Shown here piece by piece: positions 1 through 64,000 of a DNA stretch of 64,000 nucleotides. The stretch comes from Sphingomonas edaphi (GTDB lineage Bacteria; Pseudomonadota; Alphaproteobacteria; Sphingomonadales; Sphingomonadaceae), in NCBI RefSeq assembly GCF_003583725.1, contig NZ_QXTF01000002.1:1-64000 (forward strand), given 5' to 3'. The notes under the pieces are model-generated. The model did no database searches. It was not told the origin of the DNA and worked only from the letters and a program-made list of their open reading frames with translations. The translations under genes were made by a program, and so were the position numbers. The stretch's first letter is position 1; the number at the start of each line of letters is the position of its first letter.

Positions 1-1
1 C

Positions 2-3000
2 CTGGATGACGGCCCGGCGGTCGATCCTGTTCTGGACGCGGAGGCGACGGTCACGGTGGACGAGAGTCTCCCGTCGACGGCTCCGGCGATCAACACGGGT
101 GCGATCGTCAAGGGTGACGATCCCGACCTCGCTGGCGGACTTGCGCTGGGCCAAGCCAATTCGGGCGTGGCGGTTGTCGATGCCAATGCGGTGTTCGGTG
201 CTGACGGTCCGGCTGCGGGCGGTGACATCACCTATGCGCTGAGCATTCTGAACGTCAGCTCCGGCCTGACGCTGACCGATGGCACTCCCATCAATCTGCA
301 GATCGTGGGCGGGGTCATCGTTGGTGTGGTCAACGGCGGCACGTTCAACGGCCAAGCCGCATTTGCGATCGCGATTAATTCCACGACCGGCGTAGTCACG
401 GTCGAGCAATATCTTTCGCTCGACCATCCGGTAAACCCCGACCCGAATGATCCGCTCAGCTTCGACAGTAACATCATAGGCGTAACAGTCACCGCGACTG
501 ACGGCGATGGCGATCCCGTGACTTCGGGTGCAGTAGATATCGGCGGGCAGATCACCTTCCTCGATGATGGCCCCTTAGCTAATAATGACGTCGATTCGAT
601 CGTCGGCGGCAACGGCCCAGCAACGGGCAACGTTCTCACTGGCACTGAAGTGGCGGTGTCCGAAGACACCAATGGCACCGACGGCGTTGCAGATGCTCCG
701 GGAGCCGATGGCGGTCGGATCACCTTCATCGATCACAGTGATGCCGATCCAGGCAAGGCAGTTCCAAATGCCGGGTTTGTTACCATCGACGGCGACTATG
801 GTGTCCTGACGATTTATTCGAACGGCGACTATAGCTACTTGCGCAATGACGGTACCCCCGGGGGAGTCAGCGATGTCTTCACTTACGCGCTGACCGACGG
901 CGACGGCGATAACACGACGGCAACGCTGACCATCAGCATTGAAGACAATTTCCCGACTCTTCCGGATCCGAACCTGATCCGACTGGACGACGACGTCATC
1001 CCGGGGGCCAACGGCAATCCGGACGGGCCAGGCGACGACGATCCCGACACGGTTCCAGGCAACGTCGTCAACGGTCAGTTGAATGGCTCCGGCGGGGACG
1101 CTCCGCTGACCTACAACTTCACCGGAATCAATACGCTGCCCACAGGGTTCAGTGTTGGCGCCGCAAGTGACGCGGATACCCTAATCATTGTCCAGGACCA
1201 GAATGGCAGTCCCGTCACGGTCATGACGATCCAGCTCGATCAGAGCGACGGCTCGTTCACCGTTACCCAGAATGCGCCGATGTGGCATCCTGCCGACAAC
1301 GGCGGTCCAGACGACAACATTGAAAATAACTTTGTCTTTTCGATCGGTGTCGAGGTCGAAGATGACGACGGCGATACCGAGCCGGCGACGATAACTATCA
1401 ACGTCGATGATGATACGCCAACGATCAACGTTTCCGAGGGTAGCGATGCCGCTATCATCCTTACGACGGACGATGCCCAAACAATAGGCGGCGCAAGCGA
1501 TACCGCTCAGTCGACCGCCAATTTCGGCGGCGTATTCGGGCTGGTTCAGTCAGCGGGTGCTGATGGCACTGCTGCAGCGGCAACGCTCGCATTCACGCTC
1601 GACGTTACCGGCTACACCGGTGGCCCTGCCGGCGTGGACTCGGGCCTCAACCAGGGAAGCAACAACATCTATCTCTACGAGATCAGCGGCAAGGTAGTTG
1701 GCTCCACGTCTGCGACGCTCGCCGCAGTTGACGCGACGAACACGGTGTTTGACGTTGCCGTGGACGGCAGCGGTGTGGTGACGCTAACCCAGTACAGCCA
1801 GATCGACCATGTGGGCGGCGACCCCACTCCGACCGGAGGACCTCCGTTCGCTGACCATATCGTCAGTATGGCAGACGCCCTGATTACTCTTACCGCGTCA
1901 GCATCTCTGACTGATAGAGACGGCGACAATGTTACTGACAGCGAGTCGATCGATATCGGCGCCAACCTGCGGTTCACGGACGATGGTCCTGATGTAGCGG
2001 CTGTGCTCACCGGTACGCAGATCCGGATCGATGAGACGGACGGCGTCGTCGCGGTTGGCGGGGAAGTCGACCCTGTCGGCGGGAACCTCGGCACGGTTAC
2101 GATGACCTTGGCGAGCCTGGTCAATGTGACCAATCCGCACGTCAGTGCCGATACGCCACAGACCAATGTCTACTCGCTGGCGCTCAGTTCGGAAGGCATC
2201 GCTTCGGGCCTCTTGGTGTCGAGCAACAATGCGCCGATCTTCCTTTACGAGAATGGCGGCGTGATCACCGGTTCGACCTCGGCCACCGAGGGCGGCATCG
2301 ACGCCGGCAACACGGCGTTCACGGTCAGCATCAACCCCACCACTGGCGCAGTGACCCTGACTCAGTTCCTGGCAGTCGAGCACTCGAACACCGCGTCGAA
2401 TGACGAGGATTCGACCGGGCTGAATGCCGGCGTGCTGAACCTTCGCGTCACGACCACCGATTTCGACGGCGATACCGACTTCGCCCAAGTCGATCTTGGC
2501 AGCGTCGTCCGCTTTGAGGATGATGGGCCGAGCGTAACTGCTGTCCAGTTGACTGGTACGGTCGACGAGGACGGCGTGGTTGAGGGCATCGCCGACGGCG
2601 GTCCGGGCGACGGTATCGCCGGCGGTCCGGCGGGCGCAGGCTCGTTCGCCGATTTCCCTGGCCAGCCGACGGTGGCATCGGGCAGCGTCGTGACGCTGTT
2701 CAACTCGGGTTCCGACACACCGATCAGCTACAGCATGGTCAACAGCACCGCAGGACTGCTTGCACAGAATCTGAGCTCGGGCGGCGTGCCGCTGAGCTAC
2801 GGGATCGTGGGCAATACGCTGACCGCTTCGGCGCCAGGCGGCAATACGATCTTCACCTTCGTCATCAACCCGGATGGAAGCTACACGTTCACGCTGTTCG
2901 ACCAGCTTGACCATCCGACGCTGAACGGCCTGCCGGGCGACAACCTGGAGAATGACCTGGGGATCGACCTCAGCTCGTTGATCCGGGCGACGGATGCGGA

Positions 3001-6000
3001 CGGCGACAGCGTGACTGCCAGTCCCAACGCGCTGGTCATCACGGTCGATGACGACACGCCGGTTGCAGTCGACGACACGCCGACGCTGGTCGTCGATCTC
3101 GATCCGCTCGGTGTCGACGATATCGTTGGAGAATGGACCGACACGCAAATGCAAGGCGGCGCCTCGCCGACTACATTCGACAAGGACGGCGACGGCGCGA
3201 CTGACGAGATCCGCTGGGGCACGCCGGCGAATCCGGGTGGCCAGCAGTCGGGCTATGGTTATGTCGACAACCCGGCCTTGGAAAGCCAGACGGTCCTCAC
3301 CAACCAGCCGTTCACGATTGGGACTTTCACCCACTACAACAACCCGATCAACGGCGCCGAGCTGTTGCAGACGACGCTGACCGTCGACTTTGTCGTGAAC
3401 ATCGACGGCGTGGATTATCCGGTCGGTCCGATCGAGATCCAGTTCGACCATGATGAGACGCCCAACAACGGCACTCCGGAGCAGAACCGCGACATCATCG
3501 ACATCACGCCGCAGACCGTCATAGTCGACATCAACGGCGTCGACTATGAGTTAAAGGTGCTCGGCCTGATCGATGAACTCGGCAATTTGGTCACCCAGGT
3601 CCGTACATTCGAGGGCCAGGCCAACAGCTATGCGCTGGTGGTGCAGTTCGTGAACACCGAGGCGTTCGACATTTCCGGCAATGTGCTGACCAACGATGAC
3701 TCGGGCGCTGATGAACCGATCGAGGTGAGGGCCGCGACCGGATTCGGCGGATCGTCCGATAATACTCCGGACGGCGGCGGCAATCTGCAGGTCAACGGCC
3801 AATATGGCACTTTGGTAATCAACGAGAACGGCAGCTACACCTACACGCTGACGGCCGACCCGAGCGATGTGCCAAACGGTTATGTGGAGCATTTCACCTA
3901 CACGATCGAAGATGCCGACGGCGACGGGACGACCGCCGACCTCGACATCACACTCGACATCGATCAGGCACCACTGGTTACCGATGCCGTAGCGCTTTCG
4001 GATGACGACGGATTGCCGAACGCCAATACCGCCGTCGGAGTTGGCGATCTCAATGCCAACGCCGGCGAAGATGCCCCTGCTAATCCGAGCGAGGCGATCT
4101 TCCATGGTCAGTTCGTCGCCAGCGGCGGCGACGGCGCTCTCAGCTACTCGCTGGCCAACATGCATGGCCTATCGGGAACGGTTGGCACCGAAATCGTCAA
4201 CTACAGCTGGAACGCCGGCACCAACACGCTGACGGGAACCGGCCCACGGGGCGCGCTGTTCAGCATTCAGGTCGATCCGGTGACGGGTGACTTCACTCTT
4301 ACGCAGATTGACAACGTCCTGCACGCGGTGGTCGCCAACGAGAATGACGCGACCACGACCATCGCATTCCAGGTCGCCGACAGCGATGGCGATGCAGTCT
4401 TTGGCGACCTCGTCATCACCTTCGACGACGATGTGCCGGTTGCGATCCAGCCGGATTCGGCCAGCATCACCAACGAAGCCTTGGCGACGGTTACAGAGGA
4501 TCTGGACGACGACGGCGAGGTTATCACCGACTTCGGCGCCGACGGCCCCGGACTGGTACAGTTTGCCAACATCGTTAATGGCGAAAATTCCGGCCTGACG
4601 TCCGGCGACGACGTCGTCACCTATTGGCTGTCGAACAACGGCCAGACCCTCCAAGGCCGGACAAACAGCACCAACGGCATCGACGGTCAGCTGATCTTCA
4701 CGGTCCAGATCAACCAGGCCACGGGTGACTATACGGTCACTATGACCGGAACGCTCGACAATGGGCAGGGCGTCTCGTTCGACGACCTCACCAGCTCGGC
4801 CGCCGGCAACGTCAACTTCCGCGGCGTTGGTGAAGATGATCCGAGTACGCCGGTCGACCTGCTGCTGTCTGCCTCAGCTTCAGGTGGCGCTGCGACATCG
4901 GTCAACACCGACTCCGACTCGATCGGGGCGGCCAACCAGTCGATGGATAATGGCGAGACCATTCGTATTGATTTAATCAGCAATCTGACGACTGGCGCGG
5001 CGACGCCGACCGGGTTCGGCTACTCCGGGCATGTCGATACGAACAGCTATCTCCAGACCATTCCGCAGGTACAGGGAAGTCAGGGGCAGACGGTTGCCTT
5101 CAGGGTATGGGCGCTGGATACCGCCGACACCCAGGCGAACGAGCCGGATCGCAATCCAGCGGGTGGCTTTGCCAATTCCAGCTCTGTCACGATCCTGGAA
5201 GTGACGGTTGACGGCTTCGACACCGGCCAGACTCCCGTGACCATCGACATATCGGGGGTAGCAGTCGGGGTTTGGACAGCAGTCGCATACGGCGTGTTCG
5301 TACAGAAGCAGGCGGACGGGTCGGTTGTTTTCACCGGCATCCAGCAAGGCGATCAATATGGCATCGCAACGGGGCCGAACGACTTCAACGCGGTCGCCGT
5401 CAATGCATTGCCGGAAGGCACAGGTCCGAACGCTGCGAATGACTCGTCTGAAGACAGCTTCGACCTGGGCATATTTGCGATCGGGTCGGTTGATACGGGC
5501 GAACCGATAAACGTAACCTACGACCTGACGATCACGGACGCCGACGGCGACACCGTCTCCATGCCCGCTGCAATCGACATCACGTTCGAACCAGCCGTCG
5601 CGCCACTGACTCTGATGTCGATGGAACGTAGCGCTCCTGGAGACGGCGACCAGTCGAACCTGTCGTTCACCGCGAACGACAATTCGAAGTGGAACGGCGG
5701 CAACGGCAACAGCTTCGGCAACATCGGCAATACCGGCATCACCTCGGCCATGGTCGCGGCATCGGGCCTGTCGCTGATGTCGACGGCTTCGCTCAACAGC
5801 TTCTTCGATCCGTCGCTCAGCACTCTGGCGCAAGACAGCTTCCAGCAATCCAGCATCCAGATGGTGGGCCGGGAAAGTGCGATGGATGGGGACTTGTTTG
5901 CATCCACCTCGATCGTCGGACTGTCGGGATCAACCGTCCAGTCGACCCAGTTGGCGGGAAGCATGCATGGCTCCAACCAGCTGGCCGACGTCAGCCAGGT

Positions 6001-6433
6001 TCTCGACAATCACATGCTCGGGGACTTCGCCGCTGCAATCCGGCCGGCGAGCTTCGGTGACCAGGGCGGCGACTTCGCTCATGTGCCAATAGCGGCGGCT
6101 CCTGCACCGGTGGTCGCCATGGCTTCGGCGGAGATGCTCCAGCTCGCGAACCTCGTTGGCAACGCCCAGCAGGGCGGTTCGGTCGAGAAGGTGCTCGCCG
6201 ACGCACTCGGACATGGCTCTGCTCCGACAGTCGACCATCTGCTTGAGGCGATCGGCGGCCACGGAAACGGCTCGGTTCCGGACATAGTCCAACTGGCAAG
6301 TCTCGACACGGGCGGCGTTCCGGGTTGGGACATGGGCGGGCACGGGGCTTTCGCCTCGGCAACCGACATGATGTTCAAGATGGATGCCTTGGTGCTCCAT
6401 CATGATGCGGTGCAGCCTGTCGTTAACGGCTGA
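2..6433 (+). CDS. Giant type I-secreted repeat adhesin, C-terminal part (5' end outside window)
   Basis: The reading frame is already open at the left edge, so the N-terminus, including any retention module, is missing; at least 2143 residues are visible. The protein is built from Ig-like/cadherin-like repeats. DDGP linkers occur near 5, 563, 1980 and 2518, and many DxDGD calcium-type motifs follow strands ending in TVTATD-like turns. Two VCBS-type units lie near 590-950 and 3660-3970. These are features of LapA/BapA-like biofilm adhesins with T1SS-143 or DUF5801-type repeats. From about 5590 the sequence changes to a Gly/Asn/Ser/Met-rich, then His-containing tail with no GGxGxD RTX nonapeptides. 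The genes just downstream encode a complete type I secretion apparatus, so surface export by that route is the natural inference. The family is clear; the exact ligand is not. Confidence 0.88.
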   Translation: MDDGPAVDPVLDAEATVTVDESLPSTAPAINTGAIVKGDDPDLAGGLALGQANSGVAVVDANAVFGADGPAAGGDITYALSILNVSSGLTLTDGTPINLQIVGGVIVGVVNGGTFNGQAAFAIAINSTTGVVTVEQYLSLDHPVNPDPNDPLSFDSNIIGVTVTATDGDGDPVTSGAVDIGGQITFLDDGPLANNDVDSIVGGNGPATGNVLTGTEVAVSEDTNGTDGVADAPGADGGRITFIDHSDADPGKAVPNAGFVTIDGDYGVLTIYSNGDYSYLRNDGTPGGVSDVFTYALTDGDGDNTTATLTISIEDNFPTLPDPNLIRLDDDVIPGANGNPDGPGDDDPDTVPGNVVNGQLNGSGGDAPLTYNFTGINTLPTGFSVGAASDADTLIIVQDQNGSPVTVMTIQLDQSDGSFTVTQNAPMWHPADNGGPDDNIENNFVFSIGVEVEDDDGDTEPATITINVDDDTPTINVSEGSDAAIILTTDDAQTIGGASDTAQSTANFGGVFGLVQSAGADGTAAAATLAFTLDVTGYTGGPAGVDSGLNQGSNNIYLYEISGKVVGSTSATLAAVDATNTVFDVAVDGSGVVTLTQYSQIDHVGGDPTPTGGPPFADHIVSMADALITLTASASLTDRDGDNVTDSESIDIGANLRFTDDGPDVAAVLTGTQIRIDETDGVVAVGGEVDPVGGNLGTVTMTLASLVNVTNPHVSADTPQTNVYSLALSSEGIASGLLVSSNNAPIFLYENGGVITGSTSATEGGIDAGNTAFTVSINPTTGAVTLTQFLAVEHSNTASNDEDSTGLNAGVLNLRVTTTDFDGDTDFAQVDLGSVVRFEDDGPSVTAVQLTGTVDEDGVVEGIADGGPGDGIAGGPAGAGSFADFPGQPTVASGSVVTLFNSGSDTPISYSMVNSTAGLLAQNLSSGGVPLSYGIVGNTLTASAPGGNTIFTFVINPDGSYTFTLFDQLDHPTLNGLPGDNLENDLGIDLSSLIRATDADGDSVTASPNALVITVDDDTPVAVDDTPTLVVDLDPLGVDDIVGEWTDTQMQGGASPTTFDKDGDGATDEIRWGTPANPGGQQSGYGYVDNPALESQTVLTNQPFTIGTFTHYNNPINGAELLQTTLTVDFVVNIDGVDYPVGPIEIQFDHDETPNNGTPEQNRDIIDITPQTVIVDINGVDYELKVLGLIDELGNLVTQVRTFEGQANSYALVVQFVNTEAFDISGNVLTNDDSGADEPIEVRAATGFGGSSDNTPDGGGNLQVNGQYGTLVINENGSYTYTLTADPSDVPNGYVEHFTYTIEDADGDGTTADLDITLDIDQAPLVTDAVALSDDDGLPNANTAVGVGDLNANAGEDAPANPSEAIFHGQFVASGGDGALSYSLANMHGLSGTVGTEIVNYSWNAGTNTLTGTGPRGALFSIQVDPVTGDFTLTQIDNVLHAVVANENDATTTIAFQVADSDGDAVFGDLVITFDDDVPVAIQPDSASITNEALATVTEDLDDDGEVITDFGADGPGLVQFANIVNGENSGLTSGDDVVTYWLSNNGQTLQGRTNSTNGIDGQLIFTVQINQATGDYTVTMTGTLDNGQGVSFDDLTSSAAGNVNFRGVGEDDPSTPVDLLLSASASGGAATSVNTDSDSIGAANQSMDNGETIRIDLISNLTTGAATPTGFGYSGHVDTNSYLQTIPQVQGSQGQTVAFRVWALDTADTQANEPDRNPAGGFANSSSVTILEVTVDGFDTGQTPVTIDISGVAVGVWTAVAYGVFVQKQADGSVVFTGIQQGDQYGIATGPNDFNAVAVNALPEGTGPNAANDSSEDSFDLGIFAIGSVDTGEPINVTYDLTITDADGDTVSMPAAIDITFEPAVAPLTLMSMERSAPGDGDQSNLSFTANDNSKWNGGNGNSFGNIGNTGITSAMVAASGLSLMSTASLNSFFDPSLSTLAQDSFQQSSIQMVGRESAMDGDLFASTSIVGLSGSTVQSTQLAGSMHGSNQLADVSQVLDNHMLGDFAAAIRPASFGDQGGDFAHVPIAAAPAPVVAMASAEMLQLANLVGNAQQGGSVEKVLADALGHGSAPTVDHLLEAIGGHGNGSVPDIVQLASLDTGGVPGWDMGGHGAFASATDMMFKMDALVLHHDAVQPVVNG

Positions 6434-6446
6434 ACTCAGTGACGCG

Positions 6447-6473
6447 ACCCTCCCTGGTGGACGGGGAGGGTTT
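6447..6473 (+). terminator. Stem-loop between adhesin and TolC-like gene, possible partial terminator
   Basis: ACCCTCCC (6447-6454) pairs perfectly with GGGAGGGT (6464-6471) around a 9-base loop, and the stem runs into only three T residues. It sits 13 bases after the adhesin stop codon and 27 bases before the next start. The short T tract suggests a leaky terminator or an mRNA-stabilising hairpin rather than a strong stop. Confidence 0.45.
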
Positions 6474-6500
6474 CCGCGCGATGACCAGAAGGGGGAAGAC

Positions 6501-7979
6501 ATGAATAGGAAGCACTGGACGATGATCGTTCCCGGGGCGGTGCTGCTTTGCGCCTCGCCGGCTTTCGCGATCGATTTAAGGGAAGCGGTTCAATCCGCAC
6601 TGAATACCAACCCGGAAATTCGGCAGGCGGTTCATAATAAGATCGCTACTCGCGAAGAGCGCAAGCAGGCGCAGGGCAAGTGGCTGCCGACCATTTCGGT
6701 CGAAGGCTCCGCTGGCCTCCGCAAGCTTCGCAATCCGACCCGTCGCGCCCTCGGCATCGCCGACGAGCGGCTAGAACCGATCGAAGGCCAGGTCATCGTC
6801 GACCAGCTGCTGTTCGACTTCGGCGAGCGGACCGCGGAAATTCGCCGTCAGGCCTCGCGTACCGACGCCGCTGCTGCCCGCATCGAGGAACGCAGCGAAT
6901 TCGTCGCGCTAAACGTCAGTCGTGCTTACATCGATTATCTACTGCAGCAGCGGCTTGTGGCGATTGCGTCCGACAATGCGACATTCCACGAGCGTCTCGC
7001 CGGTGACCTTCGCGAAGGCGTCGCGCGCGGCTCCATCTCGGTTGCGGATCAACAGCAGGCCGAAGAGCGCCTGCAGTCGGCCCGTGCCCGCGTCACGGAA
7101 GCGCAGGAAGACCTCGATACTGCCGCCATCCAGTTTCAAACACTGACTGGCGTGCCGATCGATTCCGTCAATATGCCGCCGGACCTGTCGGGCGCTATGC
7201 CGGGCTCGCTCACGGACGCCGAAATTATGGCGCGTGAAAATAATCCGCGTGTTCAGGAAGCCATTCATGACCTCGCTACTCAGCGCGAAGTCATCAAGAC
7301 TGCCCAGTCGCAGCTCGGCCCGCGGTTCAATGCCGAAGCCAGCGCCCGCTACGGCGACGACATCGACGGCTTCCAGGGTCGCACTAGCGACCTGTCCGCC
7401 CGCGTCGTCATGCGTTGGAAGATCTTCGACGGCCTGGCGAACACCGCCAATGTCCGCGAACAGAAGGCCCGGGCCGATGAGGCCCATGCCCGCCTGTTCG
7501 AAATGCAGCGCCGTGCCGAAGAGGATACGCGCGCCGCATGGAGCCGCCTGACCAACCAGACGCGCCTGGCGAACGAACTCGAGACGCAAAGCCGTGTCGC
7601 GGACGATCTGCTAATCTCCTATCGCGAGCAGTTCAATGTCGGTCGGCGTTCGCTGCTCGACGTGCTTGATGCGCAGAACACGCGCCAGAATGTGCAGGCC
7701 CAAGCAGAGACCGCGCGTCTCGCTAAGATCTACGCACAATATCGCGTACTGGCAGCCAGCAATCGCCTGATCGAGGCGCTTGGCGTTTCGATGCCGAGCG
7801 AGGGCTGGAGCAACGACAGCGGTCGCTTCAACGTCAACCAGGTTCCGGCGACCGATCGTCAGGAAAACAGCATGCCGTACCCGGTCATGGGGCCGCCCAA
7901 CTCGGCGCCCGCGCCGATGGCAGCTCCTGCTCCGGAACCCGCGCCCGAGCCGGCACCTGCGCCGGTCGAAGGCCAGTAA
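6501..7979 (+). CDS. TolC-family outer membrane protein of type I secretion system (LapE-like)
   Basis: Predicted outer-membrane channel for the adjacent ABC exporter, 492 residues. The ATG at 6501 is chosen because it follows a GAAGGGGGAAG ribosome site and begins a classic signal peptide (MNRKHW..., hydrophobic core, cleavage after SPAFA). A longer frame upstream overlaps the adhesin and lacks such features. The mature part starts IDLREAVQSAL with a conserved NTNPEIR, typical of the TolC/OEP fold, and has two helical coiled-coil repeats (roughly residues 25-220 and 230-440). The last ~25 residues are Pro/Ala/Glu-rich. It lies 67 bp after the adhesin and 22 bp before the ABC transporter, consistent with one secretion operon. 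Confidence 0.92.
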   Translation: MNRKHWTMIVPGAVLLCASPAFAIDLREAVQSALNTNPEIRQAVHNKIATREERKQAQGKWLPTISVEGSAGLRKLRNPTRRALGIADERLEPIEGQVIVDQLLFDFGERTAEIRRQASRTDAAAARIEERSEFVALNVSRAYIDYLLQQRLVAIASDNATFHERLAGDLREGVARGSISVADQQQAEERLQSARARVTEAQEDLDTAAIQFQTLTGVPIDSVNMPPDLSGAMPGSLTDAEIMARENNPRVQEAIHDLATQREVIKTAQSQLGPRFNAEASARYGDDIDGFQGRTSDLSARVVMRWKIFDGLANTANVREQKARADEAHARLFEMQRRAEEDTRAAWSRLTNQTRLANELETQSRVADDLLISYREQFNVGRRSLLDVLDAQNTRQNVQAQAETARLAKIYAQYRVLAASNRLIEALGVSMPSEGWSNDSGRFNVNQVPATDRQENSMPYPVMGPPNSAPAPMAAPAPEPAPEPAPAPVEGQ

Positions 7980-8001
7980 GACCGAATGAAGGGGACAGGC
8001 G

Positions 8002-10161
8002 TTGAGTATCATGCAAGGGCTGGATTCCGCGCCATCGCGTGAAATTGACCCTGTCCTCGATTGCCTGACGTTCCTCGCGCGCCGCTCGGACAGACCGTCT
8101 TCCCCGGTCTTGCTGCGCGCGGGGCTCGCACTATCGGCCACGGGCACGCTCCCCTTCCACCAGATCGAGCCGGCGCTCGAACAGGTTGGAATGCGGTGCG
8201 AGCCCGTGGCACGCCGCCGCATTCGCGGCTGGCGCCTTCAGCAACTGCCAGCCATCCTCGAACTTTCCGACGATCGCGCTGTCGTGCTGTTGGAAATGAG
8301 GGGCGGCGACGCGCTGATCTACACGCCCGGCACCGCCGAGCCGATGTGGGTTCCGGTCGAAGACGTTGAACCTTCTTACATTGGTCGGGCGATCGCCGTC
8401 GAAGCCGACCCTACCCGCGAACGCGCCAACGAGCGCCCGTGGGACAAGGCCCGCCGCACCCACTGGTTTTGGTCGGAAGTGTGGAAGGTCCGGAAGGAAT
8501 TCTGGCCGGTTCTGCTGGCCGCGCTCATCGTCAACCTGCTGGCACTCGCGGTGCCGCTATTCACGATGAACGTCTATGACCGGGTCATTCCCAACAAGGC
8601 CGTTCCGACCTTGTGGGTGCTTGCGATTGGCGTAGCCTTAGCGCTCGCATTTGATTTCATCCTGCGCCTTGCCCGTTCGCAGCTGGTAGACGAGATCGGC
8701 CGCCGGCTGGATGCAAAATATTCCCAGAAGTTGTTCGAGAAGGTGATGAACCTGCCGATGGCCGAGCGCCAAGGCAGCACCGGCGCGTTTGCCAAGCGGG
8801 TCAGTGAATACGAAGGTGTTCGGGACTTCTTCGCCTCTACCTCCGTCGTCCTGCTTGTCGACATCGGCTTCATGGTCGTCTTCCTGGTTCTGATCGCGGT
8901 CCTGGCGGGGCCATTGGTGTTCGTGCCGATCGTCGGCATCGCTGCCATGCTCGTTGTAGGCCTCAGCCTTCAGCGGCGGATGGCAAGTACCGCAATCGAT
9001 GCTCAGGCCGACAGCTCGCTGCAGCATTCGGTGCTGGTGGAATCAATCTCGGGCATCGAGACGTTGAAAGCGGCCCGCGCGGAAGGACAGATGCTCGGGC
9101 GCTGGCGTCGTTATGCCTCGATGTCGGCGGGAACGCAGGAAAAGATGCGCCGCCTGACATCGGTAGCGGTCAACCTCGCTTCGATCAGCCAACAGGCGAT
9201 CAGCGTCGGCTTGGTCGTTGGCGGCTTCTACCTGTTCAACAACGGCGACATCACAATGGGCGCGATCATCGCCATCGTCATGCTTGCCGGCCGTGCCATG
9301 TCGCCAATCGGTCAATTCGCGTTCCTCATCACTCGCGCGCGCCAGTCGATGACAACACTGGATTCGCTGCAGCGAATGATGGAGGCGCCCGACGAGCGGC
9401 AAGTCGCTGCGAAAAGTATCGTCCCCGAAATCCGTGCGGGCCACATCGAGTTGCGCAGCGCCGACTTCCGCTATCCTGGAGCGAGCGTCGACAGCCTTTC
9501 AGGCATTAATCTGTCTATCAAGCCGGGCGAGCGTATCGCGATCATCGGTCGTGTCGCTTCGGGCAAGTCGACGCTTGGCCGACTGCTGTGCGGGCTTTAT
9601 GCCCCGACCGGCGGCGAGATGCTGGTCGATGGCCTCGACAGCCGTCAGTACCACCCGCACCAACTGCGCGACAGTTTCCGCTTCGTCGGACAAGATGCGG
9701 AGCTTTTCTCGGGAAGCGTTCGCGACAACCTAGTCCTCGGGGCCGCCAAGGCTGACGACCAGCAATTGATCGACGCAGTGGCCCGGTCGGGTGCCGATAT
9801 CTTCCTGTCGCGCGATGCCGCCGGGTTCGATCGGCCGGTAGGCGAGCGCGGTTCGCTGCTGTCCGGCGGCCAGCGCTCTCTGCTCGTCCTTGCCCGTGCG
9901 CTGGTATCGCCGTCCAAGCTGCTGTTCCTCGACGAGCCGACCGGCGCGATGGACACGCAGACAGAACTTTATTTCATCGAGAAGCTGAAGACAGCGCTTG
10001 CCAAAGACCAGTCGCTCGTCGTGTCGACGCATCGTCATAACATGCTGTCGGTCTGCGATCGGCTGATCGTAATCGATGCCGGAAAGATTCTTGCCGACGG
10101 GCCGCGCGACGAAGTTATGAGCCGGCTGGCCGGCATCGCGAAGCAGGAGGCGAACCAATGA
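8002..10161 (+). CDS. Type I secretion ABC transporter, permease/ATPase with C39-like domain (LapB-like)
   Basis: Inner-membrane exporter of 719 residues, the usual length for LapB/HlyB-type proteins. Domains in order: a peptidase C39-like N-terminal domain (about 15-140, probably a substrate-binding rather than a proteolytic domain), a six-helix ABC transmembrane domain (about 160-440), and an ATPase domain. The ATPase has Walker A G516-T524 (GRVASGKST), signature LSGGQ at 620-624, Walker B LLFLDEP at 640-646 and the H-loop His677. The start is TTG at 8002, supported by AAGGGGA six bases upstream; an ATG at 8011 is the alternative. The stop overlaps the next start (ATGA), indicating translational coupling to the cell-wall hydrolase. 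Confidence 0.92.
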   Translation: MSIMQGLDSAPSREIDPVLDCLTFLARRSDRPSSPVLLRAGLALSATGTLPFHQIEPALEQVGMRCEPVARRRIRGWRLQQLPAILELSDDRAVVLLEMRGGDALIYTPGTAEPMWVPVEDVEPSYIGRAIAVEADPTRERANERPWDKARRTHWFWSEVWKVRKEFWPVLLAALIVNLLALAVPLFTMNVYDRVIPNKAVPTLWVLAIGVALALAFDFILRLARSQLVDEIGRRLDAKYSQKLFEKVMNLPMAERQGSTGAFAKRVSEYEGVRDFFASTSVVLLVDIGFMVVFLVLIAVLAGPLVFVPIVGIAAMLVVGLSLQRRMASTAIDAQADSSLQHSVLVESISGIETLKAARAEGQMLGRWRRYASMSAGTQEKMRRLTSVAVNLASISQQAISVGLVVGGFYLFNNGDITMGAIIAIVMLAGRAMSPIGQFAFLITRARQSMTTLDSLQRMMEAPDERQVAAKSIVPEIRAGHIELRSADFRYPGASVDSLSGINLSIKPGERIAIIGRVASGKSTLGRLLCGLYAPTGGEMLVDGLDSRQYHPHQLRDSFRFVGQDAELFSGSVRDNLVLGAAKADDQQLIDAVARSGADIFLSRDAAGFDRPVGERGSLLSGGQRSLLVLARALVSPSKLLFLDEPTGAMDTQTELYFIEKLKTALAKDQSLVVSTHRHNMLSVCDRLIVIDAGKILADGPRDEVMSRLAGIAKQEANQ

Positions 10162-11180
10162 TGGCCTCGGCAATCCGCTGGTTGCCCGGACGGCGTCACG
10201 CGGCCTTTGCGGTCGTCGCGATGCTGGGCGGCATTGTTGGCGGGACGACGCTGCGCGTCCATTCGACGCAGGCATCTGCGCCGAAGGTGCTGATCGCGCC
10301 GGCCGACGCCGCTGCGCTGATCGACGCAACCTCAGGTGAACATCTGGTCGAGGCGCGCGCTGTCGGAGACGAAGCCAAGCTGATTAACGCTTCGATGCCG
10401 TTCAGCGCGCTACCGGTAACCGCGGCGCGGCCATTCGACCTTTCAAACAGCGATCCCCTGGACCAGCGTCGTGCGCTGCTCTGCCTGACACAGGCCATTT
10501 ATTACGAGGCCGGCTTCGAGCCTGCGGAAGGCCGCCGCGCTGTCGCTCAGGTCGTCTTGAACCGGATGCGCCATCCCGCATTCCCGAAGTCCGTCTGCGG
10601 AGTTGTGTATCAGGGCGCCCGCGCTCCGGTGTGCCAGTTCAGCTTCGTCTGTGACGGATCACTCTATCGCCCGCCGGCGCTCGGCGCGTGGAAGGCCGCG
10701 CAAAAGATCGCGGCAGCGGCGCTCGACGGCTCCGTCGAGCGGTCGGTAGGGGCCGCCACGCACTACCATGCTGATTATGTCGCGCCCTACTGGGCGCCTC
10801 GCCTCGCCAAGATCGCGCAGATCGGAGCACACATATTCTATCGCTGGCCGGGCGCATGGGGTTCGACCGCGGCCTTCACTGGCCGCTACATTGGTGAGCC
10901 CGCCGACCCCCTGGCGCTTCGTCCGCCGCTCCGCCAAGCTGTGCTGACGGACGGCACAATCGCTCCGGTCGAGGATTCCGCGGTTGCCGGTCCACCGATC
11001 GCACGGGCGCCAAACGACGTTGGCGGGCTTTTGGACACCAGCAAAGGCTGGACGCTCAATATTCCAATGCCGTCGGAGACCGCCTCCGCGACAAAGGCGA
11101 TCGCCGATAAGCAAAAGGCCGCTCCGGTCAAAACGGCGGAAGCGCCGGCCCTTGTCGGCAGCCAACTGGCGGCACGTTGA
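10158..11180 (+). CDS. SleB-like cell wall hydrolase (Hydrolase_2 family)
   Basis: Predicted peptidoglycan hydrolase of 340 residues, probably periplasmic and anchored by an N-terminal hydrophobic segment (about residues 14-34). The Hydrolase_2/SleB-like domain covers about 95-235. It shows LTQAIYYEA with the catalytic-type Glu, AVAQVVLNR, a CGVVYQG segment, CQFSFVCDG and a THYHADYV stretch, all hallmarks of this family. The C-terminal third is low complexity. It overlaps the ABC exporter by four bases (ATGA) and precedes the HlyD adaptor by 17 bases, so it is embedded in the secretion operon. A role in opening murein for assembly of the secretion channel is an inference. The family assignment is solid. 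Confidence 0.85.
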   Translation: MMASAIRWLPGRRHAAFAVVAMLGGIVGGTTLRVHSTQASAPKVLIAPADAAALIDATSGEHLVEARAVGDEAKLINASMPFSALPVTAARPFDLSNSDPLDQRRALLCLTQAIYYEAGFEPAEGRRAVAQVVLNRMRHPAFPKSVCGVVYQGARAPVCQFSFVCDGSLYRPPALGAWKAAQKIAAAALDGSVERSVGAATHYHADYVAPYWAPRLAKIAQIGAHIFYRWPGAWGSTAAFTGRYIGEPADPLALRPPLRQAVLTDGTIAPVEDSAVAGPPIARAPNDVGGLLDTSKGWTLNIPMPSETASATKAIADKQKAAPVKTAEAPALVGSQLAAR

Positions 11181-11197
11181 GAAACGGATAGCAGACG

Positions 11198-12457
11198 ATG
11201 GCGACTCTTCCCTTCATGCCCTCCACGCCTAAGCGGCAGCGCGAGCCACTCGCCGGCGCGCGCCTTATCATCGTATCGGTCGCGGTTGGCTTCGCGGTTT
11301 TCGTGCTGTGGGCCATGCTCGCCCAGGTGGACGAGGTAACGGCCGGGCAGGGCAAGGTCATCCCTTCCAGCAAGGTGCAGATCATCCAGTCGGCCGAACC
11401 CGCCACCATTGCCGAGTTGCTTGTCCGATCTGGTCAGCGTGTCCAGCGGGGCCAGCTGCTCGCGCGGCTCGACAATCCGGAAAGCCGGTCACTCCAGGCA
11501 GAGACCGACGCCCTCCAGGCGCGGTCGCAGCGCCTTGCTGCCGAGGGCACGGGCGCCAGCGGATCGCTTGCCGGCGATGAAGCGCAGTTGAGCGCCGTTC
11601 GTCGGGAGGCATTGGGTAGCCGGGTCGCCGCTCTGCGCGCCTCGGCCGAGCAGCGCCGCCGTGAGGTGGCGGAAGCCAATGCGACCATCTCTAGTCTCTC
11701 AAACAGCCTAGCGCTCGCTCAGAAACAGGTGTCGATGCTCGAGCCGCTCGCGGCCAAGAACATCGTTCCGCAGACCGAACTGATCACCGCGCGCCGTGAA
11801 GTGGTCGACATTCAGGGGCGCATCGCCGCGGCCCGTGAGCAGGCAGGAAGGGCAAGCGCCGCCGTCAGCGAAGCGCTCAGCCAGGCCAGCGAAGCCCAAT
11901 TCACGTTCCGCCAGGATGCGCTCAACGAACGCAGCCAGATCAGCCAGAAGCTCGCCGCCAACGAACAGTCCCTTCGCGGCCGCAACAGCCTGGGGCGGAT
12001 GGAAGTTCGCTCGCCCGTCAACGGTGTCGTTAATGATGTCCAGGTAACCACGATCGGCGGCTTCGTTCAGCCGGGTGAGAAGATCATGGAAGTCGTGCCA
12101 ATGGGCGACAAGCTGCTCGTCGAAACGCGCGTCAAACCAAGCGACATCGCCTTCATCAAGGTTGGCGACAGGGCCTTGGTCAAAGTGACCGCCTATGACT
12201 TCTCAACCTATGGCGGACTCGACGGTCGCGTTGTCCAAGTGTCAGCGGACAGCATCTACGATGAAGTCGAGCGGCAGGCATATTTCAACGTGATCGTCGA
12301 AACCGACCGCGCATATCTCTTCGCGGCCGGCCGCCGCTTGCCGATCGCGCCCGGCATGATGACCGATACGCAGATCATCACTGGCCGGAAGAGCGTCCTG
12401 ACCTATTTGCTAAAGCCGGTATTGAAAGCCCGCAGCGACGCGCTCCGGGAGCGCTGA
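11198..12457 (+). CDS. HlyD-family type I secretion periplasmic adaptor (LapC-like)
   Basis: Membrane-fusion protein of 419 residues linking the ABC exporter to the TolC-like channel. A single transmembrane helix lies at about residues 24-46. It is followed by a biotinyl-lipoyl half (GQGKVIPSSKVQIIQSAEP), a long Ala/Arg/Gln/Glu-rich coiled coil (about 95-265), the second lipoyl half (RSPVNGVVNDV) and a C-terminal beta-barrel region. The ending MMTDTQIITGRKSVLTYLLKP is characteristic of HlyD/LapC adaptors. It is the last rightward gene of the secretion operon. Its stop TGA abuts the oppositely oriented stop of the LapG-like gene to form TGATCA at 12455-12460. Confidence 0.93.
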   Translation: MATLPFMPSTPKRQREPLAGARLIIVSVAVGFAVFVLWAMLAQVDEVTAGQGKVIPSSKVQIIQSAEPATIAELLVRSGQRVQRGQLLARLDNPESRSLQAETDALQARSQRLAAEGTGASGSLAGDEAQLSAVRREALGSRVAALRASAEQRRREVAEANATISSLSNSLALAQKQVSMLEPLAAKNIVPQTELITARREVVDIQGRIAAAREQAGRASAAVSEALSQASEAQFTFRQDALNERSQISQKLAANEQSLRGRNSLGRMEVRSPVNGVVNDVQVTTIGGFVQPGEKIMEVVPMGDKLLVETRVKPSDIAFIKVGDRALVKVTAYDFSTYGGLDGRVVQVSADSIYDEVERQAYFNVIVETDRAYLFAAGRRLPIAPGMMTDTQIITGRKSVLTYLLKPVLKARSDALRER

Positions 12458-13402
12458 TCAAAGGCTGACCATCACGGGGATGAGGCTGGCGGTTTCGAGG
12501 ACTACGTCGGGCAACTCATCTTCACCCGACGCAGGTTCGAACCGTGCGCTGGGTAGGACCACCGTCGCTTCCACTGCGTTGCTTGCGTAAGTGACTGGTG
12601 GCACGTCGCGTCGATAGCCGTGTGTGTAAGTCCGGCCGGCGGTAAAAGTGATAACCGGCCGGTAATCACTAAGATCACTGCTGTCGACGATCCGGTCAGT
12701 GCCATTGTCGAGCACAAGGAATCGGCCCTGAGCGCGAACGACCAAGACGGCGTGGTCGGCACGGCGGGTCAAGTCTTTCAGAACGACCAGGTAAAGGTCG
12801 CGGTCGGAGACGCCCGCCGCCCGAAGCATGGCGCGTTTGGCAATGGCGTAATCCTCGCAGTCGCCGCGGCCGCGGGTAAACGTTTCTGATGCTGCCTGCC
12901 ACTTGTCGGGGGTCCCAAACTGTACGCGATCGTCGATGAACCGTACGCGGCGATTCACATAGCTATTCACCGCTTCCAGCTTGGCGAAAATAGCCTCGTC
13001 ACGGAGCGACGCGGCGAAGGTGCCGGCATTGCCGCCGACACCGGCTCCCGACACTTGGTGCCAGCGCTGGTCCAGCGGGCTCCGTCCGATCGAAAGCGCC
13101 ACGCTATTGAAGACATCGGGCTGGTCGCTCGACACCGGATTGATGGCCCGTGTGATCACGGCGGGCCGGTAAGGCGCGCTTTGGGTGGCGGGCGTAACGG
13201 GCTGATAGATTGTGGCCGACTGACTCGACTGCTGTGCGCGGATGGCGGCCAACGCACTTGGCGCCCCGCCCAGGATTGCATCGCTCTTCGACATGCCGCG
13301 ATAGGATGCCGGAACGACCTGCGCTTGCGCCGGAATTGCCATTAGCCCCAGTGCAATCACCGGGATCAGGTGGCGGGCAAGAAGTGCAGCCTTGGTTCGC
13401 AT
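12458..13402 (-). CDS. LapG-like transglutaminase-like cysteine protease
   Basis: Periplasmic bacterial transglutaminase-like cysteine proteinase (BTLCP) of 314 residues with a signal peptide ending at AQA (about residue 27). The catalytic triad is visible: Cys182 in RGDCEDYA, His217 in RADHAVLVV and Asp232 in LVLDNGTD. In the Lap system such a protease clips the N-terminal region of the LapA adhesin and releases it from the surface when c-di-GMP is low. Placement next to the adhesin secretion genes makes the adhesin at the left edge the likely substrate, although its cleavage site is outside the window. No LapD-like GGDEF/EAL partner is encoded in this window. The C-terminal ~50 residues after the catalytic domain have no recognised role. 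Confidence 0.85.
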   Translation of the reverse strand: MRTKAALLARHLIPVIALGLMAIPAQAQVVPASYRGMSKSDAILGGAPSALAAIRAQQSSQSATIYQPVTPATQSAPYRPAVITRAINPVSSDQPDVFNSVALSIGRSPLDQRWHQVSGAGVGGNAGTFAASLRDEAIFAKLEAVNSYVNRRVRFIDDRVQFGTPDKWQAASETFTRGRGDCEDYAIAKRAMLRAAGVSDRDLYLVVLKDLTRRADHAVLVVRAQGRFLVLDNGTDRIVDSSDLSDYRPVITFTAGRTYTHGYRRDVPPVTYASNAVEATVVLPSARFEPASGEDELPDVVLETASLIPVMVSL

Positions 13403-13467
13403 TGCCCTGCTTGTCGCAGGACAAGGAAAAAACTGGCTTAAATCACAAGGTTAACACGCAGATAACT

Positions 13468-14256
13468 TTATACCCTCGTTTCAGTCTCCGAAAGGAAGCG
13501 ATCAATTGCGCTATTGAATCGTTCAGGCTGTTCGAGGTTGGCCAAGTGACCGGATCCTTCCAACCATTCCAGCCGGGAGTTGTGGATGATTTCATGAAGT
13601 TCGGTCGACAGAGCGGGCGGGGTTATGCCGTCCTCAATCCCGCACAGAATCAGGGTCGGGACATCGATCGCTGCGGCCCGGCTGCACTGGTCGGCCAGCC
13701 AGACGGCTGCGGCACCGAGACGATAAGCGTCCGGGTCGATCGCGGCCATCGTTTCGATTACCTCGCGCCGCAACGCATTGCTGGCTTCGGAACCAAGCAG
13801 CATGCCCGTCCGGGCCTCCGCCAAAGCCCGCATCGTCATGGCCTTGCTCGCCGCGACCGAGCGATCGTGGATCACCTGTCCGTTGGGATGGACGGCGAAG
13901 CTGTCGGCGATGATGAGCGACGTGCAGCGCCCAGGCGCCGCGTGGTACATCGCAATGGCTACAACGCCTCCGAGAGAGAGGCCGCAGACATGCGCCTGCC
14001 CAACGCCCAATTCGTCCATCGCCGCGAGGATTGCTTCTGCAAACTCATCGCGGCCCGCTTCAGGCGCAAAGTCGCTTTCTCCATAGCCCGGATAATCGAA
14101 GGCGATCGCCCGCCGCTCTCGGCCGAAGTGGTCGAGCTGCGGTTGCCACACGCTTTTATCCGAACCGACACCGTGCAGGAAAATGATCGGCGCTGAGTCG
14201 CCTCTGCCCGCCTCGACATAGCCGATATTGCCGTAGCTTGTGAGAACCCGCCCCAT
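13468..14256 (-). CDS. Alpha/beta hydrolase
   Basis: Single-domain alpha/beta hydrolase of 262 residues. The nucleophile elbow is GLSLGG with Ser94; the acid is Asp209 (CGIEDGITPP) and the base His237 (GSGHLANLEQP). HGVGSDKSVW provides the oxyanion-hole region. The pattern resembles 3-oxoadipate enol-lactonase (PcaD)-like hydrolases, but no catabolic genes surround it, so the substrate is unknown. The open frame extends about 100 codons further upstream, but that part is antisense to the [2Fe-2S] gene and unlike the family; the start MGRVLTSYGN at 14256 fits family length. It is divergent from the [2Fe-2S] gene across 63 bp and lies 65 bp upstream of the LapG-like gene on the same strand. Confidence 0.82.
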   Translation of the reverse strand: MGRVLTSYGNIGYVEAGRGDSAPIIFLHGVGSDKSVWQPQLDHFGRERRAIAFDYPGYGESDFAPEAGRDEFAEAILAAMDELGVGQAHVCGLSLGGVVAIAMYHAAPGRCTSLIIADSFAVHPNGQVIHDRSVAASKAMTMRALAEARTGMLLGSEASNALRREVIETMAAIDPDAYRLGAAAVWLADQCSRAAAIDVPTLILCGIEDGITPPALSTELHEIIHNSRLEWLEGSGHLANLEQPERFNSAIDRFLSETETRV

Positions 14257-14319
14257 CACTGCATCATGGCTGCACGGCGCTGCTTTGCAAGCGCTCGCGC
14301 GCCCTATAGCCTGTGCGAC

Positions 14320-14865
14320 ATGACCAGCATGACTGTTAACGGCGAGGCCGTTCGCTATCGCCTCGATCCCCAAACCCCGCTGCTGTTCGCGCTGCGCGAT
14401 GCATCGAATCTGACCGGAACGAAGCACGGTTGCTACAGTGGGGATTGCGGAACGTGTACGGTGATCGTCGATGGCCGGGCAACGCTTTCGTGCCAAATCA
14501 CAATCGCTGAAGCAGAAGGCGCCGACGTTACAACGATCGAAGGACTGTCCGCCGACCGGGCTCACCCGCTTCAGCAGGCGTGGGCCATGGAGCAGGTTAG
14601 CCAGTGCGGGCGCTGCGACCCAGGCTTCATCATGACGCTAGCCGCGCTGATGCGCGCCACCCCCAGTCCGACGACCGAGCAGCTTGCGACGCTTCCAAAC
14701 ATCTGCCGATGCGGCGCTACGCTGCGCATACTCAAGGCCGTTCGTCGGGCCGCGGAGGTTGCCGCGCCGCTGTCCTCGCAGGCGCCCGCTCGCTCGCAAC
14801 ACGGTCCGTCACGGTTCAGCAACGGCTCATCCTCAGAGTCGCAGATTCAGCCCAACGACTCATGA
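14320..14865 (+). CDS. Orphan (2Fe-2S) small subunit, xanthine dehydrogenase/IorA-like
   Basis: Electron-transfer subunit of the molybdenum hydroxylase family, 181 residues (ATG at 14320; 14329 is an alternative). The plant-type cluster is bound by Cys38, Cys43, Cys46 and Cys58 (GCYSGDCGTC...LSC). The second, helical-domain cluster is bound by Cys96, Cys99, Cys129 and Cys131 (QCGRCDPG...NICRC). The NICRC-G-A-T-L-R-I ending resembles isoquinoline 1-oxidoreductase alpha subunits. The family normally pairs with a molybdopterin-binding large subunit, but the next gene is an RcnB-like protein and no partner occurs in this window. The last ~30 residues are Ser/Pro/Gln-rich and unlike the family. 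Confidence 0.82.
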   Translation: MTSMTVNGEAVRYRLDPQTPLLFALRDASNLTGTKHGCYSGDCGTCTVIVDGRATLSCQITIAEAEGADVTTIEGLSADRAHPLQQAWAMEQVSQCGRCDPGFIMTLAALMRATPSPTTEQLATLPNICRCGATLRILKAVRRAAEVAAPLSSQAPARSQHGPSRFSNGSSSESQIQPNDS

Positions 14866-14892
14866 AGTCGATCTGGAATGCTGGAGTGAGTG

Positions 14893-15654
14893 ATGCGTAA
14901 GTTTTTGATCCCCCTGTTGATGGCAAGCACCATGCTTCCCGTTGCGGCGCAGGCGCGCGACGGGAGCATGCTTGACGCAATGCGCGAGCGAGCTGCTCGT
15001 GCAAGCGAAGAGCGGACTTCATCTGACGATCGGCCGCAGCGGACTGAACGGTCACAACGTTCGGAAAGGGCAGACCGTCCGGCGCGCGCTGAGCGGCCGG
15101 ATCGCTTGATTGAGCGTGCCGAACGCTCACAGCGCCAACTGCGCCTGAATCAACAGGCCCAGCCTGTCCAGACCGTGGAGCAGGTCCGCCGCGAGCGCCG
15201 GACCGACGGCGGCATGGTTGACGGCTTCCGCCGCATCGCGCGCGACGCCGAAACCCGGCAAGTCGAAGCGCAGCGCGAGCGCAGCCGCGACGGCTTCGAT
15301 GGTCTTCGTGACCGCATCGTCCGCGACGGCAATCGCGTGAACCGTGACCGCTGGTCGGGCGACTGGCGGCGCGATCATCGCTACGACTGGCGCAGCTATC
15401 GCGACCGCAATCGCTCGCTGTTTCGCATCGGTCGGTACTACGATCCCTACGGCTGGAACTATCGGCGCTTTTCAATCGGCTTCAGCCTTTACCCGAGCTA
15501 TTACGGCTCAAGTTACTGGCTGGACGATCCGTGGATGTACCGGTTGCCGCCGGCCTACGGTCCGTATCGCTGGGTGCGCTATTATGACGATGCCCTGCTG
15601 GTGAACATCTACACCGGGCAAGTCGTGGACGTGCTCTATAGTTTCTTCTGGTAG
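14893..15654 (+). CDS. RcnB-family periplasmic protein
   Basis: Secreted protein of 253 residues. A signal peptide (MRKFLIPLLM..., cleavage after AQA) is followed by a very Arg/Glu/Ser-rich charged region (about 30-170). The C-terminus is Tyr/Arg/Trp-rich and ends RWVRYYDDALLVNIYTGQVVDV, the hallmark of the RcnB (PF11776) domain associated in E. coli with nickel/cobalt homeostasis. The ATG at 14893 is favoured over a GTG three bases upstream because of CTGGAG at 14881. There is no metal efflux gene next to it, so the metal link is family-level only. A strong intrinsic terminator follows. Confidence 0.78.
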   Translation: MRKFLIPLLMASTMLPVAAQARDGSMLDAMRERAARASEERTSSDDRPQRTERSQRSERADRPARAERPDRLIERAERSQRQLRLNQQAQPVQTVEQVRRERRTDGGMVDGFRRIARDAETRQVEAQRERSRDGFDGLRDRIVRDGNRVNRDRWSGDWRRDHRYDWRSYRDRNRSLFRIGRYYDPYGWNYRRFSIGFSLYPSYYGSSYWLDDPWMYRLPPAYGPYRWVRYYDDALLVNIYTGQVVDVLYSFFW

Positions 15655-15677
15655 ACAAGTCCTAACCGTTGGTCGAA

Positions 15678-15710
15678 GGGGCGTTGCGGGAGGACCGCAG
15701 CGCCCCTTTT
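15678..15710 (+). terminator. Rho-independent terminator after RcnB-like gene
   Basis: GGGGCGTTGCGG (15678-15689) pairs with CCGCAGCGCCCC (15695-15706) over 12 bp, with one G-U pair in RNA and a GAGGA loop, then TTTT (15707-15710). It is the best-formed terminator in the window and separates the RcnB-like gene from the DUF885 gene. Confidence 0.85.
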
Positions 15711-15759
15711 GCCGTGTGCACGGGGACGTGCAGTCCGCACGTCGTTCAAGGGGTTTGCA

Positions 15760-17595
15760 ATGAAAATGAAGCTCGTCCTGGCCCTGTCGGCCGCCGCCGT
15801 CGCACTCTCCGCCTGCGCAACGACGCCGGCTCCAGTCGTGCCGCCGGTGCCCGTCGCCGCGGTCGCGCCCTCTGCTCCCGCAGAAAGCCCCCATGACCGC
15901 CTGTTCCGCCTGTTCAAGGAAAGTGATGAGGCGCAACTGAAGCGCAATCCCCTGTTCGCGATTTTCCGCGGGGACATGCGCTACGCTGACCAGTTCGGCG
16001 ATTACATCAGCGAGGAGTATTTCGCGAAGGAGAAGGCGGCCGGTGAAGCCGACTTGGCGGCGCTGCACGCTATCGATCGCGCCTCACTCGATCCGACGGA
16101 TCAGTTGGCATATGACGTCTTCGAATTTTCGACGCGCGATACGCTGAAGGGTTACGATTCCTCGATCCTTTCGCTGACTAAAGTTCGACCGATCAATCAC
16201 TTCTCGGGCTTTCACACCTTCTATCCAACGTTCTCGAGCGGAGCTGGCGGTGCGCCGTTCAAGACAGTAGCCGACTATGAGCATGCGCTGAAGCGTCACG
16301 AAGGCTATGCGAAGCTAATCGACGCGGCCATCGTCCGATTCAAGGAAGGCGAAGCGGCGGGGGTCTTCGAGACCAAGCTGACTATTCGCAACGTCATCGA
16401 GCAGCTCGACACACAGCTGAAGCAGCCGGTTGAGGAGTCGCCATTCTACGGACCAGTCAAGAAATTCCCGGACGATATGAGCGCCGCCGACAAGACGCGG
16501 TTGGAGGCAGCCTACCGCGCCGAGATTACTAACCGGCTGTATCCCGCGATGAAGCAACTGCGCGACTATCTGTCGTCGAGCTATCTGCCCAAGGCGCGCG
16601 AGGGCGTCGGCTTGATGTATATGAAGGGCGGTGATCGGCTCTATCGCTACATGGTCCAATCGACCACTACGCTGCCGCTGACGCCCGAGGAAATCCACCA
16701 AACAGGCCTCAATGAAGTGGAGCGGATTACCCGCGAAATGGAAAAGGTTCGGCAGGAAGTCCAGTTCAAGGGAACGCTCCCGAAGTTCTTCGACTATCTG
16801 CGTACCGATCCCAAGTTCAAAAAGCCGACGCGCGAGGCCTTAACGCAGGGCTATTACGACATCGGCAAGGCGGTCGATGCCAAACTTCCGGAATATTTCT
16901 CAACTATTCCGAAGGCGCCGCTTGAAATTCGCCCGTACGAGCCGTTCCGCGAAAAATTCGAAGCCGGCGGTAGCTATCAGCAAGGTACGCCTGACGGTTC
17001 GCGGCCGGGTATCTTCTATTTCAATGCCTACGACCTGCCGTCACGCACGATTGTCGGTATGACCACGCTCTACCTTCACGAAGGGGCGCCGGGTCACCAT
17101 TTCCAGATCAGCCTTGCACAGGAAAACGAGGCGCTTCCGGCCTTCATGCGGTTTGGCGGTAACACGGCTTATGTTGAAGGCTGGGCACTCTACGCCGAGA
17201 CACTTGGCTACGACATGGGTTTTTACAAAGATCCGATCCAGCGCTTCGGCACGCTGTCGGACGAGATGCTGCGCGCAATGCGGCTGGTCGTGGATACGGG
17301 CATCCACAGCAAAGGCTGGACCCGAGACCAGTCGATTCAGTACATGATGTCCCACAGCGACATCAGCAAAACTGACGCAACCTCCGAGGTCGAGCGCTAC
17401 ATTGCGATCCCCAGCCAAGCGCTGGCGTACAAGACTGGAGCGATGACCATCCAACGCCTGCGCCGGAAGGCCGAAATCGAACTTGGCACTAAGTTCGACA
17501 TCAAGGATTTCCATGCCCAAGTGCTGATGACCGGATCTCTGCCGCTTGCGATCTTGGAACAGAAGATCGATCGCTGGATCGCGTCGAAGAAATAA
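15760..17595 (+). CDS. DUF885 family lipoprotein, predicted metallopeptidase-like
   Basis: Lipoprotein of 611 residues with lipobox LSAC (MKMKLVLALSAAAVALSAC). The rest matches the DUF885 family. The diagnostic HEGAPGHH motif lies at residues 440-447, and the downstream NTAYVEGWALYAETLG stretch carries the conserved Glu; together these look like a zinc site of the gluzincin type. DUF885 proteins are widespread in sphingomonads and mostly uncharacterised. The start at 15760 has AAGGGG six bases upstream; earlier in-frame starts fall in the terminator of the preceding gene. It is a single-gene unit facing the Lrp-type regulator convergently. Confidence 0.88.
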   Translation: MKMKLVLALSAAAVALSACATTPAPVVPPVPVAAVAPSAPAESPHDRLFRLFKESDEAQLKRNPLFAIFRGDMRYADQFGDYISEEYFAKEKAAGEADLAALHAIDRASLDPTDQLAYDVFEFSTRDTLKGYDSSILSLTKVRPINHFSGFHTFYPTFSSGAGGAPFKTVADYEHALKRHEGYAKLIDAAIVRFKEGEAAGVFETKLTIRNVIEQLDTQLKQPVEESPFYGPVKKFPDDMSAADKTRLEAAYRAEITNRLYPAMKQLRDYLSSSYLPKAREGVGLMYMKGGDRLYRYMVQSTTTLPLTPEEIHQTGLNEVERITREMEKVRQEVQFKGTLPKFFDYLRTDPKFKKPTREALTQGYYDIGKAVDAKLPEYFSTIPKAPLEIRPYEPFREKFEAGGSYQQGTPDGSRPGIFYFNAYDLPSRTIVGMTTLYLHEGAPGHHFQISLAQENEALPAFMRFGGNTAYVEGWALYAETLGYDMGFYKDPIQRFGTLSDEMLRAMRLVVDTGIHSKGWTRDQSIQYMMSHSDISKTDATSEVERYIAIPSQALAYKTGAMTIQRLRRKAEIELGTKFDIKDFHAQVLMTGSLPLAILEQKIDRWIASKK

Positions 17596-17616
17596 GCAAC
17601 AACGCGGCGCGGGCGG

Positions 17617-18096
17617 TCAGCCGTTCGCGTCGCGCTCGTCCAGCCGGATCATCGGCCGGTTTTTCAGTTCTTTTTTGACGAAGCTCGTCTCGTAGCGGCG
17701 AACGACTGGGCAGGCCGCCAGCTCTTCATCCGCGAAGACATTATATTCTGCCATGTCGCGGCAGGCGGCGAGAATGAGCATGTCATCGGCTCCGCTCACT
17801 TCGAGGCAAAGCTGAACCTCATCGAGCGACTGGAGTCGCGCGCGGAAGCGATTGAACGCATCCGCCTGCGCATGTTCGTGAAGCTGCACGCGGATGATGG
17901 CGCGAAGCCGCCGGTCGGCGAATTTTGATGCAGCAAGCGCGATCGTCTGCGAAATGGCGCCTGTTTCGCGCAGCCGCCGCAAGCGCCGTGCAATTGCCGA
18001 CGGCGACAGGGGAATCACCTCCGCAAGTTGCTCGGCCGTGCGGTCGGCGTCCTCCTGCATGGCATTCAGGAGTTTGATGTCGAAATTGTCGAACAT
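17617..18096 (-). CDS. Lrp/AsnC family transcriptional regulator
   Basis: Leucine-responsive-type regulator of 159 residues. An AsnC winged helix-turn-helix occupies about residues 3-60 (DNFDIKLLNAMQEDADRT...LSPSAIARRLRRLRETGAI). A RAM/ligand-binding domain follows (about 70-150) with EVQLCLEVSGADDMLILAACRDMAEY. The start MFDNFDIKLL at 18096 is chosen because the 13 residues before it do not fit the family. It is divergent from a small membrane-associated ORF at 18196, so it may control that gene and itself. An inverted repeat lies 13 bases upstream of its start codon. Confidence 0.9.
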   Translation of the reverse strand: MFDNFDIKLLNAMQEDADRTAEQLAEVIPLSPSAIARRLRRLRETGAISQTIALAASKFADRRLRAIIRVQLHEHAQADAFNRFRARLQSLDEVQLCLEVSGADDMLILAACRDMAEYNVFADEELAACPVVRRYETSFVKKELKNRPMIRLDERDANG

Positions 18097-18108
18097 TGGC
18101 CGAACCTT

Positions 18109-18131
18109 GCCAAAATTTGGCGCTGACGCCA
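18109..18131. promoter_or_regulatory. Inverted repeats between Lrp-type regulator and divergent small gene, candidate operator
   Basis: GCCAAA-A-TTTGGC (18109-18121) is a perfect 13-bp inverted repeat, immediately overlapped by TGGCG-ctga-CGCCA (18118-18131). It lies 13 bp upstream of the regulator start and 65 bp upstream of the divergent ORF. Lrp-family proteins often bind AT-centred palindromes in their own divergent intergenic regions. Binding here is inferred only from position and symmetry. Confidence 0.4.
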
Positions 18132-18195
18132 GCAACTTTGCACCCGCCCGCCTTGATGCCGGATGTATAACTTCACCCCATCAAGGACGATCGAC

Positions 18196-18423
18196 ATGTT
18201 TACGAACGCACCGCAACTGATCTCGGCGCTCGTGCTCCTCATGGCCGCGCAACTGTCCGATGTCGCCTGGCCGCGTTTGACGGAATTCGCCAACGCGGAA
18301 GCCAAGTGCACGTCGAGCGCTCATCGCCATATGGTTGTTCGCAAGGTCAATGCGGCCGAACGCAAGGATGTCGCGCGCCCCGCACGGGGTGGCGATGTCC
18401 AGATCCTATCGTTCGGCCCCTGA
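18196..18423 (+). CDS. Small hypothetical protein divergent from Lrp-type regulator
   Basis: A 75-residue ORF that I do not recognise. The start ATG at 18196 has AAGGA eight bases upstream. The N-terminus MFTNAPQLISALVLLMAAQ forms one hydrophobic segment that could be a signal anchor or membrane helix. It is followed by a charged tail with VVRKVNAAERKDVARP and a single Cys. The head-to-head arrangement with the Lrp regulator is the typical geometry of a regulator and its target. The region also overlaps the upstream end of the frame used by the S41 peptidase. It could be spurious, but the ribosome site and context argue for a real gene. Confidence 0.55.
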   Translation: MFTNAPQLISALVLLMAAQLSDVAWPRLTEFANAEAKCTSSAHRHMVVRKVNAAERKDVARPARGGDVQILSFGP

Positions 18424-18461
18424 CCGGTCCCATCCTTCCGTCACTGCACTGGATCCCTGAC

Positions 18462-19592
18462 TTGCTTCGAAACCTCCTTCTGGCTGCCGCGGCCGCGCCC
18501 GTTCTCGCCATTGCAACCTTGGCGGTTGCGCAAACTGCTCCTCAAGCGCCGCCCGCGCGCCAACTCCCAGCCGGGGCCAGCCTGAAGCTGGAGCAAGGCG
18601 AAGGGCGCGACGTCGCCGAGAAGCTGGCGACCGAACTGACTGCCAATTTCGTCTATGCCGATCAGGGCAGGGCTTACGCGACCATGCTTCGCGCCAATGC
18701 GGCATCAGGTCGGTACGACCAGGGAACGCGCCAAGAGCTCGCCGACCGGATGACCGAGGATCTCCAGGCAATCCAGAAGGACGGGCACCTGCATGTCGCG
18801 GTCGCCGAGGAGGAGGTGCGCGGGCAAGGCGGCGGTGGCCCCGGCATCCCCAAGCATTGGCCGCCACTGATCCAGTCGGCGAAGGAGATCGCACCCGGGA
18901 TCGCCTACATTCGCTTCACGGCCTTCATGTCTACGGACGAGGAAATCGCCGCCGTGCGCAAATTCATGAGCGAGCACCAAGACGCGAAGACCTTCATTTT
19001 CGACCTACGCAATCATCACGGCGGCCGGCTGGGCGAGATGGACGTCATCTTCCCTTATCTGTTTGCCACTAAGACACCGCTGGTGACGATGGAGATGCGC
19101 CGGTCAATTTTCGATGCGAACGGGTCGCCTTTCGGTGACGCCCCGACGCTGGAGATCGTCAAAGATGCCTCTTACATGCGCGCTACCCACTACGCCCTGC
19201 CGGGCGAAGCGACCCCGGCGCGCGATGCAAAGGTTTATCTGCTGACCTCGAACCGCACGGGGTCAGCCGGAGAGCATTTTTCGCTGGCGTTCAAGTCGAC
19301 AGGCCGCGCGATGCTGATTGGTGAAGCGACGGCGGGCGCCAATCATTTTGGCGGCATGACAGAGGTAGGCAAGAATTTCGCTGCCTTTATCCCCGTCGGC
19401 CGGACATTCGACATCAAGACCGGCAAGGATTGGGAAGGTGACGGCGTTGCCCCCGACATCGCGGTCGATCCGACGCAAGCGCTGGTCGTCGCCCTGGAAA
19501 AGGCGGGCCTCTCGCACGAGGAAGCCGTGCGGCTGAACGCAACGGAAATCCCCGCCGAGCCGGTCCACCGCGACAAGCTGAGGGCTCGCTAG
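18462..19592 (+). CDS. S41 family peptidase (IRBP/tricorn-like), start uncertain
   Basis: Predicted periplasmic serine peptidase, about 376 residues if translation starts at TTG 18462, which directly begins a signal-peptide-like sequence (LRNLLLAAAAAPVLAIATLAVAQ). The only in-frame ATG upstream (18306) would add 52 residues overlapping the small ORF. An N-terminal helical domain of Peptidase_S41_N type (about 45-120) is followed by the S41 catalytic domain with FDLRNHHGG, the Ser in NRTGSAGEHFS and IGEATAGANHFGG. There is no PDZ domain. The catalytic Lys of CtpA-type members is not seen, as in IRBP/tricorn-like S41 enzymes. The stop overlaps the lysK stop in a shared CTAG. Confidence 0.78.
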   Translation: MLRNLLLAAAAAPVLAIATLAVAQTAPQAPPARQLPAGASLKLEQGEGRDVAEKLATELTANFVYADQGRAYATMLRANAASGRYDQGTRQELADRMTEDLQAIQKDGHLHVAVAEEEVRGQGGGGPGIPKHWPPLIQSAKEIAPGIAYIRFTAFMSTDEEIAAVRKFMSEHQDAKTFIFDLRNHHGGRLGEMDVIFPYLFATKTPLVTMEMRRSIFDANGSPFGDAPTLEIVKDASYMRATHYALPGEATPARDAKVYLLTSNRTGSAGEHFSLAFKSTGRAMLIGEATAGANHFGGMTEVGKNFAAFIPVGRTFDIKTGKDWEGDGVAPDIAVDPTQALVVALEKAGLSHEEAVRLNATEIPAEPVHRDKLRAR

Positions 19593-21166
19593 GCGAGCGC
19601 CTCGGCGATCAGCTTTCGCGTGTTCTCGATACCGTAGAGCGCGATGAAGCTCCCCATGCGCGGTCCTTGGCTCGACCCGAGCAAGGTTTCGTACAGCGCC
19701 TGAAACCATTGTCGCAGGCTATCGAACTCGTACCGCTTGCCGACCTCGAACACGACATTTTGGATCTCGTCGCTCGATACGTCACGCGCGACCTTCGCCA
19801 GCTCTGAATCGAGGTCGGCCAGTGCTGCGCGCTCGACCTCGGTCGGCGGTCGCCGCTTCAGCGTGGGAACGACGAAGTCGCGGGCATAGTTGACCGCCAA
19901 GCCGATGAGCGCGTCGAGCTCCTCGTCCTGCTCTGGCGATGTTCCAGGCGCATATTTTTGGACGAACTTCCAGGCAATGTCCTTGTCCTGCACCCCCGGC
20001 AATGAAACCAGGTTGAGCAGCAGGCCGTACGTCAGGGGCAGTTCTCCTGCCGGCACATGGCCGCCGTGGATGTGGTGCACCGGATTGCCGAGCTTCTTGT
20101 CTGGCTCCTGTCCGGGATAATTACCACGGAACTGAAGATATTCGTCTACCGCGCGAGGGACGAGGCCGAGGTGAAGATTCTTGGCCTTCTTCGGTTCCCG
20201 ATAAAGGTAGAAGGCCAGGCTGTTATCCGACCCGTATGTCAGCCATTCCTCGAGGCTGAGGCCGTTGCCTTTGGACTTGGAGATCTTCTCGCCCTTTTCG
20301 TCGAGAAACATCTCGTAGATTAGGCCTTCCGGCTTGCGCCCGCCCAAGACCGCCGCGATTTTTCCTGACTGAATGCCGCTATCAGTCAGGTCCTTGCCGT
20401 ACATTTCATAATCAACGCCCAGCGCGACCCAGCGCATCGCCCAGTCCACCTTCCACTGAAGCTTGGACAGGCCGCCGAGCGCGCTCTGCTCGACCCGGCT
20501 TCCGTCCTCGTCGGTAAAGGCGATGATCCCCGCTTCGGCGTCCACCACGTCGACCGACACCTGCAAAACCCGCCCCGATGACGGCGAAATCGGCAGAACC
20601 GGCGAATAGGTTTGACGCCGCTCCTCGCGAAGGGTCGGCAGCATGATGTCCATGATATCGCCGAAGTGGCGAAGCACATTCTTTAGCGCGTCGTCGAAGC
20701 CGCCGTGGTTGTACTTTTCTGACGCCGAAACGAACTCATAGTTGAAGCCATATTGGTCCAGGAAACGGCGCAACATCGCATTATTGTGGTGCGCGAAGCT
20801 TTCGTCGTCGGTCGGGAAGGGATTGGGAATGCGCGACAGCGGCTTGCCGAGATTGGCCGCTAGAATGTCCGGATTGGGGACGTTGTCCGGGACCTTCCGC
20901 AGCCCGTCCATGTCGTCGCTGAACGCGATCAGTCGCGTCGGTGCGCCACCGGTCAGTTCCTCATAGGCACGGCGGACCATGGTGGTGCGCAGTACCTCGG
21001 TGAACGTACCGATGTGTGGCAGGCCCGACGGCCCATAACCCGTTTCGAACACCATTGGCCCGCCGTCTGGCTTGCCGTCGGGCCACCGCCTCACCAATTT
21101 CCGCGCCTCCTCATAAGGCCACGCCTTGCTGGTCATGGCGGCATTGCGGATTGCGTCGATGGTCAC
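19589..21166 (-). CDS. lysK: Lysyl-tRNA synthetase, class I
   Basis: Charges tRNA-Lys in the cytoplasm. This is the class I enzyme typical of alphaproteobacteria and archaea, unrelated to the class II LysS/LysU of E. coli. The HIGH signature appears as GLPHIGTF near residue 50 and KMSKS as KISKSKGN near residue 290; the length of 525 fits. The start chosen is GTG 21166 (TIDAIRNAAMTSKAWPYEEARKL), which has AAAGGG six bases upstream; an internal ATG at 21136 is the alternative. It is divergent from the DinG-like helicase by 44 bp and interlocked at its 3' end with the S41 peptidase (CTAG at 19589-19592). Confidence 0.95.
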   Translation of the reverse strand: MTIDAIRNAAMTSKAWPYEEARKLVRRWPDGKPDGGPMVFETGYGPSGLPHIGTFTEVLRTTMVRRAYEELTGGAPTRLIAFSDDMDGLRKVPDNVPNPDILAANLGKPLSRIPNPFPTDDESFAHHNNAMLRRFLDQYGFNYEFVSASEKYNHGGFDDALKNVLRHFGDIMDIMLPTLREERRQTYSPVLPISPSSGRVLQVSVDVVDAEAGIIAFTDEDGSRVEQSALGGLSKLQWKVDWAMRWVALGVDYEMYGKDLTDSGIQSGKIAAVLGGRKPEGLIYEMFLDEKGEKISKSKGNGLSLEEWLTYGSDNSLAFYLYREPKKAKNLHLGLVPRAVDEYLQFRGNYPGQEPDKKLGNPVHHIHGGHVPAGELPLTYGLLLNLVSLPGVQDKDIAWKFVQKYAPGTSPEQDEELDALIGLAVNYARDFVVPTLKRRPPTEVERAALADLDSELAKVARDVSSDEIQNVVFEVGKRYEFDSLRQWFQALYETLLGSSQGPRMGSFIALYGIENTRKLIAEALA

Positions 21167-21210
21167 TGTTGCCCTTTCGTTCCGGCTTGGCCAATGGTTA
21201 AGGACACGCC

Positions 21211-23952
21211 GTGGCCGTTCCTTTGCCTCTTCCCGCGCTTCACGCAACCCATGCCGGCATTTGGATCGCGGCAAGCGGGGACGTGCGCGAGGCGTCGCGC
21301 GGCGAAGCGATCGCGCGGCTGGCCGAAACGCCGCACATCCTGCTCAACGCGCCGATGGTCGGACAACGACTCGGCTATCCCGATGTGTCGGGCCTCGACG
21401 TGCTGGAGCTCTTTGCTTTCATCCATCCGGCCCGCTTCGTGGTGCCGACGGTCGCCGGTTTGGCAAGGGCGGTCGGGATCGAGCCTCCGTCCGGCGATGC
21501 CCAGGCTGCGGCGGCCCTGGCATCCATCGCCGAGGCGCTCCTGTCGCGCATGACTAAAGAGGAATGGGCAGAGCGCGAAGGCGCTTGGACGGTGAATGCA
21601 ACGCTTCAGCGGCTTGGATGGGGCTGGGCACCCTTCGTCGGGCAACGGTTGGCCAAGCCGGAGCGAGGCGAACGCATGTTGTTCTCCCGTCTTCCGCAAT
21701 GGGAGGACCAGGCGGAACGTCCGCAGCCACGAACGGTCTCGATTCCTGTTGCCGATGCGCAGGCGAGATTGGCTGAGCTGACCGGAAGGGACGCGGAGCC
21801 ACGCGCTGGACAACGGGCGATGTCCGGCGAGTCTGTCGCCATCTTCGCTCCGCGCCGGGCGCCTGGCGAACCGAATATGCTGCTAGCCGAAGCCGGAACC
21901 GGGATCGGCAAGACGTTGGCCTATCTCGCGCCGGCCTCGCTCTGGGCCGAGCGCGCGGGCGGAACGGTCTGGGTTTCGACCTTCACCAAGGCCCTCCAGC
22001 GGCAACTCGACGCCGAAGGCGGCCGCCTGTTCGCGGACGAGCATGAGCGCAACCGGCGCATAGTGATCCGTAAAGGTCGTGAAAATTATCTATGCCTCCT
22101 TAACCTGGAAGACGCGATGCAGGGCGCGTTTTCCGGCCGCGCGGCTGTTCTGGCGCAACTCGTCGGGCGGTGGGCCGCCTACACCAAGGATGGCGACATG
22201 GTCGGCGGCGACCTTCCGGGCTGGCTGCCCAGCTTGTTCCGCCGGGCGGGGGCAACCGCTTTGACTGACCGGCGCGGCGAATGTGTCTACGCGGGTTGTC
22301 CGCATTATCGGAAATGCTTCATCGAGCGAGCCGAGCGGGCGGGCCGGGAGGCTGATCTCGTAATCGCCAACCATGCGCTGGTCATGATCAATGCCGCGCG
22401 CGGGCGTCCCGATGCGCCGACGCGAATTGTGTTCGACGAGGGCCACCATTTGTTCGATGCGGCGGACGCGACTTTTTCCGCCGCGCTGACTGGGCAGGAG
22501 GCGATTGAGCTCCGCCGCTGGATCGTCGGACCCGAAGGGAAATCGCGTGGGCGCCGGCGCGGCCTGTCGGCACGCCTGCTCGATGTCTGCAGCTACGACG
22601 ACCAAGGCGCGACCGCACTGGAAGCTGCGGTCGAGGCGGCGCGGGCGCTGCCTTCGGACGGCTGGCTCGCGCGGCTGGCGGAAGACGATCCGTTCGGCCC
22701 GGTGGAGGCACTACTCGCAGAGGTTCGGGGCACGGTATATGCGCGCTCGAAGGCGCAGGAAGCGGGCTACGGACTCGAAACTGAACTTGCCGAGCCCGAC
22801 GGCAGCCTCGTCTCCGCTGCCGCAGCGGCGATGGAAGCGCTCGAGGTATTGGCGAAGCCGCTTGCCGCACTCGCCCGAAGGCTCGAAGCGATTATCGAGG
22901 ACGCTCCCGACTGGCTCGACTCCCAGGCGCGGGCACGTGTCGAAGGCGCGATCAGCGGCCTATCGTGGCGTCGCGAAACGCTGGGCGCCTGGATTGCGCT
23001 GCTCGGCCGGATCGGCGGCATTGCTGATCCCGATTATGTCGACTGGCTGGCGATTGATCGCGTCGAGGGGCGGGAATATGACATGGGCATCCATCGCCAC
23101 TGGCTCGACCCGACGCGGCCCCTGGCACGGGCAGTGCTGGAGCCGGCGCATGGCGTGCTGGTCACTTCCGCGACGCTTCGCGGGAGCGAGGGCTGGCCCA
23201 GCGCCGACGCTCGCACCGGGGCCCTGCACCTTCCCGGCCCGGTCGCCCATTTCGAAGCAGCGAGCCCGTTCGATTATCGCACTCAGTCCGAGGTACTGAT
23301 CGTCAACGATATTGGGCGAAACGATGTCGCGGGCTTGGCCGGCGCATACGCCCGCCTGATCGAGGCAGCAGGAGGTGGGACGCTCGGCCTTTTCACCGCC
23401 ATTCAGCGTTTGCGAGCCGTTCACGCCCGTATTGCCGACCGGCTGGCGCGGGCCGGGCTGCCACTGTTGGCCCAACACGTTGATCCGATCGATACGGGCA
23501 CGCTCGTCGACATTTTTCGTGATGATCCGCGTGCTTCGCTGCTCGGTACCGATGCGCTCCGGGACGGCGTGGACGTACCGGGCGACTCGCTACGGCTTGT
23601 CGTTATGGAGCGCGTGCCTTGGCCGCGGCCGACAGTATTGCATGCAGCTCGGAAACTCGCTGGCGGTGGAAGTGCTTACGACGATCGCGTCGTCCGCGCA
23701 CGGCTGGCTCAGGCGTTCGGTCGGCTGATCCGCCGCCAAGGAGATCGTGGGCTGTTCGTCATCTTAGCGAGTGCCCTCCCTTCGCGGTTGCTGACCGCTT
23801 TCCCGCCGGAGGTCAGCATTTCGCGGCTTCCACTCGATGAAGCGCTGGTACGCGTGCGCGAACGACTATTCGGCGAGGGCTGCAGCGAGCTGGTCGCGAA
23901 TGGCCCCAAGGCGCGCGAGGTCGATACCGCTGGTATGAGCGACCGGTTCTGA
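21211..23952 (+). CDS. DinG/XPD-like Fe-S ATP-dependent DNA helicase
   Basis: Superfamily 2 helicase of 913 residues. Walker A is EAGTGIGKT (about 228-236). The iron-sulfur cluster is predicted from Cys295, Cys358, Cys363 and Cys369 (NYLC...[15 protein letters not shown]). The Walker B box is DEGH ([10 protein letters not shown]), and helicase motifs VTSATLRG and QAFGRLIRR follow. The N-terminal ~200 residues have no clear motif. DinG/XPD proteins unwind 5'-3' and resolve D-loops, R-loops or G-quadruplexes during repair. The start is GTG at 21211 with AAGGA six bases upstream. The 3' end overlaps the merR-type gene on the other strand by 87 bp. Confidence 0.92.
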
Positions 23953-24261
23953 AACTAGCGGAGCGGGCGTCACAGCCGCCACCGTCGGCGCTGGCGGCGC
24001 ATCGCTGGCTGGGGCCTTGTCCTTCAGGAGCTTCTGGACGCCGCGGACCGTATAACCTTCTTCATTCAAAAGGCGGTTGATCCGCCGCGCAAGCGCTACG
24101 TCGGCCGGCCGGTAATAGCGACGGTTCCCTGCCCGCTGAAGCGGGCGGAGTTGGGGAAATTTTGATTCCCAGTAACGCAGGATATGTTGGGCGACGCCGA
24201 GCTCGTCGCTAAGCTCGCCGATCGTGCGGAATGCGTCCGGGGCCTTTTCGCCGGTCGCCAT
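23866..24261 (-). CDS. MerR family transcriptional regulator (downstream of ihfA)
   Basis: Short MerR-type protein of 131 residues. The winged HTH is at about 10-80 ([28 protein letters not shown]...RRYYRPADV...[10 protein letters not shown]). A low-complexity Ala/Pro linker and a short C-terminal helix follow, with no cysteine metal site. A MerR gene directly after ihfA is a conserved arrangement in alphaproteobacteria. It starts 10 bp after the ihfA stop and is probably cotranscribed with it. Its last 87 bases lie antisense inside the helicase gene. The effector is unknown. Confidence 0.9.
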
Positions 24262-24271
24262 CCTGCGATCC

Positions 24272-24595
24272 TTACTTCGCGATCCGGTCGCGCATGATTT
24301 GGCTTGCGCGGAAAGTCATCACGCGCCGCGGTGCGATGGGCACCTCGACGCCCGTCTTGGGATTGCGGCCGACCCGCTCACCCTTGTCGCGCAGGATAAA
24401 GGTGCCAAAGCCCGAAATCTTGACATTCTGGCCTTCGCTAAGTGCGTGGCACATGTGGTACAGTACACGCTCCACCATGCTCGCGCTTTCGGCGCGCGAA
24501 ACGCCGAGCCGGTTGTGGACGATGTCGGACAGGTCAGCACGGGTTAGCGTACCCGCGTGAATACCGTTCGAACGGGCAACACCCGCATCCGCCAT
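24272..24595 (-). CDS. ihfA: Integration host factor subunit alpha
   Basis: DNA-bending nucleoid protein of 107 residues, one half of the IHF heterodimer. It shows [22 protein letters not shown], the VKISGFGTF beta-arm base and [12 protein letters not shown] with the DNA-intercalating Pro region, ending in the [11 protein letters not shown] helix. A short family-atypical N-terminal extension (about 15 residues) precedes the core. The start at 24595 has GGAG seven bases upstream. It is the fourth gene of the rpmF-plsX-fabH-ihfA-merR group, separated from fabH by 103 bp that may hold its own promoter. Confidence 0.95.
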
Positions 24596-24698
24596 ATTGA
24601 TTCTCCGCCCCCATGTTACGCCCGATCGGCGCCACTCGTTACGCTATCGCAAAGTGTGACCGTCGGCAAATCGACTTTTGCCAGTTTTTCCAAGTAGT

Positions 24699-25658
24699 TC
24701 AATAGCGAAGCGCGGCTGCTCCCCACGTGAAGCCACCGCCCATCGCTTCCAGCACGAGCAGATCGCCACGCTTGATTCGCCCGTCGCGAACGGCAGTATC
24801 GAGCGCGAGCGGGACCGAGGCAGCCGACGTATTGGCATGGCGATCCACGGTGACGATGACCTTTTCGGGCGAAAGCCCCAACTTCTTCGCTGTCGCGTCA
24901 AGAATTCGCGCGTTGGCCTGGTGCGGCACCACCCAGTCGACATCAGCCGGCGTGAGGCCTTCCGTGTCGAGTACTTCGCGAAGCACGTCGGCCAGGTTGA
25001 CCACCGCGTGCCGGAAAACCTCCCGGCCCTTCATGCGCAGCTTGCCGACCGTACCGGTGGTAGATGGTCCACCGTCGACATAGAGAAGTTCGTTATGCCG
25101 CCCGTCAGCGTGCAGCTTTGTCGAAAGGATGCCGGAGTCGCCTTCTTCCGCTTCCAGCACCAGCGCCCCCGCGCCGTCGCCGAACAACACGCAGGTTGTG
25201 CGGTCTTCCCAGTCCAGAATTCGGCTGAATGTTTCGGCGCCGATGACCAGTGCCCGCTTGGCGTTTCCGCCGCGAAGCATTGAGTCGGCAACGCTGAGCG
25301 CATAGAGAAAACCGGTGCAGACCGCGTGGACGTCGAACGCCACGCAATCCGAGATTCCAAGCATTGCCTGCACTTTTGTGGCCGACGACGGGAAGGTCTG
25401 GTCAGGCGTCGCGGTGGCAAGCACGATCAGGCCAATGTCGTTCGGCTGCAGGCCCGCGGCATCCAGCGCCTTGCGGGCCGCTTCTGCCGCAAGGGTCGCG
25501 GTCGTTTCGCCTTCGCCGGCGACATAGCGGCTGCGAATGCCCGTGCGCTCGACGATCCAATCGTCGGACGTATCGACCATGCGGGCCAATTCTTCATTGT
25601 CGATGCGTCGAGCAGGAAGCGCCGAACCCGTACCCTTAACAACGGAACGAAGGGTCAT
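24699..25658 (-). CDS. fabH: 3-oxoacyl-ACP synthase III (KAS III)
   Basis: Condenses acetyl-CoA (or another short acyl-CoA) with malonyl-ACP to initiate type II fatty acid synthesis. It is 319 residues, the standard length. The catalytic triad is Cys114 (AVCTGFLYA), His246 (VVPHQAN) and Asn276 (RHANTSAAS), and the [10 protein letters not shown] glycine loop is present. Its start codon overlaps the plsX stop by four bases, so the two are translationally coupled, as in many bacteria. Confidence 0.97.
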
Positions 25659-26704
25659 TCGGCGGCCTCGTCTGAAAATGTGTGGGCGCGGAAATTGTCG
25701 AGATCCTCGCCGATCTTTCGCGTGATGTCGTTGCGAACCATCGATGACGCCACGTTGATGGCGTTGGCCACGCCCTTGTAATTGGCGCCGCCGTGGCTCT
25801 TCACGACCAAGCCGTTGAGGCCCAGGAATACCGCGCCGTTATGATTGTTGGGGTCGAGGTGGACCTTGAGCAGGTTGAGCGCCGGCTTCGACAGCGCAAA
25901 CCCGGCCTTGGACCGGAGCGATGAGGTAAAAGCGCGGCGCAAGAGGTCAGTTACGAAGCGCGCAGTGCCTTCAGCAGTCTTCAGGGCGATGTTGCCCGAA
26001 AATCCATCGGTGACGACGACATCGACATCGCCACGCGAAAGCCGGTCGCCCTCGGTAAACCCTTCGAATCGGAAGGGCAGGTAATCGGCCTCGCGCAGAA
26101 GCGCGGCGGCTTTCTTTAATTCGCCCGTACCCTTGAGCTCTTCGGTGCCAATGTTGAGGAGTTTTACGCGCGGCTTCGAAAGGCTGAGCACGGTCCGTGC
26201 GTAGGCCGATCCCATTACGGCAAACTGGACGAGGTTCTGGGCGTCGCACTCGGTATTCGCGCCGAGATCGAGCATCACGCAGTCGGTGTTGCCCAGAGTT
26301 GGAAGTAATGCGGCGAGCGCGGGGCGGTCGATGCCGGGCATGGTTCGCAGCGCGAGCTTCGACATCGCCATCAGCGCGCCGGTGTTGCCGCCCGACAGGG
26401 CGGCATCGGCCGCGCCCGTCTTCACCGCGTTGATCGCCAGCCCCATCGACGTGGTCTTAGCGCGGCGGATGGCCTGACTCGGCTTTTCCGATGATTCGAT
26501 GGCGTCGGTGGTGTGGTGGATCGTCACCGCTTCGACTAGCGGGCGATGCTTTTCCAGCTCCGGCGCGATTTTCGATTCGTCGCCGAACAGCTCGAACCGA
26601 AGCGACTTGTCCCTGCGGCGCGCACGGGCCATCCCGGCGATCATCACCGCCGGGCCGATATCTCCACCCATGGCGTCAATCGCGATGCGCGGGCCATTAG
26701 CCAT
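25655..26704 (-). CDS. plsX: Phosphate acyltransferase PlsX
   Basis: Converts acyl-ACP to acyl-phosphate for phospholipid synthesis; a peripheral membrane enzyme. It is 349 residues, starting [16 protein letters not shown], the diagnostic PlsX N-terminus, with [44 protein letters not shown] and [15 protein letters not shown] following. The gene lies 29 bp after rpmF and overlaps fabH by four bases (ATGA). Grouping of plsX with rpmF and fabH ties membrane lipid synthesis to ribosome production and is widely conserved. Confidence 0.97.
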
Positions 26705-26733
26705 GCTTGGCTGCCCCTCGTCCGCGATGCCGC

Positions 26734-26913
26734 TCAGGCCTCGGTCGAAACGATCTCGCGGCCGTTATAGTGGCCGCAGGCCGAGCAGAGGTTGTGCGGG
26801 AGCTTCAGCTCGCCACAGTTCGGGCATTCCTGGAAGCTGGCCGGGCTCAGCGCATGATGGCTGCGGCGCATATTGCGCTTCGAGGGCGAGGTCTTTCTCT
26901 TAGGGACGGCCAT
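26734..26913 (-). CDS. rpmF: 50S ribosomal protein L32
   Basis: A 59-residue ribosomal protein, translated by hand because it is short. It begins [20 protein letters not shown], the highly conserved L32 start, and carries a CPNC...CSAC four-cysteine zinc ribbon (Cys30, Cys33, Cys43, Cys46). The AAGGAAGAG sequence in the leader is its ribosome site. It is the first gene of the leftward rpmF-plsX-fabH-ihfA-merR group. Upstream lie a candidate promoter and a possible attenuator hairpin. Confidence 0.96.
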
Positions 26914-26939
26914 CTCGGCTCTTCCTTAAAATCGCGGTC

Positions 26940-26964
26940 AAAAAAATTGGCGACTCTCCTCGCC
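26940..26964 (-). terminator. Terminator-like hairpin in the rpmF leader, possible attenuator
   Basis: Read on the minus strand, GGCGA (26964-26960) and TCGCC (26953-26949) form a 5-bp GC-rich stem around GGAGAG, followed by AA and seven T residues (26946-26940). It lies between the candidate promoter (27018-27045) and the rpmF start, 27 bases upstream of it. It could attenuate the operon or stop transcripts arriving from the hydrolase genes. The short stem limits confidence. Confidence 0.4.
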
Positions 26965-27017
26965 CAGCTCATCGGGTAACCCCGCGGCGGCGGCCGGATC
27001 GTCGCGAACGAAGGCGC

Positions 27018-27045
27018 CCTATAGCGAAATCATGGGCAGACGCAA
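27018..27045 (-). promoter_or_regulatory. Candidate promoter for the rpmF operon
   Basis: On the minus strand TTGCGT (27045-27040) and TATAGG (27023-27018) are spaced by 16 bp, about 105 bp upstream of the rpmF start. The hexamers agree with the TTG and TATA cores of housekeeping sigma promoters. It lies in the 137-bp gap between the metallo-beta-lactamase gene and rpmF. Confidence 0.4.
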
Positions 27046-27050
27046 GCGCT

Positions 27051-27713
27051 TCACGCCTTCGCGAGAACGCGATCCGCCACGAAGGGGTTGCTCGCCCGTT
27101 CATGGCCAAAGGTGGACATGGGGCCGTGACCGGGAACGAAATGAGTGTCGTCGCCCATCGGCCACAGACGCTGGGTGATCGAATCGAGGAGTTGCTGGTG
27201 ATTGCCCCGTGGGAAATCGGTCCGTCCGATCGATCCCTGGAACAGCACGTCGCCGACCAGCGCCAGCTTCGATTCGGCGTGGTGGAAAACGATATGGCCC
27301 GGCGTGTGGCCGGGGCAGTGGCGGACGTTGAGCGTAAGGTTGCCGACGGTCAGGGTATCGCCATCGACCAGGTAGCGGTCTGACTGGAACGGTTTCCCGA
27401 CGACTCCGTAGCGATGGCCGTCATCTTCAAGCCGGGAAATCCAGAACAGGTCGTCCTCGTGCGGACCCTCGATGGGAACGCCCAGTTCCTCCGCCAAAAT
27501 ACCGGCCGACCCGCAATGATCGATGTGGCCGTGGGTCAAGATGATCTTCTCGACCGTCACGCCATGTTCCGCCGCCGCCGACTTCAGCCGGTCGAGATCG
27601 CCGCCCGGGTCGCAGAATGCGCCTTTCATCGTCTCAGTGCACCAAAGCAGCGTGCAATTCTGCTGCAACGGAGTGACCGGCACGATCACGGCGCGGAGCG
27701 GCGGACTGGACAT
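27051..27713 (-). CDS. Metallo-beta-lactamase fold hydrolase, glyoxalase II-like
   Basis: Soluble hydrolase of 220 residues. The zinc site is HGHIDH (His61, His63, Asp65, His66), with further ligands in CPGHTPGH and VGDVLFQGSIGRTDFP, and a late His in FVPGHGP. This set matches the short glyoxalase II-like (GloB/YcbL-type) branch that hydrolyses thioesters such as S-lactoylglutathione. The C-terminal helical glutathione-binding domain of true GloB is absent, so the substrate is open. It lies 10 bp downstream of the M19 dipeptidase on the same strand and is probably cotranscribed. Confidence 0.9.
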   Translation of the reverse strand: MSSPPLRAVIVPVTPLQQNCTLLWCTETMKGAFCDPGGDLDRLKSAAAEHGVTVEKIILTHGHIDHCGSAGILAEELGVPIEGPHEDDLFWISRLEDDGHRYGVVGKPFQSDRYLVDGDTLTVGNLTLNVRHCPGHTPGHIVFHHAESKLALVGDVLFQGSIGRTDFPRGNHQQLLDSITQRLWPMGDDTHFVPGHGPMSTFGHERASNPFVADRVLAKA

Positions 27714-27723
27714 GTCGCTGGGC

Positions 27724-28980
27724 CTAGGAGGCAGGCGCCAGCTTGTCCATCGCGGGCGGGACGTCCTTCATCGACGCCGCGACCGCTTCAGCCTGCCGCA
27801 TGACGCGCAGGATATTGCCGCCGGCAAGCTTAGCGAGGTTCGCATCCGACCAGCCGCGCCGGATCAGCTCAGCGAACAGGTTGGGATAATCCTCAACTCC
27901 GCCCAGGCCGTCCACCGTGACGTCGATCCCGTCCAGGTCGCCTCCGATCCCCACCTGATCGTAGCCGGAGAGCTTCACGATATGCTCGATATGATCGGCC
28001 ACGGCGCCAACCTTCACTGCAGGCCGCGGATTGGCGCCGACCCATGCCGTGAGCTCGGCCTCGACCTTCTTGGGGTCATTCGGATTGAGCGCCTTCAGTC
28101 GCGCTTCCTCGGCTGACTTTCGACTGCTCCACTCCAAGGCATCCCGCTGCAGGAACGGCGGCACGAAGGTAACCATCACCACCCCGCCGTTGATCTTGAG
28201 CAATTGCAAGACATCGTCCGGAACGTTTCGGGGGTGGGGGTTGAGCGCCAGCGCATCCGAGTGTGAGAATATCACCGGCGACCGGGTGACCCGGAGCGAG
28301 TCTCGCATCGTCTCCGGCGACACATGGCTGAGGTCAACCAGCATGCCCAAGCGGTTCATTTCTTTAATCACGGCCTCGCCGAACGGGCTCAGGCCGCCAT
28401 GTTTGGGCGCATCGGTCCCGCTGTCGGCCCATTCAGTAGTCTGGCTGTGGGTCAGGGTCATGTAGCGGGCGCCAAGTTCATAAAACTGGCGAAGCGCCGC
28501 CAGCGATCCGCCGATCTGCCGGCCGCCCTCGATACCCAGGAGTGAGCCGATCCGCCCCTGCCGATGAACGCGGACCATGTCGTCGGCGGTGGAGGCCAGC
28601 TGGAGATGCGCTGGGTAGGCGTTTATGATTCGGCGGGCCGCATCGATCTGCTCGATCGTCGTCCGGATGGCCTCGTCGCCGGTGATGGTGCCGCTGATAT
28701 AAACCGACCAGAATTGCCCGCCGACCCGGCCGGTCCGCATGCGCTGCATGTCGGTCATCAGCGGCGGCGTGCGGCTGTTTGTGCCTGATTCCAACCCTTC
28801 GACGGACAGGTTGAAGTCCTGCCGGAGCGCCCAGGGCAGGTCGTTGTGCCCGTCGATCAGAGGCGTCGCCTTTAGCACCTTGTCAATCCGTGCTTGGGTC
28901 CTCGAATCAATCGGCTGCGCGCTGGCCGAAAAGGCCGCCGCCGACAGAACGGCAGCGGCAAGCAACAATGACGGACGCAT
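27724..28980 (-). CDS. Membrane dipeptidase (peptidase family M19), exported
   Basis: Zinc dipeptidase of 418 residues with a signal peptide (MRPSLLLAAAVLSAAAFSASA). M19/renal-dipeptidase motifs are present: LIDGHNDLPWALRQ (first metal HxD), IGIEGG-type LLGIEGG with the bridging Glu, YMTLTHSQTTEWADS, LVDLSHVSPETM, VIFSHSDALAL and IGGDLDGID. Such enzymes cleave dipeptides, often of mixed stereochemistry. Periplasmic location follows from the signal peptide. It is divergent from pabBC by 61 bp. Confidence 0.93.
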   Translation of the reverse strand: MRPSLLLAAAVLSAAAFSASAQPIDSRTQARIDKVLKATPLIDGHNDLPWALRQDFNLSVEGLESGTNSRTPPLMTDMQRMRTGRVGGQFWSVYISGTITGDEAIRTTIEQIDAARRIINAYPAHLQLASTADDMVRVHRQGRIGSLLGIEGGRQIGGSLAALRQFYELGARYMTLTHSQTTEWADSGTDAPKHGGLSPFGEAVIKEMNRLGMLVDLSHVSPETMRDSLRVTRSPVIFSHSDALALNPHPRNVPDDVLQLLKINGGVVMVTFVPPFLQRDALEWSSRKSAEEARLKALNPNDPKKVEAELTAWVGANPRPAVKVGAVADHIEHIVKLSGYDQVGIGGDLDGIDVTVDGLGGVEDYPNLFAELIRRGWSDANLAKLAGGNILRVMRQAEAVAASMKDVPPAMDKLAPAS

Positions 28981-29041
28981 AGATTTTCCCCGGCGGTCTT
29001 GATTTCGAAGCAGGGTTTACGGGCGGCAATGGGTCGGGGCA

Positions 29042-30784
29042 ATGGCGATACCCATGTGGATCCTTTTCGACGATGCCCGGGAAGGCGGCGCCGCGCCGCG
29101 CGTTTATCGCGATCCCGTCGATCGCTTGGTGGTCCATTCCTTTTCGGAAGTCAGTCCCGCGCTGAATCTCATCCAGCAGTGGCTGCGGTCCGGCGGCCAT
29201 GCGGCAGGTTATCTCGCCTATGAAGCGGGCTATGCCTTCGATCCCAAGCTTGCGGACATCGCGCGCAGCGGTGATGGCCCTTTGCTTAGTTTCGGCCTGT
29301 TCCGCGGCTATGACGAATCCGATCTGGCACGGGTCCTACCCGAACCCGATGGCGGCTATGTTGGCACGCCCCGGCCACGGATTTCCCGGATAGACTATGA
29401 GGCAGCCGTTGGGCAGGTGCGGGAGCATTTGTTCTCGGGCGATTTCTATCAGGTCAACCTGACGTTCGGCTGCGATCTGCCGATTGCCGGCAGTCCGCTG
29501 GCAATTTACGCGCGGCTCCGCCGATCCTCTCGTGCCGGATGGGGCGGGGTAATGCTCGACGGCGACCGATCGCTCATATCGCTTTCGCCCGAACAATTCT
29601 TCACGCTGCGGCATGGGGTTCTCGAAGCCAAGCCCATGAAGGGCACCGCGGCACGCCACGCCGAGCCGCAACAGGATTCAGTCGAACGGCTGGCGCTTGC
29701 CGCTGATGAAAAGCAGCGCGCCGAAAATCTGATGATCGTCGACCTGATGCGCAACGACCTGGCCCGGGTTTCGGAGACAGGCAGCGTCGAGGTACCCGCC
29801 CTGTTCGCCGTCGAAACCTACCCCACGGTCCATCAGATGGTCAGCGTGATCCGGTCGCGGCTTCGGCCCGGACTGGACGCGGTCGATGTGCTTCGAACCA
29901 TTTTCCCGTGCGGATCGGTAACGGGCGCACCGAAGGTTGCGGCAATGCAGGCACTTGCCGGGCTCGAGTCGGAACCGCGCGGCGCCTACACCGGATCGAT
30001 GGGCTGGATCGAACCTGGCGGCAATGCGTCGTTCAACGTCCTCATTCGGACGCTTGAGTGGGTCCGCGACGCAACAACTGCGCGATTGGGGCTTGGGTCG
30101 GGGCTTGTGGTTGATAGCGCGGCAAGCAATGAATGGGCGGAGTGTTTGCTCAAGGGGGACTTCGTGCGTCGGGAAAGTCAGGACTTCGACCTTATCGAAA
30201 CAATGCGTTTCGACCCCGACGAAGGAATTGTCGAACTGGAGCGCCACCTCGACCGGCTCCGCACGTCCGCATCGGACCTGGGCTTCCAGTTCGACCGCCA
30301 CGCGGCGCGCAACGAGCTTCAGGCCGCGACCTTCGGGCGAAAGTCGCGGGCCATGGTCCGGCTATTGCTATCGAGGACCGGGTCGATGGCCATCCAGGTC
30401 AAGCCGTTCGAGGAGCCGCGTAACAAGCCGGTAGCCGTCGCGTTGCGCCCGCTTCCCGTCGAGCCATCCGATTTCCGTCTGCGCTACAAGACCACCGACC
30501 GGCGCTTCTATGACAAAGCACGTCAAGAAGACGGGGCCTATGAAACCATTTTCGTTGGGCCGGACGGCAAGCTGACCGAAGGCAGCCGGACCAGCATTTT
30601 CGTGGAGCGTGACGGACGGCTGGTGACTCCGCCCGCCGCCCGGGGGCTCATTCCCGGCATCCTGCGGGCGAAGCTGCTCGACGAGGGCAGGGCAGAGGAG
30701 GCGGACTTAACTCCCGAGGACCTCGAACACGGATTCTACGTCGGCAATATCGTGCGTGGCTTGATCCCGGCAAAGCTTGGCTAG
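29042..30784 (+). CDS. pabB: Aminodeoxychorismate synthase component I fused to aminodeoxychorismate lyase (PabB-PabC)
   Basis: Bifunctional p-aminobenzoate (folate) enzyme of 580 residues. Residues ~1-370 are a chorismate-binding PabB domain with SGDFYQVNLTFGC, SLSPEQFF, KPMKGTAAR, RAENLMIVDLMRNDLARV and CGSVTGAPKVAAM. Residues ~375-580 are a PLP class IV aminotransferase-fold PabC domain with LIETMRFDP, a KTTDR segment holding the probable PLP lysine, and EGSRTSIFVE. Such fusions are common in alphaproteobacteria. The glutamine amidotransferase PabA is not encoded in this window. The stop overlaps the pdeM stop in CTAG (30781-30784). Confidence 0.95.
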   Translation: MAIPMWILFDDAREGGAAPRVYRDPVDRLVVHSFSEVSPALNLIQQWLRSGGHAAGYLAYEAGYAFDPKLADIARSGDGPLLSFGLFRGYDESDLARVLPEPDGGYVGTPRPRISRIDYEAAVGQVREHLFSGDFYQVNLTFGCDLPIAGSPLAIYARLRRSSRAGWGGVMLDGDRSLISLSPEQFFTLRHGVLEAKPMKGTAARHAEPQQDSVERLALAADEKQRAENLMIVDLMRNDLARVSETGSVEVPALFAVETYPTVHQMVSVIRSRLRPGLDAVDVLRTIFPCGSVTGAPKVAAMQALAGLESEPRGAYTGSMGWIEPGGNASFNVLIRTLEWVRDATTARLGLGSGLVVDSAASNEWAECLLKGDFVRRESQDFDLIETMRFDPDEGIVELERHLDRLRTSASDLGFQFDRHAARNELQAATFGRKSRAMVRLLLSRTGSMAIQVKPFEEPRNKPVAVALRPLPVEPSDFRLRYKTTDRRFYDKARQEDGAYETIFVGPDGKLTEGSRTSIFVERDGRLVTPPAARGLIPGILRAKLLDEGRAEEADLTPEDLEHGFYVGNIVRGLIPAKLG

Positions 30785-31443
30785 GCGGCGATCGGGAAAC
30801 GCAACAGTCGGTCGGTAACCGGCACTAGCGCCGACGCGCCGGGTCCCACCTTTCGCAGAATCTCCGGATGGCTCGCATCAAGACCCCCGGTCAGCGTGCC
30901 ATAGGCTGGAAGGATCAGCTTGGTGGCGCTGGCGACAAAACAGCGCCGCGACAAGTTCCGGCCCTTCCGGCTCAGTCGCAGTTTCGGGTGGAAGTGGCCC
31001 GACATCTCCGGCATCGAATCACCTTCGATTGCCTCGTGCCGGAGCACGATTCCATCGAGCACGACTTCCTCGGCAATGGTCCCGCCGCAATGGTCGATGA
31101 ACCCGGCGTCGTGATTGCCGGTGATCCACACCCAGTCGAGCCTCTCCGTCATTTCCGTCAGCAGGTGGCGCGCCGTGGCTGGCAAGCGGTCGCAGCCGAA
31201 ACGGTCGTGAAAGCTGTCGCCGAGACAATAGAGTTGCGTGGCACCGCTCCGTTCGATGTCGCGTTCCAGCGCAGTCAGCGTGGCAATCGAATCATAGGGT
31301 GGCAGCATCTGGCCCAACCGCGCAAACCAGCTTGCCTTTTCCAGATGCAGGTCGGCGACGAGCAAGGCAGACTGCGACGGCCAGTGGACCGCGCCGTCGG
31401 CGCTTGCAAAGAAATCATGGCCTGCGAACGAAAAGGGAACCAT
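30781..31443 (-). CDS. pdeM: Ligase-associated DNA damage response endonuclease PdeM
   Basis: Calcineurin-like metallophosphoesterase of 220 residues. The metal-site motifs are LLVADLHLEK, YCLGDSFHDR, WVWITGNHD and a late SGHFHPK. The family is found in four-gene bacterial DNA-repair clusters with an ATP-dependent ligase, a DEXH helicase and a beta-CASP exonuclease. The helicase (33852-36263) and exonuclease (36497-37495) lie nearby, but the ligase is not in this window. The gene sits 28 bp downstream of the oligoribonuclease-like gene on the same strand. Confidence 0.9.
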   Translation of the reverse strand: MVPFSFAGHDFFASADGAVHWPSQSALLVADLHLEKASWFARLGQMLPPYDSIATLTALERDIERSGATQLYCLGDSFHDRFGCDRLPATARHLLTEMTERLDWVWITGNHDAGFIDHCGGTIAEEVVLDGIVLRHEAIEGDSMPEMSGHFHPKLRLSRKGRNLSRRCFVASATKLILPAYGTLTGGLDASHPEILRKVGPGASALVPVTDRLLRFPIAA

Positions 31444-31471
31444 CGCCCCCGCCTTAAACCGGAAAGCCGCG

Positions 31472-31927
31472 CTATTCCAAGTGGTTCATGATGTGATCGC
31501 GCAGCGCCCGTGCGTCGTGCAGCGCATTGTGGGGAACCGCGCTGTTCGCGGCGGTCGAAAAATTGTGGAGCGGCTGAAACCGGAGCGTCAGCCCATGCAG
31601 GGGGACCATCCGTCCGGGGCCTGTCACCAGCATCATCGACAATTGCGCCAGGTCCTCGGGCCAGTCAGCGACGATTTCTGGATCGGGGTCGTGCGACAGC
31701 CAGTGCGCCAGCGCCTCGGCTGCCGCCGGCCTGGACAGGTGCGGCGACTTCAATCCTTCCGGGACCATATCGAAATAAGGGACGACGTTTCGTTCGACCC
31801 AAGGGTCGGTAACGACATCGTGCGCGATGACCGCGTAAAATTCTTCGCCCCCATCTTCGGGCACCAGCGCGATGCTCAGCAGGGCGCCGCCAAAACCGTC
31901 GTATTCGGTATCGAGGAAGTAACGCAT
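31472..31927 (-). CDS. 3'-5' exoribonuclease (Rv2179c-like DEDDh family)
   Basis: Small RNase of 151 residues. The DEDD nuclease motifs are FLDTEYDG at the very N-terminus (Asp6, Glu8), an acidic residue in EIVADWPEDL and the C-terminal HNALHDARALRDHI. These match the Rv2179c-like 3'-5' exoribonuclease domain. The start MRYFLDTEYDG at 31927 is chosen because the motif lies right at the N-terminus in the family; the upstream 16 codons are unconvincing. It is divergent from the M20-type gene by 71 bp. Confidence 0.85.
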   Translation of the reverse strand: MRYFLDTEYDGFGGALLSIALVPEDGGEEFYAVIAHDVVTDPWVERNVVPYFDMVPEGLKSPHLSRPAAAEALAHWLSHDPDPEIVADWPEDLAQLSMMLVTGPGRMVPLHGLTLRFQPLHNFSTAANSAVPHNALHDARALRDHIMNHLE

Positions 31928-31998
31928 CGGTCCACTCTGGACGAGCGCGGGATAAGGTTCCAGTCTCGGCCGCAAACCGGAGGCGAAAAGGGGGTCTC

Positions 31999-33519
31999 AT
32001 GCGATCAACGAAAGTCATACTGGCCGCGACGGCGATCGCCGCTGCCCTGGCCACTGGCGCGACAGCGAAGCCCGGAGATCCCGGCCGGGAAAAGGTCGTG
32101 GCGGCGATTAAGGCGGACCACGAAGCGGCGGTCGAGCGCTTGCGCGATTGGATCAAGTTGCCGACCATCGCCAACATGGGGATTAATCATCGCGAGGGCG
32201 CCGAATATATGCGCAGCCTAGTGCTCGATGCGGGTTTCCAGCATGCGAAGGTCGTTCCGACCGACGGCGTTCCGGGCGTTTTTGCGACTCTCGACGCCGG
32301 GGCGAAGGACACTCTGGCAGTCTATTTCATGTACGACGTCAAACATTATGAGCCGAGCGAATGGTCCTCGCCGCCGCTCGAAGGCCGGATCGTTGACCGG
32401 CCAGGCGAAGGAAAGGTTATGATTGGGCGCGGCGCCGTAAACCAGAAGGGGCCGGAAACCGCGTTCCTCAGCGCCATCCGCGCGTTCAAGGCGGCTGGCG
32501 TCAAGCTGCCCGTCAACCTGGTGTTCGTCGCAGAAGGGGAAGAGGAGATCGCCTCTCCGCATTTCCCCCAAGTTATCGCTAATCCGGAGGTGCGCGCGGC
32601 GCTGGAAAAAGCGTCGGGTATCATCATCCCGTCGGCCGGCCAGTCAGTCGATGGCCAGATGACGCTATTGCTCGGCGCCAAGGGCGCGGTCGAACTTCAG
32701 CTGATTTCCAGCGGCGAAAAATGGGGTCGCGGGCCCAACAAGGACATTCACTCCAGCCTGATGGCTAATGTCGACAGTCCGGCCTGGCACTTGGTCAAGG
32801 CGCTCAACACGTTGGTAGCTGAAGATGGCCACACGCCAGCGATCGACGGCTGGTTCGAAAATGTGAAGCCGCTGACTGCTCGACAAAAGGAATTGATTGC
32901 CGCCGATGTCGCCGCTGGCAACGAAGCTGACGACATGAAGGTGCTGGGCATCAAGCGCTGGTACAAGGAGGAGGATTACCTCACCGCAAACTTTCGCCTG
33001 GCCGAGCAGCCAACGGTGAACATCCAAGGGCTGGTCAGCGGCTACACTGGCCCCGGCGGCAAGACTGTCCTCCCAGGCCGGGCCGAAGCGAAGATCGACC
33101 TTCGACTGGTCCCGGACATGACCAAGGACGAGGCGGTTGCCAAGCTCAAGGCCCACCTCGCCAAGCGGGGCTTCGGCGATATCGAGGTGAATGTCAGCGG
33201 GGGCTATGGCCCCACTCAGACCGACGAGAACAGCCTGCTCATCAAGGCCGAGCAGGCGACCCTCGCCGATGCCAAGATCCCTATGACGATGTCAGCCCGC
33301 TCTGCGGGAAGCTGGCCCGGCGTGGTCTTCACCGGCCCGCCGCTGAAGATGGCGGCTGGACAATTCGGCGGTGGCCGTGGCGGCGGGGCCCATGCTCCCA
33401 ACGAATGGCTTCTAATCGAAAGCAGCAACCCCAAGGTGCTGGGCTTCGACGGGCAGGCCATTCTCTACGCGGACTTCCTCTACGAAGTCGCGCGGACGGC
33501 AGCGAAGGCCAAACGTTAG
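31999..33519 (+). CDS. M20 family peptidase-like protein with altered metal-site residues
   Basis: Exported protein of 506 residues (signal peptide MRSTKVILAATAIAAALATGATA). It has the two-domain M20/M25/M40 layout: catalytic segments around a dimerisation domain (about 230-390). Some canonical elements are kept, namely VFVAEGEEEIAS with the catalytic Glu pair and GGGAHAPNEW with the late His. The usual GHxD motif reads YFMYDVKH, with Met in place of the first metal-binding His, and the usual GASDDKG reads GAVNQKGP, with Asn in place of the bridging Asp. It may be inactive, mono-metal, or a distinct subfamily. It overlaps the next lipoprotein stop-to-stop by four bases. Confidence 0.82.
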   Translation: MRSTKVILAATAIAAALATGATAKPGDPGREKVVAAIKADHEAAVERLRDWIKLPTIANMGINHREGAEYMRSLVLDAGFQHAKVVPTDGVPGVFATLDAGAKDTLAVYFMYDVKHYEPSEWSSPPLEGRIVDRPGEGKVMIGRGAVNQKGPETAFLSAIRAFKAAGVKLPVNLVFVAEGEEEIASPHFPQVIANPEVRAALEKASGIIIPSAGQSVDGQMTLLLGAKGAVELQLISSGEKWGRGPNKDIHSSLMANVDSPAWHLVKALNTLVAEDGHTPAIDGWFENVKPLTARQKELIAADVAAGNEADDMKVLGIKRWYKEEDYLTANFRLAEQPTVNIQGLVSGYTGPGGKTVLPGRAEAKIDLRLVPDMTKDEAVAKLKAHLAKRGFGDIEVNVSGGYGPTQTDENSLLIKAEQATLADAKIPMTMSARSAGSWPGVVFTGPPLKMAAGQFGGGRGGGAHAPNEWLLIESSNPKVLGFDGQAILYADFLYEVARTAAKAKR

Positions 33520-33809
33520 CGCCGACTATCCGGTGAGACGAATGCGGGGCGAGGCGGGCATGGCTCGCCGCGCCTTGTGCGGCGCGAACAGTCCCTCTCC
33601 CACTCGCGCAGCGCCTTGCCGTGCGCCTCCTCGGCCTTGCGCATTGCCCGTCCCCGATCTTCATCCGCTTCCGATTGGGTTGTGGTTACCGCGTCAACCC
33701 CCGCGCTGACCGCCTTCACCGGCAGGGTGACCACATCGACGGCGGTTTTGGCGACGGTGTAACAACCGGTCAGGGCCGCAAGCAGGGCCAGCAAAGCAAG
33801 TATACGCAT
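33516..33809 (-). CDS. Small lipoprotein, unknown function
   Basis: A 97-residue protein starting MRILALLALLAALTGC with an ideal lipobox (Cys16). An amphipathic Val/Ala/Thr-rich segment (YTVAKTAVDVVTLPVKAVSAGVD) follows, then a charged coiled stretch ending in an Arg/Pro tail with two further Cys (CSRRTRRGEPCPP). It resembles small sphingomonad lipoproteins, but I cannot name a function. The frame extends eight codons upstream; the start at 33809 places the signal peptide correctly. It lies 42 bp downstream of the helicase gene on the same strand. Confidence 0.72.
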   Translation of the reverse strand: MRILALLALLAALTGCYTVAKTAVDVVTLPVKAVSAGVDAVTTTQSEADEDRGRAMRKAEEAHGKALREWERDCSRRTRRGEPCPPRPAFVSPDSRR

Positions 33810-33851
33810 CGGCGTCTCATGCCCGATCAGCACTTGCGCGTCGACGCCAGA

Positions 33852-36263
33852 TTAGTCGAGCCGCATTGCTTCCTCGGCGAGCGCCTCAGCCTCGATTAGC
33901 AGCGCTTCATCGGCGGTGCCCGCGGGCGCCGCTTCCCGCCCGATCACCACCATCAGCGGAACCGCCATCGGCGTGACGCGGCTGGCCGTCACATGCACTA
34001 TCGTCGCCGCCGCCCGATCCACCAGTCGCGCCAGCCGCCCCAGTTCCGTCATTCGCGCCCGCGCATCGTCCCAGGCGGCGCGGAGTAGCAAGTGCTCCGG
34101 CTCATATTTGCGCAGCACGTCGTAAATCAGGTCGGTCGAGAAGGTGACCTGTTTGCCGGTCTTGCGCTTGCCCGGATGTTGCCGCTCAACCAGCCCACCG
34201 ATCACGGCCACCTCGCGGAACGCCCGCTTCAGCAGATGTGACTGCTCGACCCACTCGACGAATTCATGTTCGAGGATGTCGGGAGAGAACAGGGGCCGCG
34301 GGTCGGCTACCGGCTCAAGGCTATAGCAGGCGAGCGCATAATCATTGGCCACAAAGCCCAGAGGCTTGAGCCCAGCCGTCTCCATCCGCTTGGTGATCAG
34401 CATGCCAAGTGACTGGTGCGCGTTCCAGCCCTCGAAACTGTAGACGCACATGAAATGCCGGCCTTCGTGGGGAAAGGTCTCGACCAGCAGCTCATCGGGC
34501 TGGGGCAGGAGTGACCGGCGCTTTTGTACCTCCAGCCATTCGCGGACATCGTCGGGGAAGCGGTGCCACTGGCTTTCGTCCGCCAGGAATGCACGTACGC
34601 GCTCGGCCAAATGCGTGCTCATCGACATGCGCTGGCCGCCGTACGTCACGAGCCGAGCCTGTTTTGACGAGGCGCGCACGATGATGTCCGTCTCTTTCAT
34701 CGACACGACCTCAAGTCCAAGCCCTGCGAAGAAGATGTGGTCGCCGATAGTTAGCGTCGATGCGTAGCTCTCTTCGACCCGGCCCAACATCCGGCCATTG
34801 CCGAATCGCACGTCCATCATCGGGTTGTCGACAATCACTCCGGCGTTCAGTCGATGCTGCGCGACGATCGCTGGGCGGGTGATCCGCCATCGGCCCGGTT
34901 GCTCCTCAACGAGCCGGCGGAACTTGTCGTAAGCGCGGAGAGAATAGCCTCCCGTTGCGATGAACTCGAGCACTCGGCGCCAAGTCTCGTCAGTTAGCCC
35001 GGCATAGGGCGCGGCGGACCGCACCTCGGCCAGCAGCTCGTTTTCTTCGAATGGCCCGGCGCAGGCGACGCCCATGATATGCTGGGCAAGGACATCGAGT
35101 GTGCCCGGTCGGAAGTTCTCAGGGTCCAGTTCGCGGGCGTCTACCGCGTCGAGTGCGGCCCGTGCTTCTAGATACTCAAAGCGATTTCCGGGGACGATCA
35201 TTCCCTTGGATGGCTCGTCGAGCCGGTGGTTGGCGCGGCCAATGCGTTGCAGCAGGCGCGATGAGCCCTTGGGCGCCCCCATCTGCACGACCAAGTCGAC
35301 ATTTCCCCAGTCGAGGCCAAGGTCGAGGCTGGCCGTGGCCACCAGCGCGCGCAGTCGCCCTTCGCTCATGGCCGCCTCCACCTTGCGCCGTGCCTCTAGA
35401 GCGAGACTGCCGTGGTGGATTCCAATTGGCAGAGCTTGGTCGTTGGTCGACCAAAGTTCCTGAAAGATTAGTTCGGCAAGGCTGCGGGTGTTGCAGAAGA
35501 CTAGCGTCGTCCGGTGCTGTTCGATCAGCTTCATCACTTCGCCGGCGGCATGGCGGCCGGAATGGCCGGACCAGGGAATCCGGCCATCAGGGATCAGAAT
35601 TGAAAGGTCGGGATCCGCGCCGGGGTCGCCCTTCACAAGTCGGACCAGGTCGATGTCGCCGTCGGGCGCGAGCCAGCTCCGGTAGGCATCGGGATCAGAG
35701 ATCGTCGCGCTGAGGCCCACACGCCTCAGGCCCGGTGCAAGGCGGTGCAGGCGGGAAAGGGCAAGCGCCAACAGGTCGCCGCGCTTTTCCTTGGCGAAGG
35801 CATGGATCTCGTCGACGACGACGGTCCGCAGCCCGGCGAACAGCGTTTCGCTATCCGGATAACTCAATAGCAAGCTCAGCGATTCGGGCGTCGTAAGCAG
35901 GATCTGCGGTGGCCGGATGCGCTGTCGCGCCTTGCGGTTCGATGGTGTGTCCCCGCTGCGCGTTTCCACCCGGAGGTCGAGGTGCATCTCGGTGATGGGA
36001 TTGAGTAAGTTGCGCTGGACGTCGACCGCCAGAGCCTTGAGCGGGGAGACGTATAGCGTGTGTAAGCCGTCGGTTGGCTGTTCGATCAGGTCGGCGAGGG
36101 TGGGCAGGAAGCCGGCCAGCGTCTTGCCCGCCCCCGTTGCCGCCACCAGCAGCGCATGTCTCCCGTTTCGCGCGGCATCCAGCATGGCAAGCTGGTGCCG
36201 GCGTGGTGCCCATCCGCGCGCCGCGAACCAGTCGTTAATGATCGATGGTAGGGACTCGTTCAG
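33852..36263 (-). CDS. Ligase-associated DEXH-box helicase (Lhr-like), probable CTG start
   Basis: Large SF2 helicase, 803 residues from CTG 36263. Walker A is VAATGAGKTLAGFLP; VVDEIHAF is the DEXH box; VGLSATI and RLLQRIGRANH are later helicase motifs, followed by the Lhr winged-helix and C-terminal regions. The first ATG (36185) would remove the conserved DWFAARGWAPRRHQ segment that precedes Walker A in this family. No ATG, GTG or TTG exists in frame between that segment and the stop at 36270-36272. CTG 36263 overlaps the TGA of the upstream small gene as CTGA, so coupled CTG initiation is the best reading. It belongs to the ligase-associated DNA damage module with pdeM and the beta-CASP exonuclease. 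Confidence 0.88.
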   Translation of the reverse strand: MNESLPSIINDWFAARGWAPRRHQLAMLDAARNGRHALLVAATGAGKTLAGFLPTLADLIEQPTDGLHTLYVSPLKALAVDVQRNLLNPITEMHLDLRVETRSGDTPSNRKARQRIRPPQILLTTPESLSLLLSYPDSETLFAGLRTVVVDEIHAFAKEKRGDLLALALSRLHRLAPGLRRVGLSATISDPDAYRSWLAPDGDIDLVRLVKGDPGADPDLSILIPDGRIPWSGHSGRHAAGEVMKLIEQHRTTLVFCNTRSLAELIFQELWSTNDQALPIGIHHGSLALEARRKVEAAMSEGRLRALVATASLDLGLDWGNVDLVVQMGAPKGSSRLLQRIGRANHRLDEPSKGMIVPGNRFEYLEARAALDAVDARELDPENFRPGTLDVLAQHIMGVACAGPFEENELLAEVRSAAPYAGLTDETWRRVLEFIATGGYSLRAYDKFRRLVEEQPGRWRITRPAIVAQHRLNAGVIVDNPMMDVRFGNGRMLGRVEESYASTLTIGDHIFFAGLGLEVVSMKETDIIVRASSKQARLVTYGGQRMSMSTHLAERVRAFLADESQWHRFPDDVREWLEVQKRRSLLPQPDELLVETFPHEGRHFMCVYSFEGWNAHQSLGMLITKRMETAGLKPLGFVANDYALACYSLEPVADPRPLFSPDILEHEFVEWVEQSHLLKRAFREVAVIGGLVERQHPGKRKTGKQVTFSTDLIYDVLRKYEPEHLLLRAAWDDARARMTELGRLARLVDRAAATIVHVTASRVTPMAVPLMVVIGREAAPAGTADEALLIEAEALAEEAMRLD

Positions 36264-36439
36264 GCCTGGTCATTCTTCGCAGCGCGGTCTTCAGCCTCAT
36301 AATTAGCTTCGGTAGCGCGCTCCGTCACGTCCTTCGGGACGCGGCTTTGCTTGTTACGGACAACCGCCCAGATGAGCAGTCCTAGGAGGACGATCGGGCC
36401 TAAGATGGTCATGATGCCAATCAGGTTGCTTTCACCCAT
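36260..36439 (-). CDS. Small membrane protein preceding the helicase
   Basis: A 59-residue protein recovered by hand. It begins MGESNLIGIM, has one strong transmembrane helix (about residues 5-27, MTILGPIVLLGLLIWAVV) and ends in a charged cytoplasmic-type tail (RNKQSRVPKDVTERATEANYEAEDRAAKNDQA). AAAGGA lies five bases upstream of its ATG. Its TGA overlaps the proposed CTG start of the helicase. I do not recognise the family. Its clear Shine-Dalgarno site and coupling suggest that it is real and supplies the ribosomes for the helicase. Confidence 0.72.
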   Translation of the reverse strand: MGESNLIGIMTILGPIVLLGLLIWAVVRNKQSRVPKDVTERATEANYEAEDRAAKNDQA

Positions 36440-36496
36440 GTTAATCCTTTCGTTTCGCCGGGAACCGCTTGGCGTTTCAGGGACTATAACGGTTCG

Positions 36497-37495
36497 ATGC
36501 CCCGCCTGGGTTCCTGGATAGAGCCTTTTCCCGAAGGCATTTATGTGAAGCCTGCCGATGCGTGGGTCGATCCGTCACGCCCCAAGCCGAAGGCACTGGT
36601 GACGCATGGACATGCCGACCACGCGCGTGGCGGGCACGGCCAAGTATGGGCAACGCCGGAAACGCTGGCGATCATGGGCGTTCGCTATGGCGAGCAGTCG
36701 GGCAATCCTGTCCAATATGGCGAGAGCGTCCGGCTTGGCGATGTCACCATCAGCTTCGTGCCTGCCGGCCATGTGTTGGGATCCGCGCAGATCATCCTCG
36801 ACTATCGCGGCGAGCGGGTCGTGGTGTCGGGGGACTACAAGCGCAGGCCCGATCCGACTTGCGCCTCGTTCGTCGTCGTCCCGTGCGACATCTTCATTAC
36901 CGAGGCGACCTTCGGCCTGCCGGTGTTCCGGCACCCGGACACGGGCAGCGAGATCTACCGCCTCCTTCATCGGCTTCACGCCGAGCCCGAGCGCTGTGTA
37001 CTGGTGGGAGCCTATGCGCTGGGGAAGGCGCAGCGCGTCATCGCGGAGCTCCGCGATCGGGGGCACAGCCAGCCGATCTATTACCACGGCGCGATGGAGC
37101 GGCTGTGCCGCTTGTACGAGGAACTGGGCGTGCCTTTGGGTGAGCTTCGACCCGCCACGGGCGCGTCCAAGGAAGAACTTGCCGGAAGGATCGTCATCTG
37201 TCCGCCCAGCGCGCTCAACGATCGCTGGTCGCGGCGTTTGCCCGATCCGGTTACCGCAATGGCATCGGGCTGGATGCGCATCCGGCAACGAGCGCGCCAG
37301 CGAAATGTCGAGCTGCCGCTCGTGATTTCGGATCACAGCGACTGGGACGAATTGACCCAGACAATCCGCGACGTCGCGCCGCAGGAAGTGTGGATCACGC
37401 ACGGGCGCGAAGACGCGCTGATGCACTGGTGCATGACCAGGCAGATTAAGGCGCGGGAGCTGGAGCTGGTGGGCTACGAAGACGAGGACGATTGA
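36497..37495 (+). CDS. Ligase-associated DNA damage response exonuclease (MBL/beta-CASP)
   Basis: Metallo-beta-lactamase/beta-CASP nuclease of 332 residues. The zinc motif is THGHADH (His37, His39, Asp41, His42), with VPAGHVLGSAQI and VVSGDYKRRPDPT, and late motifs ISDHSDWDEL and VWITHGRED. This is the exonuclease of the ligase-associated DNA-repair gene set. It is divergent from the small membrane protein/helicase pair by 57 bp. The partner ATP-dependent DNA ligase commonly found next to it is replaced here by an unrelated lipoprotein-like gene whose ATG shares a base with its stop (TGATG). Confidence 0.92.
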   Translation: MPRLGSWIEPFPEGIYVKPADAWVDPSRPKPKALVTHGHADHARGGHGQVWATPETLAIMGVRYGEQSGNPVQYGESVRLGDVTISFVPAGHVLGSAQIILDYRGERVVVSGDYKRRPDPTCASFVVVPCDIFITEATFGLPVFRHPDTGSEIYRLLHRLHAEPERCVLVGAYALGKAQRVIAELRDRGHSQPIYYHGAMERLCRLYEELGVPLGELRPATGASKEELAGRIVICPPSALNDRWSRRLPDPVTAMASGWMRIRQRARQRNVELPLVISDHSDWDELTQTIRDVAPQEVWITHGREDALMHWCMTRQIKARELELVGYEDEDD

Positions 37496-38097
37496 TGAAA
37501 AGGACAGCATTGATCGTCGCGGTTGCCGCGGCTGGTTGCGGCACCGAACGATCCAGCAAACCCCTGAACGGGTCGCAGTATGACCTGCCGGTTGCGAACA
37601 GCGTGCAGAATTTTGAGGGAGTTCCCGCCGAAACGACGCCAGCTCGGTCCAGCGTTTTCACGCCGCTCGACGAAGCAAGCTGCAAGTTGATCGAGCAAAA
37701 TCGGGACGAAGGCTCCTACTGGCGACGCCAATGTCCCGGGCCCGCCGGCTATTCGGTGGAATGGACCGAGAGCGACCTTCGGCAGGGGCTGGAAATTCTG
37801 AAGGATGGCCGGCGCACCGACCTTCAACTATCCGGAATCGCAGCAAAGGGCGCGTTCAACCATCTGGGACCGCGCATCGAATGGCGCGGGAATAATGGTT
37901 CGCTGCTCGACCGGATGGCTGTGCGAGTTTTAGTGGCGGACGGCGCCGAACCCGCAAAGCCGGACAAGAGCCTGCTTGCCGTTGTTACCCTCGCACCGTC
38001 GCCGTGCGTCATCGCCGTCGTTCAACCGGGCCAGGGGCAGAGCGATGAAGCGCGGCATATATCGGACGGGCCGGCACAGCCTTGCCTTGGCCGCTAG
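37495..38097 (+). CDS. Putative lipoprotein, unknown function
   Basis: A 200-residue protein starting MKRTALIVAVAAAGCGTE, with a short lipoprotein-type signal (Cys15). The mature part has two spaced Cys in ASCKLIEQNRDEGSYWRRQCPG, a small Trp/Tyr-containing core and a Pro/Gln-rich end. No family is recognised, though the Cys-x(n)-RRQCPG pattern looks like a small disulfide-bonded periplasmic domain. ATG 37495 overlaps the exonuclease stop by one base, so it is cotranslated with a repair gene despite an envelope-type signal. It ends three bases before the convergent GAF gene. Confidence 0.65.
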   Translation: MKRTALIVAVAAAGCGTERSSKPLNGSQYDLPVANSVQNFEGVPAETTPARSSVFTPLDEASCKLIEQNRDEGSYWRRQCPGPAGYSVEWTESDLRQGLEILKDGRRTDLQLSGIAAKGAFNHLGPRIEWRGNNGSLLDRMAVRVLVADGAEPAKPDKSLLAVVTLAPSPCVIAVVQPGQGQSDEARHISDGPAQPCLGR

Positions 38098-38100
38098 TCG

Positions 38101-38682
38101 TTAGGCGCTGATTTTCGCAATGCTGCGAAGCTTGGCCTGAGTATTAGATCGGTCGATTACCAACCCGGCAGTCTGGGTGACAAGGTCGACCAATACCAGG
38201 TCGCGAACGGTCGGCTCCCGCGTCTCGCGATGATACATCGCAAATGTTCCCAATACCTTGCGGCCGGCAGTCATGATCGGGATCGACCAGCAGGCTCGAA
38301 GGCCGTTCGCGTCGGCAAGCTCCCGAAAGTCCGACCAGAGCGGGTCGTTGGCGATGTCGCCGACGAATACGGGAGCCGCGGTGTAGGCGGCGGTGCCGCA
38401 GGAACCTACTTTGGGCCCGATCTCCGACCCGTTGATCGCGGCGCTATAGGCCGCAGGCAGGCTGGGCGCGGCACCATGCCGCAAATGACGGCCGTCTTCG
38501 TCAAGCAAAAGGATGGACCCGAGCACTCCGGTCCGTGAAGTCGATTCGACGATCCCGATCAACTCGCCTAACGTGACCTCAAGGCGGCTGTCGTTCATTG
38601 CGAGTTCCAGCACCCGGCACAATCGCTCGGTGAGGATGCCGATTCCGGCATCGTCCTGCTCCACGTCCCGCATGCCCGACAT
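38101..38682 (-). CDS. Stand-alone GAF domain protein
   Basis: A 193-residue protein that is nearly all one GAF domain (about 25-180). The diagnostic segments are GPKVGSCGTAAYTAAPVFVGDI, DPLWSDFRELADANGLRACWSIPI and LGTFAMYHRETREPT. This GAF type usually sits at the N-terminus of histidine kinases or diguanylate cyclases, but no output domain is attached here. It may act as a sensor subunit in trans. It lies 49 bp upstream of nothing on its strand and 49 bp downstream of the phosphohexomutase gene, which is on the same strand. Confidence 0.85.
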   Translation of the reverse strand: MSGMRDVEQDDAGIGILTERLCRVLELAMNDSRLEVTLGELIGIVESTSRTGVLGSILLLDEDGRHLRHGAAPSLPAAYSAAINGSEIGPKVGSCGTAAYTAAPVFVGDIANDPLWSDFRELADANGLRACWSIPIMTAGRKVLGTFAMYHRETREPTVRDLVLVDLVTQTAGLVIDRSNTQAKLRSIAKISA

Positions 38683-38731
38683 GGTCAGACGCTATACGCT
38701 AGTCGCCAGTCCCCGTCACGCGAGACGCTGC

Positions 38732-40111
38732 CTAGTGCGCCGCTTCGACCGCCGCGACGTCGCTTTCCGCCAACTGGCGATTGATCGCCGCCATAAGGCG
38801 GTCGAGACCCGCCTGGTCCTTCGCTTCTGCCCGGGCGACCAGCACATCCTGCGTGTTGGATGCACGAAGCAGCCACCATCCGTCGGGCGTTTTCACGCGG
38901 ACGCCGTCCGTGGCGTTAACCTCCGCGCCCTCCCGCGCAAGCCGGTTGGCTACTTCGCCGACGACCGTAAATTTGCGGCTCTCGTCGATCTGAAAGCGCA
39001 TTTCGGGGGTCGCGACCGAAACTGGCATTTCGCTCCGCAAGTCGGTCAATGATTTGCCCGACGCTGACACCGCCCGGATCACTCGGACTGCGGCGTACAG
39101 GGCATCGTCGAAGCCATACCATTCATGCTGAAAAAAGATGTGGCCGCTCATCTCGCCTGCCAGCGGCGCGTGCGTTTCCTTCATCTTCGACTTGATGAGG
39201 CTGTGGCCGGTCTTCCACATTAGCGGCGTGCCGCCCATGTCGGCGATCCGGTCGAACAGCGTTTGGCTCGCCTTCACGTCGGCGATGATGGTGGCGCCCG
39301 GCTGCTCTTCGAGGACCGGACCAGCAAGGATTATCAGCAATTGATCTCCCCAGATCACGCGACCTTGGGAATCGACTGCGCCGATCCGGTCAGCATCGCC
39401 GTCGAAGGCGAAGCCGAAGTCGAGATGTTTCTCTGTGACCAACGCTTTGAGGTCGGCCAGATTGGCTTCGACCGTCGGATCGGGGTGGTGGTTAGGGAAG
39501 TTGCCGTCCACGTCGGTGTAAATGGCAAAATGCTCGCCAGGTAGGCGTTGCACCAGCCGCTCGACAATCGGGCCCCCTGCGCCGTTTCCGGCGTCCCAGC
39601 CGATACGATAGGCCTTGCCGTCGAAGCCCTTGAGGATGGCATCGACATAGTCGTCGACCACGTTCGCCTCGCTGACCTCGCCCCTGCCTTCGCTCCATTC
39701 GCCCGCGGCAGCGCGGCGGCCGAGATCCTGGATCTCTTCGCCATAGACCGACCGACCGTTCAAGAGCATCTTGAAGCCGTTATAGTCGGCTGGATTATGG
39801 CTTCCCGTCACTTGGATGCCGCCTTGAACATCCAACGTCGCGACGGCGAAATATAGCATCGGCGACGGTCCCATGCCGGTGCGAACCACGTTCAAACCGC
39901 CGGCGGTCAGGCCCTCGATTAGCGCCGCTTCGAGCTCCGGAGAATGAGTGCGGCCGTCTCGGCCAACGGCGATTTTCGTGGCGCCTTCGCCGACTGCCAG
40001 GGCGGCATAGCTTCGCCCGAGCGCGCGGGCGTCATCCACGGTGAGAGTTGATCCGACGATTCCCCGCACGTCATATTCGCGCAGGATTGTCCGGTGAAAC
40101 GTGTGTGACAT
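38732..40111 (-). CDS. Phosphomannomutase/phosphoglucomutase
   Basis: Alpha-D-phosphohexomutase of 459 residues that interconverts hexose 1- and 6-phosphates for nucleotide-sugar, polysaccharide and LPS synthesis. The phosphoserine loop is VTGSHNPADYNG (Ser104). The metal loop is FDGDADRIGAVD, the sugar loop GEMSGHIFF, and the phosphate-binding end region RASNTQDVLVARAEA. The closest type is the bifunctional PMM/PGM (AlgC-like). It starts 22 bp downstream of the mipZ stop on the same strand and may share its transcript. Confidence 0.94.
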   Translation of the reverse strand: MSHTFHRTILREYDVRGIVGSTLTVDDARALGRSYAALAVGEGATKIAVGRDGRTHSPELEAALIEGLTAGGLNVVRTGMGPSPMLYFAVATLDVQGGIQVTGSHNPADYNGFKMLLNGRSVYGEEIQDLGRRAAAGEWSEGRGEVSEANVVDDYVDAILKGFDGKAYRIGWDAGNGAGGPIVERLVQRLPGEHFAIYTDVDGNFPNHHPDPTVEANLADLKALVTEKHLDFGFAFDGDADRIGAVDSQGRVIWGDQLLIILAGPVLEEQPGATIIADVKASQTLFDRIADMGGTPLMWKTGHSLIKSKMKETHAPLAGEMSGHIFFQHEWYGFDDALYAAVRVIRAVSASGKSLTDLRSEMPVSVATPEMRFQIDESRKFTVVGEVANRLAREGAEVNATDGVRVKTPDGWWLLRASNTQDVLVARAEAKDQAGLDRLMAAINRQLAESDVAAVEAAH

Positions 40112-40133
40112 TGAAATTCCTGCTTCGCGAGCC

Positions 40134-40937
40134 TCAGCCCGCGGCTGCGGCCTTGGGTTGGTCTTCGATTTCGGCCTGGCCGGGAATGGGGAGACTGGAA
40201 ATCATCTCGCGTAACTCTTGGCGGGCCGCAATATGTCCCAAGCCAACCTCGCCAAGCTCAGCGAGATCAAGCAGGGTGACACCCTTCGGGAAGAGTTCGC
40301 GATAGATGACGCGCTCGCCGAGGCCGGGGATGACCCGGAATCCCACACGCCGGGCAAGTTCGTCGAGCGCGGCGCCAACGCGTTGCAGATTGTGTGACTG
40401 GATGTGCTGCAGGCGGTTGCGCAGTACGACCCAGTCAACGCTGCGGCCCGTTGCCTTGGCGCGTTGGGTTCGGCTGTTCCAGATCAGCTCGGCATAGAAG
40501 CTCGGGCGGGTGATCTTGTAGCTTTCGGGATGCACCTGGCCGATAAGGTCCAGGTCGACGAAGCTGTCATTCATCGGCGTAACTAGCGTATCGGCCTTCA
40601 GGATCGCGGCGCGGGCAACCGGGTCGTCGCGGCCCGGCGTATCGATGACCAGCACGTCGCACTGCGTCGACAGCCGATCGATGGCAGCGACGAGCCCGGC
40701 TTCGTTCTGTTGCTCAAGCACTTCATAGGCGGCTTGCGGCAGGTCTTTTTCAAGCCGCCGCATCGTTGAGTCACGGTTTTCCAGGTAACGTGTCATGGTT
40801 CGCTGGCGCTGGTCCAGGTCGAGCGCGCCGACACGATGTCCGGACGCGGCAAGCGCGATCGCGGTATGAACGGCCGTCGTGGACTTGCCGGTGCCGCCTT
40901 TTTCATTGGCGAAGACGATGAAATGCGGCTGGCCCAT
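40134..40937 (-). CDS. mipZ: Division plane positioning ATPase MipZ
   Basis: ParA/MinD-superfamily ATPase of 267 residues that in alphaproteobacteria forms a pole-to-midcell gradient and inhibits FtsZ away from mid-cell. The deviant Walker A is NEKGGTGKST with Lys13 and Lys18. ALDLDQRQRTMTRYLENR and VLVIDTPGRDD complete the nucleotide site, and NDSFVDLDLIGQVHPES is a MipZ-specific stretch. The start MGQPHFIVFANEKGG at 40937 is chosen because it puts the Walker motif at the usual position; the longer frame runs through the divergent promoter region with panC. Confidence 0.94.
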   Translation of the reverse strand: MGQPHFIVFANEKGGTGKSTTAVHTAIALAASGHRVGALDLDQRQRTMTRYLENRDSTMRRLEKDLPQAAYEVLEQQNEAGLVAAIDRLSTQCDVLVIDTPGRDDPVARAAILKADTLVTPMNDSFVDLDLIGQVHPESYKITRPSFYAELIWNSRTQRAKATGRSVDWVVLRNRLQHIQSHNLQRVGAALDELARRVGFRVIPGLGERVIYRELFPKGVTLLDLAELGEVGLGHIAARQELREMISSLPIPGQAEIEDQPKAAAAG

Positions 40938-41020
40938 GGCCCGCTGTTCCCCTTGTGAATCCCACAACCGCCCATGTAACAGGCGGCCCCGGCCACTGGT
41001 GTATCGGAGCGCTGAATCGC

Positions 41021-41896
41021 ATGCAAATTGTTCGTGAAATGAGCGATTTGGGTCCGCTGTTGACGTCATGGAGAAAGTCCGGGCTGCGCATCGCGCTGGT
41101 TCCAACAATGGGGGCGCTGCATGATGGGCACCTTGCCTTGGTCCGCGCGGCCCAGCAGGAAGCGGATCGCGTCATCGCAACGATCTTCGTCAACCCACTG
41201 CAGTTCAACGACAAGGGCGACCTAGACCGTTACCCCCGAACAGAAGACGCTGACATTGCGAAGCTGGAGGCGGCGGGCTGCGATGTCGTGTGGCTCCCAC
41301 GTCCCGCGCAACTTTACCCCGAGGGCTTTGCCACGACAGTCAGTGTCAGGGGCGTTTCAGACCGCTGGGAAGGGGCACATCGCCCCGGACATTTCGATGG
41401 CGTTGCCACGGTAGTGGCCAAGCTGTTCATTGCTTGTGGCCCCGACATCGCGATTTTCGGTGAGAAGGACTGGCAGCAACTAGCGGTAATCCGGCGCATG
41501 GCCGGGGACCTTGGGATCCCGGTTACCATCATTGGGCACCCCACAGTTCGGGAGAATGACGGGCTCGCCATGTCGTCGCGCAATGCGCTTCTGTCCGCGG
41601 AGGACAGGGAGAAGGCGATCGCGCTACCCAGAGCGCTCGAGGATGCCTGCCAGCGAATTGCTGCCGGAGAAGTAGTCGGGGAGGTGCTTAAGGACAGTCT
41701 TGAGGCGCTTGCCGCCGCCGGGTTCGGCGCAGCCGATTACCTGGCCTATGTCGACGGCGCGACGCTTGAGGCGCTCGAACATTATCGCGACGGAGGACGG
41801 CTGATTGCTGCGGCCTCTCTCGGAAAAGTTAGGCTAATCGACAATATTCGTGTCGTTTCGGTCACAGATCGGAAAACAAGGTCACCAACGCGTTAA
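41021..41896 (+). CDS. panC: Pantoate-beta-alanine ligase
   Basis: Joins pantoate and beta-alanine with ATP to make pantothenate, the coenzyme A precursor. It is 291 residues. The nucleotidyltransferase HIGH-like motif is PTMGALHDGHLALVR (His34, His37), with FVNPLQFNDKGDLDRYPR, the pantoate-binding FGEKDWQQLAVIRRM and the KMSKS-like MSSRNALLS. The ATG at 41021 (MQIVREMSDL) fits the family; earlier in-frame starts run into the divergent mipZ promoter. panB and panD are not in this window. Confidence 0.96.
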   Translation: MQIVREMSDLGPLLTSWRKSGLRIALVPTMGALHDGHLALVRAAQQEADRVIATIFVNPLQFNDKGDLDRYPRTEDADIAKLEAAGCDVVWLPRPAQLYPEGFATTVSVRGVSDRWEGAHRPGHFDGVATVVAKLFIACGPDIAIFGEKDWQQLAVIRRMAGDLGIPVTIIGHPTVRENDGLAMSSRNALLSAEDREKAIALPRALEDACQRIAAGEVVGEVLKDSLEALAAAGFGAADYLAYVDGATLEALEHYRDGGRLIAAASLGKVRLIDNIRVVSVTDRKTRSPTR

Positions 41897-41955
41897 CCAT
41901 TTGCTAGGGCTTTCAGCGCGAAATCTTGTTCTATTGAGGGAACAGGGGAAGTTAC

Positions 41956-42258
41956 ATGGCGATTAGTCAGAAGGGTGCAGAATTCCTCCTCCGCAGCCGG
42001 ATCGCGGATGCCGAACGCGGCGATGTCGAGGCGCTTTACGATCTCGGCGTCTGCTACTCTACAGGCCGCGGTGGCGTGATGGTGGATTTGGTCGAAGCGC
42101 ACAAATGGTTCAACCTCGCCGCGCTGTCGGGAGACACCCGCAGCCAGGCTTGTCGCGCCGAAATCTCGATCGAGATGACGGCCCGGGAAATCGCCGAAGC
42201 GCAACGCCAGGCGCGCGCATGGCTGGGACATCCGAGCCACCAGCGCTACGCCGCCTAA
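41956..42258 (+). CDS. Sel1-repeat (TPR-like) small protein
   Basis: A 100-residue protein with one to two Sel1-like helical repeats: DAERGDVEALYDLGVCYSTGRG and VDLVEAHKWFNLAALSGDTRS, followed by a helix rich in Arg/Glu/Ala (EISIEMTAREIAEAQRQARAWL). There is no signal peptide, so it is probably cytoplasmic, acting as a protein-interaction module. The ribosome site AGGGGAAG lies five bases before the ATG. It lies 59 bp downstream of panC and converges with pal; a hairpin sits in the gap. Confidence 0.85.
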   Translation: MAISQKGAEFLLRSRIADAERGDVEALYDLGVCYSTGRGGVMVDLVEAHKWFNLAALSGDTRSQACRAEISIEMTAREIAEAQRQARAWLGHPSHQRYAA

Positions 42259-42271
42259 TCGACAGGCGAAG

Positions 42272-42296
42272 CCCGACACGCGTGGAGCGTGCCGGG
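42272..42296. terminator. Hairpin between convergent sel1-like gene and pal
   Basis: CCCGACACGC (42272-42281) pairs with GCGTGCCGGG (42287-42296) with one A-C mismatch and a GTGGA loop. There is no T tract on either side, so it may be a weak or Rho-assisted bidirectional terminator for the convergent genes. Confidence 0.35.
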
Positions 42297-42309
42297 TCTC
42301 CGGCCCAGC

Positions 42310-42828
42310 TTATCGAATAATCACCGTCACCGCGCGACGGTTCTGGGCCCAGGCTTCCTCGTTGGAGCCGAGCGCCACTGGTCGTTCCTTGCCCCAGCTG
42401 GTGACCACCAAGCGGGCCGCCGGCACACCCTGCGACAGCAGGAAGTCACGCGCCGCATTGGCCCGGCGCTCACCAAGCGCCTGGTTATATTCGCGAGTGC
42501 CGCGTTCGTCGGCATGGCCTTCGATTGACGCCCGGACATTGGGATTGGCCAACATCCACTGCGCCTGAGCGGCGAGCGTGGCCTTCGACGCATCGTCGAG
42601 CGAATATTCGTCCGTCCCGAAATAGATGGTGTCCGAGCCGGCCTTTGCGACGAGGTCGGCCTGCAGCGCGGGAAGTTCGACAACTTCCAGTGAGTTGGGA
42701 TCGGTCGAGTTGGGGTCGGTCGCTGGCGGCTGTTCGACCGGCGGCACTTCCGCGGGCGGCGTCTTGCGGCCGCAGGCGCCTAGGGTCAAGGCGACGGCTG
42801 TCATGCCGATCAGGATGGACTTTTTCAT
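42310..42828 (-). CDS. pal: Peptidoglycan-associated lipoprotein Pal
   Basis: Outer-membrane lipoprotein of 172 residues that binds peptidoglycan and links it to the Tol complex during cell constriction. The lipobox is LGAC (Cys19). A Pro/Asp/Asn-rich linker is followed by the OmpA_C-like domain (about 60-172), with TIYFGTDEYSLDD, IEGHADERGTREYNQALGERRA and the final NRRAVTVIIR. It is the last gene of ybgC-tolQ-tolR-tolA-tolB-pal, 25 bp after tolB. A CpoB/YbgF gene, often next in line, is not present. Confidence 0.96.
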   Translation of the reverse strand: MKKSILIGMTAVALTLGACGRKTPPAEVPPVEQPPATDPNSTDPNSLEVVELPALQADLVAKAGSDTIYFGTDEYSLDDASKATLAAQAQWMLANPNVRASIEGHADERGTREYNQALGERRANAARDFLLSQGVPAARLVVTSWGKERPVALGSNEEAWAQNRRAVTVIIR

Positions 42829-42853
42829 ACGATCTACTCCTTGAAATCCCTGT

Positions 42854-44149
42854 TTAATTGTTGAGTGGCGACCAGCTTGGGTCCGAGCCGCCGACTGGGG
42901 TCGGCATCAGCCGCGCCGATCCGCCGCCGACCGGCACGGCATAAAGCCGTGCGGTGCCCGACCCCTGCTGCGTGCGGTGAAACATGACGAACTGGCCGTT
43001 TGGCGCCCAACTTGGACCCTCGTCCTGCCAGCCGTTGGTGAGGATGCGCTCGCCACCGCCGCCCGCGGACATGACACCGACCCGGAACGGCCCGGCGATC
43101 TTGGTGAAGGCGATCATGTTGCCGGTCGGACTCCACACCGGCGAAGCGTAGCGCCCTCCGCCGAAGCTGATCCGTCGCTGGCCGGAGCCGTCGCGGTTCA
43201 TGACATAAAGCTGCTGGGTGCCGGACCGATCGCTTTCGAACACGATCTGGCGGCCATCAGGCGAGAAGCTCGGCGAGGTGTCCGCGCCTGGTGTCACCGT
43301 CAGCTGGCGTGGCGCGCCTCCGCTGGTCGACACGATGTAAATGTCGGTGTTGCCGCCATTGGCCATCGAGAAGACGATATCACGGCCGTCCGGCGAAAAG
43401 CGCGGCGCGAACGTGATGTGATTGCCCGGGATGAGCAGCCGTTCCTGCCCGCTGGCGACATCGAACAGCAGCACGCGCGGGCGTCGGCCGATGTAGGCGG
43501 TGTAGACCAGTTTATCGCCGCGCGGGCTGAATCGAGGCGTAACGACTGTATTGCGGCCGACCGTAAGGTACCGATGGTTGCTCCCGTCGCTGTCCATGAT
43601 AGCAACTCGTTTCACCCGGTTATTCTTAGGGCCGGTTTCCGCGACGTAGACCACCTTGGTGTCCAGGTAGGGCTGCTGCCCTGACAGGCGCGAATAGACC
43701 ATGTCGGCACATCTATGTGCCGCACGCCGCCAATCGCTGGGCGACACGGCAAAGCCCTGCTGAGCCAGCTGGCGGCCTGCGGTGACGTCATGCAGGTAGC
43801 ACGCTACGGTCATTCGCCCGTCGGGGCGCGGCTCGACATAGCCCGATACGAGCGCGGAGACGCCGGCATTCCGCCATGAGGGGTAGTTGGGATTGCCGGC
43901 CTCCGCCTGCGAGTAGCCTGGTACGCCGGACGGTCCCAGCGGCGTGAACAGGCCGGTGCCGCGAAGATCGGACGCGATCACTTCCGCAATCTGGCGGCCG
44001 GTCGCATCGCCCGACGACATTTCCGGCACTGCGATGGTCTGCGCCGTCTTGACGCTGCCGCCGACCAGTTCGGGCACTTCGCCCTGCTCGTCCTGCGCCA
44101 GGGCGGCGCTGGCGATACCGATCAGCAAGGTCGCGAGGATGGTGCGCAT
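42854..44149 (-). CDS. tolB: Tol-Pal system beta-propeller protein TolB
   Basis: Periplasmic TolB of 431 residues with a signal peptide (cleaved after ALA, about residue 18). An N-terminal alpha/beta domain (about 35-160, DLRGTGLFTPL) precedes a six-bladed propeller of PD40 repeats. Successive blades carry PRFSPRGDKLVYTA, PRFSPDGRDIVFS, PSFSPDGRQIVFES, PVWSPTGNMIAFT and PSWAPNGQFVMF. It bridges TolA and Pal. It follows tolA after three bases. Confidence 0.97.
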   Translation of the reverse strand: MRTILATLLIGIASAALAQDEQGEVPELVGGSVKTAQTIAVPEMSSGDATGRQIAEVIASDLRGTGLFTPLGPSGVPGYSQAEAGNPNYPSWRNAGVSALVSGYVEPRPDGRMTVACYLHDVTAGRQLAQQGFAVSPSDWRRAAHRCADMVYSRLSGQQPYLDTKVVYVAETGPKNNRVKRVAIMDSDGSNHRYLTVGRNTVVTPRFSPRGDKLVYTAYIGRRPRVLLFDVASGQERLLIPGNHITFAPRFSPDGRDIVFSMANGGNTDIYIVSTSGGAPRQLTVTPGADTSPSFSPDGRQIVFESDRSGTQQLYVMNRDGSGQRRISFGGGRYASPVWSPTGNMIAFTKIAGPFRVGVMSAGGGGERILTNGWQDEGPSWAPNGQFVMFHRTQQGSGTARLYAVPVGGGSARLMPTPVGGSDPSWSPLNN

Positions 44150-44152
44150 GGT

Positions 44153-44953
44153 TCAATCTACCCTGTAGGTGAAGGTGAAGTCGTTCCAGCCGCCGTTCGG
44201 CGTGTCATACAGGTCGGCCGGGAGGCGGAAGGGAGAGCATTCGGCGAATATCCGGCGGACCTGGTCCTCAAGAAGGTCGCCATATTTGGCGACGTCGTCG
44301 GCATCGCCGCGGGTACCGAGAATCGCCGGCGGACGGGCAAGGCGGCCCGAACGGTTTAGCTTGAGGTTGACCGTCAGGCGGACCTTGTTTGCTCCCTCGC
44401 CCAGGAAGGGCTGGCGGTTCGCACAACGCTGGGCCTGTCGGATAATCGACTGGCCAATACTGGCGCGGGCCGTGGCATTGTAGGCCGGAGCAGCCGGCTT
44501 TGCTGGTCCAGATCGCGGCGAAAGGTCGTCGCTTTCAATGCCCTTGAGGAAATCGTCACCGATGCGCGAAACGCGCGGCGCCGGGCGCGACGGAGCGGGC
44601 TTGGCGGGCGCGGGCTTCGTTTGGCGCGGCGGAGCCGGCCTGACTGCAGGCGCTGGACGCTGAGGCGCGGGAGTAATGCGCGGTTGCGGGAGTGGTACGG
44701 GCGTCGGCGGCGGCGGCACAACGTTCGGCTCGGCCGGTCCGGTCTCCGGCGCTTGTGCGACGGGTGGCGGCGTCGCGATGCTGGTAGGCGCCGTGGACTC
44801 CAGGCCGACTTCGTCGACGAACTCAACCTCCATGGAGGGCGGTTCCGGCGTCGAGTGCACTTGGGCAAGACTGAGAGTTAGCGCGCCGATAAGCGCGACA
44901 TGAAACGCAAGCGCCGCGCCCGTCCCGATCAGCTCTGCCCGGTCCATCTTCAT
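44153..44953 (-). CDS. tolA: TolA-like cell envelope protein, short Pro-rich form
   Basis: Inner-membrane energy-transducing protein of 266 residues. One transmembrane helix lies near residues 10-30. The central region (about 60-135) is Pro/Ala/Arg-rich rather than the long Lys/Ala-rich helix of enterobacterial TolA. The C-terminal domain (about 165-266, TonB-like fold) contains QAQRCANRQPFL, LTVNLKLNRSGRL and a second Cys in FAECSPFRLP. Identification rests on this layout plus its place between tolR and tolB. Its ATG overlaps the tolR stop (ATGA). Confidence 0.88.
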   Translation of the reverse strand: MKMDRAELIGTGAALAFHVALIGALTLSLAQVHSTPEPPSMEVEFVDEVGLESTAPTSIATPPPVAQAPETGPAEPNVVPPPPTPVPLPQPRITPAPQRPAPAVRPAPPRQTKPAPAKPAPSRPAPRVSRIGDDFLKGIESDDLSPRSGPAKPAAPAYNATARASIGQSIIRQAQRCANRQPFLGEGANKVRLTVNLKLNRSGRLARPPAILGTRGDADDVAKYGDLLEDQVRRIFAECSPFRLPADLYDTPNGGWNDFTFTYRVD

Positions 44954-45390
44954 TGGCCTTCGGGGCCCACCGACACGAGAGCGACACGGTTCAATCCGGC
45001 GCGGTTCAGCTCGCCCATCACGCGCATCACGCGTCCGTAATCAAGACTGCGATCGGCCCGTAGGTAGATGCGCCGTCCTTCTTCCGGCTGCGGTTCGGCG
45101 GCGATCTGAGCGAACCGCGATGGCAGCTCGGCCTCCGTAACGGGGGCGTCGTCGATGGTGATCGCGCCCTGGCGGTCGATCGCGACCTGGACCGGCTTAG
45201 CCTGCTGGTCGAGCGCGCCCGCCCGGCTTTCGGGCAGGTCAATCGGTACGCCGGCTACAAGCAGGGGTGCAGTCACCATGAAGATGATCAACAGCACCAG
45301 CATCACGTCGACTAGCGGAGTGACGTTGATTTCGGACATCGGCGCCCTGCGGCGGCCGTGACGGGAGGAGGAGGGGAGGTTGGCGCCCAT
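44950..45390 (-). CDS. tolR: Tol-Pal system protein TolR (ExbD family)
   Basis: Inner-membrane proton-channel partner of TolQ, 146 residues. One transmembrane helix (about 25-45) holds the conserved channel Asp: EINVTPLVDVMLVLLIIFMV. The periplasmic domain includes LPESRAGALDQQAKPVQVAID and LRADRSLDYGRVMRVMGEL. It follows tolQ with a one-base TGATG overlap and overlaps tolA by four bases, so the proteins are made at coupled rates. Confidence 0.96.
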   Translation of the reverse strand: MGANLPSSSRHGRRRAPMSEINVTPLVDVMLVLLIIFMVTAPLLVAGVPIDLPESRAGALDQQAKPVQVAIDRQGAITIDDAPVTEAELPSRFAQIAAEPQPEEGRRIYLRADRSLDYGRVMRVMGELNRAGLNRVALVSVGPEGQ

Positions 45391-46091
45391 CAGTGACCCG
45401 TCGCTATCTCGACCTCGAGCTCACGGCTCAGCGTCGCATGGAACCGGTCGGAGAAGCGGCCAAGCTTGGCCTCCAGCCGGTCGAGGCCATGGGTCAGCCG
45501 GTTATAGGCGATGACTGCCGGAATGGCCGCGAACAGGCCGATGGCCGTTGCGAACAGAGCTTCGGCGATGCCGGGCGCGACGACCGCCAGCGATGTGTTG
45601 TTGGCGCCGGCGATGGCGGTGAAGCTGCGCATGATGCCCCAAACAGTGCCGAACAGGCCGACGAACGGCGCGACCGACCCGACCGTGGCAAGAATGTTCA
45701 GACGATCGCCGAGCCGGTCGACCTCAGCGGCAACCGCGGCGTTCATTCGGCTTGCGAGGCGTTCGCGCGTACCGGCGCGATCAACTATCGCGGTATTGGT
45801 TGAGCGCCGCCATTCGTCCAGCGCGGCCGACATGACGACCGCGATGGGCAGCTTCTCCTCACTGCGCCGGGCATGGAAGGCGTCGATATCCTTTGCCGCC
45901 CAGAAATCCTTTTCGAAAGAATCGGTCTGCCGGTTGATGCGCTTCAGGCGGATGGCGTGCGTAAAGATAATCGCCCAAGTCCAGACACTGGCAGCCAGCA
46001 GCCCCAGCATGACGAGTTTGACGACGATGTCCGCCTGCAAGAACAGGTTCAGCGGCGACATCAGGTCGGCGGATGGTTCGACGATCGGCAT
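45390..46091 (-). CDS. tolQ: Tol-Pal system protein TolQ (MotA/ExbB family)
   Basis: Inner-membrane proton-channel subunit of 233 residues with three transmembrane helices (about 15-40, 135-160, 170-195). Between helices two and three it has the conserved LFGTVWGIMRSF, then TSLAVVAPGIAEALFATAIGLFAAIPAVIAYN, which is diagnostic of ExbB/TolQ. It energises TolA with TolR. It shares one base with the ybgC stop (TAATG). Confidence 0.97.
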   Translation of the reverse strand: MPIVEPSADLMSPLNLFLQADIVVKLVMLGLLAASVWTWAIIFTHAIRLKRINRQTDSFEKDFWAAKDIDAFHARRSEEKLPIAVVMSAALDEWRRSTNTAIVDRAGTRERLASRMNAAVAAEVDRLGDRLNILATVGSVAPFVGLFGTVWGIMRSFTAIAGANNTSLAVVAPGIAEALFATAIGLFAAIPAVIAYNRLTHGLDRLEAKLGRFSDRFHATLSRELEVEIATGH

Positions 46092-46567
46092 TAATGTCCT
46101 TTTTGCTCAATGGAGCGAAAGCGCTCGATCCAGTCGGCCGGTTGGCGACGGGGCCGTCCCTCCGGGGTGAGGAGGGCCGCGGTCACCGTCGCCTCGGCCA
46201 AGATTTCGTCGCCGCGCATGACTCGTTGATGAATGGAACAGGAAGCATTCCGCACTTCGGTCACCCGGCTGATCACGACTAGGTCATCATCCAGCCGCGC
46301 GGGCCGGCGCCATTTGATGGCCATTTCGCTCACCGCGTAAGCACCCAAGCCAGCATCGATTGCCGCCCGCTGGTCGATGCCGGCGGCGCGAAGCATGTCC
46401 GACCGCGCCCGCTCGAAAAAGCGAAGGTAATTGGCGTGGTAGACGATCCCGGCAGTGTCGGTGTCTTCGAAAAAGACCGTCAGCGCGAAGCGGTGCTCCT
46501 TGCCGACGAAACCGCCGCGATAAGGGTGATCGTAAGGCGATGGATCCATCACCCCCGCCTTAACCAT
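46091..46567 (-). CDS. ybgC: Tol-Pal-associated acyl-CoA thioesterase YbgC
   Basis: Hot-dog fold thioesterase of 158 residues (or 152 if the ATG at 46549 is used). The catalytic signature EDTDTAGIVYHANYLRFFERARSDML contains the active Asp. It hydrolyses short- to medium-chain acyl-CoA and is the usual first gene of tol operons. It lies 42 bp after the DUF3089 gene and overlaps tolQ by one base. Confidence 0.95.
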   Translation of the reverse strand: MVKAGVMDPSPYDHPYRGGFVGKEHRFALTVFFEDTDTAGIVYHANYLRFFERARSDMLRAAGIDQRAAIDAGLGAYAVSEMAIKWRRPARLDDDLVVISRVTEVRNASCSIHQRVMRGDEILAEATVTAALLTPEGRPRRQPADWIERFRSIEQKGH

Positions 46568-46609
46568 TGGGCGGCGCGCGGGGCAACCCTTGGCGGTTGA
46601 GCGGAGCGC

Positions 46610-47761
46610 CTAGCGCGGTTGGCCGCTGCCCGTGGGCGACCTGCCATTAAGATCGGCGACCTGTCGGACGAGGTCGCCCTGCGGGGCGCTGATGTCGGCC
46701 AGATGCATGCCCCAGCCGGGCATGAACATGCCCAGCGCGCCCACTTCGCCGCCAATGCGGTCGGTGCGCTTATCGCTGGGGTCGGCATTGGTTCGGATCG
46801 AGAGATAACCGCGCGGACCCTCGTTGAGGCAGCGCGCGGACACCAGGCCTTCGGTGCGCAGGAACTGCGAGGGCGGCGCACCTTCGGTTGACCAGCTAAT
46901 CGGGCCGCCGGGCACGGGCAGGACCGAGCGGGCATTCCAGTAGCTGTCGAGCGGAACCCAACCCGTTGCACCCGGGCGGGCGGGGTTGGTGCAGGCGACG
47001 GTCATTCCCGGCTTGTCGGCGATCCCAAACAAGGCGCCCGCGGGCGGCGCATTCTTCTCGCGGAAGCTCACCCAGGTCATGACGCAGCCGGTCTGGCCCG
47101 GCTTGTTGCAGATCGGAGTGGACTTAAAGGTGCCGCCAACCAGCTTGCCGTGCGGAACGAACACGTTGAAGCCGGGGATGATGGCAAACTTCAATCGCCT
47201 CGCCTCGGGCTTGCCTTCGATTTCATTCGCAAGGAGTTGCTGGAGCATCAGCGAGCCTTGGCTGTGGCCAATCAGGACGTAGGGGCGGCCCTTGTTGTGC
47301 TTGGCCAGATATTCCTTCCACGCCGCGCGCACGTCGCCATAGGCCCTGATCGCCGGAGCTGTGACATCCGCACCAGCGGCGGCGGCCGCCACCGCACCGA
47401 GGGTCATCGAGCGATAAACTGGCGCGAACGTGCGGCAGGCCCCCGCGAAGCGCGCGAACTGGCTGGTGATTGACGCCTTTTCCTCGCCGTCACCAGGATT
47501 GAGATCGCTGTTCATTCCTGCGTCGCGGCTGACCGTCGGATAGACGATGAAGCAATCGACGGCCGGATTGGCGGCAACCACCGACCGGCCGGTCGAGCCA
47601 TAGCCGTTGGGATTGAGTGCGGTCGTCGGCAGCGGCGTGCTGCAGACATCGGACCGGCCCGGTAGGCACAGCCAGGTCGCGGGCTTCGAATAGTCGGGAG
47701 CGGGCGAAGTGGCGGCAGCCTGAACGGCGAACAGCGAGGCAGCAGCAAGCAACAGCATCAT
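46610..47761 (-). CDS. DUF3089 domain protein, alpha/beta hydrolase fold
   Basis: Exported protein of 383 residues with a short signal peptide ([17 protein letters not shown]). It matches DUF3089: [37 protein letters not shown] and a nucleophile elbow [14 protein letters not shown] with the probable catalytic Ser. This suggests a secreted esterase or lipase-like enzyme of unknown substrate. Six Cys are present and may form disulfides. Its ATG overlaps the ruvB stop (ATGA), placing an envelope enzyme between ruvB and the tol genes. Confidence 0.85.
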
Positions 47762-48795
47762 TTACTCTCCGGATCGAACAGGCCCGATTGCGACCCCGCA
47801 GGCGGATTGAGGCCAAGGTGGATCCAGCCGCGCCCGTTGAGGCAACGCCCCCGTGCCGTCCGGGCGATTAGGCCGAGCTGAATGAGGTAAGGTTCGACGA
47901 CATCCTCCAGCGTGTCGCGAGGCTCGCTGAGTCCGGCGGCAAGCGTTTCGATGCCGACTGGCCCGCCGCCATAAAGGTCGGCAATCATCATCAGATAGCG
48001 GCGGTCCATCGCGTCTAGTCCGAGATGGTCGATCTCGAGCCGGTCGAGCGCCCGGTCGGCGACGCCCTCGTCGATCGTGTCGGAGCCGGCGGCATGGGAG
48101 AAGTCGCGGACGCGGCGAAGCAGGCGGCCAGCGATACGCGGCGTCCCCCGGCTGCGGCGAGCGATCTCATGCTCCCCCTCCGCCGTGGTCGGGGCGCCCA
48201 GCAGGCGCGCGGCGCGGCGCACGACCCGTGCCAATTCGTCGACCGTGTAGAAGTTCAGGCGGACCGGGATACCGAAGCGGTCGCGAAGTGGCGTAGTAAG
48301 CAGCCCCTGCCGGGTGGTGGCGCCGACAAGTGTGAATTTGGGAAGGTCGATCCGCACCGAACGGGCGGATGGCCCCTCACCGATCATAATGTCGAGCGCT
48401 CGGTCCTCCATCGCGGGGTAAAGCACTTCCTCGACCGCCGGATTGAGACGATGGATTTCATCGATGAACAGGACGTCGCCGTCCTCCAGGTTGGTCAACA
48501 GCGCGGCAAGGTCGCCCGACTTGGCAATGACCGGGCCGCTGGTTGCACGGAAGCCGACGCCCATTTCCCGAGCGAGAATTCCGGCCAGCGTCGTCTTGCC
48601 CAGACCCGGCGGCCCAAAGAACAGTACATGGTCTAGCGCCTCGCCGCGCGCGCGCGCCGCGTTTACGAAGACGCGAAGGTTCTCCCGCGCCGCCTGCTGG
48701 CCGACAAACTCGTCCAGCGACTTGGGCCGGAGCGCCGCATCGGCATCCTCGGCGGTCCGTTCCGGTGTTGTGATTCGTTCCGGATCAGCGGCCAT
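47758..48795 (-). CDS. ruvB: Holliday junction branch migration helicase RuvB
   Basis: AAA+ motor of the RuvABC resolvasome, 345 residues from ATG 48795. The N-terminus [19 protein letters not shown], Walker [10 protein letters not shown], Walker [11 protein letters not shown], sensor 1 [11 protein letters not shown] and the arginine finger region RDRFG are all present. A GTG eight codons upstream (48819) is an alternative start; the ATG matches the family better. It is separated from the GFA gene by 182 bp, in which I see nothing else, so it probably has its own promoter. Confidence 0.96.
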
Positions 48796-48977
48796 TTCGA
48801 GCTCGGAAAGTCGCGGCACGTCCCGACGCGGCGCGTTCAGCGAGCAACCGGGCCGGTGGGGTTATTCGGAGCGAACGCGCAATCATCGCGGCCATGTTGC
48901 ACATTTGTTCGGGCGTAGGACAGTGGGTTTCATGCGGGTTGGTGGTGCGCGTGTACAAGGATGCCTGGCGCAGCTGA

Positions 48978-49391
48978 TCAGTCGCGCTCGATTCCGTCGC
49001 CGACGATCTCGACCCAGTCATGCTTGCGCTCTTCCCAGACCGAGAAGGCGGGACTGAGGGAATAGGGGTCGTCGAAGGTGCCGAGCGGGATAGCGACCAA
49101 GCTGGCGAATTTTGCGTCTACCGTCGGGCCGTCATTCTTGTAGTAGACGTCGGAACCGCAATCGGGGCAAAAATGGAACATTCCCCAGTTTCCGCTGTCG
49201 GAAACCTGCTTGTGGCACTTTGACTGACCGTCGAGGCGGACCTGCGCCAAAGGCCAGCGGGCCTGCACGGCAAAGGCGCTCCCGCTGCGCTTCTTGCAGT
49301 TCAGGCAGTGGCAAACCGATACACGTATGGGATCTCCGGTCACGGTGGCTCGAAGCTGCCCGCACCGGCACGACGCATTGCGGGTGATCAT
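48978..49391 (-). CDS. GFA family (CENP-V/GFA) zinc protein
   Basis: A 137-residue protein of the glutathione-dependent formaldehyde-activating enzyme family. The cysteine sets are CRCGQL near the N-terminus, [14 protein letters not shown] and [10 protein letters not shown], together forming the two-zinc Mss4-like fold. Most small GFA proteins have unproven function. Its ATG overlaps the ruvA stop by four bases, so it is translated with ruvA and interrupts the usual ruvA-ruvB contact. Confidence 0.88.
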
Positions 49392-49984
49392 TTCGCCGCC
49401 TTTCTCAAAGCGAGCCGGACCAGCGCATCCAGTGTCGCGCCTTCGCCCAGTTCCTCGTTCGCCGCGGCTACGGCCGCACTCGCCTCTGCGGGCTTGAAGC
49501 CTAGGTTGGCGAGGGCGCTCAGCGCGTCAGCGGCTGCGCCGCTTCGCGGTGTCGGACTGCCGGCCACTCCGGCGAGGGCGGGGCTGCCTATCTTTCCGGC
49601 AAGCTCATTGACGATGCGCTGCGCCAGCTTCGGGCCGACACCGTTGGCGCGGGCGACCATCGCCTTGTCACCGCGAGAGATGGCTGCGGCAAGTTCGAAC
49701 GGATCAAGCACTGACAGGATCGCCAGCGCGACGCGGCCGCCGACGCCTTGGACGCTTGTGAGTTGGCGGAATGCCTCACGCTCGCCTGCCGAGCCGAAAG
49801 CGAACAACGTCATGCTGTCCTCGCGCACCTGCAGTTCCGTCAGGAGCATGACGTGCGTGCCGACCGCACCCAAAGCGTCAAGCGTGCGAGCGGACGCCAG
49901 GACGAAATAGCCGACGCCGTTGACGTCGATGACGGCATGGTCGCTGGCGGTTTCGGCGAGCTTACCCGTCAATCGTGCGATCAT
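49388..49984 (-). CDS. ruvA: Holliday junction branch migration protein RuvA
   Basis: Holliday-junction binding subunit of 198 residues. The N-terminus [11 protein letters not shown]...DVNGVGY is canonical. Domain II has helix-hairpin-helix motifs ([16 protein letters not shown] and [16 protein letters not shown]), and the C-terminal domain III binds RuvB ([12 protein letters not shown]). It is divergent from the mannosyltransferase-like gene by 136 bp. Confidence 0.96.
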
Positions 49985-50120
49985 CGCGACTGGAACCGGT
50001 TCGACAGGATGGCGGGCGCCGGGCAGATATTCATAACGCTGGATTGCCGTGTGCTTTCTGACATGTCGAGGGGGACTCGCGCTGACGAAATCTTAATTGC
50101 GGCCGCCCATTGGTGTGTCC

Positions 50121-51611
50121 ATGACTACCACCATGGGGGAAAAACCCGACACGCCGGGCAATGCGCGCCTGTGGTTCTGGGGACTGCTGGCGATGGCCGT
50201 CGTCCTGCGAATTGTCGCCTTCAACGCCTATTCGGCTCACCATCCCGACGAGACGATCCAGTATCTCGAGCAGGCTCACCGGATCGTCTTTGGCTATGGC
50301 GTTGTTCCGTGGGAGTTTCGCTACTTCATTCGGAGCTGGCTAATTCCGTTGATGCTCGTCCCGCCTATGGCGCTGGGCGAATGGCTCAATCCCGGCGGTA
50401 CGCTTTACTTGGTCCTGCCCCGTGCGATGATCGCGCTTCTGAACTTCACGCCAGTCGTTGCCGCGTGGTATCTGGGGGCCCGCCTGTCGCGGCAGCATGC
50501 GATTGTCGCCATGGCGGTCGCCGCCATCTGGGTCGAATGCGTTTACTTCTCCGTCCAGACGCTGAGCGAAAGCTTGGCCGTCGCCTGCTTCCTGACCGCT
50601 GCTGCCCTGCTCCATGCGAACGCGCGAATGTCGGCAATCGCCGCCGCCGGTGTGTTGATGGCGCTTGCAGGCCTCATGCGCTTCCAGTTCGGTCCGGCGA
50701 TAGCCGCTTACGGCATCATGATCGCCGGCAAGGACCTGCGCCTATGGAAAGGTCTCATCATCGGCGGCCTGCCTGTCGTGATTGGCGGAGCTGCTATCGA
50801 CATCGCCATGGGCCTTTCTCCCTACCAATGGATCGTCACCAACTATCAGCAGAACATTGTCGAAGGGCGGATGAAGCGTATCGGGGGTGTCAGCCACTGG
50901 ACCTATGCGCAGGCCGTCATCGCATACTGGAAATGGGCCCTGTTCATTATCGTTCCGCTGGCTGCTCTGGCTTGGCGCGAAAACCGTGCGCTTATGATCG
51001 CGGCACTGGTCAACATTCTGGTCCACCAACTCATCGGCCACAAGGAGTATCGCTACCTCTGGTTGTCGATGCACATCGTGCTGCTGGTGGCGGCCATGGG
51101 GTCGGTGAACCTGCTTCACCTCCTCGCAGAACGGCACGGCTGGCGCGTAGCGTCTGGAAAAGTATTTACGACAACTCTCGTGCTGGCATGGGGGGCGGCG
51201 TCCTTGGCGCTTGGCTTAACACCGACCTATCAACTGGACTGGCGAAAGAGCGGCGATCCTTCGCGGCTTGCAGCAGCGGCACTCAGCAATCCTAAAGTTT
51301 GTGGCATTGCCGTTCCGCGAAAGCAATATTCGCTGTTCGGCTATTCGCTGCTGCACGAGCCAAAACCAGTGTTCCTGCTCCGACCGACTGGCCAGCAGTC
51401 GCTAGCGACTCCAGGTATTGCGGCCAGCGGGTTCAACGCCGCGCTTGCATGGGAACAAGACCCCGGACCAGGCGGAATTTGGCAAAAGCTGGAATGCATG
51501 GGGGGAGCCCGCGATCGCATCTGCCTATATCGCCGCCCGGGCGGGTGTCGGATCGACCAAGGTAACCGCCACCTCCTTTACCAGGAAACGCTGCATCGCG
51601 TGGACATGTAG
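50121..51611 (+). CDS. GT22-like membrane mannosyltransferase
   Basis: Integral membrane glycosyltransferase of the ALG9/PIG-B/GT22 (GT-C) type, 496 residues with about ten hydrophobic helices. The first loop has the GT-C acidic motif AHHPDETIQYLEQAHR, and a late loop has GHKEYRYLWL, corresponding to the HKEXRF motif of GT22 enzymes. Such enzymes use polyprenyl-phosphate sugars on the outer face of the membrane. The acceptor is unknown. ATG 50121 (or 50133) is chosen over TTG 50097. It is inserted between ruvA and ruvC on the opposite strand, and its stop lies one base from the ruvC stop. Confidence 0.82.
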   Translation: MTTTMGEKPDTPGNARLWFWGLLAMAVVLRIVAFNAYSAHHPDETIQYLEQAHRIVFGYGVVPWEFRYFIRSWLIPLMLVPPMALGEWLNPGGTLYLVLPRAMIALLNFTPVVAAWYLGARLSRQHAIVAMAVAAIWVECVYFSVQTLSESLAVACFLTAAALLHANARMSAIAAAGVLMALAGLMRFQFGPAIAAYGIMIAGKDLRLWKGLIIGGLPVVIGGAAIDIAMGLSPYQWIVTNYQQNIVEGRMKRIGGVSHWTYAQAVIAYWKWALFIIVPLAALAWRENRALMIAALVNILVHQLIGHKEYRYLWLSMHIVLLVAAMGSVNLLHLLAERHGWRVASGKVFTTTLVLAWGAASLALGLTPTYQLDWRKSGDPSRLAAAALSNPKVCGIAVPRKQYSLFGYSLLHEPKPVFLLRPTGQQSLATPGIAASGFNAALAWEQDPGPGGIWQKLECMGGARDRICLYRRPGGCRIDQGNRHLLYQETLHRVDM

Positions 51612-51612
51612 C

Positions 51613-52098
51613 CTAGGTCCGGCGTGCCGTCGCCAAATGGTGCGCGTGGGTGATGGCTACGGCCAATGCATCGGCAGCGTCGGGCCCGGCGATTTCCGCG
51701 CCGGGCAAAAGCCGTCTTACCATCGCATGGACCTGCGCCTTGTCGGCTGCGCCAGTGCCAACGACGGCTTTTTTTACCAAGGTCGGCGCATATTCTCCCA
51801 CCTCAATTCCGGCCTTGGCGGCGGTCATCAGAACGACGCCGCGCGCCTGACCCAACTTCAGAGTCGATTGAGGATTCTTGTTGACGAACACCTCCTCGGC
51901 GGCCGCGGCCTGGGGCGCGCGGTCGGCGATCAGAGCCTCCAACTGGCTAGCGAGGTACGCGAGCCGCCGGGGCAGCGGTTCGGCCGCGTTCGTCCTGAGC
52001 TGTCCATTGGCGACATGGCTCAGACGGTTGCCTTCGGCTCTGATGAGACCCCAGCCGGTCGTGCCAAGGCCGGGATCGAGGCCGAGGACGAGGATCAG
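51613..52098 (-). CDS. ruvC: Holliday junction resolvase RuvC, probable CTG start
   Basis: Junction-specific endonuclease of 161 residues, translated by hand to the true N-terminus. Catalytic residues are Asp8 ([13 protein letters not shown]), Glu69 (EEVFVNKNP), Asp140 and Asp143 ([13 protein letters not shown]). The conserved N-terminal strand ILVLGLDPG begins right after CTG 52096-52098, and there is no in-frame ATG or GTG near it; the first TTG (51942) would delete the catalytic Asp8. CTG overlaps the yebC TGA as CTGA, the same arrangement as the helicase gene at 36263. yebC-ruvC is a conserved pair. Confidence 0.93.
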
Positions 52099-52838
52099 CC
52101 CAGCTTCTCCAACTCGGCATCCGAGATCTCGTAGTTGCCCCAGACAGTTTGAACGTCATCGTCTTCTTCGAGCGTGTCGATCAGCTTCATCAGCGTCGCG
52201 ACATCGTCACCCGCGACGTCGACCGGGGTCTGCGGCTTCCAGGCGAGCTTTACCGCTTCCGCCTCGCCGAGTGACCCTTCAAGGGCCTTGGCTACTTCGT
52301 GGAGCGAATCCACCGAGGTCCAGATCTCATGTCCCTCCTCGTCGCTCTGTACATCGTCCGCGCCCGCGTCGATCGCGGCTTCTAGAACTTTGTCGGCATC
52401 GCCAACGCTACCCTGATATTCGATGAGGCCCATGCGGTCGAAGCCGTGGCTGACCGAGCCGGAGGCACCCAAATTGCCGCCGTTCTTGGAGAAAGCGGTT
52501 CGGACGTTGGTCGCAGTGCGGTTGCGGTTGTCCGATAATGCCTCGACGATCAGGGAGACGCCCCCCGGGCCAAAGCCTTCGTAGCGGATTTCCTCGTAAT
52601 TCTCCGTGTCGCCTGTCGAGGCCTTGTCGATCGCGCGCTGAATGTTGTCCTTCGGCATCGACTGCGCCTTGGCGGCCAGGACGGCAGCGCGGAGGCGCGG
52701 GTTCATGTCCGGATCTGGCATGCCCATCTTCGCCGCGACCGTGATTTCGCGGCTGAGTTTGGAAAACATCGCCGAGCGCTTCTTGTCCTGAGCGCCCTTG
52801 CGGTGCATGATATTCTTGAATTTGGAATGGCCTGCCAT
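52095..52838 (-). CDS. yebC: YebC/PmpR family regulatory protein
   Basis: A 247-residue YebC/TACO1 family protein: [21 protein letters not shown] at the N-terminus, [30 protein letters not shown] and [26 protein letters not shown]. Members have been described as transcription regulators and as factors that help ribosomes through proline stretches. Its TGA overlaps the CTG start of ruvC, so yebC translation probably drives ruvC expression. Confidence 0.96.
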
Positions 52839-52846
52839 CGGTATGT

Positions 52847-53167
52847 TTATCCCAGTTTTACGGCGGTGCCGCTGGCAGAGACCATGAGCATCGAGCCCGC
52901 CTTGCCAAGCACTTCATAATCGAGGTCAACCGCGACCACCGCGTCGGCGCCAAGGTCGGCGGCCTCGGCCTGCAACTCGGCCAGCGCTTGATTGCGCGCG
53001 TCGCGCAGCGCATTTTCATAGGCGCCGGACCGGCCGCCTACGATGTCGCGGACGGAGGCGAAAAGGTCGGAGAAGATGTTAGCACCGACGATCACTTCGC
53101 CCGTGACGATGCCCAGGTGTGTCCGGATCGGACGGCCTTCGACGGTTGGCGTGGTGGTCAGGATCAT
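52847..53167 (-). CDS. YbjQ family (DUF74) protein
   Basis: A 106-residue YbjQ/UPF0145 protein that forms a pentameric heavy-metal-binding-like fold in known structures. Conserved parts are [34 protein letters not shown] and [16 protein letters not shown]. Function in the cell is unknown. It lies eight bases upstream of yebC on the same strand and is probably cotranscribed with it and the GapR-type gene. Confidence 0.92.
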
Positions 53168-53190
53168 CGGCGACTCCCCTTGATGCTGAG

Positions 53191-53433
53191 TCAGGCGAGG
53201 CCCAGCGCGTTGCGATAGGTTTCGAGCAAGGCGTCGGCTTCCTGGCGAGCGTGAGCTTCCATCCGGCGGAGGGCGACGATCTTGCGCATGGTCTTCGTGT
53301 CGTAACCATTGGCTTTGGCCTCCGCATAGACGTCCTTCACGTCGTCGGCGATGCCCTTCTTTTCCTCCTCAAGACGCTCGATGCGCTCGATGAACAGCCG
53401 CAGTTGTTCCGCCGCGACATTGCCTTCGCTCAT
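53191..53433 (-). CDS. gapR: GapR-family (DUF2312) nucleoid-associated protein
   Basis: An 80-residue protein nearly all helical: [37 protein letters not shown], then [11 protein letters not shown]. This is the DUF2312/GapR signature of alphaproteobacteria; in Caulobacter GapR binds overtwisted, AT-rich DNA ahead of replication forks and transcription. It is divergent from pyruvate kinase across 143 bp in which I see no other feature. Confidence 0.88.
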
Positions 53434-53576
53434 TTAGGTCGACCTTTCGAATCCGGTTTGATGTTTGAATAACGAGGCGGTTCCCTAGGCGAGCGCCCGG
53501 CTCGCCTCAACCCGGTTGAACCGTAACAGCCAGCCGCTATGGCGGGGCGGCAACATGAGGACGGGAGTCGGATAGG

Positions 53577-55034
53577 GTGACGATGCTGAGGCCAAGGGCG
53601 CGCAAGGTGAAGGTCCTGGCGACGCTGGGACCGGCTTCGTCTAGTCCCGAGATGATCCGCGCGCTGATGGAAGCCGGCGCAGACGCTTTTCGCATCAACA
53701 TGAGCCATGGCGAGCAGTCGGAAAAGGCTCGGCTGGTCGAAATTATTCGCGAACTTGAGAAGTCGCTACATCGGCCGACCACCATTCTTTTCGATTTGCA
53801 GGGACCGAAGCTTCGGGTCGGCAAATTCAAGGGCGGATCGGCAATAGTGCAAACAGGCCAGCGCTTCGTCTTGGACGACGACCGCGCACTCGGTGACGAG
53901 ACCCGCGTCCAGCTGCCACATCCGGAACTGTTCGCGACGCTGAAGGCTGGCGATCGATTGCTAATCGACGATGGCAAGGTGCGGCTGAAGGCCCTTTCGG
54001 TCGACGACGCGCGAATTGAGGCGGAAGTGGTCGTCGGCGGAAAAGTGTCGAACAACAAGGGCGTCAACGTTCCCGACGTGGTCGTGCCAATCCCCGCGTT
54101 GACCAAGAAAGACCGGAGCGATCTCGATTTCGCGCTGGAGCAGGGAGCGGATTATATCGCCCTATCCTTCGTCCAGCGGCCAGAGGATCTGGCCGAGGCG
54201 CGCGAGCTGGTCGGCGAGAAGGCCGCGCTCCTCGCGAAAATCGAAAAGCCGCAGGCGCTAGAGCGGCTGGAAGAGTTATTGGAACTAGCCGACGCGGTGA
54301 TGGTCGCGCGCGGCGATCTCGGCGTCGAGCTTCCGCCCGAAGGCGTACCGCCGGCGCAGAACCGAATTGTCGCCGCGGCGCGACAAGCTGGCAAGCCGGT
54401 GGTTGTCGCGACGCAAATGCTGGAATCAATGATTGTTTCGCCGACGCCGACGCGAGCCGAAGTCAGCGACGTAGCCAATGCGATCTACGAAGGCGCAGAC
54501 GCGGTCATGCTCTCGGCCGAGAGCGCCGCGGGCAATTATCCAGTCGAGGCGGTCCAGATGATGGACAAGATCGGCCGAAGCGTCGAAGCGGATCCGGTCT
54601 ATGCCGCGCGGATGCACTTCACCGAAACACCGGCCGAAGCGACGACTGCCGACGCGCTCTCCGAAAGCGCGGCGCAGATCGTGCGCATCCTCTCGGCACG
54701 TGCAATGGCCTGCTACACCTCCTCGGGGTCAACCGCGCGGCGCATCGCACGGGAGCGGGCGGCGGTGCCCACGCTGGCCATGACCGCCAGCCTGACAGTC
54801 GCGCGACGGCTGGGCCTGCAGTGGGGCGTGCACGCGGTCCACACGCGCGATGTTTCCAGCTTCGAAGAAATGGTCGGCAAGGCCAAGCGCATGGCGCTGC
54901 GCCATCGCCTTGCTGTAACCGGCGACCGGATGGTTATCATGGCGGGCGTGCCATTCAAGACCAGTGGATCGACCAATGTAATCCACGTTGTGAAAATTGC
55001 CGGCGACGAACTGGACGGGCGGTCGGATGCCTAA
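53577..55034 (+). CDS. pyk: Pyruvate kinase
   Basis: Last step of glycolysis: phosphoenolpyruvate + ADP to pyruvate + ATP. It is 485 residues (GTG 53577; ATG 53583 two codons later is equally possible). The N-terminus KVKVLATLGPASSSPEMI and FRINMSHG bind nucleotide and metal. The active-site segment LLAKIEKPQALERLEEL contains the catalytic Lys, MVARGDLGVELP carries metal ligands, and VVVATQMLESMI and MLSAESAAGNYP complete the barrel. The B domain lies at about 75-165. The stop overlaps the nnrD stop by four bases (CTAA). Confidence 0.97.
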   Translation: MTMLRPRARKVKVLATLGPASSSPEMIRALMEAGADAFRINMSHGEQSEKARLVEIIRELEKSLHRPTTILFDLQGPKLRVGKFKGGSAIVQTGQRFVLDDDRALGDETRVQLPHPELFATLKAGDRLLIDDGKVRLKALSVDDARIEAEVVVGGKVSNNKGVNVPDVVVPIPALTKKDRSDLDFALEQGADYIALSFVQRPEDLAEARELVGEKAALLAKIEKPQALERLEELLELADAVMVARGDLGVELPPEGVPPAQNRIVAAARQAGKPVVVATQMLESMIVSPTPTRAEVSDVANAIYEGADAVMLSAESAAGNYPVEAVQMMDKIGRSVEADPVYAARMHFTETPAEATTADALSESAAQIVRILSARAMACYTSSGSTARRIARERAAVPTLAMTASLTVARRLGLQWGVHAVHTRDVSSFEEMVGKAKRMALRHRLAVTGDRMVIMAGVPFKTSGSTNVIHVVKIAGDELDGRSDA

Positions 55035-55900
55035 TGTGGAAGAAGGGCCGGCACTTCGCCCGGAATTTCCCGCGCCAGGAAGCCCAGCGGCCCGACCCGG
55101 TCCGACAAGGCGCGGCCTGCTTCACCGTGGAGCCAGACCGCCCAAAGGAGGGCGTTAAGAGGTTCTGCGCCCCGGGCAAGCAATCCGCCGGCAATTCCGG
55201 CCAAAGTATCGCCAGATCCGGAAACCCCGAGCCCTGGCCCGCCGCCGCGATATTTCCACGCCCGCCCATCGGGCGCGACAGCATGGCTTTCGACGCCTTT
55301 AACAAGGACGAACGCTCGGTAACGTTTGGCGCATCGGCGGCCAGCTGCGAGCGGTTCCGATTCGATGTCCTCTGGTCGACAGCCCAACAGGCTCGCCATC
55401 TCACCCGAATGCGGCAGCAGAATCGGGGGGACAGATGTCCGGCGCACCTCTGCCTCGCAGTCAGGCAGGACGTGCAGCATCGCCGCATCTAGCGCCATCG
55501 GCTTGTCCAGTGCGAGCAGTTCCCGGCCGAGCGGCGCGGCGGCGTTGTTCGCTTCGAGTCCGGGGCCGGCCACGACCGCGTCGGCCTGATTCGCAAGCTG
55601 CGCCAGCGGTCCGATCGACGATGTAGCGAACCCGCCATCGCGATGCGTTGCATGGCCGACGACCATCGCTTCCGGCATGGCAACGCCGAGGGGAACCGCA
55701 ACCGCATCCGGGCAAGCGATCTGCAGCTTGCCAGCTCCAGCGCGCATCGCCCCGTGGGCCGCAAGCAGCGCGGCGCCGGGCACGTCGCGCGATCCGGCGA
55801 TGATCAGGATGGTGCCGTGGCTATCTTTGTCGCCGCCTCGGATCGTCGGTAGCGGAAATGAGTTGAGCAAATTCCGGTCGAGCGGATCGGGCAGCGTCAT
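55031..55900 (-). CDS. nnrD: ADP-dependent NAD(P)H-hydrate dehydratase (stand-alone)
   Basis: Repairs damaged NAD(P)H hydrates. It is 289 residues from ATG 55900 (MTLPDPLDRNLL). A ribokinase-like fold is shown by GGDKDSHGTILIIAGSRDVPGAA, VAGPGLE, LLPHSGEMASLLG and the catalytic GVSGSGDTLAGIAGGL. The N-terminal epimerase domain (NnrE) found fused in many bacteria is absent and not encoded nearby. It overlaps the histidine phosphatase gene by four bases (ATGA), and the longer open frame upstream is antisense-like noise. Confidence 0.92.
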   Translation of the reverse strand: MTLPDPLDRNLLNSFPLPTIRGGDKDSHGTILIIAGSRDVPGAALLAAHGAMRAGAGKLQIACPDAVAVPLGVAMPEAMVVGHATHRDGGFATSSIGPLAQLANQADAVVAGPGLEANNAAAPLGRELLALDKPMALDAAMLHVLPDCEAEVRRTSVPPILLPHSGEMASLLGCRPEDIESEPLAAGRRCAKRYRAFVLVKGVESHAVAPDGRAWKYRGGGPGLGVSGSGDTLAGIAGGLLARGAEPLNALLWAVWLHGEAGRALSDRVGPLGFLAREIPGEVPALLPH

Positions 55901-56667
55901 CGCGACCCCGTCATCATGTCCGGTTCCGCGGTCTTGAGCGTGCCCTCCGCATCGAGGGGCGCGCCATGATTCCAAAGCGCCAGCGTCGGGACGCACAGCG
56001 ATTGCTCGTTCGGTTCGAAATCGTATGCGCAGATGCCGCAGTTGAGGATTTCGGCCTGCCTGTCGATCGCCAGGATCTGCCCTTCGGTCAGTTCCTCCAG
56101 TATGTAGCGCATACACAGCACGACCACTTGGTGCGCGACCACCAAGACTCGCTTGTCGGCGTAATGAAGGTTGATTGTGTTAAGCATCGAGCGGAGCCGC
56201 AGGATCACGTCTGCCCAGCTCTCTCCGCCCGGCGGGCGATGGTAGAATTTCCCCATCTTGGAACGGTGGGAGGCCTCTTCCGGATATTTCTCGCGAATGC
56301 CGAGCGTGGTCAGTCCGTCAAACACACCGAATTCGCGCTCACGCAGCCGTTCATCGAGGATCGTCGGCTTGGCACCACCGCAAAGTCCGCCAGCCGCGCA
56401 AATCGCTTCGGCGGTCTGCCGCGAACGGACATAAGGGGATGAGAGCAACACTTCGGGTTTTTCCGCCTCAGGCAGGCCAGCAAACCAGTGCCCGGTGGCT
56501 TCTGCTTGTCGGTGGCCAAGCTCGCTAAGCGGGACATCCACGTCGCGCAGGTCAAGATCGATGACGGAGAGGCCGGCCTCATGCGCGGCATCCCGCGCGA
56601 CATTGCCCTGACTTTGTCCGTGCCGGACGAGCCAAAGCCGCTCCGGCCAATGCTGTCGAACTGCCAT
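55897..56667 (-). CDS. Histidine phosphatase superfamily (phosphoglycerate mutase-like)
   Basis: A 256-residue branch-1 histidine phosphatase. The phospho-His motif is LVRHGQSQGNVARD, with SSPYVRSRQTAEAI, an acid region REREFGVFDG and the second His in VLVVAHQVVVLCMR. The C-terminal ~50 residues, NCGICAYDFEP..., extend past the core. Substrate is unknown; cofactor-dependent mutase is less likely given the extended loop and lack of neighbours. It is upstream of and coupled to nnrD. The 220-bp gap before the next gene is AT-rich and holds its promoter region and that of the repeat protein. Confidence 0.88.
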   Translation of the reverse strand: MAVRQHWPERLWLVRHGQSQGNVARDAAHEAGLSVIDLDLRDVDVPLSELGHRQAEATGHWFAGLPEAEKPEVLLSSPYVRSRQTAEAICAAGGLCGGAKPTILDERLREREFGVFDGLTTLGIREKYPEEASHRSKMGKFYHRPPGGESWADVILRLRSMLNTINLHYADKRVLVVAHQVVVLCMRYILEELTEGQILAIDRQAEILNCGICAYDFEPNEQSLCVPTLALWNHGAPLDAEGTLKTAEPDMMTGSR

Positions 56668-56819
56668 TCGCGAGCTCCTTCGGCGTCATGAAAGCCCGAG
56701 GGTGGCGAAAGGTTCAGATCAGCCGAGTCGATGACAGGTTGTTGCCATTGAATTGCGAACACGACGTTATTGCCCAGCAAAGTTTATGTATTTGAATCAA
56801 CAACTTAACCCATAGCCAT

Positions 56820-56848
56820 TTGACTTGTGTTAATTTACCATTTACCTA
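56820..56848 (+). promoter_or_regulatory. Candidate promoter upstream of the alanine-rich repeat gene
   Basis: TTGACT (56820-56825) is followed after 17 bp by TACCTA (56843-56848). The -35 is good and the -10 weak. The surrounding 56760-56850 stretch is much more AT-rich than the rest of the window. A near-direct repeat of GCATC (three copies, about 56861-56877) follows before the start codon. Confidence 0.3.
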
Positions 56849-56887
56849 GCCGTCGCTTATCGCATCGCATCGCATCGGGGGCGAGCC

Positions 56888-58474
56888 ATGGCTACCTTAC
56901 AGCTGAACGGTAGTGCGCGTAGCAATCGCAAATTTCTGGTGAGTGGAGCGGCCGTCTTGGCGGTGGCCGCAGCTGCCTATGGGCTAGGGCGGGTCTATCC
57001 ACCACTTGGCCCGACGGCAGGTACAGTGGCCCCGGCAGAACGCTACGTGTCGAGCCAGATCGGTGCCGGCGACGTCATGCTGGGCGATACGGCTATTCCA
57101 AAGCTGATGCAGACCGACGCGTTCGAGGTGATGTCGAAGAATCCGACATTTCGGGCGCTGGCGGCTGATCCCAATTTCGCGCAACTCGCGCAAAACAGCC
57201 AGGCGATGGCCGCAATCGCTGCCAACCCTCAGGCCTTCACGGCTCTCGCCGCAAATCCGCAGGCATTCGCGGCGACCCTGAGCGCGGCGCAAGCAGTCTC
57301 CTCTGCGGCCCGGAGTGCAAGTGCCGCTCAAAGCCAAGCGTTCTCGGCCATGTCGGCGCATAGTAGTGCGTTCAACGCGCTGGCGGCGCACCCGCAAGCA
57401 TTTGCCGCGATTGCGGCCAATCCATCTGCCTTCGCCAGCTTCGCAAATAATGCGTTGGCGTTCCAGAAGGCAGCGGCCAACCCCTCGGCTTCCGCCGCGA
57501 TGGCAGGCCATGCGGCGGCGTTCAAACAACTTGCCGTCGACGCCAAAGCCATGTCGGCGATTGGGCGCGATTCCCAAGCGTTCGCGGCAGTGGCCGCCAA
57601 TGCCGAGGCCTTCAAGGCGCTGTCGGCCAATGCGCAGGCACTTGCGGCAGCCGCCAAAGCGGCGAGCGCATTCAGCTCAAGTGCACGGTCTGCTCTAAGC
57701 AGCCAGGTGGCAGCGGCGATGTCGCAGCATTCGGCAGCCTATCAGGCTATGTCGATGCAGCCGAAGGCGTTTGCGGCAATGGCCGGAAATCCACAGGCGT
57801 TCGCGGCTCTCGCAGCGCATCCAAAGGCTTTCGCGGCGATTGCAGCCAATGCGAACGCATTCTCCAGGTTCGCAAACAATGCGTCGGCCTTTCAGAAGGC
57901 GGCTGCCAACCCTTCTGCGATGTCGGCGATGTCGGCCAATGCCGAAGCGTTCAAAGCTCTCGCCGCTGACGCAAAGGCGATGTCAGCAATCTCGGCTAAC
58001 GCCAGCGCATTCAGTGCGATCGCCGCCAATGCAGATGCTTTCGCGTCACTGGCCGCGAATGCACAAGCATTTAACGCCGCAGCCAATGCACAGGCGCTCG
58101 AGGCCATGTCGGCCAACGCGGCCGCTTTCCGCGCTTTGTCCGTTAATGCACAGGCGCTGTCGGCTTCGGCGCGCGCCGCGCAGGCGTTCAATGCATCCGC
58201 CGCCGCCGCTCGGCTGGCATCGCAAGGCCAGCTTAATGCCCGGGCGATGCAAGCGATGGCGGCCCATCCGCAGGCGTTTGCCGCGATGTCGGCGCAGCCG
58301 CAGGCTTTCGCCGCGGTTGCTCGCAATGCGAGCGCTCTGCAACTGCTGGCCCGTAACGCGAACGCCTTCAATTCGTTGGGACAGGTTCACCAGTTTCAGG
58401 CGCTCGCAGCCAATCCGGCCTTCTCGGCGGCAATGCGCAACGCAAGCTTCGCGTCCAGCCTGTCGTCGAGTTAG
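56888..58474 (+). CDS. Alanine-rich decapeptide-repeat envelope protein, unknown function
   Basis: A 528-residue protein I cannot assign to a family. A basic N-terminus and one hydrophobic helix (about 16-38, FLVSGAAVLAVAAAAYGLG) suggest a signal anchor with the rest in the periplasm. From about residue 95 to 510 it is made of tandem ten-residue units of the form A-F-x-A-[LIM]-[AS]-A-N-[AP]-x, for example AFAALAANPQ and AFKALSANAQ. These are organised in longer super-units whose AHPQ/AHPK starts lie at 57389, 57818 and 58265 (143 and 149 residues apart). There is no Cys or Trp in the repeats. It is the first gene of a rightward cluster with a metallopeptidase fusion 36 bp downstream. Confidence 0.8.
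   Translation: MATLQLNGSARSNRKFLVSGAAVLAVAAAAYGLGRVYPPLGPTAGTVAPAERYVSSQIGAGDVMLGDTAIPKLMQTDAFEVMSKNPTFRALAADPNFAQLAQNSQAMAAIAANPQAFTALAANPQAFAATLSAAQAVSSAARSASAAQSQAFSAMSAHSSAFNALAAHPQAFAAIAANPSAFASFANNALAFQKAAANPSASAAMAGHAAAFKQLAVDAKAMSAIGRDSQAFAAVAANAEAFKALSANAQALAAAAKAASAFSSSARSALSSQVAAAMSQHSAAYQAMSMQPKAFAAMAGNPQAFAALAAHPKAFAAIAANANAFSRFANNASAFQKAAANPSAMSAMSANAEAFKALAADAKAMSAISANASAFSAIAANADAFASLAANAQAFNAAANAQALEAMSANAAAFRALSVNAQALSASARAAQAFNASAAAARLASQGQLNARAMQAMAAHPQAFAAMSAQPQAFAAVARNASALQLLARNANAFNSLGQVHQFQALAANPAFSAAMRNASFASSLSSS
57200..58430 (+). repeat. 30-bp coding tandem repeat (decapeptide units) with ~430-450-bp super-repeat
   Basis: Within the alanine-rich gene, about 40 diverged 30-bp units encode AFxA[LIM][AS]AN-type decapeptides. 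Super-unit boundaries (His codons of AHP) at 57389, 57818 and 58265 are spaced 429 and 447 bp. Each super-unit ends in a Ser/Ala/Arg-rich break such as SSARSALSSQ. Codon choice varies between copies, so the array is old rather than freshly amplified. Confidence 0.8.
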
Positions 58475-58510
58475 CGTCGGCGGGCCGCATGTTGGTCCGA
58501 AAGGGGGGTG

Positions 58511-61500
58511 ATGAGGGGGAGCGCACGTCGCGAGATGCGCTGGAGCGGGCGATTGATAGCGCTCGCCCTGTGCGGAACGGCGACAGGGGCTCTTGCCCAA
58601 GCCAATCTTGAAGTCCCGCCAACGGAGCCCCGGCCGCCAGCCGTTGAAGATAGTCAGGCGCCTGTGCTTGGCGTGACGCCGCCGCCCCAGCCGGAAAAAA
58701 CCGAACATGTGAAGCCTAGCGTTTCCGGCATTCCGCTGTCGACAATCGAGACCGACAACCAGCTATTGCTCTACTTCGACCCGACGCAGACCTACCTGAC
58801 GCCCTACGTCGGCCGGGCGTTCGAAAACGCCATTGACTGGCACAAGGAGCGATTAAACTGGACGCCGTGGGACCGGACGACGGTGCTCATTAAGGACTTC
58901 AGCGACTATGGAAACGCGGCAGCGCGCTCGTCCCCGAACAATTCGGTATTGCTGGACGTCGCGCCGCTGTCGCAGCGGATGGAGACGTTCACGCCTGGCG
59001 AACGCTTTTTTACTCTGATCAACCATGAGCTGGCCCATGTCGCGACGCTGGATGCGTGGAACCAGAAGGACGCCTTCTGGCGCAGGACCCTTGGCGGCAA
59101 GCCGATGCCGATCCAGGAACACCCGGAATCAATCCTTTATCACTACCTCACCACACCTCGCGACAATGTGCCGCGCTGGTATGCTGAAGGCGCGGCAGTT
59201 TTCTTCGAGACTTGGATGGCAGGTGGGCTCGGGCGGGCGCAGGGCGGCTATGACGAGATGGTCTTCCGGGCGAAGATCCGCGACAAGGACAAGCTCTATT
59301 CGCCGCTAGGACTCGAAAGCGAGGGGATCGCGATCGACTTCCAGATAGGGGCGAATGACTATCTTTACGGAACACGCTTCTTTTCTTGGCTAGCGCTGAC
59401 CTATGGACCCGCAAAGGTCATGGAGTGGCTTCGCCGGGATGAAGGAAGCGCTGCCTTCTACGCGACCCAGTTTCGGCGAGTATTCGGCAAGCGGCTCGAC
59501 GATGCCTGGGACGATTGGCAGGCTTGGGAACGTCTGTTCCAGCGCGATAACCTGAACCGGCTGTCAACCTATCCGCTCACCGAGGTGCAACACCTTAGCT
59601 CCCGCGGCCTCGGCTCGATGTCTCGCGGCTTCGTCGATGAGCGAAACAACCAACTCATTGCCGCTTTCCGCTATCCGGGTGAGATCGGATTTGTAGGCAC
59701 GATGGATCTGGCCACCGGCAAGCTGCGCAAGCTGTCCGAGATCAAGGGCATGATGCTCTATTTCGTGACCAGCCTAGCGTTCGACCCCGATACCCGAAAA
59801 GCCTATTATGTCGACGACAACCGGGCCTATCGCGATCTCATCGAAATCGATGTCGATACCCGCCGGAAACGGATGCTGTTACGCGACGCAAGAATAGGTG
59901 ATCTCGTTGTCAACCCGCGCGACAAGTCGATTTGGGGCGTCCGGCACCAGAATGGCTATGCGACGATCGTCCGAGTTCCGCCGCCCTACGGCGGGTTCAA
60001 TCAAGTCTATACGTTCGAATATGGACTGACACCGTTCGACCTCGATATCTCGCCGGATGCCTCGATGATTTCCGCCAGCTTGGGCGAGATCAACGGCACG
60101 CAGTCGGTGCGCATCTGGAATCTGGCCGCGCTCGAAGGAGGCGGGGGTCTGGAGGAGGTAGCCCGGCTCGACCTGCCTCCATCGATCCCAGAAGGCTTCA
60201 CCTTCTCTCCCGACGGAAAGTCCTTGTACGGCAGCAGCTACTACACCGGCGTATCGAATGTTTTCAGGTTCGATATTGCGTCGAAGAAATATGACGTTCT
60301 GAGCAATGCGTCGACAGGTTTCTTCCGGCCAATCGTGCGGCCGGACGGACGGTTGTTGGTCTACGAATATACCGGGCAGGGGTTGAACCCATCGTTTATC
60401 AGCCCGCAGGTGCAGCAAGACCTGGGCACCGTCGAATTTCTCGGAACGAAGGTCGTCAAGGCGCATCCAGAACTGAAGGATTGGGGCGTCGGTACGCCCG
60501 CAAAAGTCGACATCGACGGACGCACTCACCGGCGCGGCATGTATCATGCGACCGGACGGATGAAGCTCGCTGCCGCATACCCAGTGATCGAGGGTTACAA
60601 GCGGAAGCCCGCGATCGGTTACTATGTCCAGTTCGAAGACCCAATGCAGTTCCACCAGCTGAGCGCGACAGTTAGTGTTTCGCCATTCGGCGATCTCCCG
60701 ACCGATGAGCGCCTGCATGCGGATGTCGAATATCGCACCCTTAACTGGAAGCTGCGCTACTGGCACAACGATGCCGACGTTTACGACCTTGGCGGACCGG
60801 TGCTTAGAAGCCGCAAGGGTGATGCATTCAGCGTCGGCTACAACAAGACGGTGATTTTCGATCCGCCACGGCAGCTCGATTTGTTCGCCAACGCGACGCT
60901 CTATCGAGGGCTTGAGCAGCTGCCGGGCGCGCAGAATGTGCTCAGCCCTGAAAACATCTTCTCGACGGAAGCAGGGTTGCGCTACACCAACACCCGCAAC
61001 TCGCTGGGCGGGGTCGATCACGAGAAGGGCATTGCTTGGCGGGTGATCGGCGGCACCGACCATGCGCTCGGCAAAACCTATCCGCATTTCGCGGCGGGCA
61101 TCGACTATGGTGTACCTCTGCCATGGGGCAACAGCAGCGCCTGGATCTATGCCCACGGTGGCCTGGTTGGCGGGCCGCCGGAAAGTCCGCTTGGTGCCTT
61201 CTACCTTGGCAGTTTCCGCAACAACTATTTCGATAATCGGCCCGAGAAGCGCTACCGGGAGCTGGAAAGCTTTCCGGGCTTTGCCATCGACCAGATTGCC
61301 GCGCGCAGGTTCGCCAAGGTGACTGGAGAATTGAACCTACCGCCGATCCGATTCGCAGAAGTCGGGACACCGGCATTTTTCCTGACCTTTGCGCGGCCGG
61401 CAGTATTCGTGGGGTCGCTGCTGGTCGAGGCGCCGTCGGGGCGAAACTACCGCCTGAATGATATCGGCGCCCAACTCGATTTCGCGTTCACGGTCGCCAT

Positions 61501-61600
61501 GCGCTTGCCGATGGTCTTCTCGGTCGGCGTAGCGCGCGGCTTCGGCGACAAGGACATCGACGGCGCGACCGAATGGATGGCCTCGTTGAAAATCATGTAG
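58511..61600 (+). CDS. Outer-membrane metallopeptidase / beta-propeller / beta-barrel fusion
   Basis: A 1029-residue exported protein (signal peptide ends at ALAQA; ATG 58511 follows AAGGGG, with GTG 58508 as an alternative). After a Pro-rich linker comes a gluzincin peptidase domain (about 80-330). Its HELAH motif is His172-Glu173-His176, and 50 residues later YAEGAAVFFE supplies Glu226 as the third zinc ligand. The middle (about 360-680) has PD40/TolB-like propeller repeats such as LDISPDASMISAS and FTFSPDGKSLYGSS. The last ~330 residues (from about 700) alternate hydrophobic and polar strands rich in Tyr, Phe and Trp, as in outer-membrane barrels, with the final residues MASLKIM. Family naming is not possible beyond these domains. 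It follows the decapeptide-repeat gene by 36 bp and precedes a PrsW-like gene by 10 bp. Confidence 0.82.
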   Translation: MRGSARREMRWSGRLIALALCGTATGALAQANLEVPPTEPRPPAVEDSQAPVLGVTPPPQPEKTEHVKPSVSGIPLSTIETDNQLLLYFDPTQTYLTPYVGRAFENAIDWHKERLNWTPWDRTTVLIKDFSDYGNAAARSSPNNSVLLDVAPLSQRMETFTPGERFFTLINHELAHVATLDAWNQKDAFWRRTLGGKPMPIQEHPESILYHYLTTPRDNVPRWYAEGAAVFFETWMAGGLGRAQGGYDEMVFRAKIRDKDKLYSPLGLESEGIAIDFQIGANDYLYGTRFFSWLALTYGPAKVMEWLRRDEGSAAFYATQFRRVFGKRLDDAWDDWQAWERLFQRDNLNRLSTYPLTEVQHLSSRGLGSMSRGFVDERNNQLIAAFRYPGEIGFVGTMDLATGKLRKLSEIKGMMLYFVTSLAFDPDTRKAYYVDDNRAYRDLIEIDVDTRRKRMLLRDARIGDLVVNPRDKSIWGVRHQNGYATIVRVPPPYGGFNQVYTFEYGLTPFDLDISPDASMISASLGEINGTQSVRIWNLAALEGGGGLEEVARLDLPPSIPEGFTFSPDGKSLYGSSYYTGVSNVFRFDIASKKYDVLSNASTGFFRPIVRPDGRLLVYEYTGQGLNPSFISPQVQQDLGTVEFLGTKVVKAHPELKDWGVGTPAKVDIDGRTHRRGMYHATGRMKLAAAYPVIEGYKRKPAIGYYVQFEDPMQFHQLSATVSVSPFGDLPTDERLHADVEYRTLNWKLRYWHNDADVYDLGGPVLRSRKGDAFSVGYNKTVIFDPPRQLDLFANATLYRGLEQLPGAQNVLSPENIFSTEAGLRYTNTRNSLGGVDHEKGIAWRVIGGTDHALGKTYPHFAAGIDYGVPLPWGNSSAWIYAHGGLVGGPPESPLGAFYLGSFRNNYFDNRPEKRYRELESFPGFAIDQIAARRFAKVTGELNLPPIRFAEVGTPAFFLTFARPAVFVGSLLVEAPSGRNYRLNDIGAQLDFAFTVAMRLPMVFSVGVARGFGDKDIDGATEWMASLKIM

Positions 61601-61610
61601 GCGTGGTGGC

Positions 61611-62660
61611 GTGACGATCGCGGATATTATCGATTGGTCGCTGGCCCTGATGCCAGTGCTCTTGATGGCCGCGCTGTTCGCTTGGCTCGACGTGTTCAAG
61701 CTGATGTCGGTTCGCGAGATGGCCGGGCTGCTGCTGCTCGGCGGCGCGACGGCGCTGGCCGCGTGGCCGGTTAGCGGGGCGGTGCTCGACCAGCTGCCGA
61801 TGGGCTTTTCCTTTTACAGCCGGATGGTCGCGCCATGGACTGAGGAAATGTTGAAGCTGATGGCGGTCATCCTGCTATTTGCGGGAAACCGCATAGGCTT
61901 CAAGCTCGACGCGGTCATCTCCGGTTTTGCCATCGGCGCGGGCTTTTCGGTGGTGGAGAACATCTTCTACCTCACCCGTTATCCGGAACTGGCTGCGCCG
62001 GTGTGGATGGTCCGCGGACTAGGCACTGCAATCATGCACGGGACCACTGCGGCGATCATGGCCGCGGTCGCGCATGAACTGGGCGAGCGATCAGCGCGAA
62101 GGGCGGGCGCGGCGTTCCGGCTGAACCCGCTGTGGTTCGTCCCAGGCTATCTGACCGCCAGCCTGATCCATCTGGCATTCAATTACTTTCCCGATCGGCC
62201 GATGCTGGTGATGATGGTGACGTTGGTATTGGCTCCGTTCTGCCTTTTGGCGCTGCTTCGTTTTGGAGAGAGCGAGGCGCAGAACTGGTTGGCGGAGGAA
62301 TGCACCATTCATGAGATGATGCTGGCGGCGTGGAAGAGTGGCAGATTTCCCGACGACACAAGCGGCCGACGCATCGCGGCACTGGCGCGGCGGGTCAGTG
62401 GGCAGGAGGCGGAGCGGATCCGCGCCTATTGCATGCTGAAGACGGAGCTGGTGCTGGCCGCGGAGCGCGAACTGCAGGACGGCGACCGGCACATCGCGCC
62501 GGAACAGCGGCAACGGTTCCGCGACCAGTTCGCTCAACTGGAGGCGATGCGGCAATCCATGAGCCGCACCGGTTTCGCCGCGCTTCGCCCGCTGCTTCCC
62601 TTCAGTCGTAATGACGAATGGGAGTTGTCTGAACTTCGGGAACTGATCGGCCGCGATTGA
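61611..62660 (+). CDS. PrsW-like intramembrane metalloprotease
   Basis: A 349-residue membrane protein starting at GTG 61611, ten bases after the preceding stop. About seven or eight hydrophobic helices fill residues 5-220. PrsW/CAAX-protease-like motifs are present: [12 protein letters not shown] (glutamate pair), [11 protein letters not shown], the [17 protein letters not shown] histidine stretch and LIHLAFNYF. The last ~130 residues form a soluble helical domain rich in Arg, Glu and Gln. PrsW in Bacillus starts cleavage of an anti-sigma factor. Here no sigma/anti-sigma pair is adjacent; the neighbours are the envelope peptidase fusion and the repeat protein. Confidence 0.85.
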
Positions 62661-62706
62661 CCAAATGGCCTCGCGCGTCGAAAGAGCGGCCAACAAGAGG
62701 ATTTCC

Positions 62707-64000
62707 ATGGCCACGACGATCGAACAGCTGGAACAACGGCGCGCCGCGGCGCGCATGGGCGGAGGTCAGAAACGCATTGACGCGCAACACGCCAAGGGGC
62801 GGCTGACCGCGCGCGAGCGATTGACCGTGCTGCTCGATCCCGACTCGTTCGAAGAAGTCGACATGTACGTCGAGCATAACTGCGTCGACTTCGGGATGGA
62901 GAGCCAGAAGTTCCCGGGCGATGGCGTGGTCACGGGCAGCGGCACGATCAACGGCCGTCTGGTCTATGTCTTTGCGCAGGATTTTACCGTGTTTGGCGGA
63001 TCGCTGTCCGAGCGGCACGCCCAGAAGATTTGCAAGATCATGGACGCGGCGATGAAGGTCGGAGCGCCGGTGATCGGTCTGAACGACAGTGGCGGTGCGC
63101 GCATCCAGGAAGGCGTGGCATCGCTCGGCGGCTACGCCGAGGTATTCCAGCGCAATGTGCTGGCATCAGGTGTCGTCCCGCAGCTCAGCCTGATTATGGG
63201 GCCGTGCGCTGGAGGCGCGGTCTATTCCCCAGCGATGACCGACTTTATCTTCATGGTGAAGGACTCCAGCTACATGTTCGTCACGGGTCCCGACGTGGTT
63301 AAGACCGTGACCAATGAAGTCGTGACCCAGGAGGAACTGGGCGGCGCGGTCACCCACACGACCAAGTCAGGTGTTGCCGACGTGGCGTTCGAAAATGACA
63401 TCGACGCGCTGTTGGCGGCGCGCGAATTCTTCGACTTTCTGCCGCTGTCGAACCGGCATGACGTTCCCGAGCGGCCGACCGAGGACGCTTGGGATCGGAT
63501 CGAGGAGAGCCTCGACACGCTCATACCGCCGAGCGCGAACCAGCCCTATGACATGCATGAGCTGATCCGGAAGGTCGCGGACGAGGGCGATTTCTTCGAG
63601 CTTCAGCCAAACCATGCCGGCAACATCATCATCGGTTTTGCGCGGATCGAGGGGCGCACGGTGGGTATCGTTGCCAACCAGCCGATGGTGCTGGCCGGCT
63701 GCCTCGACATCAACTCCTCGAAGAAGGGCGCGCGCTTTGTCCGCTTCTGCGACGCGTTTGAGATTCCGATCATTACTTTCGTCGACGTGCCGGGCTTCCT
63801 GCCGGGCGTGGGGCAGGAACATCACGGCATCATCAAGCATGGCGCAAAGCTGCTGTTCGCCTATGCCGAAGCGACGGTTCCGAAGATCACGGTCATAACC
63901 CGAAAGGCTTATGGCGGGGCTTACGACGTCATGGCGTCGAAGCACCTGCGTGGGGATTTGAACTATGCCTGGCCGACTGCCGAGATCGCCGTGATGGGCG
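62707..64000 (+). CDS. pccB: Acyl-CoA carboxylase beta subunit, propionyl-CoA carboxylase type (3' end outside window)
   Basis: Carboxyltransferase subunit that moves the biotin-bound carboxyl to propionyl-CoA, giving methylmalonyl-CoA. 431 residues are visible of about 510. The N-terminus [20 protein letters not shown], the acyl-CoA pocket [40 protein letters not shown], the C-terminal half with [35 protein letters not shown] and the catalytic [13 protein letters not shown] are all present. The alpha (biotin) subunit is not seen and would lie to the right. ATG 62707 lies 46 bp after the PrsW-like gene. Confidence 0.96.

Follow-up and report, generated by a model that had tools for sequence, protein, structure and literature searches.

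Genes and features at the locus

Our study examined a window of 64,000 nucleotides of Sphingomonas edaphi (the whole stretch of DNA analysed), in which three consecutive genes on the forward strand, termed A, B and C here, were found between genes assigned by Pfam to pyruvate kinase and carboxyl transferase. Gene A (56888..58474, +), delimited by its open reading frame, its sequence period and its structural model, starts with ATG and encodes 528 aa. A hydrophobic N-terminal anchor (about residues 16-34; 56933..56989, +) is followed by a juxtamembrane leader (residues 45-78; 57020..57121, +) and by an array of ten-residue repeats, or decads (57110..58471, +). The highest 19-residue hydropathy window ahead of the array head starts at residue 16 and scores 1.90, compared to a maximum of 1.18 after it. 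A single N-terminal membrane anchor, as proposed by the initial annotation, is plausible on this sequence profile; the contrast was slight in two homologues (L013, 1.51 versus 1.46; L015, 1.35 versus 1.32). The anchor motif AYGxGRxYPPxGP was invariant in all 18 aligned members of the genus.

The regular ten-residue period described in the initial annotation was borne out. Across residues 76-528 the strict decamer motif occurs 28 times; 1,000 shuffles averaged 0.83 occurrences and never exceeded 7. Identity autocorrelation peaked at lag 10 (z 11.4), lag 20 (z 9.0) and lag 143 (z 8.7), and Phe-Phe spacings peaked at 10, 20 and 30. PSSM parsing returned 33 decads, three of them weak (score <5), together with degenerate stretches, and the previous estimate of about 40 repeats is fair in view of these and of the 41 helices of at least four residues in the model of A. 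The nested super-units of 143 and 149 residues were recovered from the HPxAFAA unit at residues 168, 311 and 460, the step of 149 being read from the parse alone. All of the 33 decad-type homologues analysed scored above the maximum of 200 shuffles each and together contributed 810 decads of the make-up [N/D/H/Q]-[A/P]-x-A-[F/L/M]-x-x-[L/M/A/I]-A-x. Ala was found at position 4 in 90 % of these and at position 9 in 75 %, Phe at position 5 in 73 %, and positions 3, 6 and 10 were the most variable, these proportions being subject to the loose motif used to pick the decads, which itself limits positions 1, 2, 4, 5, 8 and 9. Each decad looks like an N-cap residue, then Pro or Ala, and then a short amphipathic helix. 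The repeats had been called uncharged, which is nearly true of the window protein but not of the family, as net charge past residue 80 ranged from +15 to -19 across the seven A proteins looked at.

An AlphaFold2 model of A, built with an alignment of 18 homologues, predicted an alpha-solenoid without strands, in which each decapeptide forms a helix of about eight residues. Residues 81-510 had a pLDDT of about 74-96, the final 18 residues one of 64-70, and the pTM was 0.71; the first 75 residues were modelled without confidence. Longer predicted helices at residues 124-140, 249-265 and 421-445 split the sub-arrays. Because the alignment was shallow and the sequence is repetitive, more trust can be placed in the local helix-turn pattern of the model than in the overall curvature of the rod. 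The array is predicted to be a solenoid of short helices with N, D or H as the helix N-cap and A-F-x-x-L-A as the core, which supports the earlier suggestion that helices are stacked with one aromatic in each ten-residue unit and corrects its reading of the unit as two pentapeptides. A beta-helix of A(D/N)LxX pentapeptides was rejected, as the model contains helices only and no pentapeptide-repeat family was matched in Pfam at E≤1. The array had also been distinguished from a heptad coiled coil, and both heptad and hendecad forms were rejected, given a z of only 3.2 at lag 7, a lag 11 outside the top 16 and short helices that are broken every ten residues rather than long and continuous.

The protein had been described as unrecognised, and no confident match to a named family was found in Pfam, NCBIfam, PADLOC, PHROGs or PDB profiles. 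Assignments to XPC-binding, STI1, YlbE or Cons_hypoth95 were rejected, as the Pfam matches contradicted one another and seldom included a significant single stretch. PF17830 scored 16.6 bits on the window protein and 18.5 bits on its head, below the gathering cut-off of 29.1; this cut-off was passed by two of 21 distinct A proteins (L007, 38.5; L013, 33.8), neither with a significant single stretch, and the other 19 fell under it. YlbE exceeded its own cut-off in four of the same 21 proteins and Cons_hypoth95 in one. A weak STI1/DP-like character was seen at residues 77-124: STI1-HOP_DP matched 21 of 29 head segments of A proteins at E≤10 (best 1.3e-5), and a profile of the first decads (66 columns, 29 sequences) had the STI1 chain 2llw as its best match among 177,635 PDB sequences, at E 0.048. 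The STI1/HOP DP, XPC-binding and ubiquilin STI1 domains (PF17830, PF09280) share with A short helices begun by N-P or D-P, a hydrophobic F/M/L face and this weak score on the first decads. However, the ubiquilin STI1 domain is described as a single U-shaped domain of six helices (PMC13083928), whereas A is predicted to form an open array of about 40 helices. The likeness is a lead as to how such helices could work, and not a sign of membership.

When the array profile was compared to PDB sequences, one chain was returned at E≤0.1, namely 7qlr, the tail fibre of Clostridioides difficile phage CDHS1_22 (E 1e-6, with a composition bias of 21.5 bits), and the window protein matched the tail fibre family PHROG 7809 at E 2e-8. 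The stretch of 7qlr compared has a hydrophobic lag-10 z of 6.6 and ten-residue decads of the form [NSK]xxA[FMI]xx[IV]AN in the same register as A, and decad helices may thus already be present in a solved structure. Unlike A, 7qlr is a phage fibre, and the two were compared by sequence alone. It was not among the best 50 of the 224 PDB matches returned by Foldseek for the whole A model, where neither these 224 nor the 78 BFVD matches included any at E≤0.001. A tblastn search with A of 50,697 phage records gave nothing at E≤0.001.

Gene B (58508..61600, +) encodes 1030 aa and was characterized by motifs, Pfam, Foldseek and a structural model as carrying a gluzincin-like domain, a TolB-like propeller and a predicted C-terminal beta-barrel. 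The motif HELAH lies at residues 173-177 (59024..59038, +), with the downstream E227 in WYAEG. H173, E174, H177 and E227 were invariant in 18 of 18 aligned members, and HExxH with a downstream Glu (PRW..EG) was present in all 28 distinct full-length B proteins, one of them settled by eye; the full-length B and C proteins used for motif counts were chosen by BLAST alone. B accordingly has the gluzincin signature, and Peptidase_MA_2 was matched by Pfam in one of 18 members (E 0.0087). The propeller region (about residues 360-640; 59585..60427, +) was indicated by PD40 in Pfam and by TolB as the top Foldseek match (E 2.5e-9). The long-stranded region that follows (about residues 670-1030; 60515..61597, +) is probably a beta-barrel, with moderate confidence, as suggested by long modelled strands at 675-1029 and by Omp85_2 in one of 18 members (E 0.0034); the model as a whole had a pTM of 0.49 and a pLDDT of <50 at residues 129-286, the peptidase domain. 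Despite the likeness of its propeller, B differs from TolB in adding the gluzincin-like domain and the predicted barrel, and it scored far below the NCBIfam TolB equivalog cut-off (20.8 versus 343 bits).

Gene C (61611..62660, +) encodes a PrsW-like intramembrane protease of 349 aa, which belongs to PrsW by Pfam (PF13367, E 1.3e-16; 61.1 bits compared to a cut-off of 23.5). EExxK, ENxx[YF] and two His motifs were found in 27 of 27 distinct full-length C proteins, three of which were settled by eye. C shares the Pfam profile and the EExxK and His motifs with PrsW, but it was far below the cut-off of the NCBIfam equivalog NF033739 (19.1 versus 225 bits), it is partnered with A and B, and no anti-sigma factor or sigma gene is present among the three genes. 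A scan for promoters and terminators performed no better than shuffles.

A constant leader and a variable array

The juxtamembrane leader of A carries the signature GT..P..R....Q....D[VI]..GD......MQTD. In an alignment of eight A proteins from four families, one of which has a different array, G45, T46, P49, R52, Q57, D62, G66, D67, M74, Q75, T76 and D77 were invariant, and single departures were seen in other members (P49 replaced by G in G057; MQSD in L009). Of 34 A proteins, 27 were fitted by a strict regular expression of this signature. Inspection of the other seven by eye showed Ala at a place restricted to Ser or Thr in six, and differences at two places in that from G057. The protein with a different array (genome G953; L102:3722-5029, +) retains the anchor and ...GTTAGTVAP..RY..SQV...DV..GD..I...MQTD, with 51 % identity over 51 residues (E 1.8e-17). 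Past position 80, however, its 355 residues are mostly AASQ and AASN tetrads in place of the Phe decads, with periods at lag 8 (z 15.3) and lag 4 (z 11.7), 205 Ala, three Phe and no charged residue, and the loose decad motif gave three chance-like matches. This appears to be a second repeat class behind the same leader. As the leader was kept whilst the array was replaced, the leader seems to be the constant, defining part of the protein and the array to be interchangeable. Counting against interchangeability, all but one of the 34 A proteins read have retained decads, an argument that the decad fold matters in most lineages.

Variation was also found within the decad-type arrays. A proteins ranged from 380 to 617 aa (33 proteins), and forms with one super-unit and with two both occur. 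In 23 of 29 proteins (L013, L015, L018, L026, L027 and L043 were left out for want of a clear second unit), mean identity between super-units was 0.605 within a protein, compared to 0.460 for first units and 0.495 for second units between proteins. The copies were sisters within one protein in 11 of the 23. This length range and the sister super-units are as expected of a filament that is little constrained in surface or length; counting against such a filament, the copies were not sisters in the other 12.

Within the leader, the anchor is not confined to the module, as it resembles the N-terminus (about aa 10-64) of a YkuD-type L,D-transpeptidase (PF03734; L004:865-1677, -) in G005, a genome 77 % complete that lacks the trio. 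Short anchor-only matches were also recorded in G054, G062, G065, G071 and G076. In the genome of the window, no L,D-transpeptidase with the A anchor was found: four strong relatives matched the query only from residue 47 onwards, and the sole match to query residues 6-59 was A itself.

Co-inheritance, gain and loss of the three genes

Among 71 genomes of the genus, A, B and C were all present in 29 (split over contigs in G014 and G065), part of the trio was present in three, and none in 39. The partial trios G070, G077 and G078 hold two, two and one of the genes, and each gap lies at a contig end. By gene, A was detected in 30 genomes (31 matches, that of G005 being only the transpeptidase anchor), B in 31 (34 matches, those of G048, G081 and G082 being weak and confined to the propeller) and C in 31; when the survey was limited to the 53 genomes with a completeness of ≥90 % and a contamination of ≤5 %, raw tallies were 22, 24 (including the weak matches of G048 and G082) and 22. 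The order was A-B-C, with gaps, estimated from match ends, of 28-153 nt between A and B in 28 of 30 cases and of 5-57 nt between B and C in 28 of 28. The two exceptions were G068 (1,047 nt) and G057 (an estimate of -123, in a divergent copy where the A and B matches end short). In G068 (contig C69), the A protein next to this spacer of about 1 kb has an unusual C-terminal tail, possibly reflecting an insertion. The initial annotation had called for a check of whether the repeat gene co-occurs with the downstream metallopeptidase gene (B), and no exception was met in the genus surveyed other than at contig ends; the implied pair, however, needs to be extended to a unit of three genes.

Beyond the genus, B was found at E≤1e-20 in nine of 397 genomes of the family, three of them in other genera, and all three carried A-B-C. 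A survey of the order found B in 15 of 396 genomes, all of the window's genus, and a survey of the class found B in four of 240 and A, by profile, in three of 240, the genome of the window being counted in both. The fourth B genome of the class was G953, which has A-B-C, with an A missed by the profile and a C that is PrsW by Pfam. The trio was thus present in all three other alphaproteobacterial families with B, with C running off the contig in G1075. Amongst named genomes, the eight B loci were all labelled Sphingomonas or Sphingomicrobium, and they include B homologues of Sphingomonas alba SE158 and S. hankyongi SE220. Across the phylum, at E≤1e-12, a distant B-like protein was detected in eight of 299 genomes besides the window's own, all of one family (f35). 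The five of these that were read (L080-L084) are about 950 aa long and stand in varied neighbourhoods, in which no A or C match was seen, indicating that neither A nor C is needed for the domain set of B to occur. In G781, the B-like gene is accompanied by one (L084:5516-6217, +) whose product combines Cys/Met/His-rich, perhaps metal-binding NPCSMKKH repeats with a SoxA/TsdA cytochrome c domain (PF21342).

Comparison of the locus with its nearest relative revealed a unit of gain or loss. Judged by the two flanking genes, which are 96 and 87 % identical, this relative is G024. Window positions 53578-56669 and 62705-63998 align to its genome at a distance of 93 bp from each other, as compared to the 6,035 bp of the block 56670..62704 in the window. 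The corresponding flanking pieces are separated by 256 bp in G069, and in G052 the left match ends earlier, such that the edge could not be placed. Both flanks stood on one contig and strand in 52 genomes of the genus, of which four have the module between them, 19 have it at another place and 29 lack it. A comparison of 12 module contexts found nothing common to all of them but A, B and C; the site itself is the same in the window, G046 and G047. In G022, a TPR/CHAT-domain protein of 1028 aa (PF12770, E 3.1e-51; L045:9745-12831, -) is encoded just upstream of the module, and it had no relative among the other contexts.

A mobile element was considered and rejected: no direct or inverted match of at least 10 bases was found between the two module edges examined, the left edge had no internal repeats, and a search of 72,556 plasmids for B gave no match at E≤1e-20. 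An IS240-type transposase ORF (PF13610, E 1.2e-40; L047:1178-1903, +) does, however, lie about 100 bp past C in one of the 12 contexts, that of G057, the most divergent module copy in the genus.

Interpretation and relation to known systems

We suggest, tentatively and at somewhat less than an even chance, that A is a leader-tethered filament protein that is processed or displayed by B and C, the three forming one envelope module. A would be made as a precursor tethered in the inner membrane, with a short cytoplasmic tail, one N-terminal membrane helix, the conserved leader of about 35 residues and then, outside the membrane, the long Ala-rich helix-forming array, which would serve as a filament or spacer in which one repeat type can stand in for another. 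Its partners would recognize the leader. The intramembrane protease C, a natural candidate to act on the membrane helix of A, would cut or hold it there, and B, with its metallopeptidase domain, its TolB-like propeller and its putative barrel in the outer membrane, would receive the array across the periplasm and trim, anchor or display it, leaving the array spanning the periplasm or on the surface. The topology and cleavage of A, and the place where it ends up, are inferences here, and so is the long periplasmic or surface rod suggested by the initial annotation. This reading fits best with a conserved leader beside two protease-like genes and an array that varies in length, charge and type. 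In favour of a module we count the co-inheritance, the fixed gene order, the empty site, the retained peptidase motifs and a leader that stays constant across the array swap; against it we count the low-confidence models of the barrel and peptidase domain of B, the non-specific anchor and the stand-alone B-like proteins.

Close behind this reading, and rather doubtful in itself, is one in which A is normally left uncleaved and its rod links the inner membrane to B in the outer membrane, setting the place or distance of that protease, whilst C is a quality-control protease for misassembled A. Such a tether would be consistent with a leader that stays fixed while the arrays differ in length and surface charge, and with the predicted rod-like solenoid, and the decads of the 7qlr fibre suggest rods as one use of the repeat. 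However, lengths of 380-617 aa and the switch to AASQ repeats would change its reach, and the retention of C in all 29 complete trios suggests a regular rather than an occasional job. A holdase chaperone would have been our first choice before the G953 protein was found: the decad solenoid would act as a multivalent hydrophobic groove of STI1/DP-like kind, from which captured clients, either unfolded or membrane-bound, would be passed on to B. The match to 2llw and the STI1-HOP_DP matches to head segments point this way, and PMC13083928 describes a Met-rich groove formed by the six helices of the ubiquilin STI1 domain. Against this stand the sub-threshold Pfam scores of the window protein and its head, the few A proteins that pass PF17830, the passing of YlbE and Cons_hypoth95 in the same set and the lack of a Foldseek match at E≤0.001. 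The G953 array has no such Phe decads, for which reason we lowered the chaperone reading and now regard it as unlikely.

Patchy gain and loss in module-sized steps, and the transposase ORF beside C in G057, would also agree with a mobile defence, toxin or competition cassette whose proteases release A, and PMC3482391 describes PrsW as a peptidase for the processing and export of polymorphic toxins. Such a role in conflict is nevertheless very unlikely, since none of A, B and C had a PADLOC match at E≤0.1, the module is made up of these three genes alone, in which Pfam and NCBIfam recognized no toxin or immunity domain, and the plasmid search with B and the phage search with A were both negative at the thresholds given above. 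Least probable, and already disfavoured, is that A is an Ala-rich low-complexity protein with no specific role that hitchhikes in the operon: its high Ala content and variable array would allow this, but co-inheritance without a clear exception and a leader common to four families argue against it.

The putative processing of A through its leader invites comparison with known sorting systems. In rhombosortase/GlyGly-CTERM and myxosortase/MYXO-CTERM, a dedicated intramembrane protease is co-inherited with proteins bearing a conserved membrane-anchor signature. The A-B-C unit is alike in both respects and differs in that its anchor is N-terminal, that the operon holds one candidate substrate gene and that the protease is PrsW-like. 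The individual parts fall into domain classes that are already known (PrsW, TolB-like propeller, gluzincin, barrel and helical repeats); among the matches listed in open-access PMC literature, we found no paper on the module and no description of the combination or of the leader with a swappable array. It is possible, if on balance doubtful, that A-B-C is an undescribed bacterial system for maturing and displaying a repeat polymer, in which the PrsW-like protease and the outer-membrane gluzincin-propeller-barrel protein recognize a fixed N-terminal leader and process any Ala-rich array behind it, such that lineages swap filaments between Phe-decad solenoids and AASQ arrays. If so, it would be, to our knowledge, the first sorting system in which the membrane signature is N-terminal and an intramembrane protease is dedicated to the export of a repeat filament, and the decad array would represent a new class of alpha-solenoid.

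In summary, a repetitive protein that resembles low-complexity noise is one third of a three-gene unit that includes two dedicated protease-like genes. Within one genus, 32 of the 71 species genomes carry this unit, and it extends to at least four alphaproteobacterial families. A decad solenoid would add a very simple ten-residue building block, useful for protein design, to the known helical repeat proteins, and the constant leader and variable array allow a concrete test of whether an N-terminal membrane leader can direct the sorting of proteins by PrsW-like proteases.
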